64,000 nucleotides of DNA from the NCBI GenBank assembly GCA_022508345.1, contig JAFLVK010000001.1, positions 418,371 to 482,370 of the forward strand, in the 5' to 3' direction. Source of the DNA: Clostridiales bacterium. Lineage in GTDB: Bacteria > Bacillota > Clostridia > Christensenellales > CAG-314. Positions 1 to 64,000 of this stretch are shown piece by piece. Position numbers and translations under genes: made by a program. Position 1 is the first letter of the stretch; each line of letters starts with the position of its first letter. The notes beneath the pieces were generated by a model. That model saw only the letters and a program-made list of their open reading frames with translations, had not been told where the DNA came from and made no database searches.

Positions 1-1
1 T

Positions 2-367
2 GACGACCTCGACGCACTGAAGCGTGGCGGACGTATCAGCAAAACAGTAGCTTTTGTGGGCGGACTGTTGGGAATTAAACCCCTTATTCAATTTTTGCCC
101 AACGGAACGCTGGACATGTGGGGCAAACAACGCGGTTACAAGATGTCCATACACAACATGGTTCAGTACTATCTAGGCAAAGCAGACGTTGACAATTCGC
201 ACACGGTGTACATCACCCACGCCAACGACGAGGCGTACGCAAACGAGCTTGCACAGGAAATCAAGGCGGTAAGCCCCCTTGCGGAAATCAAGATAAGGTT
301 GCTCTCCCCCATCATCGGAGTGCACCTGGGCACCAGCGCAATGGTACTGGCATTTATCGGTAAGTAA
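2..367 (+). CDS. DegV family fatty-acid-binding protein, C-terminal part
   Basis: This is the 3' part of a gene that begins before the window. Reading from base 2, the first residues are DDLDALKRGGRIS, the characteristic DegV-family stretch just before the helix that closes the fatty-acid pocket. DegV/FakB proteins bind a fatty acid and, in the best-known cases, present it to the FakA kinase for phosphorylation. About 121 residues remain, ending with a GVHLGTSAMVLAFIG tail that fits the family C-terminus (GPHxGPGxxGLxF type). A second, complete DegV gene lies at 38378-39265. No FakA-like kinase is visible in the window, so the physiological partner is unknown. Confidence 0.85.
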   Translation, partial: DDLDALKRGGRISKTVAFVGGLLGIKPLIQFLPNGTLDMWGKQRGYKMSIHNMVQYYLGKADVDNSHTVYITHANDEAYANELAQEIKAVSPLAEIKIRLLSPIIGVHLGTSAMVLAFIGK

Positions 368-403
368 CAATATCATCGGTTAGTGAAATTAGCATTATAT
401 AAA

Positions 404-439
404 ATAAAAACGACTTCGTTGATTTGAAGTCGTTTTTTG
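404..439. terminator. Bidirectional intrinsic terminator between degV and DUF4097 gene
   Basis: An inverted repeat (AACGACTTC ... GAAGTCGTT, stem arms about 409-417 and 426-434) is flanked by an A-run on the left and a T-run on the right. It can terminate both the rightward degV gene and the leftward padR-DUF1700-DUF4097 operon. Confidence 0.8.
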
Positions 440-466
440 TTTGATTTTGTATCCCAAGTGCAGCTT

Positions 467-1273
467 TTAACGTGATTTACTGAAATTTACCGTTGCCGAC
501 CCTGCGGAAACATCCACTGTCAAGCGCTTGCTTCCACCGCTTCGGCTGGCTAGGTTGCAGCTACCTGCGCTGACGTGCGTGATTATCGTGTAGTCGGCTT
601 GCTCTCCGTCAATGTTGATATTTACCGAGCCTGCCGAAAGGTTCAACTTGATGTCGTCACCCAACACACCGTTAGCAACATCCAGTGCGCCTGCGCTTAC
701 GTCCACTGTAAATTTGCCCAGGCACTCAACGTGAGATATTTTCATTGCGCCGGCGTTCAGTTCCACATCGAAATTACCCATACAGGTGATATTATACATG
801 TAAACTGCACCTGCATTTAGTTCGACGTCAATTGCTTTGTACGTTCCCGCGCCAATGGAAACTGCACCTGCGTTAACTGTCAAGTTAAGCCTCAGCTGCA
901 AATGCTCGGGAATGTAAATCTTGGTTTCGGGTATTTTGTGTATCCACGTAAAGCTAGTGTACCAATGTAACTTGGTTGTTTCAATGTGCAAGGTGCTTCC
1001 GGATACAGAACATTTTGTTGTAAATGCTTGGCTATGCGGATACTGTACCTGTATCACATCGCCGTTGTAAAATTCCACCTTGAGCTCACCTGCGGAAAAC
1101 TCCAGTTCAATGTCGGTGAGGTCATCTTCAATTTCCGTCGTGAACGATTTGGTTTCCCACTGCACCGATTCGAAGTTCCAGCCGCCCACAATACCTGCGA
1201 CAATCACCGTGATTAAGCCGATGCAAATAAGCACGGCACCCACTATCAATGTTACTTTTACAGTTTTGTTCAT
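467..1273 (-). CDS. DUF4097-type membrane-anchored beta-repeat protein
   Basis: This 268-residue protein has one N-terminal membrane segment (about residues 8-30), followed by a repetitive beta-rich region. Variants of NAGAV/SAGSxNI recur about every 20 residues from about 130 to 260, as in the DUF4097 beta-helix/adhesin-like family. The bulk should lie outside the membrane. Its ATG overlaps the TAA stop of the upstream DUF1700 gene (TAATG), so translation is probably coupled. In Bacillota, DUF4097 proteins commonly follow a PadR regulator and a DUF1700/HAAS protein, as here, and such modules are linked to envelope-stress sensing. The exact biochemical role is unknown. Confidence 0.85.
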   Translation of the reverse strand: MNKTVKVTLIVGAVLICIGLITVIVAGIVGGWNFESVQWETKSFTTEIEDDLTDIELEFSAGELKVEFYNGDVIQVQYPHSQAFTTKCSVSGSTLHIETTKLHWYTSFTWIHKIPETKIYIPEHLQLRLNLTVNAGAVSIGAGTYKAIDVELNAGAVYMYNITCMGNFDVELNAGAMKISHVECLGKFTVDVSAGALDVANGVLGDDIKLNLSAGSVNINIDGEQADYTIITHVSAGSCNLASRSGGSKRLTVDVSAGSATVNFSKSR

Positions 1274-1965
1274 TACGCTTTCTCCCCACTACACAGTTGT
1301 TTGAGCCACTTGAAAAACATCTTGAATAACTTCCACATCCATTTGGCTAGCTTAAAGCACAGCGGAAACAGCAATATTCCCACCCCAAGTACAAGTATGC
1401 CTTCGCCAAGTGTCAATATGCCTGATAAGATATTGCTAAACATTACGCCAATGCCTGCGCAAATTGTTCCTATGCCGGAGGTAACAATTCCAAACGGTGC
1501 AACACACAGCCCTATTGTTATACCTACCATGGACATCACCAGCGCAAATATTGGGATAGCAAGCACCACGCACAGCAACACAAATAGCCAGTTGCTTTCT
1601 GTTGACTTTTCTTTGCTGCGTTTCTTCTCTTGCCTGTGAGCGTTTTCTTCCTGCGCGTAGAAAGTGTCACGCTCTTCCCTGTGACCTTCGTCATATTGGG
1701 TGTGATTTCTTCTGTCCGTATTTTCACGGTGCATCTTGCTGCGAGGCGATTCCTCACGGTAGTAGTCGTCGGAGTTTTCGTACAGTATTCGCTGTGCAGC
1801 GTCGTAGGGTGCGCCAAAGCCCTCTATTATTTCGCGCTCGGTAAAGCCCGCTTCCCGTCTGTCGGCGTACGCCTCGGCGTAGTAGTCAAGCACGCGCCTG
1901 CGCTCGGCATCTGTTACGGTTAGCAGATTGTTTTTCAGTTCGTCGCGCCATTCGTTATATGTCAT
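1273..1965 (-). CDS. DUF1700 (HAAS-type) membrane protein
   Basis: The protein has 230 residues. The first 60 (MTYNEWRDELKNNL... ERRRVLDYYAEAYADRREAG ... EIIEGFGAPYDAAQRIL) are a recognisable DUF1700/HAAS helical signalling domain. A charged, low-complexity linker rich in Glu, Arg and His follows (about 65-125). Three or four membrane segments fill about 127-220, and the C-terminus is basic. The start has a good ribosome-binding site (AGGGGG). It lies 24 bp after padR and overlaps the DUF4097 gene by one base, so the three genes form one operon. HAAS proteins are thought to relay PadR-controlled signals in the membrane; that is family knowledge, not shown here. Confidence 0.85.
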   Translation of the reverse strand: MTYNEWRDELKNNLLTVTDAERRRVLDYYAEAYADRREAGFTEREIIEGFGAPYDAAQRILYENSDDYYREESPRSKMHRENTDRRNHTQYDEGHREERDTFYAQEENAHRQEKKRSKEKSTESNWLFVLLCVVLAIPIFALVMSMVGITIGLCVAPFGIVTSGIGTICAGIGVMFSNILSGILTLGEGILVLGVGILLFPLCFKLAKWMWKLFKMFFKWLKQLCSGEKA

Positions 1966-1989
1966 TTTTCCCCCTAGTTTTACCTTTAA

Positions 1990-2301
1990 TTAGTTTCGCC
2001 ATCCGAAAATCTTTTTATAAATGGCGTTTATTTCTTGCATGTCGCACTTGCCGTCAGCCAGCTTTTTGAGCCCCAACTTGGTAATTTTGTAGTAACGACG
2101 CAATCTTCCGCTGTGCTCCGCTGTTCGTGTGGTAACGTATCCACCACTTTCCAACCGCTTGAGTATAGGATAAAGAGTGCTTTCGGATATTTCGATAATG
2201 CCCTGCAAATCGCTGATTATCTTGTATCCGTAGCTTTCTCCGTTTTCGATAGCGGCAAGGACGCACACATCTAATATTCCTTTTTTCAGTTGAATATCCA
2301 T
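1990..2301 (-). CDS. PadR family transcriptional regulator
   Basis: A 103-residue winged-helix regulator. The DNA-binding part is evident in KGILDVCVLAAIENGESYGY, the recognition-helix region SESTLYPILKRLESGGYV and the wing GRLRRYYKITKLG. I start it at MDIQLKKG rather than 30 bp further upstream, because the longer form would begin upstream of the predicted transcription start. It is the first gene of the padR-DUF1700-DUF4097 operon. Its promoter contains a perfect inverted repeat, so it very likely represses itself. PadR proteins of this size (subfamily 2, small dimerisation helix) often respond to envelope-active compounds. The ligand is unknown. Confidence 0.92.
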   Translation of the reverse strand: MDIQLKKGILDVCVLAAIENGESYGYKIISDLQGIIEISESTLYPILKRLESGGYVTTRTAEHSGRLRRYYKITKLGLKKLADGKCDMQEINAIYKKIFGWRN

Positions 2302-2320
2302 AAATACCCCGCTTTGTCTA

Positions 2321-2351
2321 ATACTATACATTGCATAGTATTCTTTGTCAA
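2321..2351 (-). promoter_or_regulatory. padR promoter with palindromic operator
   Basis: On the minus strand there is TTGACA (2351-2346), a 17-bp spacer and TATAGT (2328-2323). A perfect 7-bp inverted repeat, ATACTAT-7-ATAGTAT (2321-2341), covers the -10 box and half the spacer. That placement is ideal for repression by the dimeric PadR protein encoded just downstream. Predicted transcription start is near 2316. Confidence 0.8.
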
Positions 2352-2392
2352 GGGTTTTTGTGCATTTTTTTGTGAAGAAAAATTATTTGCCA

Positions 2393-2423
2393 CAAAAAAA
2401 AGGCTCCCCTGTTAAGGAGAGCG
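2393..2423 (-). terminator. Intrinsic terminator of the YbjN-like gene
   Basis: On the minus strand, GCTCTCC-loop-GGGGAGCC is followed by a run of seven T. It lies 60 bp beyond the stop codon of the 2483-2953 gene and upstream of the padR promoter. Confidence 0.8.
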
Positions 2424-2482
2424 CTATTGTGTTGATTTACTTGTTTTAAGTTTAATTACCGCCTATATATAAGCAAGCTATT

Positions 2483-2953
2483 TTAGGCGTTTGCAAACTT
2501 TTCCAGCTCGGCTAGCGTCATGCGACCTTCGGAAATGGCCTGGAACTTGTCGTTGAACTTGTCCGTCATGCTGCAGGACAACACTATCATGTACTTGCAC
2601 ACCGCTTCGCTGATTATGCTTTCCATATAGGGAACCACCATCTTGAATGCCAAGTAGCCGTCGGAAAAGTCGAACTCGAAGCTACCGTTGAGCATGGAGT
2701 AGTTGGCAATGATGACGGCTTTGCCAATTGTGTCGCGCACTTTTTCCGGTATAGCAAAGGGCATGGGCGATTTCAGATACATAACCTGGCGCTCAGCATC
2801 TATCCTTATCATGAGCTTCATGGACAGGTCGTCGCCTACTGCCGAGGTGCGAATGATATATTTGTCCTCCTCTTTGTTGTAATTCCATTTCATGTTGTCC
2901 AAGGTTTGACACAGTGTTTTGTACAGCGCTTTTGCTTCCATTTCTTTGCTCAT
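2483..2953 (-). CDS. YbjN-like domain protein, function unknown
   Basis: A 156-residue soluble protein with no signal peptide or membrane segment. The arrangement resembles YbjN-domain (type III chaperone-like fold) proteins: a helical N-terminus, a beta-meander around residues 20-60, an alanine-rich helix ending in ANYSMLNGSFEFDF, then a strand LAFKMVV and C-terminal helices. I am only moderately sure of that assignment. The start has an excellent ribosome-binding site (CGGAGG). It is monocistronic with its own terminator and diverges from the Cys-rich small protein at 3150. No function can be given. Confidence 0.6.
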   Translation of the reverse strand: MSKEMEAKALYKTLCQTLDNMKWNYNKEEDKYIIRTSAVGDDLSMKLMIRIDAERQVMYLKSPMPFAIPEKVRDTIGKAVIIANYSMLNGSFEFDFSDGYLAFKMVVPYMESIISEAVCKYMIVLSCSMTDKFNDKFQAISEGRMTLAELEKFANA

Positions 2954-3149
2954 ATTGTCCTCCGAATTTGTAAAGTTTGTGAAGTAGTAGCTTGCTCACA
3001 ACAGCTTGCAAGCAAGTGTGTTCCTCCGTATCATAGCATAATTGAATGTTAGTTGCAATACGGTCGGGTAAATTGATTAGACAAATTTTTTCATAATAGC
3101 CAATAATTTTGTAGTAATTTGGCAACAATTATCTCCAGGAGGTATTGAC

Positions 3150-3296
3150 ATGAAATGTAACGGCTGCAACAACGAAATCAACCCCAACGACTACTGCATA
3201 TGCACCAGATGCCGAAAACAGATGTGCCCGTCCTGCGCAGAAAAGGGCTCTTTTGTGTGCGACGGCTGCGGTGGCGACATAGCATACCTATCTTAA
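3150..3296 (+). CDS. Small cysteine-rich (zinc-ribbon-like) protein, 48 aa
   Basis: A short open frame with a near-perfect ribosome-binding site (CCAGGAGG, 3135-3142), an ATG 7 bp later, and an intrinsic terminator directly behind it. It encodes 48 residues with nine cysteines, in the pairs CNGC, CIC, CTRC, CPSC and CDGC. This spacing could hold two zinc ions in a double zinc ribbon or a B-box/RING-like fold. There is no signal peptide. It stands alone between the YbjN-like gene and murC. I do not recognise a named family. The strong translation signal, dedicated terminator and Cys spacing make it a real gene rather than chance. Confidence 0.75.
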   Translation: MKCNGCNNEINPNDYCICTRCRKQMCPSCAEKGSFVCDGCGGDIAYLS

Positions 3297-3326
3297 CGCT
3301 TTGCAAACATAGCAGACAGTGTATTC

Positions 3327-3357
3327 AAAAGGCTCCTTGAAAAAAGGAGCCTTTTTG
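3327..3357 (+). terminator. Intrinsic terminator of the 48-aa gene
   Basis: GGCTCC (3331-3336), loop, GGAGCC (3346-3351) and a T-run lie 30 bp beyond the stop codon. An A-run on the other side would let it work in reverse as well. Confidence 0.8.
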
Positions 3358-3440
3358 CGTCCTGTTGGGACACTCTATAATAAGGAAAAACAAGAAAAAA
3401 CAATTTTATCTTTAGTATGTATATATCCATTAAACATATT

Positions 3441-3460
3441 GCGAAGCTTATAGACACTCA
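3441..3460 (-). repeat. Half copy of the stop-codon palindrome element
   Basis: Reading leftward from the murC stop, the sequence TGAGTGTCTATAAGCTTCGC (3460-3441) closely matches the right arm of the element found after the ECF, gerC and dnaN genes (TGAGGCGGTTATAAGCTTCGC type). The murC TGA is again its first three bases. The opposite arm is not present, so this is a decayed or half element, or possibly chance. Confidence 0.4.
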
Positions 3461-4777
3461 AAGCATGTTGGCTAGTTCGTTTATATCCCCCGCACCAAGT
3501 ATCAACAAAACGTCATCCTTGGTGACGGTGCTTTCTATCCACTGCTTTGCGGATACGAAATCGGGCAAAAAGTGCGCGTTTACTCCAAGCTCATTTGCGC
3601 GCTCCGCCAACAGGTAGGAATTGACCCCCACTATTGGCTTTTCGCGGGCGGAATATATCGGCAAGTACGCCACTGCACTTACACCGTCGAAGCAGGTTGC
3701 GAAATCGTCGAAAAATGCCTGTGTTCGCGTAAATGTGTGCGGTTGAAACACGCAAACAACATTTCCCTTGGCAATGCTTTGCGCAGTAGCAACCGAGCAC
3801 ATCAGCTCCGTGGGGTGATGTGCGTAATCGATGATAACCTTGCACAGCTCGCTGTTGTACTCCGTCCACCGTCTGTCCACCCCGGTAAAGGAGCGCAGTC
3901 CACTTTCAATGGCAGCTAGCGGCACATTGAGTAGTTGGTGAGTGACGGATATCGCCGCAAGTGCGTTACTTACATTGTGCTGACCTGCAACACCAAGCTG
4001 TAGGCTGTGTGTTTCGCCGTCTATTGTGATGTCGAAGCTCGGTTTTCCGTCCACACAGGTTACGTTTGACACTTCGTAATGCTTGTCGAAGCACAATCTT
4101 TTGCGACGTGCACACAGGTTGCGCAGCTCATACGGCAAAACAACAGTACCCTTTTCGTCGGTGTTGCTCATAAAGTTGGCAAAAGCCTGCAAAACGTCGT
4201 CATGGCTTTCGTAGCAATCGGGGTGATCGTACTCGGCATTTAAACAAACGCACACCGTGGGGTAAAGGTTGTAAAAGCTGCGGTTAAATTCGCACGCCTC
4301 CGCCACCACGATATTTTCCCCGAAAAAGTAGTTGTTGCCCTTGTACACACCGCCGATAAGCGCGGTATGCGACACTTGCGCTTTGACCAAAATTTCGTGA
4401 ATCATTGCCGTAACGGTGGTTTTGCCGTGCGTTCCGCACACGGCTATGCGCTTTTCAAAGCTGTTGAAAACCGTTCCCAGTAGCTGCTCGCGCAGTATTA
4501 CGGGGATTTTTCTTTTGTTCGCTTCTACCACTTCCACATTGTCGTCGTGGACGGCAGACGTGTGTACAACAAGCTCCGCATTTGCCACGTTTTCGGCGCG
4601 GTGTCCGATATGTACTTTTATTCCGATTTTTTCAAGAGCGTAAGTGCGGTCACTTTGTATTCGGTCGCTACCGCTAACGGTGTAACCCAAGTTGTGCAAG
4701 TGCTGCGCCAGTCCGCTCATTCCTACTCCGCCTATTCCTACAAAATGCACTCGGCGGGGAATTTCATCCATCTTCAT
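3458..4777 (-). CDS. murC: UDP-N-acetylmuramate--L-alanine ligase
   Basis: MurC adds the first amino acid (L-alanine) to UDP-MurNAc in peptidoglycan synthesis, using ATP in the cytosol. At 439 residues it has normal length. The N-terminal Rossmann glycine motif GIGGVGMSGLA (about 15-25), the Mur ATP loop GTHGKTTVTAMI (about 115-126), the central-domain HPDCYESH region and the C-terminal DYAHHPTE motif are all visible. It is monocistronic: rpmE upstream has its own terminator. No clear ribosome-binding site precedes either of the two nearby ATG codons (residues 1 and 3). The stop codon falls inside a sequence resembling the repeat element seen elsewhere. Confidence 0.96.
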   Translation of the reverse strand: MKMDEIPRRVHFVGIGGVGMSGLAQHLHNLGYTVSGSDRIQSDRTYALEKIGIKVHIGHRAENVANAELVVHTSAVHDDNVEVVEANKRKIPVILREQLLGTVFNSFEKRIAVCGTHGKTTVTAMIHEILVKAQVSHTALIGGVYKGNNYFFGENIVVAEACEFNRSFYNLYPTVCVCLNAEYDHPDCYESHDDVLQAFANFMSNTDEKGTVVLPYELRNLCARRKRLCFDKHYEVSNVTCVDGKPSFDITIDGETHSLQLGVAGQHNVSNALAAISVTHQLLNVPLAAIESGLRSFTGVDRRWTEYNSELCKVIIDYAHHPTELMCSVATAQSIAKGNVVCVFQPHTFTRTQAFFDDFATCFDGVSAVAYLPIYSAREKPIVGVNSYLLAERANELGVNAHFLPDFVSAKQWIESTVTKDDVLLILGAGDINELANML

Positions 4778-4800
4778 ACTGTACTATATGAAGCGCTTTT

Positions 4801-4836
4801 AAAAAAAGTGAAGGGAGCAAAATGTATTTGCTCCCT
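4801..4836 (-). terminator. Intrinsic terminator of rpmE
   Basis: GGGAGCAAA and TTTGCTCCC arms form a strong hairpin between rpmE and murC. On the minus strand it is followed by TTCACTTTTTTT. Confidence 0.85.
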
Positions 4837-4848
4837 TTTGTGTTACTG

Positions 4849-5055
4849 TTATTGAAGACCGTACTTTTTCTTGAACTTATCTACGCGTCCACCTGCGTCT
4901 ACAAGCTTTTGTTTACCTGTAAAGTAAGGATGGCATTTGTTGCAGATTTCAACCTTGATTGTATCGGTATCCTTGGTTGTTCCCGTTTCAAATGTTGCGC
5001 CACAAGCACATACAACAGTCGCTTTATGATAATTCGGATGTATACCTTGTTTCAT
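4849..5055 (-). CDS. rpmE: 50S ribosomal protein L31, zinc-binding type
   Basis: A 68-residue ribosomal protein. I start it at [19 protein letters not shown], which has the ribosome-binding site GAGAGGT and the standard L31 N-terminus; the upstream part of the open frame contains the promoter. The CxC (VVCACG) and CNKCHP motifs are the zinc ligands of the C+ form of L31, so this is the zinc-dependent version rather than the zinc-free paralogue made under zinc limitation. It is monocistronic with its own promoter and terminator. Confidence 0.97.
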
Positions 5056-5089
5056 TTCGCAATACCTCTCTTTTAAATTTTGCTTTATC

Positions 5090-5118
5090 ATTGTACTATG
5101 TCGCAAATAATTCGTCAA
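5090..5118 (-). promoter_or_regulatory. rpmE promoter
   Basis: Minus strand TTGACG (5118-5113), 17-bp spacer, TACAAT (5095-5090). The transcription start falls about 30 bp before the rpmE ATG. Confidence 0.75.
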
Positions 5119-5162
5119 GTGTTTTGATACATTTGTCGTTTAGCAGGCGACTGTTATTTGTT

Positions 5163-6395
5163 TTACTGTTTTTTGAACACGTTTTTTATTATCATGCCTA
5201 ACTTGGGGCGTGTTCCGTACATCAGCACACCCACGCGATAAATTCTTGCTGCAAGTATGCCAACACCCACAACCGAACCAATAAGTACACCGATGGATAT
5301 GACAATTTCGTACCAGGCAACAGTGCTCATTGCTATGCGGGTGAACATTGCCATGGGTGAAATAAAGGGAATATAAGAGCATATCTTCATTGCGATGTTA
5401 TCCACGTTTCCGCTTGTCATGGAGAACACCACCACCATGAACGCTATTATAAACAAATACGTTATGGGCATGGTTGCAGTGTTGACGTCCTCCAGCTTGG
5501 AGACGGTTGACCCAACTGCGCCGTAAATAAATGCGTATATCAAAAATCCCAGCACGAAGAATACAAGCATGTAGAAAAGCAGCCCAACAGGGATATTGAA
5601 TATTGCGTTCATGATTGCATTTTCACTCAAGCTAGCCTTGTTGATGTTGTAAAACACTACCGCCGAGCCGAACACAGCCACCAGCTGCATCAGTCCCGCA
5701 ACACAGGACGCCATCACCTTGCCGAACATCATATTGGTGGGCTTGGCGCTTGTAATGAGCAGCTCCATTGCACGCGAGCTTTTTTCCGTTGCGACGTTGC
5801 TGGAAACCATTTGACCGTAAAGCAATATCACCATATACAAAGCGAAAATCATTATATATGTGTAAAAGAAATTTTGTATTTGGTCCTTACCAAGTGTGGT
5901 TGTACTGCTTTCGATTTGAACAGCCATTATTTCGCCTGCCTGTTCGGGCGTCAAGCCGTTTTGAATCATTGCATTTACGCGGTAAACCTCTTGCAATACG
6001 GTATTGGCAATTTCCACGTTTGCGTCGTACATGGAAAGGTTGTTGACGTAATAGGTGTACGACGATGCACTACTCAACACAAAGGCGCATTCGGCTTCGC
6101 CACTGACAATTTGCTCCTTGATGTCGTCAATGGAACCGTCGGAAATTTTTATTTCGTAATCGGTAAATGCTGCCTCGAAATATTGCCCCACAAGTGCTGC
6201 CAGGTCGGCATTTTCCGAATAAATGAGCATTGCCGGGCGGTACTTGTTTTCGTCGGATTTAAATAGAGCCACAATGTTTGGAATAAACGTAGCAACAGCG
6301 ATAGCTATCACAAGAAATATCGTTATACCCACAAACACTTTGTTTTTTAGATACCCTTTTAGTTCGAAATTGAATATTTTACCAAATTGTTTCAT
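5163..6395 (-). CDS. ABC-2 type exporter permease (NatB-like)
   Basis: The protein has 410 residues. One membrane segment lies near the N-terminus (about 18-42). A large extracytoplasmic domain follows (about 45-175), then five or six membrane segments from about 178 to 390. The sequence MVSSNVATEKSSRAMELLITSAKPTNMMFGKV is the cytosolic coupling region typical of the ABC2_membrane_3/NatB family. It starts 11 bp after the ATPase gene and must be its partner. Such pairs export ions, lipids or toxic compounds; NatAB of Bacillus exports sodium. The substrate here cannot be read from sequence. Confidence 0.88.
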   Translation of the reverse strand: MKQFGKIFNFELKGYLKNKVFVGITIFLVIAIAVATFIPNIVALFKSDENKYRPAMLIYSENADLAALVGQYFEAAFTDYEIKISDGSIDDIKEQIVSGEAECAFVLSSASSYTYYVNNLSMYDANVEIANTVLQEVYRVNAMIQNGLTPEQAGEIMAVQIESSTTTLGKDQIQNFFYTYIMIFALYMVILLYGQMVSSNVATEKSSRAMELLITSAKPTNMMFGKVMASCVAGLMQLVAVFGSAVVFYNINKASLSENAIMNAIFNIPVGLLFYMLVFFVLGFLIYAFIYGAVGSTVSKLEDVNTATMPITYLFIIAFMVVVFSMTSGNVDNIAMKICSYIPFISPMAMFTRIAMSTVAWYEIVISIGVLIGSVVGVGILAARIYRVGVLMYGTRPKLGMIIKNVFKKQ

Positions 6396-6406
6396 TGTTT
6401 GCCCCC

Positions 6407-7297
6407 TTAAACCTGCTCTCCTGCATATTCCACGAAAATATCGTTGAGTGAGGGTTCAAATACCTTTACTTCGTCAATATCGTAGTTTTCGACAAGCTTT
6501 CTCATGGTGCTTTGCTTTTCGGAAGCGTCCGGAAGCTTGATAATCAGTGAACCGTTGTCCGTTTGCGTGCAAGCATCGCCGAAGTCCGCCTTGATTTGCT
6601 CGGGGTGTGTAGTGTTTACTACCAAGCGGTCGCGCACATAGTTCCTCTTGATTTCGTGAAGGTCACCGTGTAAAACCACCTTGCCCGCATTGATAATTGC
6701 AATACTGTCGCAAAATTCTTCAATGTACCCCATCTGATGGCTGGAAAACAGCACAATTTTTCCTTGCGCAATTTGTTCCTTGACCACTTCCTGAAGTAGC
6801 ATAGCATTGACGGGGTCAAGTCCCGAAAAGGGTTCGTCCAGTATGACAATGTGCGGATTGTGAGTTAATGCCGTAATAAGCTGAATTTTCTGCTGGTTGC
6901 CCTTGGAAAGAGTGTCCAGACGTTTGTTGCGGCATTCATTCATACCCAGCCTGTTCAGCCAATAGTCAACAGCCTGTACCGCGTCTTTTCGGGTCATGCC
7001 TTTAAGCTCGGCAAAATACACCAGCTGGTCCAATATGGTTTTTTTGGAATACAAGCCTCTTTCTTCCGGAAGATAGCCAATGCCTATCTTGTTGTAATCA
7101 ATCGGTTCGCCGTCAAGCAACACCTCGCCGCTATTTGCGGGAAACACGTTCATCAATACGCGTATGGTGGTTGTTTTGCCTGCGCCGTTTCTACCAAGCA
7201 AGCCGAAAGCCTTTCCTCCCTCCACCGCAAAAGAGATTCCCTTCAACACATGTTTGTCGCCAAATGATTTGTCGATGTTTTTTAGTTCAAGTATCAT
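6407..7297 (-). CDS. ABC transporter ATP-binding protein (NatA-like)
   Basis: A 296-residue ATPase with Walker A GRNGAGKTTT (about 35-44), signature LSKGNQQKIQ, Walker B HIVILDEPFSGLDP and the switch histidine in SSHQMG. The C-terminal 80 residues form the extra domain usual in NatA/YhaQ-type subunits. I start at the ATG giving MILELKN because AAGGTG lies 8 bp before it; a GTG nine bases upstream is inside that ribosome-binding region. It drives the permease encoded directly downstream. Confidence 0.92.
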   Translation of the reverse strand: MILELKNIDKSFGDKHVLKGISFAVEGGKAFGLLGRNGAGKTTTIRVLMNVFPANSGEVLLDGEPIDYNKIGIGYLPEERGLYSKKTILDQLVYFAELKGMTRKDAVQAVDYWLNRLGMNECRNKRLDTLSKGNQQKIQLITALTHNPHIVILDEPFSGLDPVNAMLLQEVVKEQIAQGKIVLFSSHQMGYIEEFCDSIAIINAGKVVLHGDLHEIKRNYVRDRLVVNTTHPEQIKADFGDACTQTDNGSLIIKLPDASEKQSTMRKLVENYDIDEVKVFEPSLNDIFVEYAGEQV

Positions 7298-7345
7298 TTC
7301 TTGCACCTTCTTTTAAAAGTTACTGTTAGTAAATGTTGTAGATAT

Positions 7346-7374
7346 ATTATAACACAATATGCCCGGCTCAGCAA
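7346..7374 (-). promoter_or_regulatory. Promoter of the NatAB-like operon
   Basis: Minus strand TTGCTG (7374-7369), 17-bp spacer, TATAAT (7351-7346). It diverges from the promoter at 7434-7462. Confidence 0.65.
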
Positions 7375-7433
7375 GCGACTGGAGCATCGTCGAAGTAGCA
7401 ATGAATTTTTGCATTAAATAACAAAAAAGTAAG

Positions 7434-7462
7434 TTGGCAAAATTGAAATGGTGAGATATAAT
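7434..7462 (+). promoter_or_regulatory. Promoter of the BcrA-like ABC operon
   Basis: TTGGCA (7434-7439), 17-bp spacer, TATAAT (7457-7462), followed by the ribosome-binding site AAAAGGAG before the ATG at 7500. Confidence 0.7.
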
Positions 7463-7499
7463 ATCATTACAAGACTAATCACCTGAAAAGGAGACATAT

Positions 7500-8423
7500 A
7501 TGCAAGATGTTGTAATAACTACAACCAACCTCACAAAAGTGTACGGCAACCTGACAGCCGTTGACGACGTTAGCATAACCATTAACAGTGGGGCTATTGT
7601 GGGGCTTGTGGGCAAAAACGGCGCAGGCAAAACCACACTTATTCGCCTGCTTACAGGGCTTGTAAAGCCGACGTCGGGAAGCTACAATATACTGCCGGGC
7701 TGTAAGCGTGCCAGTACAGACGTTGCCGCAATAGTTGAACAACCGTCGTTGTACGGCGGAATGTGCGCAATGGACAACATGATTGCCCAAAGCACTCTAC
7801 TGGGACTGACAGTTGACAAGCTTTATCTGCAGGAAACATTGAGATTGGTGGGGCTTGAACCCAATTCCGCGCAAAAGGTAAAGAACTACTCACTTGGAAT
7901 GAAACAACGCCTGGCGCTTGCCATGACGCTTGTTGGACGACCCAAGGTGTTGATACTGGACGAGCCTACAAACGGGCTGGACCCCGAGGGCATACGCCAC
8001 ATTCGCCAGATACTTGTTCAGCTCAGTCAAGAGCATGGCGTTACAATAATAATATCCAGCCACATACTGTCCGAGCTTAGCAAATTCGCAACCGAGTACT
8101 ACATCATGAACAGCGGCAAGGTGTTGAAGCACATCACCGCTGAGGAGCTGGAGCAACACATCAAAAAGAAGCTGCGCCTAACAGTTAACAAAACGGGTGT
8201 TGCCAAGGATACACTGGAGCAGTTCGGCCGTTGCGAAATTGTAGCTAGCACACAGGTGGAGCTGTACACAGACACTCCTCCCACCCAGGTGCTACTTGCA
8301 TTGGCCAGTGCGGACGTAGAGGTAGTAAACATCACACAAAACGATGCGCTTGAAGATTACTTCATGAGTATCCTGCAGGACGACTTCAAGGCTCGATTTG
8401 ATCCGTTTGGAGGTGAAAAATGA
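7500..8423 (+). CDS. ABC transporter ATP-binding protein (BcrA/lantibiotic-immunity type)
   Basis: A 307-residue ATPase: Walker [11 protein letters not shown] (about 39-48), Q-loop [10 protein letters not shown], signature [12 protein letters not shown], Walker [16 protein letters not shown] and switch histidine [10 protein letters not shown]-terminal domain of about 90 residues contains strands of the type found in BcrA-like subunits. The Q-loop EQPSLY is typical of bacitracin/lantibiotic-resistance and uncharacterised peptide exporters. Its TGA overlaps the ATG of the permease gene, so the two are translationally coupled. There is no adjacent two-component system to name a specific antibiotic. 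Confidence 0.9.
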
Positions 8424-9229
8424 TCAATATACTGCAAACGGAATTTTTCCGTCTTAAAAAGAGCGTACTGTTTTGGGTAATGTTTGGCGTGTGCGCAGCT
8501 TTGCCTTTGCTGTCGGTACTGGTAAATTTACTGGGGCTCGCCTTTTTCGAAATTGAGGGAATGGGTGTCGAATACGACGTTTGGGAGCTTGTAAAAAAAT
8601 CCGACATTACTATACTTACATTGTCGGGATTGCCCAGTTTGTCCGGCGACTCGCTGTTTGCGCTTATCTGCACCAGTATATTTTTGAGCAAGGAATTCAG
8701 CGGAGGAACATTCCGCAATATGCTGCTTGCAAACCGCAGACGGTCAGATGTGTACCTATCCTTTTTGATTGTTGCCGTTACTATCGGGGCAACCTATCTT
8801 GGTGCAACCTTTGTATCCACACTATTGTTCAACGGGATAATATTCGGCTTTGGCACAGCGACCGCTGCAAAGGTTGTTACCGCATGCGTTGTGTCGCTGG
8901 CGCTGGGGCTGATATCGGTACTGTTCCTGCAGACAATGATGTGCATGTTTATGTTTGGTACCCGCAAGCTTGCCGTTGCGCTTGCTTGCCCGTTGGCAAT
9001 TTGCATAGTTGCGCCCAGTATTCTGTTCTCGTTTGTGGAAACATTTGCACAATTTGGCTTGATTACCGAAACGGACATGAGCTGGATACCAATATACAAC
9101 CTGCATCTGCTTGACCTCACTCAAAACGATGGCGCACTTATTGGCAAAATACTGCTGTACCTAGTTCCTTTAACCGCCCTTTTCGGGTACTTGGGATGGC
9201 TATTCTTCAAAAAAGCCGACCTCAAATGA
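8420..9229 (+). CDS. ABC-2 type permease partner of the BcrA-like ATPase
   Basis: 269 residues with about six membrane segments (roughly 19-45, 75-95, 108-135, 148-175, 183-208 and 236-258). The stretch [21 protein letters not shown] in the first cytosolic loop is the coupling helix of this permease class. It overlaps the ATPase gene by four bases (ATGA) and ends at a shared bidirectional terminator. Together they make a two-gene exporter; the substrate is unknown. Confidence 0.85.
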
Positions 9230-9244
9230 AAAAGTTCGCATATT

Positions 9245-9281
9245 AAAAAGAACTTGCACTGTGAGTGCAAGTTCTTTTTTT
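9245..9281. terminator. Bidirectional terminator between converging ABC operons
   Basis: AAAAAGAACTTGCACT and AGTGCAAGTTCTTTTTT form a near-perfect 16-bp stem with a 3-nt loop. It serves both the rightward 8420 gene and the leftward 9280 gene, whose stop codon it touches. Confidence 0.9.
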
Positions 9282-12200
9282 ATTCTGTTCTTAAAGCCAC
9301 AACAGGGTCCTTTTTCGCAGCGCTGCGAGAGGGGATAAGCCCTGAGATTAGCGTTAGCAGCACGCTTATCGCAATGAGTATCAACGCGGCAACGGGCGGC
9401 AGATATGCGCTGAGTGTAGATATGCCTGTCAATAAGTGAAGTATCGCGTTGATGGGTATGCACAGTACGTAGGTAAATAGCACACCGATAACCCCCGCCG
9501 CAAAACCGATAATCACAGTTTCGGCATTAAACATGCTGGATACGTCCCGCTTGGATGCGCCGATTGCACGCAGGATACCAATTTCCTTGGTGCGCTCCTG
9601 TACGGAGATGAGCGTTATTACGCCAATCATTATCGATGAGACAATTAGCGAAATGGATACAAACGCAATCAAAACATAGGTAATTGCATCGATGATTGTT
9701 GTAACCGCCGACATCACCAGTGCGACGAAATCGGTATAGGATATCTGTTGCGATTCGTCCACCGTGCTGTTGTAGCGCGCAATTTCCTCGGCAATTACGT
9801 CCTTGGCATCAAATGAGCTTGCGTATATGTTGATAGCCGACGGCGTGTCCAAGTCCACCCAGCCAAGCTTTAACATGTTGCCCTCCCACGTTGAGGAGGA
9901 AAAGCTGATTTTGTCGTAGTACAGCGCGCAACGCTCGTCACTCTTTTCTTCCAGGGCGTTTGACAACAAGTAGCTTAGCATTTCCGGTGAAAGATTTTCT
10001 AACTGAGCTTTTATTTCTTCAACAATCGGTTGCTTCACCTGTTCGTTGTCCATTCGCTTCCAGATTTCGTCAACAATGTCCTCGTACGTGTCGAAGCCTG
10101 CAAGGTACGCCAGCAGTGATTCCTTCACGTCTGCATCGCCACCTGACCACTGTTCCGCAAGGATATTCTTGAACACTGCCACATCCTCTTCGGACTGTTC
10201 CCACATGTCCTCTATTTGCCCTTGAATGATGTCAATGAACAGCATTTCAACATATGCGTCGCGTTTTTGCTCGTCGTTGAGTTCGCTGTAGTATTTGCGG
10301 AAAGCAGCTGCTTTTTCCTCGGGGGAGGCGTTGCTTGCAGTTGTATCGTTGGCAAACGGCTTGCCCGTAAGCAAATCGGTTGTTTTGTCATTTTTTTGCG
10401 CCTGTACCAAATCGGACAGCTCCGACTGCTCTACAATAAAATCGCGCAGATACTTGGTGTAACCGATTGCACCGCCCAACATGTGCGCCGTAGCATCGGG
10501 GTTGGGACGAATGATACCGCTGATTTTCAGCTTGATTCCCTTGTTAGAGTTACCCTTTGAAACGGTGTTGTATATTTCCGTAAGCTTGATAGCGTTTTGT
10601 TGCGCGTTGGACGTTGCAGTTGCGTCGTACCAGGTGCCGTCAGAATTTTGCTCGTACAACGCTGAGTTAAGTATCACCACCACCTCGGTTGTGCACATTT
10701 CCTCATAGCTCCAGTTGTCCTTGATTGGTTCGGCGGGTTTTGTCGTAGCGTTGTTGTCTACACTGTTTACTATGTCGTCGATGTAGTCGTCGCCAAGTAT
10801 TCCCAACGCGTACAGCGCAATGTCGCTAATTTCGTTGTTTTCGTTCATTATGAGTACTACTTCGTCCTTTTCCTTGGGCCAACTACCGTACACCACGTCG
10901 TACTGATCGTACAGTAGCTTGTTTATTGGGCTGCCGTCGGTGCCGGACAACATCTCTTCAAACAGATTGAAGCTAAATGTCGCCATTGAGGAAGCGTATC
11001 CGCCCATTGCCTCCTGCATGTTGCCGCCGTTTTTGACAAATTCGGCAGCGACAACCTTGATTAGCATTTGACGGGTGTCAATTTCCTGCACCTGCTGCTT
11101 GTTATTTTTGCCGTAGAGGCGCAAATTGAGGTCGTATTGGTACTGCAAGCCGGCGATAGCGCTGTGTAGCTTGGAATCTTCCTTGGCTACTTCGCTTTCC
11201 AAAAACTTTTTGAAAGCGTTGAGGTCATTTTGCGTGCCGGCAGTAGCGTCAATAAGCTGAGCAACGCTCTTGACAATGGAACGCTGGTAAACTCTGTCGG
11301 GATCCTCGCGCTGTTGGTCGCCTGAAGACATCATGGCTGCAACAATGGAGGACAAATCCATTGCCGTGGACTGAATTGTTAACGGATAGGTGGATAGCGT
11401 TTGCTCCTGCACCTGGTTGATGTACGCCGTCATGCCCTGAGATACGGAAAGTATCAGCGCAATACCGATAATACCTATGCTACCTGCAAAGGATGTGAGG
11501 AACGTACGCCCCTTTTTGGTAAACAGGTTGGTCAAGCTCAACTTGAACGCCGTCCAAAAGGACATTGACGATTTCTTTTTCTTCTTTTTGCGTGATTTTT
11601 GCGCTTTTTTTGCAGATTTTGCATTTTGTGCAACGTCTGCTGTGCTTTCGCTTGCGCCTGCTGTGTCTTGCTTAGGCTCTTGCGGCTGTTCCTTGACTTC
11701 TTCGGCAAATTCTGCTTGGGCTTTAGCTATTTCGACAGCTTTTTCCGCTTGATACTCCACTTCGGTAAGCGGCGCGGAGTCGTCAACGATTACGCCGTCC
11801 AAAATGCGGATAATACGCGAAGAGTACTGCTCGGCAAGCTCGGGGTTGTGCGTAACCATGATTACAAGACGGTCGCGTGCAACCTCTTTCAGTAGCTCCA
11901 TTACCTGCAAGCCCGTTTCCGTGTCCAACGCGCCTGTCGGCTCGTCGGCAAGGATAATATCGGGGTTGTTTACAAGGGCGCGGGCTATGGCTACGCGTTG
12001 CATTTGTCCTCCCGACATCTGGTTGGGACGTTTGTTCAGTTGATCGCCCAGCCCCACACGCTCAAGCGCCTTTGCTGCGCGCTCACGTCGCTCCGCTTTC
12101 GGTTCGCCAGCCAACGTCAACGCCAGTTCGACGTTTTTCAACACAGTTTGGTGGGGAATGAGGTTGTACGTTTGAAAAACAAAGCCTATCGAGTGATTGC

Positions 12201-12441
12201 GGTAGGTGTCCCAGTCCCTGTCCTTGTAGTCCTTGGTGGACACGCCGTCAATTACCAAATCGCCCTGTGTGTACTGGTCCAGCCCGCCGATAATGTTGAG
12301 TAGCGTTGTTTTGCCGCAACCCGACGGACCGAGTATGGACACAAATTCACTGGTACGGAAACGAAGGTCCACACCCTTGAGGGCGTGAACCGTTGTGTTA
12401 CCGGCAGGATAATCTTTTACTATTTGTTTAAGCTCTAACAT
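9280..12441 (-). CDS. MacB-like ABC transporter, ATPase fused to FtsX permease
   Basis: A 1053-residue fusion. Residues 1-235 are a LolD/MacB-class ATPase (Walker [11 protein letters not shown], signature [15 protein letters not shown], Walker [14 protein letters not shown], switch THNPELAE). A low-complexity linker rich in Ala, Glu and Lys (about 240-295) joins it to the permease. The permease has a first membrane helix near 310-335, a long extracytoplasmic domain (about 340-890), and an FtsX core with three helices (about 900-1045) containing [20 protein letters not shown]. Unlike E. coli MacB, the periplasmic part is very large. MacB-type mechanotransmission ABC proteins move peptides or lipoproteins or signal across the envelope; the cargo is unknown. 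Strong ribosome-binding site (AAGGAG). Confidence 0.9.
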
Positions 12442-12543
12442 TGTTAGTCGCTCCTTTTTATCACATGCTATGCAAAAATTTTAACAAAACATGCTGAAAA
12501 TAATCTAATTTTAGTTTTTGCTTTTTATTATTAAATATTTTTA

Positions 12544-12619
12544 AATTGAGGCGGTCAGAAGCAAGCGAGATGAAACGCAAGTGCAACAAAGTATTGCGTA
12601 GCTTATCACCGTCTCAATT
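12544..12619 (-). repeat. Stop-codon palindrome element, copy 1 (after ECF gene)
   Basis: The left arm AATTGAGGCGGTCAGAAGC (12544-12562) pairs with the right arm GCTTATCACCGTCTCAATT (12601-12619), with two mismatches and a wobble. The ECF gene's TGA stop (12616-12614) is part of the outer stem. The middle contains a smaller GC(A/G)AAG/TATTGCG region. It matches copies at 17277-17346 and 54772-54897. Confidence 0.85.
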
Positions 12620-13198
12620 GGGAGAATCGGGTAAGTATTTGACTAGCACGCCGCTCCTTTGCAATGCAAACAGTATCGCAGGGATAAGCACCAATTGCAC
12701 CAAAATGCCTGCCCATGTAGACGTGAAGTTGCCCACTAGCTTTGTTCCCAACGCAACAAAGAATGGCATTTCGCCTATGATTGCATATATTGTGGCGCCC
12801 ACTATTGCATTTAGCAAACGTCCGCCAATCATTGCAAGCACAAGCGCAATGACAGATGCAAATCTGTTTGTTTTGGGATTTTTCAAAAATACGCTGCGCA
12901 ACATGCCCGTTAAAAAGCCGTACATTGCCAGTTCGAATATCATGGGAACAAGCGTTGTGTATTGCGGGCCACCACTTGTCAAAAATGATATCACGGGCGT
13001 AAGCGTACCGCCGATAAGCCCCAGCCACGGTCCGCACAAAATACCCATCAACAGCACGGGGAAGTGCATGGGCGAAAACAGCACGCCAATTTGCCAACCA
13101 AACAAATGATGTAGCATTGATGCCAGTACAATTGCAACAGCGGATAGCATTGCGGTAGTTACGATGTTTAACGTGTTGAATGTATCTTTATTTCTCAT
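12614..13198 (-). CDS. ECF transporter substrate-binding (S) component
   Basis: A 194-residue membrane protein with six predicted helices. The N-terminal helix has the alanine-rich TTAMLSAVAIVLASMLHHLF sequence. SPMHFPVLLMGILCGPWLG is a motif of the S-component superfamily (segments 2-3). Energy-coupling-factor S components capture a vitamin or precursor and dock on a shared EcfAA'T module, which is not in this window, so this is a group II system. The substrate is not evident: no riboswitch is seen in the 62 bp upstream, and the neighbours (phosphoglucomutase) do not help. The reading frame ends inside a palindromic repeat element. Confidence 0.85.
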   Translation of the reverse strand: MRNKDTFNTLNIVTTAMLSAVAIVLASMLHHLFGWQIGVLFSPMHFPVLLMGILCGPWLGLIGGTLTPVISFLTSGGPQYTTLVPMIFELAMYGFLTGMLRSVFLKNPKTNRFASVIALVLAMIGGRLLNAIVGATIYAIIGEMPFFVALGTKLVGNFTSTWAGILVQLVLIPAILFALQRSGVLVKYLPDSPN

Positions 13199-13260
13199 TT
13201 ACTTTTACCTTCGTGTTTGTTTTACAACTGCAAAACCGGTAATTTTGACATCAACAATTG

Positions 13261-14925
13261 TTACTTGTTACCGAACAGCTTATCCGTTTGCTGCTTGATT
13301 GCGGTATAACGCGACTGTAAATCTTGCTCGTTGCCCTTGACGGTAATGTAGCACTTGATGAGCGGCTCCGTTCCGCTGGGGCGTACAATCAGCTGACTGC
13401 CGTCGGCACTGCGGTAACGTAACACGTCCGCCTTGGGCAGGTCCATTTCCGTTTGAGTGAGGAAATCGCAAATTTCCGTAACCGAACTTGCGCCCAGTTT
13501 TTTTTGGGGTGACTTGCGCAAGCTTCTAAGCAGTTGATTTTTCACACGCTCCCCTTCCAAGCCTTCGAAGCGGTAGCTAACGGTGTTTTGGAAGAAGTAG
13601 CCGTATTTTGAGTAAAGCTGTTGCAGCCTATCCAGCAGTGTTTTGCCGCCCTTTTTGTGATATGCAGCGCACTCGGCAATTAGTAGCGAAGCAATAACCC
13701 CGTCCTTGTCGCGAACGTAGCTTCCCTTGAGGTAACCGCAGCTCTCTTCAAAACCGAACAGGTAACTATCCACCTGACCAAGCTTTTCCAGCCCTGCAAT
13801 AACATTGCCGATGTACTTGAAGCCTGTCAGCACATCCCTGACCTCTGCGCCGTAATCCTGCGCGATTGCATCCACCATTATTGTAGTAACAATTGTCTTG
13901 ACCAGTACAGGCTTAGCAGGTAGCTTGCCTTGTTCGTGCAGTCTGGTCAAAATGTAATCTGTAAGCAACACGCCCACTTCGTTACCGGAAAGCTGTTGAA
14001 ATTCCATTCCGCTTTTCACTGCTACACCCAGTCTGTCACAGTCGGGGTCGTTGGCAATGACAATATCCGCACCCCTTGCAGTTGCAATTTCCCTTGCAAG
14101 CGTAAGCGTCTTGGGCAGTTCGGGGTTGGGATAGGGGCAGGTGGGGAAGTTGCCGTTGGGAGTTGCCTGTTCCTGTACAATGTCCAAATGACGCAAGCCA
14201 ACCCTAGTTAACACTTCGGGAACAATGCGGTAGCCAGCGCCGTTAAGGGGCGAATACACCACCTTTAAGTTGTCGATTGGGTCTTGCGACAGCCTTTCCT
14301 GCAACACGCGTTCAATGTACTTGTTTTCCAGTTCGGCACTTGTGTACTGAATAAGCTTGTTCTCGTAGTCGGAAAATTGCGGTAATGGGTGCTTGAAAAG
14401 CTGTACTTGTTCAATAAACCGCGTTACCTCGTTTGCAGCATCGTCCAACAGCTGGCAGCCAAGATTGTCGTACACCTTGTAGCCGTTGTATTCGGCAGGG
14501 TTGTGACTTGCAGTGACGTTTACGCCTGTGTCGCAACCAAGCTCCCTTACCATAAACGACAAATACGGGGTGGGCATACACTCACGCGTGATGTACACCT
14601 TTATGCCGTGGCTGGCAAGTGTTGCTGCGGTAATTTCGCTGAACAGGCGACTGTTGTTGCGCGAATCGTATGTGATTGCGCAGCTTGTCAAATTGTGAGC
14701 GTTCATGTATTGTGCCAAGCCCTCGGTTGCACGGTACACAGTGTATATGTTCATGCGGGCAGTACCTGCGCTCATCACTCCGCGTAAGCCTGCCGTACCA
14801 AAGGACAGCTCACCGGAAAATGCTTCCTCAATTTCGTGCTCCGTCATTGCCTTGAGCTCGCCAAGCAATGTCTTGTCCGTAACATTTGCTAACCATTGAT
14901 TGTACTTTGCCAAGTAATCTTTCAT
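13261..14925 (-). CDS. pgcA: Phosphoglucomutase / phosphomannomutase
   Basis: A 554-residue alpha-D-phosphohexomutase that interconverts hexose 1- and 6-phosphates, supplying glucose-1-phosphate for cell-wall and polysaccharide sugars. Visible motifs are SFGTAGLRGVMSAGTARMN near the N-terminus, the phosphoserine loop TASHNPAEYNGYKVY, the metal-binding loop NDPDCDRLG, the sugar loop FGFEESCGY and the phosphate-binding RPSGTEPLIKCY. The start is set at MKDYLAKYN because GAGGAG sits six bases before that ATG, making the first ATG 12 bp upstream unlikely. Length and motif set match PgcA (YhxB) of Bacillota. Confidence 0.95.
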   Translation of the reverse strand: MKDYLAKYNQWLANVTDKTLLGELKAMTEHEIEEAFSGELSFGTAGLRGVMSAGTARMNIYTVYRATEGLAQYMNAHNLTSCAITYDSRNNSRLFSEITAATLASHGIKVYITRECMPTPYLSFMVRELGCDTGVNVTASHNPAEYNGYKVYDNLGCQLLDDAANEVTRFIEQVQLFKHPLPQFSDYENKLIQYTSAELENKYIERVLQERLSQDPIDNLKVVYSPLNGAGYRIVPEVLTRVGLRHLDIVQEQATPNGNFPTCPYPNPELPKTLTLAREIATARGADIVIANDPDCDRLGVAVKSGMEFQQLSGNEVGVLLTDYILTRLHEQGKLPAKPVLVKTIVTTIMVDAIAQDYGAEVRDVLTGFKYIGNVIAGLEKLGQVDSYLFGFEESCGYLKGSYVRDKDGVIASLLIAECAAYHKKGGKTLLDRLQQLYSKYGYFFQNTVSYRFEGLEGERVKNQLLRSLRKSPQKKLGASSVTEICDFLTQTEMDLPKADVLRYRSADGSQLIVRPSGTEPLIKCYITVKGNEQDLQSRYTAIKQQTDKLFGNK

Positions 14926-14986
14926 ATTACTCCTCATGTCGTTGTTTTATAATGCCTTGTTTCTGTTTTAAAATCTTCAACACAGG

Positions 14987-16228
14987 TTACAGTTTTAATT
15001 CTATGTTGTCTGTTCCTCTAATGTCCGAAGAGAGGAATGTTTCAAGACACTTTTGCATTGCTGCTATGTCTTCCACACCGCACGTTTCACAAGCGGAGTG
15101 CATTGCAAGCTGCGCAATACCGATGTCGCACGCTTTCATGCCAAGCTCGCGCGCGGTAGCCAGCCCAAGTGTTGTGCCGCAGCGAACGTCGCTCCTGTTG
15201 TAGTAATCTTGGTGCGCCACACCTGCTTCGTTTAGCATACGCTTGACTATTGCAGATGTCAGTCCGTCCGTTGCGTAATTGACGTGATGCTTGATGACAA
15301 CGCCGCCGTTGAGATGGCAACGGTAAAGCGGATCGCTCTTTTCGGGGTGAGCGGGGTGAACTGCGTGCCCGTTGTCTACGGAGAGCACCATGCCGTTTTC
15401 CGTAGCGTAAAGCGTTTCCGCACGGGTCATATCCAGTGCATCGGATATGGCATCCAACACCTGATGTATGAAGCTGGGCGCGCCCTGACGTGTTGCGGAA
15501 CCGATTTCCTCGTTGTCCAGGCATGCCACAACAGCAATGTTTTGCGGCTCGGTGTTGATAATCGCCTGCAAGGATGCGTACACACTTGTGAGATTGTCCA
15601 AACGCGCTCCGCACAAAAATTCGTCGTTTGCTCCGCTTTCAAATGAGGGCGCGGAGGGCACAACGTACAAGTCGGCATCCACAACCTTGTCCTCTGCCAA
15701 GCTTTCGTACAGCTTGCTTTCCTCTTGCGTAAACAGCGGAAGAGTGTCAATTTGTGCATTGAGCGCAAGGCTGTCATTGGCTGTGATGTTGTGATGTATC
15801 GCAAGGGAGGGGATAACCAGGTTGTAGTCGCTGACCACTAGCTGCTGGGCAAGCCCCATTTCCGTTTCCACAAGCACGCGGCCGGCAATTTTGAGCTGCC
15901 TGTCCAGATAGCTGTACAACAGCCCTCCACCGTATTTTTCCGTGTTGAGTCGCTTTACACCGTCGCTTTCGATGAGCTTGCTTCCCTTCACCTTGAATGA
16001 TGGGCTGTCGGTGTGGCTTACACACACGTTGAAAACATTGTTGTCCCCCACGGAAAAGGCAACAACCGAACTGCCGTTGCGCGTAACAAAATATCTGCCG
16101 CCACGCTCCAGCTGCCAGTTGTCCCCCATGTTGAGTTTTACAAAGCCCGCTTCGGCAAGCATCTGAGTTGCATTTTCCGTTGTGTGATATGAAGTGTAGC
16201 TGCTATCCAAGAAATTTCTTATGTCCAT
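14987..16228 (-). CDS. apeB: M18 family aminopeptidase
   Basis: A 413-residue zinc aminopeptidase that removes N-terminal residues from peptides in the cytosol. The M18 zinc ligands are in SHTDSPSFKVKG (His-x-Asp), DNEEIGSATRQGA (the Glu-Glu pair), the SVDNGHAVHPAHPEK region and the C-terminal MHSACETCGVED. The dodecamer-forming family is normally 420-450 residues, so this is complete. Its start lies inside the end of the upstream ATP-grasp gene (26-bp overlap) with a good ribosome-binding site (GGAGATAATC), suggesting co-transcription. Confidence 0.93.
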   Translation of the reverse strand: MDIRNFLDSSYTSYHTTENATQMLAEAGFVKLNMGDNWQLERGGRYFVTRNGSSVVAFSVGDNNVFNVCVSHTDSPSFKVKGSKLIESDGVKRLNTEKYGGGLLYSYLDRQLKIAGRVLVETEMGLAQQLVVSDYNLVIPSLAIHHNITANDSLALNAQIDTLPLFTQEESKLYESLAEDKVVDADLYVVPSAPSFESGANDEFLCGARLDNLTSVYASLQAIINTEPQNIAVVACLDNEEIGSATRQGAPSFIHQVLDAISDALDMTRAETLYATENGMVLSVDNGHAVHPAHPEKSDPLYRCHLNGGVVIKHHVNYATDGLTSAIVKRMLNEAGVAHQDYYNRSDVRCGTTLGLATARELGMKACDIGIAQLAMHSACETCGVEDIAAMQKCLETFLSSDIRGTDNIELKL

Positions 16229-17105
16229 GATTATCTCCTTGTTTTACAGTTGTTACTATATGCTCAGCGTACAGCTTTGCCACGTTTACGCCTGTTGCGC
16301 TCTCCATTGCTTCAAACATTGCGTTGCTGTTCACCTCGCAAATTTTGGGAATGTCGGCAAGTAGCACGTCTATTCCACAGTAGTCCAAGCCAATGATACG
16401 CGCGGCTTTTTCACACATTTCGGCAACCGTTTGCGGAATTTCCGTCACAGTTGCCTTGCCGCCGTGCGCTACGTTACTGCGGAAGTCCCCGGTGTTTACA
16501 CGCAGCATTGCGCACACCGCTTTGCCGCCGATGACAATAACGCGCATATCTCTGCCACAACTTTGCTGTTCGAAGTGTTGCAAAAGATAGGCATTAGTTT
16601 TGATTTCGGCAAGCTTGTTTTTCAACTGCTGCTTTGTTTCCACCAAATACACCTGTTCGCCGTAGCTGCCGTAGCACTGCTTGACAACCATGGGTAAGCC
16701 CAACCTGTCGCATGCCAGCTGCAAATATTCGTCGGACAGTTCGCCACGTGGGTTGTAGCAAAGCGCGCCCGGCAACGTGTCCGGCATGGGGATACCCTGC
16801 CCTGCAAGCGCAATGTGCGTTAGCATCTTGTCGTCGCATATTGCTGTTGCTTCCGCACTGTTGAAAAGCCTTATTCCGCGTTGTTGTAGCATTTCGGCAG
16901 TGTACTTGTCCTTGTCGAAAAACAACACAAAATCGGCACTCAACTGACAGCTGATGTTGCCGTTTACAACTCCCGCAACAAACCTGTCGTTTGGCACAAC
17001 AAACACGTCAACGCCCAGCGCAGTTAGCTCCTGCTGCATGCGCCGAACCTTGTGTTGCTGTGGCGTATTGGTGTCGTAGGGATTGGTGAGTATAACGCCT
17101 TTCAT
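16203..17105 (-). CDS. RimK-like ATP-grasp ligase
   Basis: A 300-residue protein that starts at MKGVILTNPYDTNTPQQHK; the longer frame has no better signal. ATP-grasp features: the PMVVKQCYGSYGEQVYLV lysine loop (about 140), RDMRVIVIGGKAVCAM, and the metal/nucleotide-binding DYCGIDVLLADIPKICEVNSNAMFE near the C-terminus. This layout is that of the RimK/LysX branch, which joins an amino acid or amine to a carboxylate through an acyl phosphate. Its close coupling to an M18 aminopeptidase hints at peptide metabolism, but the substrate is not known. Confidence 0.82.
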   Translation of the reverse strand: MKGVILTNPYDTNTPQQHKVRRMQQELTALGVDVFVVPNDRFVAGVVNGNISCQLSADFVLFFDKDKYTAEMLQQRGIRLFNSAEATAICDDKMLTHIALAGQGIPMPDTLPGALCYNPRGELSDEYLQLACDRLGLPMVVKQCYGSYGEQVYLVETKQQLKNKLAEIKTNAYLLQHFEQQSCGRDMRVIVIGGKAVCAMLRVNTGDFRSNVAHGGKATVTEIPQTVAEMCEKAARIIGLDYCGIDVLLADIPKICEVNSNAMFEAMESATGVNVAKLYAEHIVTTVKQGDNHGHKKFLG

Positions 17106-17209
17106 ATTGTACAAATAATAGCATACACCGCGCTGTTGAGGCAAGTATTAATTATATTTTTATAGTAAATAAATAAAAATAATAAATTAAGTAATTACTG
17201 GCTTTCTAC

Positions 17210-17244
17210 AAAAAAGGCTTCCCTTGCACAGAGGAGCCTTTTTT
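17210..17244 (-). terminator. Terminator after gerABC
   Basis: AAAAAAGGCTTCCC and GAGGAGCCTTTTTT arms form a hairpin with A- and T-runs on its sides. It lies about 100 bp past the gerC stop and beyond the palindromic repeat element. Confidence 0.75.
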
Positions 17245-17276
17245 CAATTTAAATAACCGGTTTAAGTGTATTGTAG

Positions 17277-17346
17277 GAGTGAGGTGGTTAGAAGCAAGCA
17301 AGACGAGGCGCGCAAGTATTTTGCGAAGCTTATAACCGCCTCACTC
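17277..17346 (-). repeat. Stop-codon palindrome element, copy 2 (after gerC)
   Basis: The left arm GAGTGAGGTGGTTAGAAGC (17277-17295) pairs with the right arm GCTTATAACCGCCTCACTC (17328-17346), leaving one wobble and one G-A mismatch. The gerC TGA is at its outer edge. The interior CGCAAGTATTTTGCG can form a second small hairpin. Confidence 0.88.
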
Positions 17347-18472
17347 AGTTTTCTTCAACTTCAACGGTGAGCTTGATTGGAAAGTCGGCAGTGGGTTTGT
17401 TCGCCAGTGCCTTGTTCGTGCCCTCCTTTTGACGGTATGCCTCGTGAAATTGAAGCAAGTCGAAGTCGTATTCCGCCTGCTTTGCCAAATACTGTTCGGC
17501 TAGCGCCTGGGCTTGCTTTTTTACCTCTTCCAGCACCTTGGGGTCGATTTCTTTCTTTTTCTTGGTGGATATTGCACCGCTGACCTCTTCGCTGTCCGTC
17601 TTGCCAAGCCGCACGGATAGCTTTATTTTTATTTCCAAGCCGCCGTCGTCGGTGAGCTTTTGGTCGACACTTTTGTCGCTTACCTGCAATGTCCGCTTGA
17701 GCCCGTCCATTTCGGCAATGAATGTCTCACCCAGTACTCCCTTGACAAACAGCGCCATGCCCTGCGCCTCTTGCTCATTCAAGGTGCAAACGTAATTGTT
17801 TTTGCGAAAGACGACGTACTCGCGGTAGGAGAAAAAGCCCTGTGTTTTGTCGGGAGACTGCGCATCCTTGTTTTCCGACGGAACGAACTTCACTTTGTTC
17901 AAAAAGCCCGTGCAATGCAGCTCCGTTTGACTGCGTGCGTAGGTGAGCAGGTTGTTGGTGTCCACCGCAATCTTTTCCGCCTGGTCCAGCATCAGCGTAG
18001 ACACGGCAAGCGATACGCTTTGGCTTAGCGCGTCGCCATTGTTGAACAGGTCCTTTGCGCTACCTTCACAGCAGCATATAACTGTGCTCTCCTTTAGGCT
18101 GTGATGATTTATGAAATATTCTATCACGTCGGTGAAATCTACGTTTTCGTAGTAAGGCTGACCGAATATTATCACAACGCACTGTCCAAGGGATGCTTCC
18201 TTGCCGGTGTATTCTGCCACGTTTTGAATTGCTGTGGCAATTGTAGGCGCGTTGACTGTTACGTTTTTGCTAAAGGTGCCCACCTGCTCCGTGCCGTTTC
18301 CCGGGCTGACAACTTCGGCAGTGAGCATTATTCCGCCGTCCTCGGCGCTGTCTACACCCAAGCCAAGTATTATTGCCCTGTCCAACACGTCGCTACCCTT
18401 GAAGCTGGCACCTATCACAATGCCCGCCACAATGATAACAAGGAATATTGCCACACGTTTGATATTACTCAT
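17345..18472 (-). CDS. gerC: Spore germination protein GerC family
   Basis: A 375-residue GerC-type subunit of a germinant receptor in the spore inner membrane. The N-terminal helix (about 5-25) leads into DVLDRAIILGLGVDSAEDGGIMLTAEVVSPGN, which aligns with the usual GerC start. Normally that helix ends in a lipobox Cys-Trp-Asp; here it reads GASFKGSDVLDR with no cysteine. The protein is therefore probably held by an uncleaved helix rather than by lipidation. Three extracellular domains of normal total length follow. It overlaps gerB by eight bases and has the ribosome-binding site CGGAGGTGA. Confidence 0.92.
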   Translation of the reverse strand: MSNIKRVAIFLVIIVAGIVIGASFKGSDVLDRAIILGLGVDSAEDGGIMLTAEVVSPGNGTEQVGTFSKNVTVNAPTIATAIQNVAEYTGKEASLGQCVVIIFGQPYYENVDFTDVIEYFINHHSLKESTVICCCEGSAKDLFNNGDALSQSVSLAVSTLMLDQAEKIAVDTNNLLTYARSQTELHCTGFLNKVKFVPSENKDAQSPDKTQGFFSYREYVVFRKNNYVCTLNEQEAQGMALFVKGVLGETFIAEMDGLKRTLQVSDKSVDQKLTDDGGLEIKIKLSVRLGKTDSEEVSGAISTKKKKEIDPKVLEEVKKQAQALAEQYLAKQAEYDFDLLQFHEAYRQKEGTNKALANKPTADFPIKLTVEVEEN

Positions 18473-19568
18473 GTTTCACCTCCGTTTTGTTGAGCGCAAC
18501 CTTGGTAAATAACGGCATCAGTAGCGGCAACAGGTACTGCACCAGCGTAAAGGGAATGACACCCCACAGTATAACTGTACTAAGCAGCTGTTCGGTGGAC
18601 ACAAACATGGGAATCATCAGCGTTGCGACGATAAATAGCGCCACTATCCAATTGACGTTTGCAAAGCTTTTGTCCAGTATCTTTTCGATACACTTGTACG
18701 CGCAAAAGATAAACACAATTATCTTGATAAACACCGACAACAGCCATACGGAAAGTGTCAACCAGTCCCATCTGCCATTTGACGAGCTTGCGGCAGAAAA
18801 TGCACCGATTTTGCTCATTGCCATGTCGAAATCGGGCGCATACGACCCAAACAGCGCAACAAACACCGCGTTTAACAACACCGTTATCACCACGCCTATG
18901 CCAAAACACACCAACATGGGTGTAAAAACGCGCTTTTTTATCTTTACTCCGTCAAGGACGAAGTAAATGAACATATAGTCGGAAAACCAAAAGCTGCGCA
19001 GGTAGGACGTTGCCAAAATTTTGCCCCAGCCCGCTTCGCCAATGGGTAGCAGCTGGGTAAACTGCACCTCTTTAAAGGGAGATGCAAGCAAAGCAATTAC
19101 CGCCAGCAATATTAACCCAAACAGCAACTGGGAGGTGCGCGCAATGGCGTTAAATCCCTTTTGTATGGCGAAAAAGCTGAGTATTGCAATGGGAATTACA
19201 TACACAATCCAGTTGGTACTGACGTCAAAGGTGATACTGAACATCTCAAAGCAGGAGGACATAAGTATCATTGTGCGCAGCATAAAAATGACAAAGAAAA
19301 TTGCCAGTAGAATTTTGGACACAACCTTGCTTACACTTTTGTCGAGAATTGCCGATATGTCCATGTTCGCCTTGCTGTTGAGCTTGATTGCCCACAGCAA
19401 AAAGCACAGACATATGCCGTCCCACAGAAAGGAAAATATCATGGCAAGCCAGCTGTCGTGCCCCACGTCGCCTGCCAGTAACGACGGCAACGACAGGAAT
19501 TTGCCACCCGTGATAAGCAGCAAATACAACAGCGCCAGCTGGTCCAGTTTCACTCGATTTTTATCCAT
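18465..19568 (-). CDS. gerB: Spore germination protein GerB (APC-type permease subunit)
   Basis: A 367-residue integral membrane protein with about ten helices, of the endospore germination permease family (APC superfamily). It is thought to bind the germinant. The N-terminus LALLYLLLITGGKFLSLPSLLAG and the internal PFKEVQFTQLLPIGEAGWGKILATSYLRSFWFSDYMFIYF region are typical of GerAB/GerKB proteins. It begins immediately after the gerA stop (AAGGAGGGG ribosome-binding site) and overlaps gerC. Confidence 0.93.
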   Translation of the reverse strand: MDKNRVKLDQLALLYLLLITGGKFLSLPSLLAGDVGHDSWLAMIFSFLWDGICLCFLLWAIKLNSKANMDISAILDKSVSKVVSKILLAIFFVIFMLRTMILMSSCFEMFSITFDVSTNWIVYVIPIAILSFFAIQKGFNAIARTSQLLFGLILLAVIALLASPFKEVQFTQLLPIGEAGWGKILATSYLRSFWFSDYMFIYFVLDGVKIKKRVFTPMLVCFGIGVVITVLLNAVFVALFGSYAPDFDMAMSKIGAFSAASSSNGRWDWLTLSVWLLSVFIKIIVFIFCAYKCIEKILDKSFANVNWIVALFIVATLMIPMFVSTEQLLSTVILWGVIPFTLVQYLLPLLMPLFTKVALNKTEVKHE

Positions 19569-20981
19569 TTAACCCCTCCTTTCGTCGTTTGCGTTGGGTA
19601 TAGAACGGGGACGCTTTTTCATTTTCGGCACAGGTATTTGCGCGATTGCGTCCTGACGGTCTGCGGGGATATCAGGCGTAAAGGGCGCAAGGAAGGGCGT
19701 TTTGTAGTCCTGCATGGAAGCAAGGTAAATTATCAACACAAGTGTGGAAATGATAACACCCAGCAACCCCATGAGCCCTGCAAGCAACGTCACAACCAGG
19801 CGCAAAAGCGACAGTATCAGCGTGTTGTCGGGTAGCGTGTACAAGCCTATGCCGGACAGTGCGCCAATCATTACGGCGGGCGCACCAAGTAGCCCCGCTT
19901 GCACCGCAGCGTCACCAAGAACAATTGCACCCACTAGCGACAGCGATATACCCACTGCCGACGGCATGCGCAAGTTTGCTTCGCGCAAGATGTCGAAAAT
20001 AATTAGCACAATTATCATTTCCGTCAACGACGAAAACGGGATAGATTCCGATGCGTTGAGTATCGTTATCAAAAATCTCAGCGGTATTATCTGATAGTTG
20101 TACACCTGCATGCACACATACAGCGCAGGTAGCAGCACCGAAGCAATTACGCTGATAAACCTGAGTACGCGACTGAGCGTAGTCATTGTGGAGTTTTCGT
20201 AGTAGTCGCCCGGGCTTTGCATATCCTCTACAAACAGATACGGCAAGGTCAACACCATGGGCGAACCGTCCACAATTATTGCAAGACGCCCCTCCAGCAT
20301 TTTGCCTACGGCAATGTCAGGTTTTTCCGTTGTGCCGATTCTACGGAACAGCACGGTTTTGCTCACGTCAAGATAACGCGCCAGATAACTGCTATCCAGC
20401 ACGCCGTCAACATTTACCGATTGCAAACGCTGCACCACATCGTCTACTATGCGCTGCTGAGCAATTCCCTCAATGTAGCACACAGCAACCGCCGTGTTGG
20501 TGTATTTTCCCACGGTCAGGTTCACTGTTTTTAGGTTGGGGGTTTTCAGGCGCTTGCGTAGCAGTGTCAAATTCACCTTCATATCTTCGACAAAGCCCTC
20601 ACGCGGACCGCGCATGACCATAGATGTGGGCGGTTCGGCAATGGAACGCCCAATTACAGTGCGCGTGTCGACGGAAATGCAATTGTCCTCTTCGTCAAAG
20701 AGCAGCGTGTACCCGTTGGTAAAATCTTCGATAATTGCAAAGAAATTGGGCGGTTTTCGCACCCCATTGCCAACGGACAGCTTTGTTTGAATGTCGTCAA
20801 TTGTCTTGGCATCCCTGATGTAGGCAAGCGGCTGCAGCACGAAGCTGGCAACCTTTGCGTCGTCGCACATGCTGTCCAAGCACACAACCTTAAGCTTTAT
20901 GCCTACGTCCATTTCGCGCAGCCTGAAATCGTCCTGCCCACGGTACACCGTCTGCAGTTTGTCAAAATTTAATTCCTTCAT
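19569..20981 (-). CDS. gerA: Spore germination protein GerA subunit
   Basis: A 470-residue GerAA-type subunit, the pore-forming partner of the germinant receptor. I start it at MKELNFDKLQTVYRGQDDF, which has GGGGGT six bases upstream. The N-terminal cytosolic half contains DFTNGYTLLFDEEDNCISVDTR and EPPTSMVMRGPREGFVEDMKVNLTLLRKRLKTPNL, the hallmark stretch of the family. IVDGSPMVLTLPYLFVEDMQSPGDYYE precedes the C-terminal membrane helices. The C-terminus is rich in Pro, Lys and Arg. First gene of the gerA-gerB-gerC operon; expression is expected in the forespore (sigma-G), although I do not identify that promoter. Confidence 0.95.
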   Translation of the reverse strand: MKELNFDKLQTVYRGQDDFRLREMDVGIKLKVVCLDSMCDDAKVASFVLQPLAYIRDAKTIDDIQTKLSVGNGVRKPPNFFAIIEDFTNGYTLLFDEEDNCISVDTRTVIGRSIAEPPTSMVMRGPREGFVEDMKVNLTLLRKRLKTPNLKTVNLTVGKYTNTAVAVCYIEGIAQQRIVDDVVQRLQSVNVDGVLDSSYLARYLDVSKTVLFRRIGTTEKPDIAVGKMLEGRLAIIVDGSPMVLTLPYLFVEDMQSPGDYYENSTMTTLSRVLRFISVIASVLLPALYVCMQVYNYQIIPLRFLITILNASESIPFSSLTEMIIVLIIFDILREANLRMPSAVGISLSLVGAIVLGDAAVQAGLLGAPAVMIGALSGIGLYTLPDNTLILSLLRLVVTLLAGLMGLLGVIISTLVLIIYLASMQDYKTPFLAPFTPDIPADRQDAIAQIPVPKMKKRPRSIPNANDERRG

Positions 20982-21041
20982 ACCCCCAATTATTCCGTAC
21001 CCGGGGTGAAAATATACTTTAGGTGTAGTAAATACTCGACA

Positions 21042-21076
21042 AACAAAAAGCAGCCAAGCATTTACGCTTGACTGCA
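21042..21076 (-). terminator. Terminator of the zinc-ribbon/LRR gene
   Basis: Minus strand GCAGTCAAGC-GTAAAT-GCTTGGCTGC followed by TTTTTG, 26 bp past the stop codon at 21102. Confidence 0.85.
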
Positions 21077-21101
21077 ATATTGTGATGTGAATATGACAGT
21101 T

Positions 21102-23759
21102 TTAAATAATAAAGCTAGTCTCTTTGCTGTCTGTCCATATTTCGTGAGTCACACCGTCTTCCGCCCAGTGCCAATAATTATCCCCGTCGACGGCAGTACC
21201 GTTTTCATACGGGTTAACTACACTGTAGTAGTACCGTGTTTTATTGCTAAGGTATATGTGTCCTGTGAGTTGTAACCATTGGCCTTTCGTGCCACAGTAG
21301 TAAACAGTTTTCAAGTTGTCGCAGCTAGTGAATGAACTGAAGCCAATAGATTGTACACTTGTCGGGATGGTAATAGTAGTTAAGTACATGCACTGATAAA
21401 ACGCATAACTATCGATTGACTTACCACCTGTAATAATTACTTCTTTTAGTGAACTTGGTACAGTCAATGAATTCTCGTAATAGTGAGAAGCTCCGAAAAT
21501 GTAGCCGAAGTGAGTTTGGCTTGTATCATCAAGCGCCGCCCCCACAAACGGTATGGTTATACTTTCCAAGCCTGTACAACTGTCAAAAGCACCATATCCT
21601 ATGCTCACTACATTTTTGGGAATAGTAATGCTTTTTAAACCGCTACAATAGTAAAAGGCATATTTGGGAATTGTAGTGACTTTGTTTCCTATATTTATCT
21701 CTTCCAAACTTTCACAACCGTTAAATATTGGTGAAAATTCAACGTCTAACAAAATATCACATGATATTGCATTCCAATTTACTGTATGTAAGTTGGTGCA
21801 ATCTTTGAATGCACCATAGCCTATTGTTTTAAGTGATTCGGGCAATGTGATACTTGTTAAATTTGCTTGATTTTCGAAAGCATTAGCGGCAATAGCAACC
21901 GTTCCTTCCTGTATTTCAAGAGCGAAATTGGCAGGCATATTTCCTTTGTATCCATACAGTACATTGTCTACATATATTAAACCGTCTGAACTGATGTAAT
22001 AGATAACTGAAGGCAAATTGTTGTTCATTGGCGGAACATATATGATTTCCGTTTTTTCTTTATTAAGCAAAATACCTTGTAGCGACGAATAATAGGGATT
22101 GTTGTCATCCACGATTATATTTTCTAAAATACTCTCATCGTTTACAATGGAAGAAATATTGGGTATGTTTGTAACGGAACTGTCTATCCAAATTTGCTTT
22201 ACTGTTTTGTCAGCCCAAGGGAAATTCCCCATGTGAAAGAATTGATACAAAGACCTAGAGGGTATTGTTCCATACAAATTCAATTGATTGGCATCGTTAA
22301 TATACTTCCACGAGAAGATAAAGTTGCTTTCGTCAAATTTCACTTGCTGGCTATGGTCACCTTTTGCGTCCGACCACGATATTGTCGCTGAATCGGGAAA
22401 TAAACGGGAATTGCTGTCGCCCATATTTGAAACTGATGCGTCACTTGGTAATGCTGACATGGAAAAACTGCCGTCGTTGTAATAAGTGCGAACCGCAACT
22501 GTTCCATTTGATATGTCTACAACGTCTATTACGTTTTTTCTGTTCCCAAGTGTGATTTTCTTGACTTCCTTGGAGCTTGAGTCACTATTGTTGCTGTGCG
22601 TTTCCATTGAAACACCGGCAACACGACCGCTTCCATCAAATGAAACGATAAGCAGTTTGTCATTTATTTGTTGAGCTTTTTCCTCAATCTTTGTGGAAAC
22701 ATCGAAAAATACTTCCATATCTTCAATGTTTTCCATATTAGAAGCCCATTCGTTTAGCGCTGTTTCCTTATCGTGGTGATTATCAAGATATTGTCCATAA
22801 TATATCCAAATACTGTTTGATTTTTGATCGGCTTCTCCAAGTAGCTTTTCTACATTTTCTTTGCTGTCGCCGATATTTATCTTCTCAAGAGTGTTTATGT
22901 AAAATTCGCTAGTCGTAACAGGAACAATTATACCGAAAACTAACACGCATACCACAATCAGTGCAAGAATAACGCCGCCTACTGTGCGAGCAATTCTTTG
23001 ACGTTTATTGTAGCTTTCGGTTTTCGCGTTTTTCTTACCGTGTACCACAACAACTGTCTTGCCACCGCTTATCCAACTTTTGTAGCTGTGTGCAACTTTT
23101 TGCATAAAAGTGGGTGTAGATAACATCTGCACCAACGCGCTAGCGTATTTAGTGTGGTGCTTAGCAAGTAGAATATCTATTAAAGTTAATAAAACAGAAA
23201 TAGCCACAAAAACTACAGAAAAAGTAATCATAAGCTTTGTTGCTGTTTCTACTTGCAGACCGTCGTTGTTTATCGCAACATATAGTACACAGGCAGTAAC
23301 TAAAATACAAAAATACATTGCATACGCAATAGCAGTTACCGCCAACTTAAGCTTTTTTGTTTTGCGCAGGCTATATATCATGAAATAGGCTATGGCAACA
23401 ACACAGGACACTGCGGAAAGGACAATCAATGCGTTAGCGACGGCATGGAAAGTGTAGTCACTTGTCATTGTGTAAATGTTGCCCCAGGAAATTGTCATGC
23501 TTGCTGCCTGACAGGACATAAACACCCAATTAAGCAAAGAAAACAGTGCGAAAAACGCAATGGGTAACAAATTTAAAGCTTTATGTAAATTTTGGTAAAA
23601 CTTCGCACTAAATTCGTAAGAAACATTAACAGATTCGGACGATTGTGAAGTTGCACCGCCAGCGGGTTGATTAGCTTCACTCTGTTCAATAAATCTTTGA
23701 CCGCATTCGGGGCAAAATTTTCCCTCAAACTCCGTCCCGCACTTAAAGCATTTGTTCAT
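21102..23759 (-). CDS. Zinc-ribbon, multi-helix membrane protein with BspA-type LRR domain
   Basis: 885 residues. A double CxxC zinc ribbon (CFKCGTEF ... CPECGQRF) starts the protein. Four membrane helices lie at about 60-195 and a fifth at about 262-285. After it comes an SmpA/BamE-like stretch (KINIGDSKENVEKLLGEAD, about 300-320), then a domain without recognised relatives (about 400-530). A run of roughly ten BspA/TpLRR-type repeats of about 23 residues (pattern LxxITLPESLKTIGYGAFKDCTN) lies from about 600 to 830. Topology suggests a cytosolic zinc ribbon and a surface-exposed LRR. LRR proteins of this class bind host or microbial ligands in gut bacteria; no ligand is known here. Excellent ribosome-binding site (CCAGGAGG). 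Confidence 0.8.
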   Translation of the reverse strand: MNKCFKCGTEFEGKFCPECGQRFIEQSEANQPAGGATSQSSESVNVSYEFSAKFYQNLHKALNLLPIAFFALFSLLNWVFMSCQAASMTISWGNIYTMTSDYTFHAVANALIVLSAVSCVVAIAYFMIYSLRKTKKLKLAVTAIAYAMYFCILVTACVLYVAINNDGLQVETATKLMITFSVVFVAISVLLTLIDILLAKHHTKYASALVQMLSTPTFMQKVAHSYKSWISGGKTVVVVHGKKNAKTESYNKRQRIARTVGGVILALIVVCVLVFGIIVPVTTSEFYINTLEKINIGDSKENVEKLLGEADQKSNSIWIYYGQYLDNHHDKETALNEWASNMENIEDMEVFFDVSTKIEEKAQQINDKLLIVSFDGSGRVAGVSMETHSNNSDSSSKEVKKITLGNRKNVIDVVDISNGTVAVRTYYNDGSFSMSALPSDASVSNMGDSNSRLFPDSATISWSDAKGDHSQQVKFDESNFIFSWKYINDANQLNLYGTIPSRSLYQFFHMGNFPWADKTVKQIWIDSSVTNIPNISSIVNDESILENIIVDDNNPYYSSLQGILLNKEKTEIIYVPPMNNNLPSVIYYISSDGLIYVDNVLYGYKGNMPANFALEIQEGTVAIAANAFENQANLTSITLPESLKTIGYGAFKDCTNLHTVNWNAISCDILLDVEFSPIFNGCESLEEINIGNKVTTIPKYAFYYCSGLKSITIPKNVVSIGYGAFDSCTGLESITIPFVGAALDDTSQTHFGYIFGASHYYENSLTVPSSLKEVIITGGKSIDSYAFYQCMYLTTITIPTSVQSIGFSSFTSCDNLKTVYYCGTKGQWLQLTGHIYLSNKTRYYYSVVNPYENGTAVDGDNYWHWAEDGVTHEIWTDSKETSFII

Positions 23760-23791
23760 TTGTTTCCTCCTGGTAGATTGGTGTTTATTAC

Positions 23792-23826
23792 ATAAAAAAA
23801 GTGCCGCCTCTTTCGAAACGACACTT
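23792..23826 (-). terminator. Terminator-like hairpin in the leader of the LRR gene
   Basis: Minus strand AAGTGTCG-loop-CGGCACTT (one A-C mismatch) is followed by seven T. It lies between the predicted promoter at 23875-23904 and the LRR gene start, so it would act as an attenuator or define a short leader RNA. Confidence 0.6.
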
Positions 23827-23874
23827 GTAGAATATGCGCCTCGACAACTACAAATTGATTAACGTAGCGACTAA

Positions 23875-23904
23875 ATTTTACTACATGGGTGTGCAGAATG
23901 TCAA
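23875..23904 (-). promoter_or_regulatory. Promoter of the zinc-ribbon/LRR gene
   Basis: Minus strand TTGACA (23904-23899), 18-bp spacer, TAAAAT (23880-23875). Predicted start near 23868, giving a leader of about 110 nt that contains a terminator-like hairpin. Confidence 0.6.
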
Positions 23905-23929
23905 TTACAATTTAATTTGGTAAATGGAT

Positions 23930-23963
23930 AAAATAAAGCAGTATAGCTTTTACACTATACCGC
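23930..23963 (-). terminator. Terminator of the lepB operon
   Basis: Minus strand GCGGTATAGTG-loop-CTATACTGC followed by TTTATTTTA, 33 bp past the lepB stop. Confidence 0.75.
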
Positions 23964-23995
23964 TTTGAATGAATAAATTTAAAGCTTGTGCCGTG

Positions 23996-24661
23996 TCAAA
24001 TCACAACCCCGAAAAGTTGCGTTAGGGGTACGGGACCAAGCTTACCGCGGGAGTCGTCGCTGTTTGCACGGTTGTCGCCGATGGCGAAGAAGTATCCCTC
24101 CTCAATTAGAAGTGGAGCTTGCTCGGTTGTATCTGCAAGACGTCCCAAGCTGCTTAGCCCACTGTCGGACAAAATAAAGCAGTCCACACTGAGCGTTTCG
24201 CCGTCCTTTTTGTAGTAGTCCTCGTGCAAAATATCGCCCCCAGGTGTTTGAACAACCAGCTTGTATTTGCCGTCGCCCAGGCTTTCCAGCCAAAGCTTGT
24301 CGCCGCCAAGTGCTACTACACGCTTGATGAGCTTGTAGTACTCGCCACCGTCCTGTACGCTGTCGCCGCGGGCAAAGGATCCCAAAAACTTGCTTTTCAC
24401 AGGGTTTTTGTAAAACACCACCACGTCGCCACGCTTGGGCTTGGCAAGCTTGTTGACTACAACCGTTTGTCCGTCGTGGTAGGTTTCCATCATCGATTCG
24501 CCCGAAACAGCAACATTGCTGATTACAAACACGCGAACAATCACGGCAATTGCAAGCACCGCAATTAGCACCCACAGCACCACATCCCAAAATTTGTTGC
24601 GTTTAGTAGCGATACCTTCGCCCAACTCGTTGATATTCAGTTGTTGGCTATTTTGTTCCAC
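23996..24661 (-). CDS. lepB: Signal peptidase I
   Basis: A 221-residue type I signal peptidase that cleaves Sec/Tat signal peptides on the outer face of the membrane. One N-terminal helix (about 24-48). The catalytic serine is in VSGESMMETYHDG and the general-base lysine in YYKLIKRVVALGGD. Box E is FFAIGDNRANSDDSRGKLGPVP. Translation starts at a GTG that overlaps the end of the DUF951 gene by 14 bp, preceded by AAGGCGG. It is the last gene of a leftward operon with DUF951 and the hydrolase-like gene. Confidence 0.95.
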   Translation of the reverse strand: MEQNSQQLNINELGEGIATKRNKFWDVVLWVLIAVLAIAVIVRVFVISNVAVSGESMMETYHDGQTVVVNKLAKPKRGDVVVFYKNPVKSKFLGSFARGDSVQDGGEYYKLIKRVVALGGDKLWLESLGDGKYKLVVQTPGGDILHEDYYKKDGETLSVDCFILSDSGLSSLGRLADTTEQAPLLIEEGYFFAIGDNRANSDDSRGKLGPVPLTQLFGVVI

Positions 24662-24827
24662 CTTTTACCGCCTTGTGAAATTGGTCGCTTGTGAGCATCA
24701 CCACGTGACCGCACTTGTCGCACTTTATCTTGTAGTCTGCGCCGATGCGCGTAATTGTCCATTTGCTTCCACCGCAAGCGTGTGGCTTGCGCGTTATTAC
24801 ATTGTCTCCAACTTGAAAAGTCGTCAT
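24648..24827 (-). CDS. DUF951 family protein (YyzM-like), 59 aa
   Basis: A 59-residue protein beginning MTTFQVGDNVITRKPHACGG and ending KAVKGGTK, with CGG and CDKCGH cysteine motifs. This is the DUF951 family, represented near the origin of Bacillus subtilis as YyzM. The pattern VGDxVxxRKPHxCGxxxW-xIxRxGADxKIKCxxCG is strongly conserved in Bacillota. Its start overlaps the stop of the upstream gene (ATGA) and its end overlaps the lepB GTG. A zinc-binding, possibly nucleic-acid-associated role is guessed from the fold only. Confidence 0.9.
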   Translation of the reverse strand: MTTFQVGDNVITRKPHACGGSKWTITRIGADYKIKCDKCGHVVMLTSDQFHKAVKGGTK

Positions 24828-26446
24828 ACCAAAAAGATATTGTTTACAATAATTTCGCTTTCGGCGGAAATGATAAGCATTTCCACCCTTTTTTCATCCG
24901 GCTCGGGCAGCTGTTTGGAGTCCTTGACACTGTGGAAGTTGGACCGTTCAAAGTTTACACGCTCCCACTTGCCGTTGCCGAGAATTTCCAGATGTTGGTC
25001 GTAACATTCGTTTTCCGTGCCGAACTTGCACACAGCGGTGAGGCGTAGCTGTTGAGGCTTTTTGCTGCACACGTCGAAGCACACGGTAAAGGACAGATTT
25101 TTGGCGATACTCTTGTCGTTAATGGCAATGGTTGCAAGTATCCTGCCTTGCTGTCCCAATATACCCAGGTAGCCTTTGGCAATCTTGGGTTGCAATTTTA
25201 CATTCCACCACTGACGGTCGCTTGCAAGCGGAATGAGCATTTGCTTGCCTGTTCCGCTGAAAATGTTATTTGATGCCTTTTTGAGATTGATTGCAGTAAC
25301 ATTTTCCGCAAACAAAGTTGTTGATACGGATATATCTCCCTCGAACAGTGCGAAAGCCGTTACTTTACATTGCTTTTCGTACAGGTTGAGCTTGGCAACG
25401 TAGCCCTTGTCGGTGGGGGATAGCTCTGCTTTGGTCCAGTGCTTTGCAATGCCCGGATTTGTGCAGTACCACAGCGACGTCTTTTCCAGCGGATGGGATG
25501 TGACTACACGCAAGCAGTAATCGCCGCTGATAAATTCCGACTTGATTTCCGACTTGGCAGGTGCCGCTTCACCGCTGAGAAAGCGTATAACGCCATCGAC
25601 GTAGCTTGTGGGCAGATAGTCCATGGTGTTGGGCACAACAAGGAAACGGCTGGCGGGATTTAACATCTGAAATACCTTGCTTGCTTCAGTTATATCCACG
25701 TACGGGCTGTTTGCCGAATTTATTACATATACGGGCACCTTGATTTGCACTGCGTAGGTTTGCGGAGCAAGTCCAAGCGTCCACACCTGACGGCGAGTGG
25801 CGTAAGCGATGTTGCGCTCCAGGTCATGGCTCTCTTCGTCGGTGGGCGCGGGATAATATCGGTTGAGATTGCCGAACAGTGTTACACCGTTTTTTACACG
25901 GCTGTCAACGCCCAGCACCATCATGCCGACATATACGCCCTTGCCTGCGGTAAGCACCGAAACGCTACCCACCTTTTCCTCTTGTAGCAGATACGATATT
26001 GCTCGGCGGCAGTTTAGCGCGTATTCGAACAGTTTAGTTTCACGCGGGGTGCGGTCAATGTGAAAAATGCTGCGGGCAACGTCCTCGTTGCAGTAGTCAA
26101 GCTCTTCGGGGTACAGCGTGTGTAAACCGAATTCGCGCCTGCCTGCAAAGTCGATAGACATGGCAACGAAGCCGCGAGAGGCAATGTCCTTTAAGGCATC
26201 CTCGTTGATGGGACGTGAGTAGTTGGATACAACCAGCACGGCAGATTTACCCTGACAGGTACCCTTGTAGCAAATTTCAGCAAACACGCGTGACTTGGTG
26301 TTGTTTTTCAAAGCCCTGCCTGTAAAGTACAGTGTTTTGGTTACAACGCCCTTTACCTTTGATTGCCGCAAAACAACCGTGTCAAGCTGTTCCGCGCTGG
26401 GATCAAAGCCTTCCCATAAAGTTTTTGAATTAAGTACACTATCCAT
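24824..26446 (-). CDS. Alpha/beta-hydrolase-like protein with probable loss of the catalytic serine
   Basis: 540 residues, cytosolic. The middle (about 70-300) has the order of an acetyl-esterase/dipeptidyl-peptidase-like alpha/beta hydrolase: SAVLVVSNYSRP (oxyanion strand), GFVAMSIDFAGR, the helix ALNCRRAISYLLQ, then the nucleophile-elbow strand VSVLTAGKGVYVGMMVLGVD. Where active enzymes have G-x-S-x-G, this has T-A-G-K-G, so the serine appears to be lost. A beta-sandwich-like C-terminal half follows (about 310-540). It is coupled to DUF951 and lepB. I cannot assign a function. It may bind rather than hydrolyse, or my alignment of the elbow may be wrong. Confidence 0.6.
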   Translation of the reverse strand: MDSVLNSKTLWEGFDPSAEQLDTVVLRQSKVKGVVTKTLYFTGRALKNNTKSRVFAEICYKGTCQGKSAVLVVSNYSRPINEDALKDIASRGFVAMSIDFAGRREFGLHTLYPEELDYCNEDVARSIFHIDRTPRETKLFEYALNCRRAISYLLQEEKVGSVSVLTAGKGVYVGMMVLGVDSRVKNGVTLFGNLNRYYPAPTDEESHDLERNIAYATRRQVWTLGLAPQTYAVQIKVPVYVINSANSPYVDITEASKVFQMLNPASRFLVVPNTMDYLPTSYVDGVIRFLSGEAAPAKSEIKSEFISGDYCLRVVTSHPLEKTSLWYCTNPGIAKHWTKAELSPTDKGYVAKLNLYEKQCKVTAFALFEGDISVSTTLFAENVTAINLKKASNNIFSGTGKQMLIPLASDRQWWNVKLQPKIAKGYLGILGQQGRILATIAINDKSIAKNLSFTVCFDVCSKKPQQLRLTAVCKFGTENECYDQHLEILGNGKWERVNFERSNFHSVKDSKQLPEPDEKRVEMLIISAESEIIVNNIFLV

Positions 26447-26486
26447 AATATACCTGCTATTCTAGCACAATAAATTTTTTTGTCAA

Positions 26487-26512
26487 CGCCTCGCCGGCGG
26501 GGCGAGTAGGAG
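26487..26512. repeat. Short GC-rich hairpin element (family 2), copy A
   Basis: CGCCTCGCCGGCGGGGCGAG forms a compact GC hairpin (CTCGCC with GGCGAG) followed by TAGG. It lies in the gap between rlmH and the hydrolase-like gene. It resembles copies at 32435, 38344, 56244 and 60211. Confidence 0.65.
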
Positions 26513-26532
26513 GTTGAAGTTACATTAGCAAA

Positions 26533-27003
26533 CTATTTGTGATATTGAACATTATGTTCAATACAGCACGCTCTGTACAGCTGTTCCAGCAAAACCACCC
26601 TGAAAAGCTGGTGCGGCAGCGTTATTTTGCCAAATGAGTAGCGTTTGTCCGCCCTGCGCTTCACCTCGTCGGACAAGCCGTTGCTGCCGCCTATTACAAA
26701 CGTGAATGTGGAATTGTACTGCTTTTGCTCCTCGATATGCTTGGAAAGCTGAACACTATCCACAAGGGTGCCGTCGATGTCCATTGCCACAACGCACCCG
26801 CTAAGCACGGGCAATATTGCCTCGCCCTCCTGCTTTTTGACGCGCTCAATTTCCGCTTCGCCCTGCAAGCCACGGCTGAGACACTCGTCAATTTCCACAA
26901 TTTCGACGCTTGCAAAACGGCTGATACGCTTGACGTATTCGCTTACAGCGTCACGCAGATACGCTTCCTTTATTTTTCCTACAGCAACTATCCTAAATTT
27001 CAT
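26533..27003 (-). CDS. rlmH: 23S rRNA pseudouridine-1915 N3-methyltransferase
   Basis: A 156-residue SPOUT methyltransferase that methylates pseudouridine 1915 in helix 69 of 23S rRNA. It starts at MKFRIVAVGKIKEAYLRDAVSEY, the standard RlmH N-terminus. ILPVLSGCVVAMDIDGTLVDS, FVIGGSNGLSDEV and the C-terminal FGKITLPHQLFRVVLLEQLYRA complete the trefoil-knot motifs. The ATG overlaps the CPBP protease stop (ATGA). rlmH is a classic origin-proximal gene in Bacillota, consistent with the rest of the window. Confidence 0.96.
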   Translation of the reverse strand: MKFRIVAVGKIKEAYLRDAVSEYVKRISRFASVEIVEIDECLSRGLQGEAEIERVKKQEGEAILPVLSGCVVAMDIDGTLVDSVQLSKHIEEQKQYNSTFTFVIGGSNGLSDEVKRRADKRYSFGKITLPHQLFRVVLLEQLYRACCIEHNVQYHK

Positions 27004-27920
27004 AACGCAAATAAACCGGCTACCCACAGGGCAACGCACACTGTTACAGCAACTGCAAGCATAACCGTTGACATGGGTGTGATTTTTGTAGAACTCGATG
27101 TGTGTGATGTTTCGTCGACACTTTGGTCGCAACAATTCCACACGCTTTTGGTCGTTTTGAGATAGCCGAATACGCTAGCTACAAAACCGACCACGCCCAC
27201 AACAAGGCAAGCCACAACAACACCTGTGTTGGTTGTGAAGCTCCAAAACTCCTCACTGCCAATTGCCGTGTAGCTGAGCAATACCACCAACGTGTTGTTG
27301 AAAAGATGCACTATCACGCTTGCCCACAGGCTGCCGCTGCGAAGCACCAACAGCGTGAGGAATGCGCCCAGTACGAATTGGTGTAACGTCTGTGCGGGGT
27401 TGGCGTGGAACACGGAAAACAGTGCGCCACTTATTGCCAGGGTTGCAAGCTTGTTGCTGCCGTTTGACAGACATTGCGCAACCGTTCCGCGGAAAACCAG
27501 CTCCTCACATATCGCAGGCAACACACAGGCAACAATTAGCAAGCCTACAATGTTGTCGTCCAACGTCACCGACGGACGTTTTAGCCCCAGCGCCTCAATG
27601 CCGTCAAGCAGCGCGTTGTTGATGGGCATCATGCAAGCAATGAGGCATGTTACCGCAAGGCACCCCCACAGTATATGTGCGTACCTTGGCGCAATGTTGA
27701 GCTTGGTTGCAACAAACACCTTTGTTTTGGTAAGGGCAGCGTACAAGATTGCCGACCCACCAATGAGCAGGGTGTACAACGCTTGCATTAGCCAAAATTT
27801 CCAACCTGAAGCTTGAGCGCCGAATATTAGCCCGAGTGCAAGGCTTGCAACGACCATTGTCGTTACCGCAGTCATGAAGCTTGGACCCAGGTCTTTTTTG
27901 TCGTAGTTTAGTCTATACAT
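27000..27920 (-). CDS. CPBP/CAAX-type intramembrane metalloprotease
   Basis: A 306-residue polytopic membrane protein with about eight helices. The CPBP catalytic motifs EELVFRGTVAQ (EExxxR) and FSVFHANPAQ (FxxxH) are intact, as is the third-helix asparagine/histidine region HLFNNTLVV. Members cut membrane substrates, remove CAAX tails in eukaryotes, and often give bacteriocin self-immunity. It sits between walJ and rlmH, the position where many Bacillota carry the HtrA-type serine protease, overlapping both neighbours slightly. Confidence 0.9.
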   Translation of the reverse strand: MYRLNYDKKDLGPSFMTAVTTMVVASLALGLIFGAQASGWKFWLMQALYTLLIGGSAILYAALTKTKVFVATKLNIAPRYAHILWGCLAVTCLIACMMPINNALLDGIEALGLKRPSVTLDDNIVGLLIVACVLPAICEELVFRGTVAQCLSNGSNKLATLAISGALFSVFHANPAQTLHQFVLGAFLTLLVLRSGSLWASVIVHLFNNTLVVLLSYTAIGSEEFWSFTTNTGVVVACLVVGVVGFVASVFGYLKTTKSVWNCCDQSVDETSHTSSSTKITPMSTVMLAVAVTVCVALWVAGLFAL

Positions 27921-28687
27921 ATGGTTATTCCGTTTTTGTACTGGTCGGCAACGTACACATTTACGTCCTTGCCTTCCGTAAGCCCTTGCGCCGTGTACAT
28001 ACTAACGGCAGAGTTAAACGCCAATTCGCGCGTGTTGTTTTTTTCAGACAGGTGCGCCAAAATGACGTCTTTAAGCCGCGAACTTGACAGCTTGGACAGC
28101 AATTCCGATGCCTGTGCATTGGACAGGTGTCCAAAGTCGGACAAAATTCGCCTTTTTAGCGGATAGCTGTATTCGCCCTTTAGCAGCATATCCACATCGT
28201 GATTGCTTTCCAGCATTATCGCGCTACATGGGGCAAGAAACTGTACAAGAGTATCCGTTACGCACCCTGTGTCCGTTACGCTTGCAAAGTACTGCTCGCC
28301 TACACGAAAACGGTAGCCGTAACAGCAGCGCGCGTCATGCGAACACTCGTATATTTCGATATATATATCCCCAAGCTTGAAACCGCCGACAATTTCGTGC
28401 ACATCGGAAAAGTACACCCTTTGTTGCAGGTAGTCCGCAATGAGATGAGGCGCATAAATTGGCGTTGACGTGTGTTTAGTCCACATGGGTAGCGCATTTA
28501 TGTGATCGCCATGCTCGTGGGTGATTACAATCGCATCGATGTCCTTGGGAGTAAGTGCGTGACTTTCCAAAGCACATAGCATCGAACGGTAATTGAACCC
28601 AGCGTCTAACAAAATATTTACGTTGTCGGACTGTATCAGGGTGCAATTTCCCTTGCTCCCCGAAAACAGCGGAGATATCTTCAGCAT
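27908..28687 (-). CDS. walJ: MBL-fold metallohydrolase, WalJ/YycJ type
   Basis: 259 residues of the metallo-beta-lactamase fold: the N-terminus SPLFSGSKGNCTLIQSDN, metal ligands in THEHGDHI, the ligand-contributing SVTDTGCVT and ESNHD stretches, and HLSNAQASELL with AHLSEKNNTRELA near the end. This is the YycJ/WalJ branch, usually encoded after walRK in Bacillota and implicated in coordinating cell division with DNA replication or in 5'-nuclease activity. walR and walK are not in this window, so the gene has been separated from its regulators. Confidence 0.93.
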   Translation of the reverse strand: MLKISPLFSGSKGNCTLIQSDNVNILLDAGFNYRSMLCALESHALTPKDIDAIVITHEHGDHINALPMWTKHTSTPIYAPHLIADYLQQRVYFSDVHEIVGGFKLGDIYIEIYECSHDARCCYGYRFRVGEQYFASVTDTGCVTDTLVQFLAPCSAIMLESNHDVDMLLKGEYSYPLKRRILSDFGHLSNAQASELLSKLSSSRLKDVILAHLSEKNNTRELAFNSAVSMYTAQGLTEGKDVNVYVADQYKNGITICID

Positions 28688-28703
28688 TTAAGTTTCCTTT
28701 GTT

Positions 28704-30452
28704 TTAGTTTTCCGTTTGTTCGTTAGTGTGTGCTATTTCCGGCAGCTTTTCAACATTTTCGCCCACCTGAGCAAGCAATTCGCGGCGTTGTTCGGCGAAG
28801 TCCTCGCTGTCCTTGTCCGTGCGAGAGTTGAGCTCCACTATTTGCGCTTGCAGCTTGCTTGTAAGCTTGTATCTTGAAGCAATGACAATCGCCACAATAA
28901 GTATTACTATCGGCAACAGTATAAAGGTAAGCTTGATTGCTTGCTGTGCAGGTTCCGGTTGAGACAACGGCAAAAATTGAACAACGCCGTTACCTTGAGA
29001 CACCTTGAAGTTGTCCAAAGCCATACCCAAATTTGATGCCTGTTGCTCGGCTGTTTGCGTGAGTAAGGTTGCGTATTCCTCTGCAGTGCGATACTGAGTT
29101 TCAACGTAGCCGGTCAAGCCGATAATCAACGGTGGAATGGCAAGCCCAATTGCCTGTGCCGTGGTGTTGAGGAAGTTGGTCAGTCCGCTGAAATTTCCCT
29201 CGGTACGCTCGCCAAAGTACAGCTCGCCAACATCACAAACGTCACCGAATGCGCTGTGTGGAACGAATACCGTTCCGCCTATACCTAAGCCAAGCAGCAA
29301 GCCGAATACAATCAACAACCAGTTGGGTGCACCGCTTGATGTGGTTATTTTGAGTGTGTCGACAACGGTAGTCACACCATTGTCAACAATCTCTTTGGTG
29401 CCCGCTTCCGTGAGTATTGCGCTCTCGGCAGGTAAAAACAGCATAAACATAGCTACTACAATCCACGCCACTGCGCCTGTGATGTAGGCAAAGCGTTTGG
29501 ACTTTACCTTTATCAGCTTCAAGTAGATGGGCAACGCAATTATCTGTGCCACAAACATCATTGCCGCCGCAACCGTCGCGATGGGGAAACGGGTGGCGTA
29601 CTGTCCAAACTCCGTTGCCGTAGCATAGGAATAACGGCGCAGGAAGAAGTCGCACAGCGTAAAGAAGAAGCTGCTCATTACCGCCATGCCGAAGGACGCG
29701 CACATTTGCATGCCCAAGTATCTGCGATAGGTGCCCATTTTCAGCGGGCGGACGAAATCCTTGAGGTCGAATTTCGTCTTGACAGCAGGGGAAATTACCT
29801 GTTCACGGCTGAACAATGCAGCAACAAGCACAGACAGCATGAATATCACGCCAAATGCCGATGCCATGATTATGTAGGAAAATTCGCCCTTTTCGGGGGA
29901 GGCAATCATGCCGGGCACTGCCACGCACACAAGGCTGGACAAGATACTGAACGCCAAACGTACAGCATTGGTGTTGTTGCGTTCGTTGAAGTCGTCCGTC
30001 ATTTCGCTTGCGTGTGAGTAGTACGGGATAAGCACAAAGCTTTGCGCCGTTGCGTACAACATGTACACAAACACAACAAGGAAGCACTTAGCCCATATCT
30101 GCGTTGTTACAAGGCTCCACGGGAAGAACAGCAACACGAATCCCACAAGCACCAGCGGCGCGCAAATAAGCATGAAAAACCTGCGCTTACCGAACCGTCC
30201 CGGCTTTTTGGCATCGGTGATTTTGCCAATAAATGGGTCGATAATACCGTCCCATATTTTTGTAAGTAGCAATATGGGTGTTAAATATATCATTGGGATA
30301 CCAACAACCAACGTCAAAAAGGGCGTAAACAGGAAGTTGATAATGTTGAAGCTTCCGCCACCGAAAATATCTCCGCAGGCAAACGCCAGCTTGTTACCCA
30401 GGCTGACCTTTCCCTTTGCAAGTGGCAACTTCTCCTTTTTTGCACGAGCCAT
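28704..30452 (-). CDS. GPH family sugar:cation symporter (MelB-like)
   Basis: A 582-residue MFS-fold transporter of the glycoside-pentoside-hexuronide:cation family. The N-terminus (KVSLGNKLAFACGDIFGGGSFNIINFLFTPF) and TKIWDGIIDPFIGKITDAKKPGRFGKRRFF, with the cation-site Asp residues, are diagnostic. FGDVCDVGELYFGERTEGNFSGLTNFLNTTAQAIGLAIPPLIIG gives the second-half motif. It has about twelve helices plus an inserted loop (about 490-520) and a charged C-terminal tail of about 50 residues. The substrate is probably a disaccharide or uronide; no glycosidase lies next to it. Confidence 0.88.
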   Translation of the reverse strand: MARAKKEKLPLAKGKVSLGNKLAFACGDIFGGGSFNIINFLFTPFLTLVVGIPMIYLTPILLLTKIWDGIIDPFIGKITDAKKPGRFGKRRFFMLICAPLVLVGFVLLFFPWSLVTTQIWAKCFLVVFVYMLYATAQSFVLIPYYSHASEMTDDFNERNNTNAVRLAFSILSSLVCVAVPGMIASPEKGEFSYIIMASAFGVIFMLSVLVAALFSREQVISPAVKTKFDLKDFVRPLKMGTYRRYLGMQMCASFGMAVMSSFFFTLCDFFLRRYSYATATEFGQYATRFPIATVAAAMMFVAQIIALPIYLKLIKVKSKRFAYITGAVAWIVVAMFMLFLPAESAILTEAGTKEIVDNGVTTVVDTLKITTSSGAPNWLLIVFGLLLGLGIGGTVFVPHSAFGDVCDVGELYFGERTEGNFSGLTNFLNTTAQAIGLAIPPLIIGLTGYVETQYRTAEEYATLLTQTAEQQASNLGMALDNFKVSQGNGVVQFLPLSQPEPAQQAIKLTFILLPIVILIVAIVIASRYKLTSKLQAQIVELNSRTDKDSEDFAEQRRELLAQVGENVEKLPEIAHTNEQTEN

Positions 30453-30463
30453 AACTCTTCTCC

Positions 30464-31555
30464 TTATACGTTAAATCTAAATAAGACGACGTCTCCATCC
30501 TTAACAACGTAATCCTTGCCCTCGCTACGTACCTTGCCGTGCTCCTTGGCTTGGTTGTAGCCGCCCATTTCCAGCATAACTTCGTAGGGGACAATTTCCG
30601 CACGGATAAAGCCCTTTTCAAAGTCGGTGTGAATCTTGCCTGCCGCTTGCGGAGCTTTCGTGCCCTCAGTAATAGTCCAGGCGCGCGTTTCCTTTTCGCC
30701 GGCGGTGAGATAGCTGACAAGATGTAACAGCTTGTAGCACTTTTTTACAAGTCGGTTCAAGCCGCTTTCCTCAATGCCGTAGCTTTCAAGAAACATCTGC
30801 TTTTCTTCGCCATCCATCTTGGACAGCTCTTCCTCTACCTTGGCGCAGATAACAAGCGTTTCGGCATTTTCCTCTTTGGCAGCGTTTTCCACCAGCTTTA
30901 CAAGCGGATTGTCGTCGCGCCCGATGTCCTCTTCGGAAATGTTGGCTGCGTATATCACAGGCTTGGAGGTTAACAAAAACATTTCCTCCACTGCCGCTTT
31001 TTCTTCGTCGTCCAGCTCCATTGTGCGCACGGGCTTTTCGCTTTCCAGCTGGGCAAGTATGCGCTTGAGCAGGTCCGCTTCGATTGTGTACTTTTTGTCA
31101 CCTGTCTTTTGCATGTTGATGGCTTTTGCCAGGCGCGCGTTTACCGTTTCGATGTCGGCAAGTATCAGCTCCAAATTGATTGTTTGCATGTCCGACACTG
31201 GGTCCACCGTGCTGCTGACGTGGGTGACATTGCTGTCGTTGAAGCACCTTACAACGTGCACAATTGCATCCACTTCGCGAATATGGGAAAGGAATTTGTT
31301 GCCCAATCCCTCGCCGCGGGATGCACCCTTTACAAGCCCGGCAATGTCCACAAAGCGCAAGTACGTTGGCGTAATCTTCTTGCTGTTGTACAGCGCCGCA
31401 AGCTTGTCAAGCCGCTCATCGGGCACTGCTACTACGCCGACATTCGGTTCAATGGTGCAAAACGGATAGTTTGCTATCTCCGCCCCCGCTTGCGTTATTG
31501 CGTTAAAAAGTGTGCTTTTGCCTACGTTTGGCAAACCTACTACTCCCAGTTTCAT
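30464..31555 (-). CDS. ychF: Ribosome-associated ATPase YchF (OLA1 family)
   Basis: A 363-residue P-loop protein. The N-terminal MKLGVVGLPNVGKSTLFNAIT contains the G1 loop, DIAGLVKGASRGEGLGNKFLSHIREVDAI contains G3, and a coiled-coil insertion lies around 120-200. The TGS-like C-terminus contains GEKETRAWTITEGTKAPQAAGKIHTDFEKGFIRAE. The non-canonical G4 (YAANISEED in place of NKxD) explains its ATP rather than GTP preference. It is close to the origin in Bacillus as well (yyaF). It diverges from uppP. Confidence 0.97.
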   Translation of the reverse strand: MKLGVVGLPNVGKSTLFNAITQAGAEIANYPFCTIEPNVGVVAVPDERLDKLAALYNSKKITPTYLRFVDIAGLVKGASRGEGLGNKFLSHIREVDAIVHVVRCFNDSNVTHVSSTVDPVSDMQTINLELILADIETVNARLAKAINMQKTGDKKYTIEADLLKRILAQLESEKPVRTMELDDEEKAAVEEMFLLTSKPVIYAANISEEDIGRDDNPLVKLVENAAKEENAETLVICAKVEEELSKMDGEEKQMFLESYGIEESGLNRLVKKCYKLLHLVSYLTAGEKETRAWTITEGTKAPQAAGKIHTDFEKGFIRAEIVPYEVMLEMGGYNQAKEHGKVRSEGKDYVVKDGDVVLFRFNV

Positions 31556-31672
31556 GTTTCCCTCGGTCTAAAAGAGTATTTTTTTGCGTACACTTACAGT
31601 ACGGAACTGTAAATAAATTGCTATATATTTTAGCATAATATTTACTAAAAGTAAATAGAATCAGGAACAACT

Positions 31673-32434
31673 ATGACAGTTTTACAAAGTATATTTTTAG
31701 GGTTGTTGCAGGGGCTTACGGAGTTCCTGCCAATATCCAGTAGCGGACACCTGCTTTTGGCGGAAAAGCTGTTCGACGTGCAGGCAGGCTTGTTTTTCGA
31801 CATAATGCTTCACCTGGGGACGCTTTTTGCAGTGGTAATATCTTTGCGGCACAGCCTGTGGCAAACAATTCGCCACCCCATTAAAAGCAAAAAGTTGCTA
31901 TTTCTTGTAGTGGCAAGCATACCGACATTTGCATTGGCGCTTGTGGTAAAGCTGTTCGTGCCGGAAAGCGTGATGCAGCTGCTACTGCCCGTTGGCTTTG
32001 CCTTGACAATCGTGTTGATAATACTTTCCGACAGGCTAAGCAAACCGCGCGTGCGCTTGGAAGAGGCTGGCTGGTTGCCCATTGTGATAACGGGCGTAAC
32101 ACAGGGCATAGCTGTATTTCCGGGGCTGTCCCGTAGCGGAACCACCATTTCCACAATGAAGCTATTTGGCTTGAACGCCAGCGACGCGGCGGAATTTTCC
32201 TTTTTGCTGTCCATTCCTGTTATACTTGCCAGTGCGGCAGGTGTGGGCTTGGAAGCGTTAACGACATCGGTGGTTATACCCCCATGGTACTGCACTGTGA
32301 TAGGTATCGTTGCGGCATTCCTCAGTGGGCTTGTATCGGTGTACATGGTTATGCGCGCCGTCAAAACAAAAAGCTGGATATGGTTTGCAATTTACCTCAT
32401 TATCCCACTTACACTGTCGCTAATCACACTGTAA
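31673..32434 (+). CDS. uppP: Undecaprenyl-diphosphate phosphatase
   Basis: A 253-residue membrane enzyme with about eight helices that recycles the cell-wall lipid carrier by dephosphorylating undecaprenyl pyrophosphate; it also gives bacitracin tolerance. The two family motifs are intact: GLTEFLPISSSGHLLL (about 14-29) and the PGLSRSGTTIS loop (about 155-165), with a catalytic glutamate and arginine. Its own hairpin terminator follows. The length is a little under the usual 260-275. Confidence 0.95.
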   Translation: MTVLQSIFLGLLQGLTEFLPISSSGHLLLAEKLFDVQAGLFFDIMLHLGTLFAVVISLRHSLWQTIRHPIKSKKLLFLVVASIPTFALALVVKLFVPESVMQLLLPVGFALTIVLIILSDRLSKPRVRLEEAGWLPIVITGVTQGIAVFPGLSRSGTTISTMKLFGLNASDAAEFSFLLSIPVILASAAGVGLEALTTSVVIPPWYCTVIGIVAAFLSGLVSVYMVMRAVKTKSWIWFAIYLIIPLTLSLITL

Positions 32435-32458
32435 CACCTCGCCGGTGAGGCGGCTAAA
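32435..32458. repeat. Short GC-rich hairpin element (family 2), copy B
   Basis: CACCTCGCCGGTGAGGCGGC begins at the base after the uppP stop and precedes the uppP terminator. It is closely similar to CACCTCGCCGGTGGGGCGAC in the origin region (56280-56299). Confidence 0.65.
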
Positions 32459-32468
32459 ATTGTTAATG

Positions 32469-32502
32469 TAAAAACGGTAGGTAATTCGCCTACCGTTTTC
32501 AT
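32469..32502 (+). terminator. uppP terminator
   Basis: AAAACGGTAGG and CCTACCGTTTT form an 11-bp stem with a short AT-rich loop, ending in a T-rich run. It separates uppP from the TIR-NACHT-LRR gene. Confidence 0.85.
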
Positions 32503-32530
32503 TATTTTGTACAAGAGTGTTGTGCGCTAC

Positions 32531-32559
32531 TTGTCTATTGCAGATAATTATGTTACAAT
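32531..32559 (+). promoter_or_regulatory. Promoter of the TIR-NACHT-LRR gene
   Basis: TTGTCT (32531-32536), 17-bp spacer, TACAAT (32554-32559). The predicted start near 32566 leaves a leader of about 24 nt containing TTGGAG as the ribosome-binding site. Confidence 0.65.
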
Positions 32560-32589
32560 AATTATATACCCTTTTGTTGGAGTAACCAT

Positions 32590-35500
32590 ATGGAAAGATC
32601 GCGTATCGACATAAAAATGAGAAATGTGTTTATCAGCTGGACAGGTGCAGACTGCGCATTGAAGGACCGCATTGTGGAACGGCTTGTTGCGGGCAAAATT
32701 ACCTGCACTGTTTCCGACGGCAAAAGCTCGGACGGGAGGTGCTCGGGCAACTTCGTGCAATGGAGCGCTGACGCTGCGAAATCGGCAAACATATTTTTGC
32801 TGATATTGACGGAAAATACACTGAGAAGCGCATATGTACCCCTTGAGATAAAGGAATTTTTGAATATAGAAGATGCGGAGAACAGGATAATTGTTGTTTG
32901 TCCCAGCCTTGCGTTGTGGAGAAACGCCATATTTAACTACGGCGGTGAAAAAATAAAGCTGAGTGAACGCAATATCAGCATTACGGAAATGCCCGACTGT
33001 GTACTTACCGACAAAATACTGGACGATGTTTACGCAAAAACAACGGACCTAATCAACAACCGCGCCTACAAGGTGTACAGGGAAGAGATTAGCCCCAAAT
33101 ATATTGATATATTGTCCCTGTACGACGATGACGCGCCCGACCGCAAGATAAAATTTAGCGACTTGTACATAAACAGACACGTTACGGAAAAGGATGAATA
33201 CGGCAACATTGTGGCTACCTATCCCTCGCCCGAATTGCTGGTTAAGTGCGACGACATCTTTTACATTTGCGGGCCTGCAGGTAGCGGCAAAACACAGTAT
33301 ATCCACCAATTGCAAAACAGCGTGGGAGAGGACAGCCTTGTTATCACACTGTCCTGCTCGAAGATTGCCACGTCCTCCGCAACACTGCGCGAACTGATGT
33401 TTGAGGAATTTTGCAGAGTGCTGGGCAACCCCATCTACTTTACGGAGGACAACTTTGTAAACCTGCTCAACAACAGGCGGCTTGTGCTGGTGCTTGATGG
33501 GCTGGACGAGATTGCTTCGCAAAGCGGCGTGCGGACATTCATCAAAAAGGTGGAAGAGGAGTACTACGCGCGGCACAATGCCGATACCACCCTGTTCATC
33601 ACAGGACGAGACGAAAAAAGCTCCAATCGAATTGCCTTGACCGGCAAAAAACTGCGAATACTGTACCTTGAGCAGCTTACCGACGAAGAAACTCATACCC
33701 TGGGCAACAATTTGTTTTTGTCCTTCGGTTCGTCAATGAACAGCGACGGCTTTTTTGTCCGTATCAAGGATTTGCAGGACGAAATCAAGTACAACCCACT
33801 GCTTTTGTCGCAACTGGCAGTGATTTACAAGGAAAACGGCGACGTTCCCAATACAGTTGTGGGAATATTCGATGCAATTTCGAAAATTACACTAAACATT
33901 GACGCTAGCAAGCACTACACCAGTATCCCCGAGCGTTACATGGATATGATTGAGCAAATAAGCACGTTGCTCAAGCGTTTTGCACAGCGACGTTACATTT
34001 TGCAATCAAACGACGAAGAATGCTCTCCACAGGAGATATTTGAAGATATCCTGTTCAATGATTACAAGGACGATTACTCGGAACGCGCAGCATTTTTGGT
34101 GGAGTTTTTGCTGAAACGCTCCATTCTTGTGGACAACGGCAACCGCTTCTACCACAAGATGTTTTTGGAATACTTCACAGCAGTGTATTACTACGAGCGC
34201 AGCATTTTGCGCAGAAAAGTAGCCGATTACGACGTGTTTAACGAGTTGTTTGCGCACTATTCCGACCCATATTGGGCACAGGTAATAAGCATGTTCCTGA
34301 TAAAAACCGACAGCTTGATGAACGGCACGGAAATGTGCAATTTGTTGAATGAGTTGATAAAATCGGGCAACATTGTTGATTACACTTTGCTGCTGGACAC
34401 CTGCGAGGGGCTTGGCAACAACAAGCAGGATGCGCAAGTTGCAATTGTGTGCGATATTTTGAAAAAATCTGCCGAAAAGATTTACCCGCCATACGGACCG
34501 CTGTTTTGGTACGTGCCCACCTATTCGCTGTACGAGCAGGCACTGCTTGCGCTAAATATGTTGCAGGGCAATGCTGCTGCACTGGCGCTGGTTCGAGACG
34601 TGTGCTACATTTACGGACAGAAAAACACGCTAGCCGACATCACAGATAAGGTAGACGGCAAGGCTCTACTTAGCAGCGCGCCAAGCCTTAAAGGCGTGCG
34701 CAGGGCACTGTGTGAAATTTTCTATTTAGGTAACACCAACTACACCGACGGGAAGAATATATACCCCCGTTGCTTCAACGTGGCGGAAACACTATCTATG
34801 CGGGACAACAGCTGCGGCGTTGGCGGAAAGATGAGCGAACCCTTTAGAGACGAGCTGGGGCTGTACAGCCACGAAAGCTACAACGAGCTAAACGGCGAAT
34901 ACATGGGGTTTGTTTCCTGCCCGTACGATCTTGACAAGGTAGAGCAAACCCTGCGCGCTAAAGCCACCCGACGCGTAACAGGCATTGCCTATTCGCCAAC
35001 GCATGCCCTCAACAGCGCTACTGAACGAAATCTGAACCCAGTAGACAAGTTATTTGTTGAGGACCCAATTAAATTTACCCATCCGCAATTCTTCAACCAA
35101 ACGTGCGTATGCTACTACCCTGAAGACTTAGACATCTACAGCACTTCTAAATGTACGCTAAACAACAACGAACAATTGTTTAGCGTTAGCATTAGCGACT
35201 ACGGCATACTGTACCTGTACGGTGACGTGACATTCCCGTTTAAGGACGAGTCTTGTATTTGTGATGAAATGTTCTTCGATTGCCACAGACTAAATGCCAT
35301 CAAGCTTCCTAACAGTATTACTCACATTGGGGACAAGGCTTTTTCTGGAAGTAGTCTTGTGTCAATAACTTTGCCCGACAACCTAATAACGCTAGGCGAG
35401 GGTGTATTTCTCTGTTGTCAAAACCTTACCTCCGTCTTTGTACCCAGCAAGGTCACACAGTTGAAGGAAAACACTTTTGAAAACTGTTTCAGCTTACATA

Positions 35501-38280
35501 CCGTTGTGTTACCTAGCCACTTACGCTCAATAGATAAACGGTGTTTTGGTTGGTGCACGTCATTACAAAAAATCAACATACCTAGCTCGGTAACGGAAAT
35601 AGGAGAAGAAGCGTTTAGAAATTGTTCGTCCCTTGTAGAAGTGTATCTTCCTAGCGGTATAACCACAATAAGCAGCGATTGCTTTAACGCATGTGTAAGC
35701 TTGAAAGATGTAACAATTCCCCAAAGCGTAACACAGATACATGTAAACGCCTTTTACGGCTGTGTTGAACTGTCAAGCATACAGGCACCAGGCGTACAGG
35801 AAATAGCCTATGCCGCATTTAGCAATTGCAAGGCGCTAAACAGTGTCCGTTTCGGCACATTGACATCAATTGGCGCGCACGCTTTTGCCGAATGCGACAG
35901 CTTGTCGCAGGTGACACTGCCCGACAGTTTGTCAATTATCAGCAAATTTGCGTTTGCGGGATGTAAAAAGTTAACCCAAGTAACAATACCCAACAGCGTT
36001 AAGCAAATTGAGGGTGGAGCTTTCATGAATTGCTCTGCACTGGCTAGTATTGACATTCCGTCCAGCGTAACCGTTGTTGGAAACCAAGCCTTTTACGAAT
36101 GTGCGCAACTAGTTAACGTGAAATTGCACGACGGACTGCAATTTGTAGATAACTACGCATTTAGCAAGTGCAACAGTCTACGAGAAATTTACTTGCCTGA
36201 CAGCGTAACTCAAGTGAACAACAGCTTTCAAGATTGTGAAGCTCTTGCTAAGGTACATCTGCCCTGTAGCTTGACTAAACTAGGCACCTCAATATTTAGC
36301 GGTTGCTTGTCACTGGAAGAAGTACACATTCCCTATTCCGTCACGGTAATTGGCAGCAGCGCATTTGCAGGCTGTGCTAAATTGAAAAAAATAGCACTGC
36401 CACAGTCGCTACTTGAAATTGACCGTTTCGCTTTCCACAAATGCATTGCGCTTTCCGCAATTGATATACCTGCATCGGTGCAAAAAATTGGCTCTGCCGC
36501 ATTTTACGGCTGCGCAAATTTACAATCGGTGCGGCTACACAAAGGACTGGCTACGATTGAACACGGAGCTTTTAACGGATGTGTGAAGCTTAGAAAAATT
36601 GTTATCCCACACACTGTCAACAGCATTGACTTTAGCGCATTTGACAACTGTGACAAATTGAAGATAATCGTTCCGCAAACTTTCAAGCCCTTGGCAGACA
36701 AGTGGACACCGCCGAAAAACTGTCGAATACGCTTTGTTAGGGTAAAAACATCTACACTTACGCTTCACGAAGGTATGACGGAAGTTACCCCCGATTTAAT
36801 TGCCGACAAAAACGCAAAACAAATCATTATTCCCAACGGCGTTGAGGAAATAGCTGACGAAGCCTTCCGTAATTGCGCTACTCTTACCGAAATTACACTG
36901 CCCGATAGCGTCAAGCGTATTGGAAACTTCGCATTTGCCGACTGCAACAATCTCGAAACCGTGCACATGGGGGAAGGATTAACTACAATTGGACGCTTTG
37001 CGTTTAAAAACTGTCCAAACTTGCAAAATATAACCCTGCCCGACAGCGTAACGACGCTTGGCGCCTACGCTTTTTCAGGTTGCAATATAAAAAGCATACG
37101 CCTTTCAAGTAATCTAAAGGTTATTGCCGACGGTACATTTAAAGATTGCACCCTTGCGGAGCTTACCCTGCCCGAAGGGGTGACGGAACTTGGTGACAGC
37201 GCGCTATCTGGTTGCAAGCTTAGCAAATTGACACTTCCATCCACTATCAAAAAGATTGGCGAAAGAGCATTTAGTTATTTGAGCGGTATTGACGATATTG
37301 TTATCCCTCACGGCGTGACGGAAATTGCTCCAAGCATGTTTTTCAGCTGCTTTGCCAAGCGCATAATACTACCTCACGGTTTGGAAACAATTGGTGCCAG
37401 CGCCTTTTTCGATTGCCGTATTTCCCAATTGACTATTCCCGAAACTGTGCAAAAAATAGGTTTCAAAGCCTTCATGGCATGTGGTAACCTGCGGGAACTC
37501 TACCTTCCAGACAGCGTTACCGACATACAAACAGAGGGCAAAACCGGCGAGTATGGGGCATTTGCCTCGAGTGGTATAAAGAAGGTACGCCTGCCACGTT
37601 CAATGAAAGAAATACCGCGCAAACTGTTTCAACATTGTCACAACTTAGAAGAAGTCGATATTCCTAGCGGTGTCACGGAAATAGGGCAAGAGGCTTTTGC
37701 CAACTGTGACAAATTGCGCACCGTACGCCTGCCCGACACGTTAGAGCTTATATGTTTCGACGCCTTTGTCAACTGCAAAAGCTTGACAGACGTGACAATA
37801 CCCAACTCGGTGAAATACATACAAAGGGGCGCTTTTGCTAACTGTACAAGCTTGACAGAAATTAGCTTCAACGACAACTTGGATGAACTGGGAGCAATAC
37901 AATTAAAAGATTGGGACTTTGTGTTTCCTTCGTGGAGGAGATTTAATAGAGAAAGCGCTCTTGGCGTATTTGAAAATTGCGAAAGCCTTACGAAAATTCA
38001 CCTGCCAAGTGAATTGACCGTTGTGGACGAAAACCTGTGCGCAGGCTGCACAAATTTACAGGAAATTGAAATACCCAACGCAGTTACAGAAATTAAAAAG
38101 CTTGCTTTTGCACATTGCATTTCACTAAGAACGCTGACAGTACCCACTTCTGTAATTAACATTGCCGACGATGCCTTCGCCGACACACAATTAGAAACAC
38201 TGACCATAAGCAGAAACTTTGAAAACAAAATAGACAGCTTGTTCAGTAACAACAAACCCAAAAAGATAATTTACATTTAA
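32590..38280 (+). CDS. TIR-NACHT-leucine-rich-repeat protein (bacterial NLR-like)
   Basis: A 1896-residue protein with no signal peptide or membrane helix, so cytosolic. Residues about 10-130 are a TIR domain (RNVFISWTGADCALKDRIVERL, then SANIFLLILTENTLRSAYVPLEI, with Glu86 the candidate NADase glutamate). About 218-440 is a NACHT/STAND ATPase: Walker A GPAGSGKT (228-235), Walker B LVLVLDGLDE (298-307) and sensor FITGR (Arg340). A winged-helix-like part includes FYHKMFLEYFTAVYY near 520-534. A helical region of unknown type (about 540-860) leads into about 40 BspA-type repeats of 23 residues (about 870-1890). In bacteria, TIR and NACHT proteins are anti-phage sensors; the LRR would be the sensor end. 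Defence here is inference. It is flanked by housekeeping genes, with its own promoter and terminator. Confidence 0.9.
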   Translation: MERSRIDIKMRNVFISWTGADCALKDRIVERLVAGKITCTVSDGKSSDGRCSGNFVQWSADAAKSANIFLLILTENTLRSAYVPLEIKEFLNIEDAENRIIVVCPSLALWRNAIFNYGGEKIKLSERNISITEMPDCVLTDKILDDVYAKTTDLINNRAYKVYREEISPKYIDILSLYDDDAPDRKIKFSDLYINRHVTEKDEYGNIVATYPSPELLVKCDDIFYICGPAGSGKTQYIHQLQNSVGEDSLVITLSCSKIATSSATLRELMFEEFCRVLGNPIYFTEDNFVNLLNNRRLVLVLDGLDEIASQSGVRTFIKKVEEEYYARHNADTTLFITGRDEKSSNRIALTGKKLRILYLEQLTDEETHTLGNNLFLSFGSSMNSDGFFVRIKDLQDEIKYNPLLLSQLAVIYKENGDVPNTVVGIFDAISKITLNIDASKHYTSIPERYMDMIEQISTLLKRFAQRRYILQSNDEECSPQEIFEDILFNDYKDDYSERAAFLVEFLLKRSILVDNGNRFYHKMFLEYFTAVYYYERSILRRKVADYDVFNELFAHYSDPYWAQVISMFLIKTDSLMNGTEMCNLLNELIKSGNIVDYTLLLDTCEGLGNNKQDAQVAIVCDILKKSAEKIYPPYGPLFWYVPTYSLYEQALLALNMLQGNAAALALVRDVCYIYGQKNTLADITDKVDGKALLSSAPSLKGVRRALCEIFYLGNTNYTDGKNIYPRCFNVAETLSMRDNSCGVGGKMSEPFRDELGLYSHESYNELNGEYMGFVSCPYDLDKVEQTLRAKATRRVTGIAYSPTHALNSATERNLNPVDKLFVEDPIKFTHPQFFNQTCVCYYPEDLDIYSTSKCTLNNNEQLFSVSISDYGILYLYGDVTFPFKDESCICDEMFFDCHRLNAIKLPNSITHIGDKAFSGSSLVSITLPDNLITLGEGVFLCCQNLTSVFVPSKVTQLKENTFENCFSLHTVVLPSHLRSIDKRCFGWCTSLQKINIPSSVTEIGEEAFRNCSSLVEVYLPSGITTISSDCFNACVSLKDVTIPQSVTQIHVNAFYGCVELSSIQAPGVQEIAYAAFSNCKALNSVRFGTLTSIGAHAFAECDSLSQVTLPDSLSIISKFAFAGCKKLTQVTIPNSVKQIEGGAFMNCSALASIDIPSSVTVVGNQAFYECAQLVNVKLHDGLQFVDNYAFSKCNSLREIYLPDSVTQVNNSFQDCEALAKVHLPCSLTKLGTSIFSGCLSLEEVHIPYSVTVIGSSAFAGCAKLKKIALPQSLLEIDRFAFHKCIALSAIDIPASVQKIGSAAFYGCANLQSVRLHKGLATIEHGAFNGCVKLRKIVIPHTVNSIDFSAFDNCDKLKIIVPQTFKPLADKWTPPKNCRIRFVRVKTSTLTLHEGMTEVTPDLIADKNAKQIIIPNGVEEIADEAFRNCATLTEITLPDSVKRIGNFAFADCNNLETVHMGEGLTTIGRFAFKNCPNLQNITLPDSVTTLGAYAFSGCNIKSIRLSSNLKVIADGTFKDCTLAELTLPEGVTELGDSALSGCKLSKLTLPSTIKKIGERAFSYLSGIDDIVIPHGVTEIAPSMFFSCFAKRIILPHGLETIGASAFFDCRISQLTIPETVQKIGFKAFMACGNLRELYLPDSVTDIQTEGKTGEYGAFASSGIKKVRLPRSMKEIPRKLFQHCHNLEEVDIPSGVTEIGQEAFANCDKLRTVRLPDTLELICFDAFVNCKSLTDVTIPNSVKYIQRGAFANCTSLTEISFNDNLDELGAIQLKDWDFVFPSWRRFNRESALGVFENCESLTKIHLPSELTVVDENLCAGCTNLQEIEIPNAVTEIKKLAFAHCISLRTLTVPTSVINIADDAFADTQLETLTISRNFENKIDSLFSNNKPKKIIYI

Positions 38281-38285
38281 TTCAC

Positions 38286-38337
38286 AACAAAAAAACACCC
38301 CATTTGTTGCATTGTTCGACAAATGGGGTGTCTTTTT
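38286..38337. terminator. Strong bidirectional terminator after the TIR-NACHT-LRR gene
   Basis: ACACCCCATTTGT (38295-38307) and ACAAATGGGGTGT (38319-38331) make a perfect 13-bp stem with A-run and T-run on the two sides. Confidence 0.92.
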
Positions 38338-38343
38338 CTATTT

Positions 38344-38377
38344 CCTACTCGCCCCATCGGCGAGGTGGCCTCCGCGG
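38344..38377. repeat. Short GC-rich hairpin element (family 2), copy C
   Basis: CTACTCGCCCCATCGGCGAG and the adjoining GTGGCCTCCGCGGCTAGCGG sit between the terminator and the degV stop. On the minus strand the first part reads CTCGCCGATGGGGCGAG, like copies A and D. The GCGGCTAGCGGGC part recurs in the rpmH leader (57502-57514). Confidence 0.6.
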
Positions 38378-39265
38378 CTAGCGGGCTTCAGCAGCTAAAG
38401 GAACGGGGCGCCGGTCGGCAATGAAGATGACACCAACGGTGCCGGGTCCGCAGTGAGAACCGATAATCGGTCCCACTGTTTGGCGCACAATCTTTGCCTC
38501 GGGGCGTTTGTCACGTATCATTTGCGCCAAGATGTCGCCGTCCTCGGGACAGTCGGCATCCAGAACGTAAACGCTGTACTCCGTACCCGTAAGGTCGGCA
38601 ATGACACTATCTGCCATTTTCCTGAGGGCCTTGCGCTTACCTGTAATCTTTTCAAAAACCTTGAGGCTGCCCTTTTCGTCTATTGTAAGTATGGGCTTGA
38701 GCGACAACAGCGTTCCCGCAAATGCGGCAATGCCGGAGAGCCTTCCGCCACGCTTGAGGTGCATGAGGTCGTCTACAACGAAGTAAACGGAGCTCCTGTC
38801 GCGAAATTCCGTGAGCTTAGCAAGTATTTCCTCGTCGCTTGCGCCTGCGTTTTTGAGTTCGGCAGCGTACTCCATTTGTATGCCCGCACCAAGACAAATC
38901 GACTTAGTGTCAAACACGGTGCACTTGCGCTCGGGATATTTATCCTTTAAGCGATTGAGCGCTGTTTGCAAATGGTCGAAAGTTGCGCTCATGGCGTGCG
39001 AAAAGCTAACGTACAGCACATCTTCGCCTTTGCTGAAATACTTTTCCAATATTTCCACGTATTCGTCGGGATTGAGCGCCATTGTGGTGGGAACTTCACC
39101 GTTACGAACGGCGTTGTAGAATTTTTTGAAATCGGTGTTTTTGCCCAGATCGTAGTAGTAAACCTCACCGCCGTAGGAATAGGGCATGGCGATACAGTCT
39201 ACGCCAAGCTCCTCCTGACGTGTGTACCACAAATCTCCGTCAGCATCACAAATAAGTACACTCAT
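38378..39265 (-). CDS. DegV family fatty-acid-binding protein
   Basis: 295 residues, starting at MSVLICDADGDLWYTRQEELGVD after an AGGAG site; the longer frame runs into gtrA. DegV/FakB fold: an N-terminal domain with ADGDLWYTRQ (Asp instead of the common DS-x-xDL), the fatty-acid loop FSHAMSATFDHLQ, then VDDLMHLKRGGRLSG and the C-terminal GPIIGSHCGPGTVGVIF. These proteins bind a fatty acid for phosphorylation by FakA. It is the last gene of the radC-gltX-gtrA-degV operon, overlapping gtrA by four bases (ATGA). It resembles the partial DegV gene at the window's left edge. Confidence 0.94.
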   Translation of the reverse strand: MSVLICDADGDLWYTRQEELGVDCIAMPYSYGGEVYYYDLGKNTDFKKFYNAVRNGEVPTTMALNPDEYVEILEKYFSKGEDVLYVSFSHAMSATFDHLQTALNRLKDKYPERKCTVFDTKSICLGAGIQMEYAAELKNAGASDEEILAKLTEFRDRSSVYFVVDDLMHLKRGGRLSGIAAFAGTLLSLKPILTIDEKGSLKVFEKITGKRKALRKMADSVIADLTGTEYSVYVLDADCPEDGDILAQMIRDKRPEAKIVRQTVGPIIGSHCGPGTVGVIFIADRRPVPLAAEAR

Positions 39266-39780
39266 TGTTTTTTCTCCTGTTCGTCTATCTTTTGTTGTTC
39301 TTTTTGCGCAAGACTGTTGGTGTCCACCTTGCCGCGGAACACCACAAACTGTTGCCACAAAAATTCTAATACAAAATTAATAATCATGCAAGTGCCAAGG
39401 CCTACAATGTAGCCCCAGTCGCCAATACTTGACAAGCCCTGTTCCACCATTGCAACGTACCATATCTGGAAAGGATAAAAGGGTACGTAGAACAAAAATG
39501 CCAACAGCATTGCAACGGGTACGTTGTTTGCCGCTTTGAAAGTAAACTTGCGGTTAAATGTAAAGTTCCACAGCACGGACAATGCTAAACCGACAGTGTC
39601 GGCAATAAAAGTGCTTGTCGGTTGTTCGATGATAAACATCATCGTTGCTTCGGGGTCCATGACCCTGTCCAATATTACCAGCTTTAGCAGTAGCGAGCTA
39701 ACCGCCTGTATCACACCTGCCGAAATGGAAAACAGCGTGAACTTTACCGCGCGCCACAGCTCCTTTTTATTGATTGCCAT
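39262..39780 (-). CDS. GtrA-like membrane protein
   Basis: A 172-residue protein with four membrane helices (about 12-32, 45-68, 82-105 and 115-138) and a basic, glutamine/lysine-rich tail. The segments FTLFSISAGVIQAVSSLLL, VLWNFTFNRKFTFKA (the NFxxxRxxxF signature) and the final FVVFRGK show GtrA/DPMS-associated family membership. These proteins are thought to move polyprenyl-linked sugars across the membrane or anchor glycosyltransferases. I start at MAINKKELW because AGGTGA lies six bases upstream; a GTG nine bases earlier is inside that site. Confidence 0.9.
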   Translation of the reverse strand: MAINKKELWRAVKFTLFSISAGVIQAVSSLLLKLVILDRVMDPEATMMFIIEQPTSTFIADTVGLALSVLWNFTFNRKFTFKAANNVPVAMLLAFLFYVPFYPFQIWYVAMVEQGLSSIGDWGYIVGLGTCMIINFVLEFLWQQFVVFRGKVDTNSLAQKEQQKIDEQEKKQ

Positions 39781-39789
39781 AACACTCAC

Positions 39790-41223
39790 CTACTTCAACA
39801 GTTGTATGGAAATATCCAATCTGCGGAGGGTTTCCGCTTTGCCCAGCAACTCGGCGATTTCGCTTGCACCGCCCGGGGTTGCAGCCAGCCCCGACAAAGC
39901 AACACGCGCGGGCCACAGCACCTTGCCGTTCTTTAGACCCTGTGCTTCCGCTAGCTGAACTAGCGCTTCGTACAGGTGTTGATTGTCCCAAACGCTAACT
40001 TGGGTGAATTTTTCTTTCACCAGGGGCAGGATTTGGCGTGCTGTATCCGCATTTGTCTTTTGCTTTTGGTTGTCGTACAGTGCACTGTCAAAGGGAGGAA
40101 ATTCCGCCAAAAAGCGCAGCTTGTCCTCAATTTCGCCAAAGGTTTCGATACGGCTTTGGATAAGCTTGCACACAAGTGCCTTGTCGAAATTCTTGAGGTA
40201 GCAACCCTCAATCCACGGCGTTGCGTACTCGGCAAACGCTTCGGGGGTCATCTCCTTGATGTACAGGGAGTTGAGCCAAGCAAGCTTCACGGGGTCGAAG
40301 ATAGAGGGGCTCTTGTTTATGCCTGCTATGTCGAACTTTTCCAGTAGCTGCTCAAAGGACATCTTTTCGCTGTCGTCCTTGGGCGACCAACCCAATAGCG
40401 CAATGTAGTTGATGATTGCATTCTTTAAAAAGCCCTTTTTTACCAGGTCCTCGTAGCTAGCGTCGCCGTTGCGCTTGGACAGCTTGTGTTGCGCGTCCTT
40501 CATGATGGGCGGCATGTGAATGTACATGGGGCGCTCCCAACCGAACGCGTCGTACAGCAAATTGTACTTGGGCGTGCTGGAAAGGTACTCTATTCCGCGC
40601 ATAACGCAGTTGATACCCATGAGGTGGTCGTCGATTACGTTTGCGAAGTTGTAAGTGGGCATACCGTCGGACTTGATAAGAATTTGGTCCTCAAGTTCAC
40701 TGTTTTCGATGGTGATGTCGCCGTAAACTGCATCGTGGTAGGTGGTGTTGCCTGTTACGGGCATGTTTTGGCGAATAACGTACTTTTCACCGCTGTTTAT
40801 CCTGCGTTCCACCTCTTCGGCGGACAGATGCAAGCAGTGCTTGTCGTAGCGGCGCGCGCCGTTTACATCGGGCAGGCTTTGCAAGCGTTCCTCTGTGCAG
40901 AAGCAGTAGTAAGCGTGTCCGCTTTCAACCAGCTTTTTGGCGTAGTAAAGATATTCGTTAGCGCGCTGACTTTGAATGTACGGACCGTATTCGCCACCCA
41001 CATCGGGACCTTCGTCGTAATGCAGACCCGTCTCGTGGAGTGTCCTGTAAATGATATCCACTGCGCCTTCAACGTATCTGCCTTGGTCGGTATCCTCAAT
41101 GCGCAATATAAACTTGCCGTTGTTCTTTTTTGCGTACAGGTAGGAATACAATGCGGTGCGAAGCCCGCCAATGTGCAAATATCCCGTGGGGCTGGGCGCA
41201 AATCTTGTGCGTAATTGTGTCAT
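39790..41223 (-). CDS. gltX: Glutamyl-tRNA synthetase
   Basis: A class I synthetase of 477 residues charging tRNA-Glu (and usually tRNA-Gln in Bacillota, for later amidation). HIGH-type motif APSPTGYLHIGGLRTALY at the N-terminus; KMSKS-type motif HKLSKRNGDAS (about residue 240). The catalytic and anticodon-binding domains are complete. Two starts are possible: ATG at 41223 (chosen, MTQLRTRF) or a GTG at 41238 that overlaps the radC stop as GTGA. It is followed directly by gtrA. Confidence 0.96.
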   Translation of the reverse strand: MTQLRTRFAPSPTGYLHIGGLRTALYSYLYAKKNNGKFILRIEDTDQGRYVEGAVDIIYRTLHETGLHYDEGPDVGGEYGPYIQSQRANEYLYYAKKLVESGHAYYCFCTEERLQSLPDVNGARRYDKHCLHLSAEEVERRINSGEKYVIRQNMPVTGNTTYHDAVYGDITIENSELEDQILIKSDGMPTYNFANVIDDHLMGINCVMRGIEYLSSTPKYNLLYDAFGWERPMYIHMPPIMKDAQHKLSKRNGDASYEDLVKKGFLKNAIINYIALLGWSPKDDSEKMSFEQLLEKFDIAGINKSPSIFDPVKLAWLNSLYIKEMTPEAFAEYATPWIEGCYLKNFDKALVCKLIQSRIETFGEIEDKLRFLAEFPPFDSALYDNQKQKTNADTARQILPLVKEKFTQVSVWDNQHLYEALVQLAEAQGLKNGKVLWPARVALSGLAATPGGASEIAELLGKAETLRRLDISIQLLK

Positions 41224-41234
41224 GTAGTAAAACC

Positions 41235-41948
41235 TCACTGTTTAAGTGTATTGTTGTATTTGTCGGAAATCATATCCATGTCGCCCGATTTGTAAAAGCT
41301 GTAATACTCCTGGCGCTTGTTGAAAATCATGTGCTCAAGCAACGCGATGTTCATTGTTGCCAGTGCAAAGTAAAGCTTTTCGGTGAAGTGTATGTCATCG
41401 CTGCTGGGTTGGCATGGACCGTTGCTGTGACAGTGAAATAGCAGCACGCCCGCAGCGTTCAGTCGCATTGCTGTGCTGACAATCTTTTTCACGTCGATGT
41501 TGACCTCCTGCGTGCTGTCGGACGTAAACTCTTCCTCTTGCAAAAAGGTTGTGTCTCCGTCCACATACACTACCACCATTCTTTCGTAAATGCTTTCGGA
41601 TATGGCGGACTGAACGTATTTTATTATTGAGGCAACGCCCTTTAGCTTGGACTTTTCCTGCTCGTCACGCCTGTAACGGTGAAACACTTCCTTGATGATG
41701 GCAAGGTTGCACGCCGTAACTACACTTACACCCTTTACCGTCATTAGCTGTTCGGGCGAAGCGTTGAGCACACCGGAAAAGCCGCCGAACTTGCTAAGCA
41801 AATTGTGCGCCAGCTTGTTGGTATCCTTGCGCGCAACTGAGCCAAATAACAGCAGCTCCAGCACCTCGTGATCCTGAAAGCTACTTGCACCTTCCTTTAT
41901 AAAGCGCTGCCGAAGTCGCATGCGATGTCCGTCGTTTTCGTGAGCCAT
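41235..41948 (-). CDS. radC: RadC family JAB-domain protein
   Basis: A 237-residue protein with a helix-hairpin-helix-like N-terminus (EVLELLLFGSVARKDTN ... KFGGFSGVLNASPEQL) and a C-terminal JAB/MPN+ domain whose metal motif reads FHCHSNGPCQPSSDD (His-x-His, Ser and Asp conserved). RadC proteins were first named for DNA repair, but the true activity of the family is uncertain. The usual motif is HNHPSG, so HCHSNG is a slight variant. It is the first gene of the operon with gltX. Confidence 0.9.
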   Translation of the reverse strand: MAHENDGHRMRLRQRFIKEGASSFQDHEVLELLLFGSVARKDTNKLAHNLLSKFGGFSGVLNASPEQLMTVKGVSVVTACNLAIIKEVFHRYRRDEQEKSKLKGVASIIKYVQSAISESIYERMVVVYVDGDTTFLQEEEFTSDSTQEVNIDVKKIVSTAMRLNAAGVLLFHCHSNGPCQPSSDDIHFTEKLYFALATMNIALLEHMIFNKRQEYYSFYKSGDMDMISDKYNNTLKQ

Positions 41949-42065
41949 GGTTTATCCTTTGTATAAATTGTTGTAAATGTGATAATATGATAGCACAATC
42001 TTTATATTTTGTGTATAATATGAGCGAAAAAACTTGCTTGCAAGAGTTTTTGAGCGAATCATTAC

Positions 42066-42148
42066 ATCACAAACGGCTTTTTGCGTTAGCAAAACAAAGT
42101 GCCGTTAGGTACTTGCGAAAACAGTGTCTTTCGTAGCCGTTTTGTGAT
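42066..42148. repeat. 83-bp inverted repeat upstream of pepV
   Basis: The left arm ATCACAAACGGCT (42066-42078) and right arm AGCCGTTTTGTGAT (42135-42148) pair over 13 positions with one bulged base. The interior contains a GCGTTAGCAAAACAAAGTGCC stretch. A second smaller hairpin, AAAAACTTGCTTGCAAGAGTTTTT, lies just to the left (about 42028-42051). The right arm runs into the pepV -10 box. Confidence 0.6.
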
Positions 42149-42153
42149 ATAAT
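42145..42153 (+). promoter_or_regulatory. pepV extended -10 promoter
   Basis: TGATATAAT (42145-42153) is a perfect extended -10 element; no convincing -35 box precedes it. The -10 overlaps the right arm of the inverted repeat. Confidence 0.6.
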
Positions 42154-42188
42154 ATAAGTACAAAAATTTACAACTCTCGGGGTTTATT

Positions 42189-43523
42189 ATGAAAGATGCA
42201 AAACTTATACTAAACGAACAGTTTGACGAGCTTGTTGCTACACTGCAAAAAGTGATATCCTTTAACACCGAAAAGGGTGTAGCGGCAGACGGTGCGCCCT
42301 TTGGCAAAAATGTTAAAGATTGCCTTGACTTTGTACTGGAGTTGGCTTCCGCACAGGGACTTGCCACTTACGATTGCGACGGCTACGCAGGTCACGCTGA
42401 TTTTGTTGGTTCAACAGGCGAAGTACTGGGCATACTGGGACACCTGGACGTTGTTCCATCAAAAGCGGAGGAATGGAAGCATGCTCCGTACGCTGCGGAG
42501 ATACACGACGGCAAGCTGTACGGTCGCGGCACAATGGACGACAAAGGTCCCATGATTGCCTGCCTGTACGCCGTAAAAGCACTGAAAGAAGCGGGCTTCA
42601 AGCCCAGCAAAACTGTCCGCCTAATTTTCGGTTGCGACGAAGAAAGCGGCATGCAATGCGTGGAGCATTACTTTAGCAAAATGCCCTACCCCACCGTGTC
42701 ATTCTCTCCCGACGGAGATTTCCCCGTTATCAACCGCGAAAAGGGCATTTACCAATTTGACATTATTTGCGGAAGATTGCCAAATGGGGTAACAATATCG
42801 GCAGGTGAACGCGCAAATGTCGTTCCGTCGCTGTGCACTGCGACTGCCATCGAGGCACTAAGGGGTGGTGAATGGCAAGGAGTTACTTGCGAAAAAACGT
42901 CGACCGGCTACACCTACACCGCTTCGGGCAAATCTGCTCACGGCAGCACACCTAATGAGGGCATAAACGCAACACATGTGTTGCTCAAGGTACTTGCAGC
43001 CAACTATCCCGACAACGCAACGCTACGTTTCCTTGCTGACAAGGTTATCGACACAAGCGGCAAGGCGTGGGGAATTGACCTAAGCGACAAGGAGAGCGGA
43101 AAGCTCACCTGCAATCTTGGCGTACTGAGGACGGCAACTGACGGCACCGTTACCGCAACTGTGGACATTCGTTTCCCCGTAACCTACAAGTGTGACCAAA
43201 TGTATCAAATTTTGCGTGAGCACACCCCCAAGGAATTTACTATCCGTCCCGTGCACATAAGCGAGCCGCTATTTGTTCCGTCAAACAGCCAGCTTGTGAC
43301 AACGCTCATGCGCGTGTACAACAGCGAAATGAATGTCAACCTTGAACCGCTTGCAATCGGTGGCGGTACCTACAGCAGATGCCTGCCCAACTGCGTGGCA
43401 TTCGGTCCGCTGTTCCCCGGCGAAGAGCAAACAATACACATGCCCAACGAGTGCATAGATTTACACAATCTGCGCAAGATGGCGGAGCTGTATCTTGAAG
43501 CTATCTACGAACTGGCCAAGTAA
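42189..43523 (+). CDS. pepV: Dipeptidase PepV (M20 family)
   Basis: A 444-residue di-zinc M20 metallopeptidase that releases amino acids from dipeptides in the cytosol. The first zinc site is in ILGHLDVVPSKAEEW and the bridging aspartate in YGRGTMDDKGPMIACL. The catalytic base pair is in FGCDEESGMQCVEHY, and the last ligand lies near the C-terminus (CVAFGPLFPGEEQTIHMPNE). The lid domain contains ASGKSAHGSTPNEGINA. Length is close to the family standard (about 465). The DUF2262 gene follows 23 bp later, so the two are probably co-transcribed. Confidence 0.95.
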   Translation: MKDAKLILNEQFDELVATLQKVISFNTEKGVAADGAPFGKNVKDCLDFVLELASAQGLATYDCDGYAGHADFVGSTGEVLGILGHLDVVPSKAEEWKHAPYAAEIHDGKLYGRGTMDDKGPMIACLYAVKALKEAGFKPSKTVRLIFGCDEESGMQCVEHYFSKMPYPTVSFSPDGDFPVINREKGIYQFDIICGRLPNGVTISAGERANVVPSLCTATAIEALRGGEWQGVTCEKTSTGYTYTASGKSAHGSTPNEGINATHVLLKVLAANYPDNATLRFLADKVIDTSGKAWGIDLSDKESGKLTCNLGVLRTATDGTVTATVDIRFPVTYKCDQMYQILREHTPKEFTIRPVHISEPLFVPSNSQLVTTLMRVYNSEMNVNLEPLAIGGGTYSRCLPNCVAFGPLFPGEEQTIHMPNECIDLHNLRKMAELYLEAIYELAK

Positions 43524-43546
43524 TCTCCGCAAACAAAGGAAAATTC

Positions 43547-44578
43547 ATGAGAAATTTCAAAAAAAGCAGTCTTTATGAGGGCATATCGGCATTTTTGGGC
43601 GTGTGCACTGTTATTTTTATTGTAATAGCTGTAAGTAAATCTAACATCAGTGCTACAGCGCGAGTTACTTTTCGCGTTCTTGCCCTATTTTCGTTTGTCT
43701 GCGCAATTGTATTTTCAGCACTTACAATTGTCGAAAGAAGAAAGAACGGTAAAGTACAAAATAGAGAAACCGCTGACGTAGACAAATTTTTGCAATTTCG
43801 CAAGAATTATTTAAACACCCAATGTGAGGGCGATATCATTACGCTTAAAGTTCTTACCGGCTATAATATAGGCGGGGCGGCAAAGTCAAGAGGTGAAGAA
43901 TATTATTCTTCGTCTGTAAAATGCATTGCTTATATAAATCAAAACAATGAACTTGTACAAGATGACATTACTTTTACCTATTTTTTGCTAAATACAGCGC
44001 ATTTGCAATTTTTACATATAGAAAATTTGCACTGTTACAGCATTAAATGCAAAAAAGTAAAGGATAGAAACTTATATTATATTATTCAACTAAAGAAAAC
44101 CAAAGAAAAAAGATTTGAACCGATTATCGAAGAAGAGTCAAGACCCATCGTAATCTCTGTAAATGACACGGAGTTTAAGTTTGACAAAATTCTTTCGTGG
44201 TATGACGGAAAAGTAGAATTTAACGGTTACACTATCGATATATCATTGAAGCCGAAAGAAAATACGCTTGATGCAACAACTTCGGTAGCGACTTACAAAA
44301 GGATAATGGAAGGTTGGGATAACTTCTACAAAAAGGTGCTAACCAGGTGCGCAAACGAGCTGGTAGAAGGGGCAAACGAATGGCGAGACGAAGATGATGA
44401 GCATGAAATAACCGCAGAAGAATTCCTACGTAGAATAGACACAAAAAAACTATCGATTAGTATTGACGGCAATAACTATACACTTTACTTTGATGACGAC
44501 AATCTATTTTGGGGACACACCATAGTTTATGACGGAAATATCGAAAACGATGAGTTTAGCATAAATATAGAAGGTTAA
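43547..44578 (+). CDS. Membrane-anchored DUF2262-like protein
   Basis: 343 residues. Two membrane helices at the N-terminus (about 10-30 and 38-58) are followed by a soluble region. The last third (about 185-343) resembles the DUF2262 family: IVISVNDTEFKFDKILSWYDGKVEFNGYTIDISL, then FLRRIDTKKLSISIDG, and the hallmark ending LFWGHTIVYDGNIENDEF. The part between about 60 and 170 has no relatives I recognise. It follows pepV closely and has a strong terminator. It is lower in GC than its neighbours (many AAA, ATT and TTT codons), a possible sign of transfer. Function unknown. Confidence 0.7.
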   Translation: MRNFKKSSLYEGISAFLGVCTVIFIVIAVSKSNISATARVTFRVLALFSFVCAIVFSALTIVERRKNGKVQNRETADVDKFLQFRKNYLNTQCEGDIITLKVLTGYNIGGAAKSRGEEYYSSSVKCIAYINQNNELVQDDITFTYFLLNTAHLQFLHIENLHCYSIKCKKVKDRNLYYIIQLKKTKEKRFEPIIEEESRPIVISVNDTEFKFDKILSWYDGKVEFNGYTIDISLKPKENTLDATTSVATYKRIMEGWDNFYKKVLTRCANELVEGANEWRDEDDEHEITAEEFLRRIDTKKLSISIDGNNYTLYFDDDNLFWGHTIVYDGNIENDEFSINIEG

Positions 44579-44602
44579 TGTTTTCCTTAATATATCTATT
44601 CA

Positions 44603-44643
44603 AAAAAAACTGATACGCCAATCAAAGCGTATCAGTTTTTTTA
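44603..44643. terminator. Bidirectional terminator between DUF2262 gene and mscL
   Basis: AAAAAACTGATACGC and GCGTATCAGTTTTTTT give a 15-bp stem with an 8-nt loop and A/T runs on both sides. Confidence 0.92.
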
Positions 44644-44654
44644 TTTGTGTTATG

Positions 44655-45236
44655 TTATTTGTTGCGCAATAACTCTACTATTTCGCTAAGCAGTTGTTGT
44701 TCCGTCTTGGGAGCGTTTGCTGCAGCCTCTTCAGCTGCTATGCGTGCTGCTTCTTCGTCAGCTGCTGCCTTTTCCTTAGCAAGTGCTTCAATTTCGGCAA
44801 AAGTTTTGCCTTCTTTTCTCAAAGCCTTTACTTCGTCTTTGGACAGGGGAGCGAACCTTTCCTTGCTTTTCTTAACGCCGTCGTTAACTTTGTTGATTGC
44901 CTTGACAATCAGGAACAGAACAAACGCAATGAGCAGGAAGTTAATGATTGCGGAAATAAATGCACCCCAATCGATGTAAATTGAATTTGCCAGGTCAATA
45001 ATCTGCTCACCGTTTTCCGCAGTTGTGTAGGTAGCTTGAAGCATTGTAACTGCGCCTTCCATGCCCTTGCCTCCTGTAACAACAGCAAGGAACCAGTTGA
45101 TTAACGGCATCAAAATTTGGTTGGTGAGCGCCGTAACGATTGCGCTGAACGCACCACCGATAATAACGCCGACAGCCAGGTCAACTACATTACCGCGTGA
45201 AATAAATTTTTTAAATTCAGCAAAAAACTTTTTCAT
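44655..45236 (-). CDS. mscL: Large-conductance mechanosensitive channel
   Basis: MscL releases solutes on sudden hypo-osmotic shock. The N-terminal helix FAEFKKFISRGNVVDLAVGVIIGGAF leads into the first membrane helix and TALTNQILMPLINW. The second helix is WGAFISAIINFLLIAFVLFLIVKAINK. The core matches the family, but the total of 193 residues exceeds the usual 125-150. The extra length is a C-terminal tail of about 60 residues rich in Ala and Glu (EALAKEKAAADEEAARIAAEEAA), probably extending the cytosolic helical bundle. Good ribosome-binding site (AAAAGGAG). Confidence 0.95.
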   Translation of the reverse strand: MKKFFAEFKKFISRGNVVDLAVGVIIGGAFSAIVTALTNQILMPLINWFLAVVTGGKGMEGAVTMLQATYTTAENGEQIIDLANSIYIDWGAFISAIINFLLIAFVLFLIVKAINKVNDGVKKSKERFAPLSKDEVKALRKEGKTFAEIEALAKEKAAADEEAARIAAEEAAANAPKTEQQLLSEIVELLRNK

Positions 45237-45309
45237 AATTTCTCCTTTTGAATTTATCTTTTAGTTTTTCACTATTATAGCAAAAGAACACACTTCTTGC
45301 AATGATTTT

Positions 45310-46440
45310 TTAGTCCTCGTCGAAGAAATAGTGTTTTATTCCTTGCTTATCCTTGTAGGCAAGTATTGTAGACAGGTTGACGTTTTCGGTGCTTTTGAAG
45401 ATGTTTTGTTCAATTTCGGGGTCGACCGTTGCAAGCGCACGGATGAGCTCCTTTACCTTTTTGCGTTTGGAGCCTGTGTTGCTGTTTGCCTGACACACAT
45501 CCGACGTGCAGGTGTCGGTAAACTTGCAAGCGCATTGGATAAATTGCAAATTGTAAAAGTCGCGCCACGCCTTGATGTCCTCTTCGCGAATTAGATACAT
45601 GGGGCGAATAAGTCGCATACCCGCAAAGTTAGTGCTGTCCACACGGGGCATCATTGTTTGCATTTGTCCGCCGTACAGCATGCCCATCAGCGTTGTTTCG
45701 ATTACGTCGTCGTAGTGATGCCCAAGAGCTATTTTATTGCACCCAAGTTCTCTTGCCTTGGAGTACAGGTGCCCTCTACGCATGCGCGCGCATATGTAAC
45801 AGGGCGACTTTTCAATGTTGAACACGTTTTCAAAGATATCCGTTTCAAATACGGTAATGGGTACGTTTAACACCTTTGCATTGCGCTCGATGATTTCGCG
45901 GTTGGCGGGGCTGTATCCCGGGTCCATCACCAAAAACACCAGTTCAAATGGGAACTTGTTGTGGCGTTTCAGCTCCTGAAACAGCTTTGCCATGAGCATG
46001 CTATCCTTGCCGCCGGATATACACACGGCAACCCTGTCGTTGGGCTCCAACAAGCGGTAGGTTGTGATTGCCTTGGCAAACTTGGTAAACAGCTTTTTGG
46101 AAAACTTGGTGCGTATTCCGTTTTCCACCTGCGCAGCTGTATCTTGCGCAAGATCGCTAACGTGCGTCTTGAGCCAAGCAACGTAACCGCCCTCCAGGTC
46201 GTAGGCGTTGTAGCCCTTTGCACACAGCTGCTCCACCACGTCGCAACTAAGTTGCCCTGTGCGACAGTACACAACAAGCTGCTTGTCTTGCGAAAAGTTT
46301 ATTTTGTCAATATCCGCAATTGGGATATTTATTGCCCCGGGGATATGCCCGTAGGAAAATGCGTCTTCACCCCGAATATCCACTATTTGCATGCTGTCCG
46401 CTTCCAGCTTGGACAACTCTTGCGCTGTAACCTTGTTCAT
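45310..46440 (-). CDS. Rhodanese-TtcA fusion, tRNA thiolation-type PP-loop protein
   Basis: 376 residues in two parts. Residues 1-95 are a rhodanese domain with the active loop VVYCRTGQLSCDV (catalytic Cys). Residues about 110-376 are a TtcA-type PP-loop ATPase: VCISGGKDSMLMAKL, the CYICARMRRG cysteine pair, GHHYDDVIETTLMGMLYGGQMQTM and a second cysteine set CACKFTDTCTSDVC. TtcA makes 2-thiocytidine at position 32 of some tRNAs using a [4Fe-4S] cluster. A rhodanese in the same chain could supply persulfide sulfur. The fusion is plausible functionally; the exact tRNA target is unknown. Confidence 0.85.
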   Translation of the reverse strand: MNKVTAQELSKLEADSMQIVDIRGEDAFSYGHIPGAINIPIADIDKINFSQDKQLVVYCRTGQLSCDVVEQLCAKGYNAYDLEGGYVAWLKTHVSDLAQDTAAQVENGIRTKFSKKLFTKFAKAITTYRLLEPNDRVAVCISGGKDSMLMAKLFQELKRHNKFPFELVFLVMDPGYSPANREIIERNAKVLNVPITVFETDIFENVFNIEKSPCYICARMRRGHLYSKARELGCNKIALGHHYDDVIETTLMGMLYGGQMQTMMPRVDSTNFAGMRLIRPMYLIREEDIKAWRDFYNLQFIQCACKFTDTCTSDVCQANSNTGSKRKKVKELIRALATVDPEIEQNIFKSTENVNLSTILAYKDKQGIKHYFFDED

Positions 46441-46519
46441 AATCTTCTTCCAATTGTTTGTTGATGTTTGTTTCGTTACTTTATTTTAACACAAATACCG
46501 CGTTGTGTCTAAAGGATTA

Positions 46520-46548
46520 TTGACAAAAAAGATGTTTTCATATAGTAT
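46520..46548 (+). promoter_or_regulatory. Promoter of the QueD-like gene
   Basis: TTGACA (46520-46525), 17-bp spacer, TAGTAT (46543-46548). Start expected near 46555, giving a leader of about 70 nt. Confidence 0.65.
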
Positions 46549-46560
46549 GATAACGTGAGA

Positions 46561-46603
46561 TATGTGCGCAACACTTGTTCCGTGTAGCAACCTATCCCAC
46601 ATA
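46561..46603 (+). other. Nested-stem leader RNA before the QueD-like gene
   Basis: The 5' leader can fold as an outer stem TATGTG/CACATA (46561-46566 with 46598-46603) enclosing an inner hairpin ACAC/GTGT (46571-46574 with 46582-46585) and a single-stranded AGCAACCTATCC. The ribosome-binding site AGAGGTG follows 10 nt later. It does not match the preQ1 riboswitch consensus I know. It may be an unrecognised regulatory leader or chance. Confidence 0.3.
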
Positions 46604-46624
46604 ATTTTTATAAGAGGTGTATTT

Positions 46625-47188
46625 ATGAGAAGTTTTACTACTATTGATTTGCAATATGCTCACAGATTTTACGGATTTAAGGGAGAAGCGCAATATTTGC
46701 ACGGACACACAGGTGTACTCACCATTGAGGTTGAGGGCTCCATCGAAGCGGGTGTAAACATGGTATTCCCCTGCAATGAGATAAAGAAAACCGCATGGGA
46801 AGTGTTGCAAAACTTTGACCATGCACTTGTTTTGAGAGAGGACGATCCTCTGTTGCCTGCAATTTTGGGTGTTTACGAAAAGCAAGGCATCAGAAACGGC
46901 GCACCCACCAACAAGCAAAAAGGCCCCGCTTTCAAGACAGAGCTTGCAACGGCATATCCCGAGTGCAGACTTGTTGTAACCAAGGAAACAATGACCGTCG
47001 AAGGTATGATAAGGATTGTTTACGACCTGTTGAAGGACAAGCTCAACATTGTAAAACTTACATTTACCAGTGGCGTAAACGGCGCAAGCCAGGAATACGA
47101 ACCCAAGCAAGTTGCAGACCGTTGCCCCCTTTGCGGAATTGCATTGAACGCTAACGGCGCTTGCCCCAAATGCGGCTACAAGAAATAA
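46625..47188 (+). CDS. 6-pyruvoyl-tetrahydropterin synthase / QueD-like protein with C-terminal zinc ribbon
   Basis: 187 residues, starting at MRSFTTIDLQYAHRFYGFKG (AGAGGTG ribosome-binding site). The T-fold zinc histidines are present (LQYAHRF and LHGHTG), and NFDHALVLREDD is the expected Asp-His motif. Two departures from QueD/PTPS: the catalytic cysteine normally found four residues before HGH is replaced (KGEAQYLHGH), and a CPLCG...CPKCG zinc ribbon has been added at the C-terminus. It may therefore have a different reaction within the family, or bind a pterin or nucleotide without making 6-carboxytetrahydropterin. No other queuosine gene is nearby. Confidence 0.8.
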   Translation: MRSFTTIDLQYAHRFYGFKGEAQYLHGHTGVLTIEVEGSIEAGVNMVFPCNEIKKTAWEVLQNFDHALVLREDDPLLPAILGVYEKQGIRNGAPTNKQKGPAFKTELATAYPECRLVVTKETMTVEGMIRIVYDLLKDKLNIVKLTFTSGVNGASQEYEPKQVADRCPLCGIALNANGACPKCGYKK

Positions 47189-47242
47189 TCAGCGCATTAT
47201 TTCAGCTGTAACATCAACTTTTTGCAAAATCACACTAACAAC

Positions 47243-47272
47243 AGAAAAGGAACACGACTATGTGTTCCTTTT
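47243..47272. terminator. Terminator between the QueD-like gene and tRNA-Pro
   Basis: AAAAGGAACAC and GTGTTCCTTTT pair over 11 bp with a short loop. It ends the QueD-like gene on the plus strand and the tRNA on the minus strand. Confidence 0.85.
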
Positions 47273-47277
47273 CTTGT

Positions 47278-47353
47278 TGGTCGAAGTGGCGGGATTCGAA
47301 CCCACGGCCTCTTGGTCCCGAACCAAGCGCGCTACCAACTGCGCTACACCTCG
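47278..47353 (-). tRNA. tRNA-Pro (anticodon CGG)
   Basis: On the minus strand the cloverleaf is complete: acceptor CGAGGTG paired with CACTTCG (one G-U), D arm GCGC-AGTTGGTA-GCGC, anticodon arm CTTGG-TTCGGGA-CCAAG with anticodon CGG, T arm GTGGG-TTCGAAT-CCCGC, discriminator A. The CCA end is encoded in the DNA. It reads the proline codon CCG. A terminator follows within 10 bp. Part of its 5' half is duplicated 160 bp upstream. Confidence 0.97.
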
Positions 47354-47493
47354 ATATATTGTTGGTTTAGTTTTATTTGTGTCAATTGATAGTATAGCAG
47401 TTGGTAACGCCCAAGGCGCTTCCTCGCTTCGGGTGATACCCTCGCGCGCTTTGCTAACAACAGCGCACTGTGCTGTTGTTTTAACGCTCCGCG

Positions 47494-47522
47494 CCAACTG
47501 CGCTACACCTCGATATATTGTT
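47494..47522 (-). repeat. 29-bp exact duplicate of tRNA-Pro 5' end and leader
   Basis: These 29 bases are identical to 47335-47363, which cover the tRNA acceptor 5' strand, the D stem/loop and 10 bp of upstream leader. The copy is in the same orientation, 159 bp away, and is not followed by the rest of the tRNA. Between them, 47398-47411 (GCAGTTGGTAACGC) resembles the D arm again, in the opposite orientation. Confidence 0.85.
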
Positions 47523-47753
47523 TGCTGTATTTCATATACCAATTGCCATGATATTTGTTTGCTAATGTATTATACAGTATAAAACTTATTTTTGCAACTA
47601 AAAGTACATATTCAAAGTAAAAACGGCAGAAATCAGTCTTTTGTCGCTTTTTATTTTTGCAACATCACTTCGCAATAGAAGTTACTTTCGTCAGTGATTA
47701 TATTTAACGTAGCCCACAGTTGTCGGAAATTTACCGAAAAGATATTTTTTGCC

Positions 47754-47782
47754 TTGATTTTAATGCAAAAACAAGGTATAAT
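47754..47782 (+). promoter_or_regulatory. Promoter of the epimerase-EFR1 operon
   Basis: TTGATT (47754-47759), 17-bp spacer, TATAAT (47777-47782), 70 bp before the ATG at 47853. A short GCTACGCTGGCTAAGCGAAG stretch resembling the family 2 repeats follows it. Confidence 0.7.
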
Positions 47783-47852
47783 AATTATTTAGTTACAAAT
47801 AAATAATTACTACCTGCTACGCTGGCTAAGCGAAGTGAGGTGAGGAGAACAA

Positions 47853-49412
47853 ATGAAAGTTGCAATAACCGGCGTTACCGGGAATATGGGTATACAGGCT
47901 CTTAAGGAGCTGTTGAAGATTCACGAAATCGAGCTGTTTAAGCTACTTGTATTCCCAAATGAAAAACGCTTGAAGGAAATAAAGAAAATATGTAAAGGGC
48001 AAATGCACCGCTTTCAATTTGTGTACGGCGGGCTGAATAACCGCGATGTGTGCAACGAATTGGTAGCGGACGTGGACTACGTTATAGGCATGGCGGCAGT
48101 TATACCTCCCCACAGCGATCAACATCCGCAGCTTGCAATCGACTGCAACGAAAAGGGCGTTTCCTGCCTTGTTGCCGCAATCGAAGCGCTGGGCGAATTT
48201 CAACCCAAGTACATCCACATATCTACCGTTGCGTTGTACGGCAACCGCAACTCCAAGCACATGTGGGCGCGGGTGGGTGACCCTTTGCTCATTTCCCCAT
48301 TCGATATTTATTCTCTCACAAAAATGCGCGGTGAGTTCAGGGTGCTGGAAAGCAACATTCAGTACAAGACGGTGCTGCGCCAAACGGCAATGCTGCACAG
48401 CAACATGCTTGCGGACAACATGAACGACGGACTTATGTTCCACACCTGCTTCAACGCTCCGCTGGAGTGGGCAACGGCAGAGGACTCCGGACTGCTCATT
48501 GCAAATATCATCCGCGAGGACATGCACAACTTCGAACACCTCAAAGAAAAATTTTGGAACAGGTGCTTTAATATAGGTGGCGGACTCTACAACTGCGTAA
48601 CGGGCTACGACGTATTAAACGACGGCTTTGAAATTATCGGCGGAACGGTAAAGCATTTCTTCGACCCCAACTTCAACGCTATCCGCAACTTCCACGGTGT
48701 GTGGTTTTACGACAGCAAGGATTTGGACGACCTATTCCACTACCAACGCCAAAGCACGGCTGATTTCTGGAAGCAGTTTAAGCGCGAACACGGCATACTG
48801 AAAGCCGGCAAGGTTGCACCGAAAAAGCTTATTAAGAAATTCGCCATTGAACGTCTTTGCAAGGACCCCAACAGCCCCAAATACTGGAGAAGCCACAACG
48901 ACGAAGCAAGGATGTACGCGTACTTTGGCGGAACGGACATCTACGACGAGCTCAGCAGAAAATGGGCAGATTTCCCCCTCATCAACGAGGGCAGGGACGA
49001 GCAAGGCGCGGCTATCGACTACGCACAACTCAAAAATCGCGATGCTGCCCCCATGGTTGACATTGGTTACGACCCAAGCAAACCTGTTTGCTACGAGGAC
49101 TTGGCGCACATTGCGGAAATGCACGGTGGCAAGCTCATTTCCAGAAAAGAGGACATACCCAAGAAAGGAATTCTTAGCGACAAGCTGGAATGGGAAAACA
49201 GCGACGGGCAACGCTTTGTTGCGCGCGGATACACTGTCCTAGCAGGACACTGGTGGAACCCCAGCTACGTCAAGTACTGTTGGGACTTCGACAGGCTGGC
49301 AAAAATGGACAAAATCTACGCTCAGATTTGGTACGACAGCCACGGCAAGGACGAAGACAAATTCTACTACCTAGACGAAAAATTTGAAGCTCATTACAGG
49401 AAGATAAAATGA
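47853..49412 (+). CDS. NAD-dependent epimerase/dehydratase-like protein with long C-terminal extension
   Basis: 519 residues. An extended SDR Rossmann fold occupies about 1-310: glycine motif ITGVTGNMGIQ, ADVDYVIGMAAVIPP, YIHISTVALYGN, and the catalytic pair in DIYSLTKMRGE (Tyr-x3-Lys). The extra 200 residues at the C-terminus contain many aromatic and charged residues and end in a helix; I do not recognise them. The gene overlaps the next one by four bases (ATGA), so the dehydrogenase and the flavodoxin-ferredoxin protein are made together, suggesting a redox pathway that passes electrons between them. The substrate is not known. Confidence 0.82.
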   Translation: MKVAITGVTGNMGIQALKELLKIHEIELFKLLVFPNEKRLKEIKKICKGQMHRFQFVYGGLNNRDVCNELVADVDYVIGMAAVIPPHSDQHPQLAIDCNEKGVSCLVAAIEALGEFQPKYIHISTVALYGNRNSKHMWARVGDPLLISPFDIYSLTKMRGEFRVLESNIQYKTVLRQTAMLHSNMLADNMNDGLMFHTCFNAPLEWATAEDSGLLIANIIREDMHNFEHLKEKFWNRCFNIGGGLYNCVTGYDVLNDGFEIIGGTVKHFFDPNFNAIRNFHGVWFYDSKDLDDLFHYQRQSTADFWKQFKREHGILKAGKVAPKKLIKKFAIERLCKDPNSPKYWRSHNDEARMYAYFGGTDIYDELSRKWADFPLINEGRDEQGAAIDYAQLKNRDAAPMVDIGYDPSKPVCYEDLAHIAEMHGGKLISRKEDIPKKGILSDKLEWENSDGQRFVARGYTVLAGHWWNPSYVKYCWDFDRLAKMDKIYAQIWYDSHGKDEDKFYYLDEKFEAHYRKIK

Positions 49413-50299
49413 AAATACTGATATGTTACTTTTCGGGTACGGGAAACACCCGCAAAGTTGCGGAAAAATACGCATCAACATTTGCCGAGCTGGGACATGA
49501 AGCTGAGCTGGTATCTGTGGACGGCTTGCTGGACGGCAAAACACTACCTGAGGAGTTTTTAACTCAGATTGAAAATGCCGATTTAATAGGCTTCGGCTAC
49601 CCGGTACACGCATTTAACGCGCCTGCTGTCATGCTTAAACTGGCAAAAAAGCTACCCAGGTTGACAAGTGCCAAGCGTGCCTTTGTGTTCAACACGTCGG
49701 GCGAACCGTTGAGGTTGAACAATATTTCCTCAATAAAATTCACCCATATGATCAAACGCCGCAAGTACACGGTGTTTGCCGAGTACCACTACTGCATGCC
49801 CTACAACATCATTTTCCGTCACACAGACGAAATGGCGTACAGAATGTGGAAAACGGCACAGCAGCTTATCCCACTTGACGTAAAGCAGATTGTGGAGCTC
49901 ACTCCGCACACGCTGAAACGCGTAGCCTGTGGTGCGTTTATTGCATGGGTAATGCGCTGTGAACATTGGGGTGCACGCCTGAACGGTACCCAGTACAAAA
50001 TAAAAAAGCAGTGCGTACACTGCCAAAAGTGCGTAAATATTTGCCCCACTCACAACATTAAGATTAGCAAAAACGGCACGCTGAAATTCGGCAAAAACTG
50101 CCTGATGTGCATGCGTTGCGCACAGCTTTGCCCCAAGGATGCAATAAAGACAGGTTGGTTCAACAAGTGGAAGGTAAACGGCGCCTACACCTTTGAACAG
50201 CCGACAACCGCACAGGAGCAAAAGTACAACAAGATGCTTACCATTGCGTACGACAAGTACTTTGCCGAGTGCGAAGACCGCATAATGAATGAACAGTAA
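49409..50299 (+). CDS. EFR1 family ferredoxin (flavodoxin-like plus two 4Fe-4S)
   Basis: 296 residues. A flavodoxin-like N-terminus with the FMN phosphate loop CYFSGTGNTRKVAEKY and FGYPVHAFNAPAVML; a helical middle part; then a bacterial-type ferredoxin with two clusters, CVHCQKCVNICP and CLMCMRCAQLCP. This is the layout of the EFR1 family, which is common in Clostridia and presumably shuttles electrons. It is coupled to the upstream epimerase-like gene and followed by a terminator. Confidence 0.9.
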   Translation: MKILICYFSGTGNTRKVAEKYASTFAELGHEAELVSVDGLLDGKTLPEEFLTQIENADLIGFGYPVHAFNAPAVMLKLAKKLPRLTSAKRAFVFNTSGEPLRLNNISSIKFTHMIKRRKYTVFAEYHYCMPYNIIFRHTDEMAYRMWKTAQQLIPLDVKQIVELTPHTLKRVACGAFIAWVMRCEHWGARLNGTQYKIKKQCVHCQKCVNICPTHNIKISKNGTLKFGKNCLMCMRCAQLCPKDAIKTGWFNKWKVNGAYTFEQPTTAQEQKYNKMLTIAYDKYFAECEDRIMNEQ

Positions 50300-50302
50300 T
50301 TA

Positions 50303-50338
50303 CAAAGGACGCTTGAATTTAACCAAGCGTCCTTTTTG
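50303..50338. terminator. Bidirectional terminator between EFR1 gene and dnaA
   Basis: AAAGGACGCTTG and CAAGCGTCCTTT pair over 12 bp; A and T runs on both sides. The dnaA stop lies one base further on. Confidence 0.92.
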
Positions 50339-51709
50339 TTATCTATTGTATATCTTATCTCTTATATCCTTTACTTGCGATGCGGTGATGTCATTTGTTT
50401 TGATTTCCTCACTGATTTTGTCACGCGCATGCATAACGGTTGTGTGATCCCTGCCGCCGAAGTACTCACCAATGGATGCAAGCGGCATGCTCTGTCCCAA
50501 AATGTCGCAAATGAGGTAAATGCAAATCTGACGGGGAACGACAATTTCCTTGTTCTTTTTCTTGCCGATTAGCTCTTCGCGCTTTACGTGGAAGTACTCG
50601 CAGGTGGCGTTTACAACGTGGTCGATTGTGATAATATCGTTACTGGAATCGGCGTAATCTCTCAATGCGTCGTTGACGATGCTCATGTCGTTGGGGTCGC
50701 CGCCAACCAGCGTGGAATAGCTGATAATGCGGTTGAGCATACCTTCCATTTCACGAATGTTGTTGGTTATCTTTTCCGCAATGAGGGACAGCACCTTTAT
50801 GTTCAAGGCGTACCCCTTGTTGTTGCACTTCTTTTGCAAGATGGCAATACGCGTTTCCAAATCGGGCGCTTGGATATCTGCAATTACGCCCATGCCAAAG
50901 CGTGTTTTCAGCCGTTCCTCAATCTTGATTTCCTTTGGGGGACGGTCACTGCTAAGTATAATTTGCTTGCTGTTAAGATACAGCTCGTTAAAGGTGTGGA
51001 ACATCTCTTCCTGTGTGCTGTCCTTATTTGCCAAAAACTGCACGTCGTCCATCATGAGGACGTCCAGCTTGCGGTACTTGTCGCGGAAGTTTTTCATTGA
51101 GCTGCTGTCGTTAGACGTATCGCGAACCGACTCGATAAACTCGTTGATGAACTGGTCGCAAGCAACGTACATTATCTTCTTTTCGGGGAAGTTGCGCTGC
51201 AAATGATTGCCAATTGCGTGCATCAAGTGAGTTTTACCCAAACCGACGCCTCCCCACAAAAATACGGGGTTGTACTTTGTGCCGGGGTTATCCGCAACAG
51301 CGCGCGCCACCGCTTCGGCGTATTCGTTGGATTTACCTATGACGAAATTTTCAAAGGTGTACTGAGAAACAAAGCTTACCTTTTCCTCCGTGTCGGAAAC
51401 GTAGCTGGAGGATACGGGTATATCCACCTCTTGCTGTACGTTGCCGATGTGGGGCAGATCCTCTTCTGTGATGATTTCCACGTCGATAATGGAGGGGAAA
51501 ACCATGTTGGTGCATGATTTCAGTATGCCCTTGTAATTGTTGTCAACGATGTTTTTGATTGCGCGGTTAACGGTAAGCAAAATGAGCCTGTCCTTGTAAA
51601 TTCCCACAGGCTGCAGGCTGTTGATGTACAAGTCGTACGCCAACGTCGACGGTGTTTTTGCCTCCGCTTCCAGCAAAATGTTATTCCATATTTGATTTAT
51701 CTTTAACAT
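50339..51709 (-). CDS. dnaA: Chromosomal replication initiator DnaA
   Basis: A 456-residue AAA+ initiator that binds DnaA boxes and opens oriC. The start is ATG 51709 (MLKINQIWNNILLEAEAKTPS); the frame upstream has only a TTG and contains the promoter. Domain I is about 1-85, then a linker with PVSSSYVSD. The AAA+ core has Walker A GGVGLGKTHLMHAIG, Walker B VLMMDDVQFLANK and the sensor/arginine stretch ILSSDRPPKEI. The C-terminal DNA-binding domain has the signature GGRDHTTVMHARDKI. There is no ribosome-binding site before the ATG, which fits a nearly leaderless transcript. dnaN is not directly downstream in transcription, which is unusual. Confidence 0.98.
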   Translation of the reverse strand: MLKINQIWNNILLEAEAKTPSTLAYDLYINSLQPVGIYKDRLILLTVNRAIKNIVDNNYKGILKSCTNMVFPSIIDVEIITEEDLPHIGNVQQEVDIPVSSSYVSDTEEKVSFVSQYTFENFVIGKSNEYAEAVARAVADNPGTKYNPVFLWGGVGLGKTHLMHAIGNHLQRNFPEKKIMYVACDQFINEFIESVRDTSNDSSSMKNFRDKYRKLDVLMMDDVQFLANKDSTQEEMFHTFNELYLNSKQIILSSDRPPKEIKIEERLKTRFGMGVIADIQAPDLETRIAILQKKCNNKGYALNIKVLSLIAEKITNNIREMEGMLNRIISYSTLVGGDPNDMSIVNDALRDYADSSNDIITIDHVVNATCEYFHVKREELIGKKKNKEIVVPRQICIYLICDILGQSMPLASIGEYFGGRDHTTVMHARDKISEEIKTNDITASQVKDIRDKIYNR

Positions 51710-51716
51710 ATTAGAT

Positions 51717-51745
51717 ATTGTATCATTTTTGCTTACATTTTGCAA
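51717..51745 (-). promoter_or_regulatory. dnaA promoter, extended -10
   Basis: Minus strand TTGCAA (51745-51740), 17-bp spacer, TACAAT (51722-51717) preceded by TGA, giving an extended -10 TGATACAAT. Transcription should begin around 51709-51711, at or within two bases of the ATG. Confidence 0.7.
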
Positions 51746-51781
51746 CAAACAAAATAGACAACAAGCAATTTATTTTTGAAC

Positions 51782-51813
51782 AAAAAAGAATGATACCGAT
51801 AAGTACCATTCTC
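51782..51813 (-). terminator. Terminator of the nitroreductase gene
   Basis: Minus strand AGAATGGTAC-loop-GTATCATTCT (one wobble) followed by TTTTTTG, about 20 bp past the stop at 51833 and upstream of the dnaA promoter. Confidence 0.75.
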
Positions 51814-51832
51814 AAAAACTTATAATGGGTTG

Positions 51833-52567
51833 TTATTTATTTAATGTGTAGGTTGCTGTAAGTACGCACCTTTTACCGTCGGTGTCGGGGTGAAGCTGTC
51901 TTTCAAAGGTGTATCCCTCACTTTCAAGCGCAATTTCCAAAAACGCAAGGAAAATACCTATATCCACCTTGTTCCAGTGCTTGAACAATACGTTGGACAA
52001 AAGGGGTGTTTTGCCCTTTTCGCGGTACACTTTCAAGGTGTTGCCTTGCTCTACCACTTTCCAGGGCTGACTGTTACATGCACTTGGCGCTAACCTAGCA
52101 ATCTCCGCTACTTCCGCGTAGCCGTTGCCGTTCCAAAATGCCGACACATCTTTGCGGTTAAATTCGTCAAGATTTTTGCGGTCACTTTCTTCACACTTGC
52201 CGAATGACAGCATTATCGCGTATCTCTTGCCGTTGCGTTCCGTCTCGTTTACCTTGCCCATGCCGTACCAGCACACGCCTATATTTAACGTCGACAGGTA
52301 CAAGTCCCACTGCTCCAGTAAATATCCCACATTGGCAAGCCACAAATTTTTTTCCTCACTGTACACGATAACACAGTACTCCGCGTTGAACTTGCAGTTT
52401 GTGGCGCTGCATGGCACAATTTCGCATTCCACCGAAATATCGGGTACTAGCGGTTTCGCCTGAGTAAGAAATTCCTTTACCTTTGCCAGTTCTTCCGTAG
52501 TAAGCTTTTCTTCTGAGTACTTGCGCACAGATTTACGTTTGTACACAGCCGATACAAGTTCTTTCAT
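51833..52567 (-). CDS. Nitroreductase family flavoprotein (TM1586-like)
   Basis: A 244-residue FMN-dependent oxidoreductase-type protein made of a tandem of nitroreductase halves. KELVSAVYKRKSVRKYSEEKLT is the FMN-binding Arg/Ser region; WYGMGKVN, SAFWNG and IARLAPSACNSQPWKVVEQGN form the second flavin contact; CVLTATYTL ends the protein. The arrangement matches the putative nitroreductase group PF14512. Its physiological substrate is unknown. It starts three bases after the end of the PnuC-like gene, so they share a transcript. Confidence 0.85.
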   Translation of the reverse strand: MKELVSAVYKRKSVRKYSEEKLTTEELAKVKEFLTQAKPLVPDISVECEIVPCSATNCKFNAEYCVIVYSEEKNLWLANVGYLLEQWDLYLSTLNIGVCWYGMGKVNETERNGKRYAIMLSFGKCEESDRKNLDEFNRKDVSAFWNGNGYAEVAEIARLAPSACNSQPWKVVEQGNTLKVYREKGKTPLLSNVLFKHWNKVDIGIFLAFLEIALESEGYTFERQLHPDTDGKRCVLTATYTLNK

Positions 52568-52569
52568 GT

Positions 52570-53844
52570 TTACTCCTGTAATATTTGGTCAGTTGCTACT
52601 TGCCCCACCGGCGCGGTGTCTTTTTTGCTGTTTCTGATGTACTGCGTCCACCTGATATATCCGTAGGTTGTGTTGGTCAGGTATCCTGCTTTGAGTATAA
52701 GCAAAATCCACTGTCCTGCAATGATGTTGATTACCGTTTCCAGTATTGCAACGATGTACCATGCTATCCACTGCTCGCGATAGCGGAAAAGTATCAACAA
52801 GCCGTTGGCAATCCCCACCGCGGATGCGCATGCGTCAATGTAGCACACTATGTTTTTGAGCGTGACGTTGGTTGCAAAAATTCCGCCGTCCACTTCAATT
52901 AGCGTGAGCAGGTAGCCTACTCCCACCGTCCACACAGCAATTGCAAGCACAATGAGTATATCCTGCCACCAGTTGAGCTTTTTGACAACGGTAAGCTCTT
53001 CCTTTTGTCTGTCGGGATGCCTGTGCCACATGACGAAGCTGATGATGTCGCACGGTATCCAGAACAGCAACGTAACCGCCATTGTCGCAAAACGGTACAG
53101 GCAGAAAATACACACAAGTATTTCCACAATTTCCACGGCAAGCGATACAATGAAGTTCCATTTGCTTTGCTTGGAAATGAGCAGCTCGCAAGTGATGTTA
53201 AATATTACGTCCAGTACGTACAGTACCGTTATCCAACCAACGGCAACAAGGAAGGAATTTTCCTTTACATTGTAGTTAAGTACCACATCCTCGATAGGGT
53301 CAGCATCCAGCTTGATAGACGTTGACTTGAACAGCACCTGATTATTTGCCGTGTTTACAACGGACACAACCAGCTGGCTAGCCTCTTCGTTATCACCGTC
53401 GAAGTAGCACTCAAATGATATTTCCGTATTGGCAGATATGACAATTGGGGTGTAATTTTGCGTTTTTTTGTCGTATGTTGCCAGCTTCAGCGTTAGCGTT
53501 TCCTCTTCCTCGGGGTCCACTGTGTGTTCGCCGTAGCCCGCAAGGTCAACCATGCTGTAGCTGCTTGTGCTGTCGCCGTTTTTAATATCTACGCCCACTA
53601 TTACGTATTCCCCTGTAGTGCCGCTGAAGTTCAGCTCGTAAATATCTTCGGGTGAGCCCTGTACTGCTAAGTAGCTGCTGCTATCCAGTGTTACCGTGTA
53701 TGTCGGCTCTTCCGACTCGGGAAACAAGAAGGCAAACAGTATCGCCAGTACCAAAATACTGAAAAACCATATTTTTTCGTAGGTGGTAAAGTATTTCCAC
53801 AAATCTACACACCGCTGTTTAAAAGTTTTCTTTTGTTGGTCCAT
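52570..53844 (-). CDS. PnuC-like membrane protein with an extra N-terminal extracytoplasmic domain
   Basis: 424 residues. One membrane helix (about 22-42) is followed by a beta-rich domain outside the cell (about 50-185) and then seven or so helices (about 195-405). The C-terminal helices carry WNFIVSLAVEIVEILV, LNWWQDILIVLAIAVW, WIAWYIVAILETVINIIAG and GYLTNTTYGYIRWTQYI. This order of Trp, Glu-Thr and Tyr-Gly-Tyr-x-x-Trp motifs is that of the PnuC nicotinamide-riboside carrier family. PnuC proteins are normally about 220-240 residues, so the extracytoplasmic domain is an addition. Pairing with a flavin nitroreductase gene is suggestive of nicotinamide cofactor metabolism, but unproven. Confidence 0.72.
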   Translation of the reverse strand: MDQQKKTFKQRCVDLWKYFTTYEKIWFFSILVLAILFAFLFPESEEPTYTVTLDSSSYLAVQGSPEDIYELNFSGTTGEYVIVGVDIKNGDSTSSYSMVDLAGYGEHTVDPEEEETLTLKLATYDKKTQNYTPIVISANTEISFECYFDGDNEEASQLVVSVVNTANNQVLFKSTSIKLDADPIEDVVLNYNVKENSFLVAVGWITVLYVLDVIFNITCELLISKQSKWNFIVSLAVEIVEILVCIFCLYRFATMAVTLLFWIPCDIISFVMWHRHPDRQKEELTVVKKLNWWQDILIVLAIAVWTVGVGYLLTLIEVDGGIFATNVTLKNIVCYIDACASAVGIANGLLILFRYREQWIAWYIVAILETVINIIAGQWILLILKAGYLTNTTYGYIRWTQYIRNSKKDTAPVGQVATDQILQE

Positions 53845-53951
53845 TGGTAGAATTTCCTTATTATGTCATACAAGGATTCAATTGTACCATACTGTTGTTT
53901 ATAATGTCAATTTTTAGTCAAAACTTAAGTCAAAACATAAGGAGCAACACA

Positions 53952-54551
53952 ATGAAACTTATTGACAGTCAAACATATCTTAACCTTGCAAAAGCATTTT
54001 CAGCGGAAACACAGGCAAGAACGCGCTACGAATTTATGGAATACGGCATGCGCTACAACGGCTACAAAACCATGGCGGAAATTGTGGACAGCATCGCCTA
54101 CCAGGAATTTAACCACGCGCGCATGTTCTACACCTATTTGCAAAAGGCGTCCTCTAAGCCCATCAAAAATATCGACATCAGCGGCGGCTTCCCCTTCAAG
54201 GAAAAGTGGGACATACAGGAAAATTTGAAGTTTGCTGCCGACGACGAACACGTTGAAGCTTACGAAATATATATCCCCGCTGCCGAAGTTGCACGAAAGG
54301 AGGGGTTCAACGACATTGCAGAATTGTTCGACCTCACAGCAAAGGTGGAAATGCAACACGAAGCAATATTCAAAGAGCTGTACACTCAAATGAAAAACGG
54401 CACCCTGTACAAAAAGCCCAAAGAGGTAACCTGGGTATGCTCCGCCTGCGGACATACAGGCACAGGCAAGGAAGCCTGGGATACCTGCCCACTGTGTGGC
54501 GCAAAGCAAGGCACCGTCTGCCTCAAGCTCGAAAGCCTAAGTAACATGTAG
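53952..54551 (+). CDS. rbr: Rubrerythrin
   Basis: A 199-residue peroxide-scavenging non-heme iron protein of anaerobes. It starts at MKLIDSQTYLNLAKAFSAETQA (AAGGAG ribosome-binding site). The di-iron four-helix bundle has AETQARTRYEFM, EFNHARMF, ADDEHVEAYEIY and KVEMQHEAIFKEL. The C-terminal rubredoxin domain has CSACGHTGTGKEAW and CPLCG for the Fe(Cys)4 site. It reduces hydrogen peroxide in the cytosol. It diverges from the PnuC-like gene and lies between dnaA and dnaN. Confidence 0.96.
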   Translation: MKLIDSQTYLNLAKAFSAETQARTRYEFMEYGMRYNGYKTMAEIVDSIAYQEFNHARMFYTYLQKASSKPIKNIDISGGFPFKEKWDIQENLKFAADDEHVEAYEIYIPAAEVARKEGFNDIAELFDLTAKVEMQHEAIFKELYTQMKNGTLYKKPKEVTWVCSACGHTGTGKEAWDTCPLCGAKQGTVCLKLESLSNM

Positions 54552-54689
54552 GGGTACGTGTTGGAGAGTTTTACGCCTACGACACCAAAGCAATATGATT
54601 TTATAACACTATTTCAATTATTTTATAAAATTAAAAATAGTATTTTTATAAAATTCAGAATTAAATTACACAATTTTATAAAATAAAAT

Positions 54690-54725
54690 ACAAAAACAGC
54701 CTGTTTTTACAATAGGCTGTTTTTA
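54690..54725. terminator. Terminator between rubrerythrin and dnaN
   Basis: AAAAACAGCCT and AGGCTGTTTTT pair over 11 bp around an AT-rich loop, with A/T runs on both sides; it can serve both rbr and dnaN. Confidence 0.85.
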
Positions 54726-54771
54726 TTTATATTATTTAATCTTAAAATATCATTTTCATTATGACATTATC

Positions 54772-54897
54772 TTTGAGGCGATTAGAAACAAGCAATACGA
54801 GGCAAGGGAGCATTTACAAGGGGAGTGTACTAATCGTACATGACCCGCAGGAAAGCGGAACTTAACAAATTATTGCGAAGTTTATAACCGTCTCAAA
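54772..54897 (-). repeat. Stop-codon palindrome element, copy 3 (after dnaN)
   Basis: The left arm TTTGAGGCGATTAGAAAC (54772-54789) pairs with the right arm GTTTATAACCGTCTCAAA (54880-54897). Compared with copies 1 and 2, both arms changed together (AAGC/GCTT became AAAC/GTTT), which keeps the pairing. The centre is longer, with its own GTGTACTAATCGTACAT hairpin. The dnaN stop is two bases from its edge. Confidence 0.88.
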
Positions 54898-54898
54898 C

Positions 54899-56005
54899 TC
54901 ACACTATTTGCTTGACGGGCAAAATGAAGTACAACACTTCGTCGCTATCCTTGATGGTGATTACGCAGCTGTTGTGTTGAGCAAATTCCATCTTGATTGT
55001 TTCAGCGGTGATAACCTTTAAGCAATCATTGATGTACTTGGAGTTGTAAGCGCAACGCACATCCTTGCCGGAAAGGGAAATTGTGATGTTTTCCTTTGCG
55101 GTACCGTATTGGCTTGTGGAGGAGAGGTTCATGTTGTACTCTTCAATATCCAGCACTACAAGATTGTTCTTTTCGCTGCGGGACATGATGGATGCCGTAT
55201 TTAATGCGCGTTCGAAGTTCTCCTTGTTTACAAGCAATGTGGACAAAAATTCCTTGGGTACGATGTTGTCGTACTTGATGTACTGTCCTGCAAGCAGCCT
55301 TGTGTAAAGCTTGGTGTTTTCCATGCACACAAGCAGGTAGTTGTTTTCGATAAACACTTTCAATATGTTGTCGGAATCTGTCAACAGCTTGGACAGTTCG
55401 GACAAACTACGCGACGGAATGGTTGCGGAAATGTCGTCAACGCGCTCCTCAAGTACCTTTTTGCTCATTGCAAAACGGTAACCGTCTGTTGCAACAGCGG
55501 AAAGGGTGTATTCCTTAGCCTCGAAGTAAACGCCTCTAAGCATGGGACGGCTGTCGTCGGTTGCTACCGAAAAGATTACGTTGTTGATAATTTCCCTGAG
55601 GTTGGTTTCCTGGATAGCGAAATATTTTTCACTGCTGATATTCTCCGTTTCAGGGTAGTCGTCAATATCCAACGTGCCGATGTTACATTCGCTGTTGGCG
55701 GAGCTTATTAGCAAGCGATTGTCTTCAACCATTTCCAACGAAATGTCGCTGCCTGCTTCGGCAATGCCACGGATGTAGTCGCCAAAGATTCTGCCCGGTA
55801 CCAAAAATGCGCCGCCCACGATTACGTTTGCGTCAATAGTCTTTTCTATTGCAAGGTCCTTGTCGGTAGCGTACAGTGTGAGCTTGTCGTTTTCCGCAGT
55901 AATCTTGATACACTCAAGTACGGGTGCAACGTCCTTAACGGAAAGAGCTTTGGATACCTTACCAACGGCATCGTTCAGATCCAGACTGTTTACGATAATT
56001 TTCAT
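54899..56005 (-). CDS. dnaN: DNA polymerase III beta sliding clamp
   Basis: A 368-residue clamp that tethers the replicative polymerase to DNA. The start is MKIIVNSLDLNDAVGKVSKAL with AAGGAG seven bases upstream. Three repeated clamp folds are present: KITAENDKLTLYATDKDLAIEK in the first, DDSRPMLRGVYFEAKEYTLSAVATDGYRFA in the second, and the C-terminal VLYFILPVKQ in the third. Length is normal. In most Bacillota dnaN follows dnaA directly; here three genes of other function (nitroreductase, PnuC-like, rubrerythrin) separate them, though both are on the minus strand. Confidence 0.97.
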   Translation of the reverse strand: MKIIVNSLDLNDAVGKVSKALSVKDVAPVLECIKITAENDKLTLYATDKDLAIEKTIDANVIVGGAFLVPGRIFGDYIRGIAEAGSDISLEMVEDNRLLISSANSECNIGTLDIDDYPETENISSEKYFAIQETNLREIINNVIFSVATDDSRPMLRGVYFEAKEYTLSAVATDGYRFAMSKKVLEERVDDISATIPSRSLSELSKLLTDSDNILKVFIENNYLLVCMENTKLYTRLLAGQYIKYDNIVPKEFLSTLLVNKENFERALNTASIMSRSEKNNLVVLDIEEYNMNLSSTSQYGTAKENITISLSGKDVRCAYNSKYINDCLKVITAETIKMEFAQHNSCVITIKDSDEVLYFILPVKQIV

Positions 56006-56181
56006 AATGAGTTCTCCTTTGAATGTGCCTTCACACAAGTAAAATTACTTTCTTCAAATAGTGTTGTTAATAGGGTGTGTGAATATGTGTTTTTCTTTTT
56101 TTATTGGGGTTAGCTTTGCTATATGTAGTGGTCGATTATAACACAGGTAACTGTATTTTGTATTATGCCACGAATAAGTTA

Positions 56182-56190
56182 TGTGGATAA
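56182..56190 (-). promoter_or_regulatory. Perfect DnaA box
   Basis: TGTGGATAA on the plus strand, that is TTATCCACA on the minus strand, the strict consensus DnaA-binding site. I saw no other perfect copy while reading the window. Confidence 0.75.
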
Positions 56191-56243
56191 ATTCCCCGAA
56201 AAATTCACACCCATGTGTTGATATTTTGTGAATTGTTTTTCTG

Positions 56244-56305
56244 TCCTAGCCGGACGGGCCCGCTCACGCCGCTCAGGCGCACCTCGCCGGTGGGGCGACT
56301 AGGGG
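56244..56305. repeat. GC-rich hairpin element (family 2), copy D
   Basis: CCTAGCCGGACGGGCC, then GCTCACGCCGCTCAGGC, then CACCTCGCCGGTGGGGCGAC with TAGGGG. The last part forms a CGCC/GGCG hairpin and matches copies A, B and C closely. It sits inside the candidate origin, in contrast to its AT-rich surroundings. Confidence 0.65.
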
Positions 56306-56588
56306 AATGTTTACGCCTTACGGCGATATTTAATTCAATTGACTTTATTATACAATAACTTGTACCAAATTGCAATTGATATATTCAAGTTTTCAATTAC
56401 ACTTCTACTTTTCAAAGCTAATTTAATCGCCTTAATTGAACGCAATGTTGCAGACCGAAACAGCGGAGGCGAAGGTGTTCCGCTACAAAACAATCTGCAA
56501 CAAGTACACGCATACAATTATATCTTGAACAAAAGCAAAAAGTATGCGTGTACGATGTGAAGCCGTTTTGTGTGGAATACCTGAGCCT

Positions 56589-57293
56589 CTATGCTATCTC
56601 AAGTGCTAATATCATCATTTCGTTGAAGCTGTTTTGACGTTCGTCGCTGGACAGCTCCTCACCTGTAAGCAGGTGGTCGGAAATTGTGCAGATGCAAAGC
56701 GCGTTTTTACCTGCGCGAGCTGCATTGAGATAAAGTGCTGCACTTTCCATTTCCACAGCAAGCACGCCCATTTTGCCCCATACAGCACTGCCTTCACCGT
56801 CGTCATAGAATGTGTCACTTGCCAATATATTACCTACTTTGTAGGTGTACTTCAGTTTTTTAGCGGTTTTAACGGCTTTTTCCAACAGTTGGTAGCTACA
56901 AATGGGTGCAATAGTTCCCGGCATACCGAATTGGTGTGCGTAGTTGCTGTTGGTGCATGCGCCCTGTCCGAAAACAAGGTTGCGAAGCTTCAAATCGGGG
57001 TGAATAGCTCCTGCCGAACCGATACGGATGATGTTTTCCACACCGTAGAAGTTGAAAAGCTCGTAGCTGTAAATACCAATAGACGGGATACCCATACCGC
57101 TAGCCATGACACTTACACGCTTGCCGTTGTAGTAACCGGTGTAGCCCTGCACACCGCGGACGTTGTTTACAAGCACTGCGTCTGTAAGGTAATGCTCGGC
57201 AATGTATTTAGCGCGAAGCGGATCGCCCGGCATGAGTACGGTTTTGGCGAAATCGCCTTCTTTTGCAGAGATGTGTGGGGTGGGAATTGGCAT
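56589..57293 (-). CDS. deoD: Purine-nucleoside phosphorylase, DeoD type
   Basis: A 234-residue hexameric nucleoside phosphorylase for purine salvage. The N-terminus PTPHISAKEGDFAKTVLMPGDPLRAKYIAEHYL holds the phosphate-binding region. VMASGMGIPSIGIYSYEL and IIRIGSAGAI follow. Then come the sugar/base-binding AVEMESAALYLNAAR and the late aspartate of ISDHLLTGEE. Standard length. It begins with GGAGGC eight bases upstream. Its location between dnaN and rpmH is not a conserved one. Confidence 0.96.
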   Translation of the reverse strand: MPIPTPHISAKEGDFAKTVLMPGDPLRAKYIAEHYLTDAVLVNNVRGVQGYTGYYNGKRVSVMASGMGIPSIGIYSYELFNFYGVENIIRIGSAGAIHPDLKLRNLVFGQGACTNSNYAHQFGMPGTIAPICSYQLLEKAVKTAKKLKYTYKVGNILASDTFYDDGEGSAVWGKMGVLAVEMESAALYLNAARAGKNALCICTISDHLLTGEELSSDERQNSFNEMMILALEIA

Positions 57294-57413
57294 AATTAGC
57301 CTCCTTATATGTAAATTTTTCTAATATATAATTCTACATTGAAAAACAAGCGTTGTCAATACCCGAGCTTGTAATGTTTGGGCAAGCACTTGTTTATACT
57401 TATTCAATAACAC

Positions 57414-57442
57414 TTGACTTAAAAGTTATTATTTGTTAAAAT
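57414..57442 (+). promoter_or_regulatory. rpmH promoter
   Basis: TTGACT (57414-57419), 17-bp spacer, TAAAAT (57437-57442), about 100 bp before rpmH. Confidence 0.7.
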
Positions 57443-57463
57443 AATAAAATCTATAATTATGTA

Positions 57464-57529
57464 CGCTTCGCCGAATGAGTAAACATCCCACAGTCGCTAC
57501 AGCGGCTAGCGGGCACCACCGGCGAAGTG
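57464..57529 (+). repeat. Hairpin in the rpmH leader (family 2-like)
   Basis: CGCTTCGCCG (57464-57473) pairs with CGGCGAAGTG (57520-57529), enclosing CAGTCGCTACAGCGGCTAGC. The GCGGCTAGCGGGC segment also occurs at 38374-38386 next to copy C. Being inside the transcribed leader, just before the ribosome-binding site AAAGGAG, it could affect rpmH translation. Confidence 0.55.
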
Positions 57530-57544
57530 ATAAAGGAGACAAAA

Positions 57545-57679
57545 ATGAAAAGAACTTACCAACCCAAGAAAAGACAAAGAAGCAAAGTGCACGGATTTCG
57601 CGCAAGAATGAAGACCACCGGCGGACGCAGAACGCTTGCTAGACGCAGAAACAAGGGTCGTCATACTCTTTCGGCATAA
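57545..57679 (+). CDS. rpmH: 50S ribosomal protein L34
   Basis: A 44-residue, very basic protein, [18 protein letters not shown] through TLSA, with the L34 signature [26 protein letters not shown] precedes the ATG. It starts the rpmH-rnpA-yidD-yidC-jag operon. Confidence 0.98.
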
Positions 57680-57691
57680 TAAGGTAACGCT

Positions 57692-58024
57692 TTGAAGTCT
57701 ATTTACAGACTTAAAAAAAACTATCAATACAACTACGTGTACAAGCACGCCACAAGCGTTGCGGACAAGCACTTTGTAATGCTGTACTGCACCAATAACG
57801 CAAGGCTTAGCCGAGTTGGCTTTTCCGTCAGCAAAAAGTACGGTAAAGCGGTAGCACGCAACCGTATCCGCAGGCAGATGAAAGCGGCGGTGAGCGCAGT
57901 TATGCCCAACGTCTTGGCTGGGTACAACGTAATTTTCATACCCAGGCTGCACCAAGCCTACCTTTACGAAGACGTGTGCAACAGTGTACGGTATCTGTTC
58001 AAAAAGGCGGGGCTACTGCAATGA
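57692..58024 (+). CDS. rnpA: Ribonuclease P protein component
   Basis: A 110-residue basic protein that works with the RNase P RNA to mature tRNA 5' ends. It starts at a TTG codon (frame MKSIYRLKKNYQYNYVYKHA) 12 bp after rpmH. The RNR motif lies in KYGKAVARNRIRRQMKAA and FSVSKKYGK precedes it. Its TGA overlaps the yidD ATG. Confidence 0.96.
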   Translation: MKSIYRLKKNYQYNYVYKHATSVADKHFVMLYCTNNARLSRVGFSVSKKYGKAVARNRIRRQMKAAVSAVMPNVLAGYNVIFIPRLHQAYLYEDVCNSVRYLFKKAGLLQ

Positions 58025-58266
58025 AATACGTTGCTATCGCATTGCTTAAGCTGTACAAGGCAACGCTATCCAAGCTTAAGGGTGGCAAAAGGTGCATTTA
58101 CACCCCCAGCTGCTCGGTTTATTCCATGGAGGCGTACGAGAGGTTCGGCTTTTTTACAGGAAGCTGGCTCACACTAAAAAGGCTGTCGCGTTGCGCGCCC
58201 TGGGGAAAGGGCGGCTTTGACCCCGTGCCGATGAATTTACGCGGCAAGATCAAGTGGCATGTGTAG
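58021..58266 (+). CDS. yidD: Membrane protein insertion efficiency factor YidD
   Basis: 81 residues. It starts at MKYVAIALLKLYKATLS, overlapping the rnpA stop (ATGA). The family motif CIYTPSCSVYSMEAYERFG with its paired cysteines, and RLSRCAPWGKGGFDPVP, are intact. It assists YidC in inserting membrane proteins, and it lies in the usual place between rnpA and yidC. Confidence 0.96.
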   Translation: MKYVAIALLKLYKATLSKLKGGKRCIYTPSCSVYSMEAYERFGFFTGSWLTLKRLSRCAPWGKGGFDPVPMNLRGKIKWHV

Positions 58267-58300
58267 TTGTGGCTGAATTGACGGTTTATTAGGAGAAACA

Positions 58301-59599
58301 ATGAATAAAAAAGCAAGAAACGTGCTTATGCTCGTTATATTGGCTATAGTATGCCTGTTTGTATTTGCAGCTTGTAACAAGGTTCCCGATATAAACAGCT
58401 ACTCCGAATCCGACCTTGGCATAATGGGAAAACTGGTAAGGTGGATGCACAGTTGGATAGGCAACTATGGCTGGACAGTTGTTGTATTTACTGTATTTTT
58501 GAAGATATTAATGTTGCCATTTGATTTTTGGCAGCGTTATGCAGCTCGCAAAAGCTCCCTAAAAATGCAACAAATGCAACCCATAATTGAGGGCATAGAC
58601 AAGCGTTACGGCGCAAACACACAGCGCGCCAACGAAGAAAAGCAAAAACTGTACAAAAAGCAAGGCTTTTCCATGATGTCCAGCTGTTTGCCCATGATAG
58701 TTTCGATGGTGATATTCATTATCATATTTGCAGGTTTGCGAAACTACTCTGCATATAGCAGCATACAGAATTTCAAAAATCTGTCCAACACCTACTACGA
58801 AACATATGCGGAACAGATAGCCGACACCGAGGGCGAGCACTACAGTGTGGAATTGAAAGAGGCTTACGACAAGGCGTACACCACCGCTCACGATTCGGCA
58901 ATAAACGACGCTCAAGACGACGAATATACCGCTGAGCTAAAGGGAAAAATTGCAGGTATACTGGCAGCACAGGAAGTTAATGCCGATGCGTGCGAACACT
59001 TCAAGGCAGCAGCAATAGATGCGGTCAAAACTTACTACGAAAACAACCACGAAAGCTGGCTGTGGATAGAAAATGTTTGGCAGCCTGATACCTGGGCATC
59101 GATAATGCAACCGTATGAAGGCGGCGCATTTGCAGGCGGCGGCTTTTCCACTACTGTCAATTTGGAAAAATATCCCGACCATACAAAGGGTGAGGATACC
59201 TACAATATTATCCGCAAGGCAGTGCTTGAAACAGGCGGACACGGTAAAAACGGCACATGGAACGGATTTATGATACTTCCTTTCCTGTCCATTGGCTTGT
59301 CCTTCCTGTCGATATTCATTTCGCAACGCATGGAGCGGAAAAACCGTAAGGGCGAGGTTGTTCAGCAAAATGCTCAGCAGGCTACAACCAACAAAATGAC
59401 TATGATCATGATGCCTCTTATTATGGCTTATTGCGGCTTTATCTACACGGGCGCATTTGCTATTTACATGGTGGTAAACTATGCAATGACGATACTCACC
59501 ATTATCACAATGCGTTGGCCTGTTGAAAAGATGGTAAACCGAAGCTTTTCCAAAGACGACAAGAAGAATAAGTCGGGCAAGGCGACTTACATGAGGTAG
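58301..59599 (+). CDS. yidC: Membrane protein insertase YidC/Oxa1
   Basis: 432 residues. A lipoprotein signal (about 1-24) ends in the lipobox VFAAC. The Oxa1 core has helices at about 47-72 (YGWTVVVFTVFLKILMLPF), 127-148, 325-345 and 365-398. The first and second helices are separated by QQMQPIIEGIDKRYG. A large insertion between helices (about 155-300) is outside the membrane and has no counterpart in short Bacillus paralogues. It inserts proteins into the membrane, with or without Sec. Confidence 0.95.
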   Translation: MNKKARNVLMLVILAIVCLFVFAACNKVPDINSYSESDLGIMGKLVRWMHSWIGNYGWTVVVFTVFLKILMLPFDFWQRYAARKSSLKMQQMQPIIEGIDKRYGANTQRANEEKQKLYKKQGFSMMSSCLPMIVSMVIFIIIFAGLRNYSAYSSIQNFKNLSNTYYETYAEQIADTEGEHYSVELKEAYDKAYTTAHDSAINDAQDDEYTAELKGKIAGILAAQEVNADACEHFKAAAIDAVKTYYENNHESWLWIENVWQPDTWASIMQPYEGGAFAGGGFSTTVNLEKYPDHTKGEDTYNIIRKAVLETGGHGKNGTWNGFMILPFLSIGLSFLSIFISQRMERKNRKGEVVQQNAQQATTNKMTMIMMPLIMAYCGFIYTGAFAIYMVVNYAMTILTIITMRWPVEKMVNRSFSKDDKKNKSGKATYMR

Positions 59600-59604
59600 C
59601 GACA

Positions 59605-60210
59605 ATGAGAAAAAAGAGAGAGGATATAGTTGCAGAACAGTCGGTAACAGAACCAACTGAAGAAATAAACTGCGCAACTGCGGATGAACCAAGCAGAATA
59701 CGGGAATTTTTGCAAACCGTACTTAACAAAATGGGTCTCAACTGCACTGTTGAAGCGCAGGAAAACGATGACGCTGTAGCGCTGGTCATTTCAGGAGAGG
59801 ACGCGTCCGTTGCGATTGGCTACAGGGGAGAAACGCTGGATGCGTTGCAATATCTGTGCAGCCTGCAGTTGAACGGAAAAAACAGCAGCTTCAGGCGTGT
59901 AACGCTGGATGCTGAGGGCTACAGGGCAAAACGTGAAAAGACACTTGAGCGCCTGGCAATGAACCTGGAACAAAAGGTAAAGCGCACAGGACGTGAAGCT
60001 AAGCTTGAACCGATGAATCCGTACGAAAGGCGCGTTATTCACACCACTTTGCAAAACAGCAAATACGTTACCACGCAAAGTGAGGGACAGGGATCCAGCC
60101 GTCACGTTGTTATCAGCCCGATACAGCAAAACGACATTTTGAACAGCCCCAACGCTCCGCGCAAGACACTCAATTTTGTGTACCGTAGCGAGAAAAAAAG
60201 ACGTCGCTAA
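59605..60210 (+). CDS. jag: RNA-binding protein Jag/KhpB lacking the Jag-N domain
   Basis: 201 residues with a KH-like domain (about 50-120, ISGEDASVAIGYRGETLDALQYL) and an R3H domain (about 125-195, containing MNPYERRVIHTTL). The N-terminal Jag-N domain of about 50 residues found in most members is absent; instead there is a short acidic stretch. KhpB works with KhpA in RNA binding and cell-division control. It follows yidC by five bases. Confidence 0.92.
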   Translation: MRKKREDIVAEQSVTEPTEEINCATADEPSRIREFLQTVLNKMGLNCTVEAQENDDAVALVISGEDASVAIGYRGETLDALQYLCSLQLNGKNSSFRRVTLDAEGYRAKREKTLERLAMNLEQKVKRTGREAKLEPMNPYERRVIHTTLQNSKYVTTQSEGQGSSRHVVISPIQQNDILNSPNAPRKTLNFVYRSEKKRRR

Positions 60211-60240
60211 ACCTCGGTCCTTGCCGGACTGGCAAGTAGG
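60211..60240. repeat. GC-rich hairpin element (family 2), copy E
   Basis: ACCTCGGTCCTTGCCGGACTGGCAAGTAGGGG follows the jag stop directly. TTGCC and GGCAA form the stem. It is the most diverged of the family, but keeps the ACCTCG start and GTAGGGG end. Confidence 0.5.
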
Positions 60241-60263
60241 GGCATATACAATAATAGTTAATA

Positions 60264-60301
60264 ATAAAAAGCAAGTACCAAAAAAAGTACTTGCTTTTTC
60301 T
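60264..60301. terminator. Bidirectional terminator between jag and the lipoprotein gene
   Basis: AAAAAGCAAGTAC and GTACTTGCTTTTT pair over 13 bp with an 8-nt loop and A/T runs on both sides. Confidence 0.92.
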
Positions 60302-61001
60302 ATTCTGCGGCTATTCCGTCCGGCGCAGTAACCTCGGCGCTGTAACTAAGAGTGATATAAATTTTTTCGTAGTCTATGTCGCTCGAATCTTTCAAATGTT
60401 TGGTTTCGTAAGAAGCAGCAGTTAATTTACCGACGGAGAAAGAGAGCTTCCATACAGTATCTTTATTGTTGACAACTTCGGTTTTTTCGAACTTACCGTA
60501 TTTCAGATTGTAATCTGAGTAATTGAGGTTGTTCAAACTAAATTGGTCAAGATAAGACAACAGAACCTGCCGTAGTTGCTCCAAAGCCTCTTCGTTGCTG
60601 CCGTAGCTATTAGAGGTTACTTCCCACTCTGCCGCGAGTACACCTTGACCGTTTTTGACGTAGTTTTTAACCTCAAGGCCCACTACTTCAACGTAGTGAT
60701 TTTTGTAAGTGTGTTCTTTTACGTTGCCGAACAAATCGACAGTCTTGCAGTCTTGGGTGACGTACAACGCTCCATTTGTCTTGTCGTACGCTAACGTCCA
60801 GTTATCGTACATTTTATTTAGTCGCGCGTTCTTGGATTTTTCTCGATTGAAGCTAATTGTCAGTGAGTCACAGTTTTTGAGATAGTCCATTGCGTCGTTC
60901 CAATCTTGCTCGCTTTTGATACCACCGTGGCATGCGACTAACAGCAACGTAGACGAAACAATTAGTAGGGTTAATAACATTATTGTTGCAGTCCGTTTCA
61001 T
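60300..61001 (-). CDS. Predicted lipoprotein, function unknown
   Basis: 233 residues. A signal peptide with a lipobox (LLLVAC, cysteine near residue 24) indicates lipid anchoring on the outer membrane face. The mature part has alternating charged and aromatic residues, with TISFNREKSKNARLNKMYDNW, EALEQLRQVLLSYLDQFSLNNL and KLSFSVGKLTAASYETKHL, suggestive of a beta-sheet domain with two long helices. I do not recognise a family. Strong ribosome-binding site (AAAAGGAGG). It lies between jag and the rsmG-mnmG-mnmE operon, 53 bp after rsmG. Confidence 0.7.
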   Translation of the reverse strand: MKRTATIMLLTLLIVSSTLLLVACHGGIKSEQDWNDAMDYLKNCDSLTISFNREKSKNARLNKMYDNWTLAYDKTNGALYVTQDCKTVDLFGNVKEHTYKNHYVEVVGLEVKNYVKNGQGVLAAEWEVTSNSYGSNEEALEQLRQVLLSYLDQFSLNNLNYSDYNLKYGKFEKTEVVNNKDTVWKLSFSVGKLTAASYETKHLKDSSDIDYEKIYITLSYSAEVTAPDGIAAE

Positions 61002-61053
61002 ATTTGCCTCCTTTTAGATAAGTCTTAACATCTTTTGTCCTATTTATTACGCC

Positions 61054-61737
61054 TCACAATGGGCATTTTCTGGGCTGGTTTTGTCCGCGAGGGAATTTCC
61101 TTGGAGTGGGTTTTATTTTTCTGTATACAAGTATTGCGCGCTTGCTACCGTCGGGCAGGGTGAAATCGTGATGTGTTTCGAACTGCAAGCCAAGCAGCTT
61201 AGCCGCGTGCTTAGCACCGTCAATTTCCGACAAGTCCGTCTTGTAAGCGACAAAAACTCCACCCGGTTTTACAATTTGCGCAGTGTATTCCAACAATATA
61301 TTTAACGGTGCCACAGCGCGTGCCGTTGCAACGTCGAATTGCTCTGAGTGCCCCCTTGAAAAGTCCTCGGCGCGCTCATGAAAAAAGCTTGCCTCAATGC
61401 CCAGTTCCTTGCACAATGCTTGTGTGAAATTTATGCGCTTGTTCAAGCTGTCCACAAGGGTTACTGTGATATCTTCGCGAGCAATTTTTAGCGGAATGGC
61501 GGGGAAACCTGCGCCACTGCCAATGTCGCAAACGCTTGCATTTTGCGGTATTGCTACGCTGCCTAGTATGCTATCTACGAAGTGCTTTTGCCACACTTCA
61601 TTGACATCGGTAATAGCGGTCAGGTTATATTTTTCATTTTCCTGTAGCAAAAAGCGGCAGTAAAAGTCAAGCCTTTGCTGCATTGTTTCATCAAGCGAAA
61701 TATTAACCTGTTGCTGAAGAAAATCTAACATTGTCAC
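61054..61737 (-). CDS. rsmG: 16S rRNA (guanine527-N7)-methyltransferase RsmG
   Basis: 227 residues. The SAM-binding Rossmann motif is VCDIGSGAGFPAIPLKIA, followed by TLVDSLNKRINFTQALCKELG, RAVAPLNILLEYTAQIVKPGG and VAYKTDLSEI. It makes m7G527 in 16S rRNA. The reading frame begins at a GTG that overlaps the mnmG stop (GTGA); an ATG six bases later is also possible. The C-terminus carries a basic Pro/Arg/Lys tail not seen in all members. Confidence 0.95.
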   Translation of the reverse strand: MTMLDFLQQQVNISLDETMQQRLDFYCRFLLQENEKYNLTAITDVNEVWQKHFVDSILGSVAIPQNASVCDIGSGAGFPAIPLKIAREDITVTLVDSLNKRINFTQALCKELGIEASFFHERAEDFSRGHSEQFDVATARAVAPLNILLEYTAQIVKPGGVFVAYKTDLSEIDGAKHAAKLLGLQFETHHDFTLPDGSKRAILVYRKIKPTPRKFPRGQNQPRKCPL

Positions 61738-63584
61738 TTTTTCATTTGCGCTAGATATACAATCAAAATTTGTATATCCGCTGGCGATACGCCAAGTATT
61801 CTGCCTGCCTGTCCAAGATTAGCAGGGCGAATTTTGTGTAGCTTTTGCCGTGCTTCAAGGCGCAATCCGTCGATACTCAGGTAATCGATATCGGCAGGTA
61901 ACGGCTTGTTTTCCAGCTTGTTGGCTTGCGCTATCGCTTCCTTTTCCTTTTCGATATATCCGCGGTATTTGCTTTCAATTTCAATTTGGTACAGCGCGTC
62001 GTCGTCAATATCCGCAAAGAAACCCAGCGCCTGGATATCTTTAGTGGAAATATTTGTACGGCGTAGCATTTCGTCTACCGTCAGCCCCGCGCCGGTAACA
62101 GGCTCGTTTTTACTTTCAAATAGCGGCCCGTACACTTTGGGCGAAACAACGGTGTTAAGCTGCTTTTGTGCGCTTTCAATCTGCTGCTTTTTGCGTAAGA
62201 ATTTAGAGTAACGCTGGTCATTTACCAAGCCAATTTCCCGCCCCAAGTCCGTTAGTCGCATGTCCGCGTTGTCCTGACGGAGAATAAGTCGGTGTTCGGC
62301 ACGGCTTGTCATCATGCGGTAGGGTTCGACATTTTCCTTGGTTGTTATGTCGTCAATCAATACGCCAATGTAGCTGTTGTCGCGACGTAACGTGAAGTGC
62401 GGCTTGCCGTGTACGTAACGCTCAGCGTTGATACCTGCCACAATTCCCTGTCCTGCCGCCTCCTCGTATCCGCTTGTTCCGTTTATCTGCCCTGCAAAAA
62501 ACATGCCCGGCAGGTGCTTTGCCATGAGGGTTGCGTCAAGCTGCGTTGCATCAATACAATCGTATTCTATTGCGTAGGCGTCGCGCATGATTTCAACATT
62601 TTCAAGCCCCTCAATGCTGCGGTAAATTTGCTCCTGTACGCTTGCCGGCATGGAAGACGAAGCCCCCTGGACGTAGTATTCGCATGTGTCCTCCGACTCA
62701 GGCTCCAAAAATATCTGGTGGCGTTCCTTATCTGCAAAACGCACCACTTTGTCCTCAATACTGGGACAGTAACGCGGTCCAACGCCGTTTATTGCACCGT
62801 TATATATGGGCGCAAGGTGTTTGTTTTCCAAAATTATTCGCTTGGTTTCCGCTGTTGAATAGGTTAGGTAACAGCTACGCTTTGTTGCAGGGATACTGTC
62901 GGTGAGGTATGAGAAAGGACGTACATCCTCTTCGCCGCATTGTTCCACTGTTTTGCGCAGATTGAGCGACGTCAAGCGCACCCTTGCAGGCGTACCCGTC
63001 TTGAAGCGCTTTACCGTAAAGCCCAACTCAACCAAGCTTTGCGACAGGTACCGCGCGTTGGCAAATCCGTTCGGACCGCTTTCTCTAACGCACTGACCCA
63101 CCAATGTTTTGGAATTGAGATACACCCCACAGCACACAACTACGGCTTTGCAAACGTATGCCAAGTCTACTGCTGTTTTGACAATAAAGTTGCCGTCTTG
63201 GGTATGCTGGATGCTTACCGCTTCGCCCTGACGGAGATATAGGTTGGGCGTGCTTTCCAGCGTTTGCTTCATGTGAACGTGGTAGGAGTTTTTGTCTACC
63301 TGAGCGCGCGGAGAGTACACAGCAGGGCCCTTTCCGCGATTGAGCATGCGCATTTGCAGTAGGCTTTTGTCGGCATTTATCGCCATTTCTCCACCCAGGG
63401 CGTCAATTTCTTTCACAATCTGCCCTTTAGCTGTGCCACCGATACTGGGATTGCACGCCAAAAAACCAACCGTGTCAAGGTTGGTGGCAAGTACCATTGT
63501 TTTGCACCCTAGCCTTGCGGAAGCTAACGCAGCTTCGCACCCTGCATGTCCGGCGCCTATTACTATAACGTCGTATTCTTTCAT
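61734..63584 (-). CDS. mnmG: tRNA uridine-5-carboxymethylaminomethyl(34) synthesis enzyme MnmG
   Basis: A 616-residue FAD/NADH enzyme that, with MnmE, modifies the wobble uridine of some tRNAs. It starts at MKEYDVIVIGAGHAGCEAALASARLG (FAD-binding fold); the ATG shares one base with the mnmE TAA stop. Other motifs are GGTAKGQIVKEIDALGGEM, CGVYLNSKTLVGQ, EYDCIDATQLDATLMAKHLPGMFFAGQINGTSGYEEAAGQG and the C-terminal RPANLGQAGRILGVSPADI. Confidence 0.97.
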   Translation of the reverse strand: MKEYDVIVIGAGHAGCEAALASARLGCKTMVLATNLDTVGFLACNPSIGGTAKGQIVKEIDALGGEMAINADKSLLQMRMLNRGKGPAVYSPRAQVDKNSYHVHMKQTLESTPNLYLRQGEAVSIQHTQDGNFIVKTAVDLAYVCKAVVVCCGVYLNSKTLVGQCVRESGPNGFANARYLSQSLVELGFTVKRFKTGTPARVRLTSLNLRKTVEQCGEEDVRPFSYLTDSIPATKRSCYLTYSTAETKRIILENKHLAPIYNGAINGVGPRYCPSIEDKVVRFADKERHQIFLEPESEDTCEYYVQGASSSMPASVQEQIYRSIEGLENVEIMRDAYAIEYDCIDATQLDATLMAKHLPGMFFAGQINGTSGYEEAAGQGIVAGINAERYVHGKPHFTLRRDNSYIGVLIDDITTKENVEPYRMMTSRAEHRLILRQDNADMRLTDLGREIGLVNDQRYSKFLRKKQQIESAQKQLNTVVSPKVYGPLFESKNEPVTGAGLTVDEMLRRTNISTKDIQALGFFADIDDDALYQIEIESKYRGYIEKEKEAIAQANKLENKPLPADIDYLSIDGLRLEARQKLHKIRPANLGQAGRILGVSPADIQILIVYLAQMKK

Positions 63585-64000
63585 TATTTTCCTAAGCAAA
63601 ATTTGCTGTATATTCTATTTATAATGTCCTCTTGCGCACTTGTTCCGGTAATTTGCCCCAGCGTTTCCCACGCCTGACGGATACTGCCTGCAACCACGTC
63701 TAGCGTAGCAGTTTTACAGTCGGAAATTGCCTGACTTACCTGCTGCTTTGCCAGCTTCAGGCAGGACAGGTGTCTTTCGTTTGTTATTAGCAAGTCGGAA
63801 TTTTCAATATCCCCTGCGGAAAACATCTCGTACAGACATTCCTTTATTACGTCAACATTGCCGCTTTTTGCCGATACAACCAGGCTGTCCACACAACAGG
63901 GTTGATTTTTGAACAAATCGCATTTGTTGTATATCCTCACCTGAGGACGGATTGTTGAGTACACCGAGCGGTCGGTTGGGTCGTCCGTTACGTGCAACAC
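63584..64000 (-). CDS. mnmE: tRNA modification GTPase MnmE, C-terminal part
   Basis: The last 138 residues; the gene continues beyond the right edge. IYNKCDLF corresponds to the G4 motif (NKxD) of the GTPase, after which the helical domain runs to the invariant C-terminal CxGK (here FCLGK). The conserved VVAGSIRQAWETLGQITG stretch, including the catalytic Glu-x-x-Gly context, is present. It precedes mnmG and rsmG in one operon. Confidence 0.95.
   Translation of the reverse strand: MLHVTDDPTDRSVYSTIRPQVRIYNKCDLFKNQPCCVDSLVVSAKSGNVDVIKECLYEMFSAGDIENSDLLITNERHLSCLKLAKQQVSQAISDCKTATLDVVAGSIRQAWETLGQITGTSAQEDIINRIYSKFCLGK

What the first reader, a model, noticed from the sequence alone, without database searches (positions are those of the whole stretch)
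32590..38280. A bacterial NLR-like receptor: TIR + NACHT + about 40 leucine-rich repeats in one chain
Seen: an N-terminal TIR-like domain with candidate catalytic Glu86, a NACHT ATPase with intact Walker A (228-235), Walker B (298-307) and sensor arginine 340, then about 40 BspA-type repeats in two blocks. Known: TIR domains can destroy NAD+, and NACHT/STAND proteins sense phage proteins in bacteria; animal and plant NLRs use the same effector-ATPase-LRR order. Inferred: this gene is a single-gene anti-phage abortive-infection system in which the LRR array recognises a phage product, the NACHT part oligomerises and the TIR kills the cell. BspA-type LRRs are usually surface proteins, so a cytosolic use as a sensor is notable.
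Basis: partly seen in the sequence, partly recalled or inferred. Interest (0 to 1): 0.95.

Follow-up and report, generated by a model that had tools for sequence, protein, structure and literature searches.

The report
Bacterial NLR with swappable LRR sensor
This bacterial gene encodes one protein with a TIR domain, a NACHT switch predicted to fold like that of human NLRP3, and about 39 leucine-rich repeats; a relative that is almost identical in the front part and in the last 29 residues carries a very different repeat array, so the gene is likely an intracellular immune receptor that would change what it recognises by exchanging its whole sensor.

The parts
32590..38280 (+). whole gene, 1896 aa: TIR - NACHT - bridge - LRR array - C-cap
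32626..32901 (+). TIR domain, aa 13-104 by Pfam (model: TIR-like alternation of strands and helices to about aa 157); predicted catalytic Glu86 at 32845-32847
   Evidence: Pfam; model; invariance
33052..34236 (+). NACHT core, winged helix and start of HD2, aa 155-549; Walker A 228-235, Walker B 298-307, Arg340, His522
   Evidence: Pfam (225-368); fold matches 154-671; invariance
34237..34998 (+). bridge, aa 550-803 (end of HD2 plus a conserved segment); found with different front parts in relatives
35290..36660 (+). LRR block 1, aa 901-1357, 20 repeats
36661..36738 (+). internal stretch aa 1358-1383 (strand-helix-strand) resembling the C-cap, splits the array
36820..38190 (+). LRR block 2, aa 1411-1867, 19 repeats
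38191..38277 (+). C-terminal cap, aa 1868-1896 (strand-helix-strand), identical to P0002 over 29 residues
32531..32559 (+). promoter-like site TTGTCT-17-TACAAT (12 such sites in the stretch, 8.2 expected by shuffling, so weak)
38295..38331 (+). terminator-like hairpin of 15 pairs behind the gene (8 such sites found, 7.7 expected; this is the longest stem)

Best explanation
The gene encodes a single-chain bacterial NLR (TIR effector, NACHT switch, bridge, 39 leucine-rich repeats, C-cap) that is likely a cytosolic immune receptor, and its whole repeat array has likely been replaced as one block by recombination while both ends stayed constant. Shown by sequence: domain order, invariant catalytic-type residues, no visible export signal, near-identity of front part and cap with P0002 around a very different array, conflicting trees. 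Predicted: a NACHT-WHD-HD2 fold like NLRP3. Inferred and untested: the array binds a product of a phage or other intruder in the cytosol, the ATP-driven switch opens and oligomerises, the TIR domains come together and cleave NAD+, and the infected cell stops growing or dies; exchange of arrays between strains would retarget the receptor without touching the killing part.
Against: No experiment on any member was found. Array identity of the pairs (0.39-0.52) lies mostly above the mean of unrelated backbones (0.349, 99th percentile 0.465, maximum 0.54), so some shared ancestry of arrays remains. 9 of the 15 close pairs keep similar arrays. The homologue database is clustered at 90%, which hides pairs alike in both parts and so inflates the share of swapped pairs. 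P0010 is a partial record, and in P0064/P0213 the cap differs too (0.20). No donor array was found. P0002's DNA could not be read, so breakpoints are known only in protein. No defence genes were seen beside it (housekeeping neighbours), and PADLOC is silent.
Confidence: 0.66

Rival explanations
1. The array is not exchanged but turns over very fast in place, by duplication, loss and substitution of repeats.
For: Repeats are prone to expansion and contraction (general knowledge); array lengths vary from 261 to 1322 aa in 110 bridge proteins; in pairs without a swap the array evolves faster than the front (for instance 0.71 against 0.85); some array similarity above the unrelated level remains.
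Against: P0001 and P0002 share an identical TIR and NACHT while P0002 and the more distant P0003 keep 71% array identity; tree conflict; composition step; arrays shared between unlike backbones in the P0064 group.
Confidence: 0.14
2. The swapped pairs are assembly chimeras of repeat-rich metagenomic sequence.
For: Most relatives come from metagenomes; LRR DNA is repetitive; reads were not available.
Against: A chimera would have to switch twice and return to the right cap (P0001/P0002); the ORFs stay open; this gene lies inside a 702-kb contig; the pattern recurs in other clades and sources.
Confidence: 0.1
3. It is an NLR-type receptor, but its trigger is not phage: plasmids, contact with kin or rival bacteria, or cell damage.
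For: Nothing in the sequence names the ligand; NLR-like proteins also serve self/non-self recognition in fungi (listing) and gene transfer agent release in Caulobacter (PMC13236601, passages).
Against: Bacterial NACHT proteins that were tested defend against DNA and RNA phages (PMC12169576, passages); rapid sensor change fits an arms race.
Confidence: 0.25
4. It is a BspA-type surface or secreted protein, with TIR and NACHT acting outside or incidental.
For: LRR_5 arrays occur on surface proteins; best NCBIfam hit is adhesin HupY, far below its cut-off (367 against 1250 bits).
Against: No signal peptide, membrane segment or LPxTG, unlike two LRR_5 genes of this genome whose starts look like lipoprotein signals by eye; ATPase motifs invariant although ATP is a cytosolic fuel.
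Confidence: 0.02

Closest known systems
Bacterial NACHT+LRR proteins ('bona fide bacterial NLRs', bNACHT group)
   Same: NACHT module with LRRs in one bacterial ORF (PMC12169576, passages)
   Different: Here a TIR front, a conserved bridge and cap, BspA-type array and array exchange; bNACHT25 has a nuclease front and no LRR; the source paper of 2023 was not held, so overlap with its clades could not be checked
Plant TIR-NLRs (RPP1) and animal NLRs (NLRP3, NLRC4, NOD2)
   Different: Bacterial; TIR joined to a NACHT rather than to NB-ARC; BspA-type LRRs; about 12-16% sequence identity in the fold matches
Avs3/Avs4
   Same: STAND ATPase defence proteins; appear in the fold list (E 1e-6 and 4e-6)
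   Different: Weaker match than animal NLRs; TPR-type sensors and nuclease fronts (recalled); no PADLOC match
DGR-diversified NACHT/CLec sensors of multicellular bacteria (PMC10907252, passages)
   Same: NACHT immune protein with a part that is selectively diversified
   Different: There a C-type lectin is mutated by a reverse transcriptase; here a whole LRR array differs and no RT was found in the genome
Lamprey variable lymphocyte receptors (recalled)
   Same: Variable LRR part between constant ends
   Different: VLRs are assembled in somatic cells from stored cassettes; no stored cassettes were found here and the change is evolutionary

Membership tests
NLR (tripartite receptor) | STAND ATPase with Walker A, Walker B and sensor residues | tested here: met
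   fold
NLR (tripartite receptor) | C-terminal LRR array | tested here: met
NLR (tripartite receptor) | N-terminal effector domain | tested here: met
   TIR_2 just over cut-off; TIR topology in the model and RPP1 aligned from residue 7
NLR (tripartite receptor) | ligand-induced oligomerisation and immune outcome | not testable with these tools
   needs experiment
Bacterial NLR / bNACHT | NACHT plus LRR in one bacterial ORF | tested here: met
   definition from passages of PMC12169576
Bacterial NLR / bNACHT | placement in a described bNACHT clade | not tested
   the 2023 paper is not held
TIR NADase | TIR fold with catalytic Glu | tested here: met
   Glu86 in helix 83-91 of the model and invariant in 71 of 71; role of this Glu recalled
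TIR NADase | NAD+ cleavage | not testable with these tools
   needs assay
Avs | match to known Avs models or nearest fold | tested here: inconclusive
   no PADLOC match; Avs3/4 weaker in Foldseek
BspA-type surface protein | export signal or anchor | tested here: not met
DGR target | reverse transcriptase in the genome | tested here: not met
   0 matches in a 94.9%-complete genome
VLR-like cassette receptor | LRR cassettes stored in the same genome | tested here: not met
   genome 94.9% complete
VLR-like cassette receptor | variable LRR part between constant ends | tested here: met
   cap conserved in 4 of the 6 decoupled pairs at 0.82 or more

The most novel reading that the evidence does not exclude
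A bacterial immune receptor with exchangeable specificity: TIR, NACHT, bridge and C-cap form a fixed chassis, and complete LRR arrays circulate between strains as interchangeable sensor cassettes, giving the population a receptor repertoire in the manner of plant NLR alleles or lamprey VLRs, but by horizontal recombination at the array borders.
Probability: 0.48. Interest if true: 0.92.

Novelty: new variant of a known kind. Interest (0 to 1): 0.77.

Why it matters
Bacterial NLRs with true LRR arrays have been named in print, but how they gain new specificities is open. Here nature offers receptor pairs with nearly the same switch and killing part and very different sensors, so the question whether the LRR part alone sets specificity in a bacterial NLR, as it does in many plant NLRs, becomes directly testable. 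It would also show that a modular, exchangeable LRR immune receptor, with constant ends that could serve as recombination handles, exists in bacteria.

Tried and rejected
Silent LRR cassettes in the own genome: DNA 35000-38400 found only itself, a hairpin self-match (E 8e-6) and short matches at E 0.0075 or worse; the array as protein found, besides itself, other LRR_5 stretches at 31-46% identity; P0002 as query found no better array either, 27-44% outside the gene. Donor of this array: 6635 proteins at E <= 1e-60, of the 120 listed none above 44% identity besides itself. DGR: no reverse transcriptase. Mobile carriage: none in phage records, none confirmed in viral contigs (10 stretches matched a pattern), two Rhodococcus plasmid NACHT proteins at 23%. 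Hypervariable face of the repeats: in 13 pairs with related arrays the differences spread over the exposed positions (about 0.27-0.47) without a clear hot face. TIR against solved structures by sequence: one meaningless match. Whole front against solved structures by sequence: none. Distribution: any match in 4 of 61 relatives, full length only in the own genome; 2 of 391 of the class, one of them bridge and array only; 1 of 398 of the phylum, itself; 5 of 396 of the order, itself plus four partial matches, of which two (L104, L105) are TIR-NACHT-LRR without the bridge by eye and two are cut by contig ends. These sets are samples and overlap.

Papers: listings showed no report of LRR array exchange in a bacterial NLR; the library lacks most subscription papers. 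PMC12169576, PMC10907252, PMC13236601 and PMC13142454 were seen as passages only.

Rows dropped before counts: the invariance count used 71 of the 80 hits, leaving out P0072-P0080 (no full TIR-NACHT-bridge front match); one search left out pairs with an array of 200 aa or less (one protein of 199 aa).

Full report
Observation. By the strands of the predicted model there are 20 + 19 repeats, an internal cap-like stretch (aa 1358-1383) and a C-terminal cap (aa 1868-1896). That second model (aa 700-1896, 12 rows; pLDDT 81.1, pTM 0.54) is confident over the repeats and poor over about its first 160 residues.

Organism and setting. The window lies in a 1.40-Mb draft genome of 47 contigs, 94.9% complete, unnamed to me; the nearest named record with a relative is an uncultured Clostridia bacterium (L004), so Clostridia is likely. 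NCBIfam names the neighbours YchF, UppP-like, DegV-like and RadC (UppP below its equivalog cut-offs). In 14 congeners whose uppP region I read, the N-terminal 870 aa have no match in any of the 14; in 6 (L039, L040, L041, L043, L044, L045) uppP and degV are neighbours, about 80-510 bp apart by the ends of the matches; in 2 (L037, L042) other genes lie between; in 6 degV was not found next to uppP in the stretch. The gene is thus an accessory gene at a variable site. In the genus 1 of 25 genomes holds it in full; three others have only weak TIR or NACHT matches.

Family. The search with aa 1-880 lists 80 proteins, itself included (only the 7992 candidates sharing most words were scored). 71 have the full front; in these E86, K234, D303, D306, E307, R340 and H522 never vary. 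The search with the bridge alone lists 91 proteins, all annotated with LRR_5; only proteins of about 1043 aa or more could be candidates, so bridge proteins without LRR may exist unseen. Front parts differ: TIR-NACHT, TIR with a weak Sel1 match and no NACHT match, one without TIR match; two carry FtsK parts behind the array. Conversely L104 and L105 are TIR-NACHT-LRR proteins in which the array follows HD2 directly, by eye, so the bridge marks one branch and not the architecture. A regular expression found the cap in 94 of 110 bridge proteins; of the 16 misses about eight show it by eye, the others are partial records, fusions or unlike.

Array exchange. P0001 (this gene) and P0002 are 98.6% identical over aa 1-790, diverge from about aa 780 on, are 44% identical over the array and identical over the last 29 aa. 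P0003 is 85% identical to both in front; its array is 71% identical to P0002's and 44% to P0001's. So the array of this genome is the odd one out. Trees of front plus bridge (10 rows) and of the array without the last 34 aa (8 rows) disagree; the AU test rejects P0001+P0002 as sisters for the array (p 2.3e-6) and P0002+P0003 for the front (p 4.7e-4) (quick trees without mixture model, groups named after identities had been seen). Among 15 pairs with bridge identity of 0.85 or more, 6 have array identity of 0.52 or less: P0001/P0002 0.44, P0042/P0044 0.47, P0017/P0027 0.50, P0032/P0033 0.52, P0010/P0011 0.52, P0064/P0213 0.39; their caps are 0.91, 0.82, 0.85, 0.88, 0.60 (P0010 is a partial record) and 0.20 identical; the other 9 pairs keep arrays at 0.69-0.97. 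P0007/P0008 (front 0.84, array 0.37) is a further case below that bridge limit. In 5788 pairs with bridge identity under 0.6 the array identity averages 0.349 (99th percentile 0.465, maximum 0.54): the swapped pairs lie near, mostly somewhat above, that level, so arrays of related backbones are not wholly unrelated. In the P0064 group arrays pair as {64,68} 0.97 and {70,213} 0.93, between the two kinds 0.38-0.39, while the backbone of 64 is nearest to 213: arrays and backbones do not travel together. The database is clustered at 90% identity, so pairs alike throughout are hidden and the share of swapped pairs cannot be read as a rate.

DNA support. GC3 is 0.606 for aa 1-800, like seven neighbours (0.55-0.65), and 0.448 for the array; in L004 0.578 and 0.315; in L104 0.64-0.78 in front, 0.35-0.46 in the first half of the array, then 0.59 and 0.51. 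L105 is low throughout, 0.30-0.45, and G400's bridge-LRR gene shows no step (0.35/0.35). Two LRR_5 genes of the own genome show little step (0.50/0.52 and 0.33/0.38), so the drop is not a property of LRR coding as such; but n is small and these genes are AT-rich as a whole.

Route of exchange. No second copy or stored array was found in the own genome and no reverse transcriptase. Recombination between strains through the constant ends is what remains; it is inferred, and the donor is unknown.

Mechanism. Shown: architecture, invariance, constant ends around different arrays. Predicted: NLRP3-like fold. Inferred: cytosolic sensing, ATP-driven oligomerisation, TIR NADase killing, phage as main trigger. 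These follow from what is known of NACHT and TIR proteins (general knowledge; PMC12169576 passages).

Position. A NACHT with LRRs in a bacterium is known. The combination with TIR, bridge and cap and the exchange of whole arrays did not turn up in the listings. I file it as a new variant of a known kind.

Noticed in passing
L006, L007, L008 (congeners G022, G005, G008): Other TIR proteins of the genus with a P-loop region that looks NB-ARC-like by eye, no LRR seen in the stretch read; the genus seems to use several TIR-STAND types.
   Followed up: no
L009, L010 (congeners G005, G008): Proteins with Sel1-like repeats, then TIR-like and NACHT-like parts by eye.
   Followed up: no
P0215, P0220: Bridge-LRR proteins with FtsK gamma, and in P0220 also FtsK alpha and motor, domains behind the array: fusion to a DNA-translocase part or a gene-prediction or assembly join.
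   Followed up: partly
L105 (G950): A 1975-aa TIR-NACHT-LRR protein without the bridge, GC3 0.30-0.45 against 0.72 in a neighbouring ORF: the whole gene looks foreign.
   Followed up: no
window 36661-36738 (aa 1358-1383): Internal stretch that resembles the C-cap, as if two capped arrays had been joined.
   Followed up: partly
window 21102-23759 (-): 885-aa ORF with zinc-ribbon-like start, hydrophobic segments and a short LRR_5 stretch.
   Followed up: no
G000:C1:416543-416908, just before the window: LRR stretch with two stop codons inside, probably a decayed LRR gene.
   Followed up: no
L037 5437-9993, L042 5239-9691: The uppP-degV gap holds other genes in two congeners, a hint of a variable site.
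   Followed up: no
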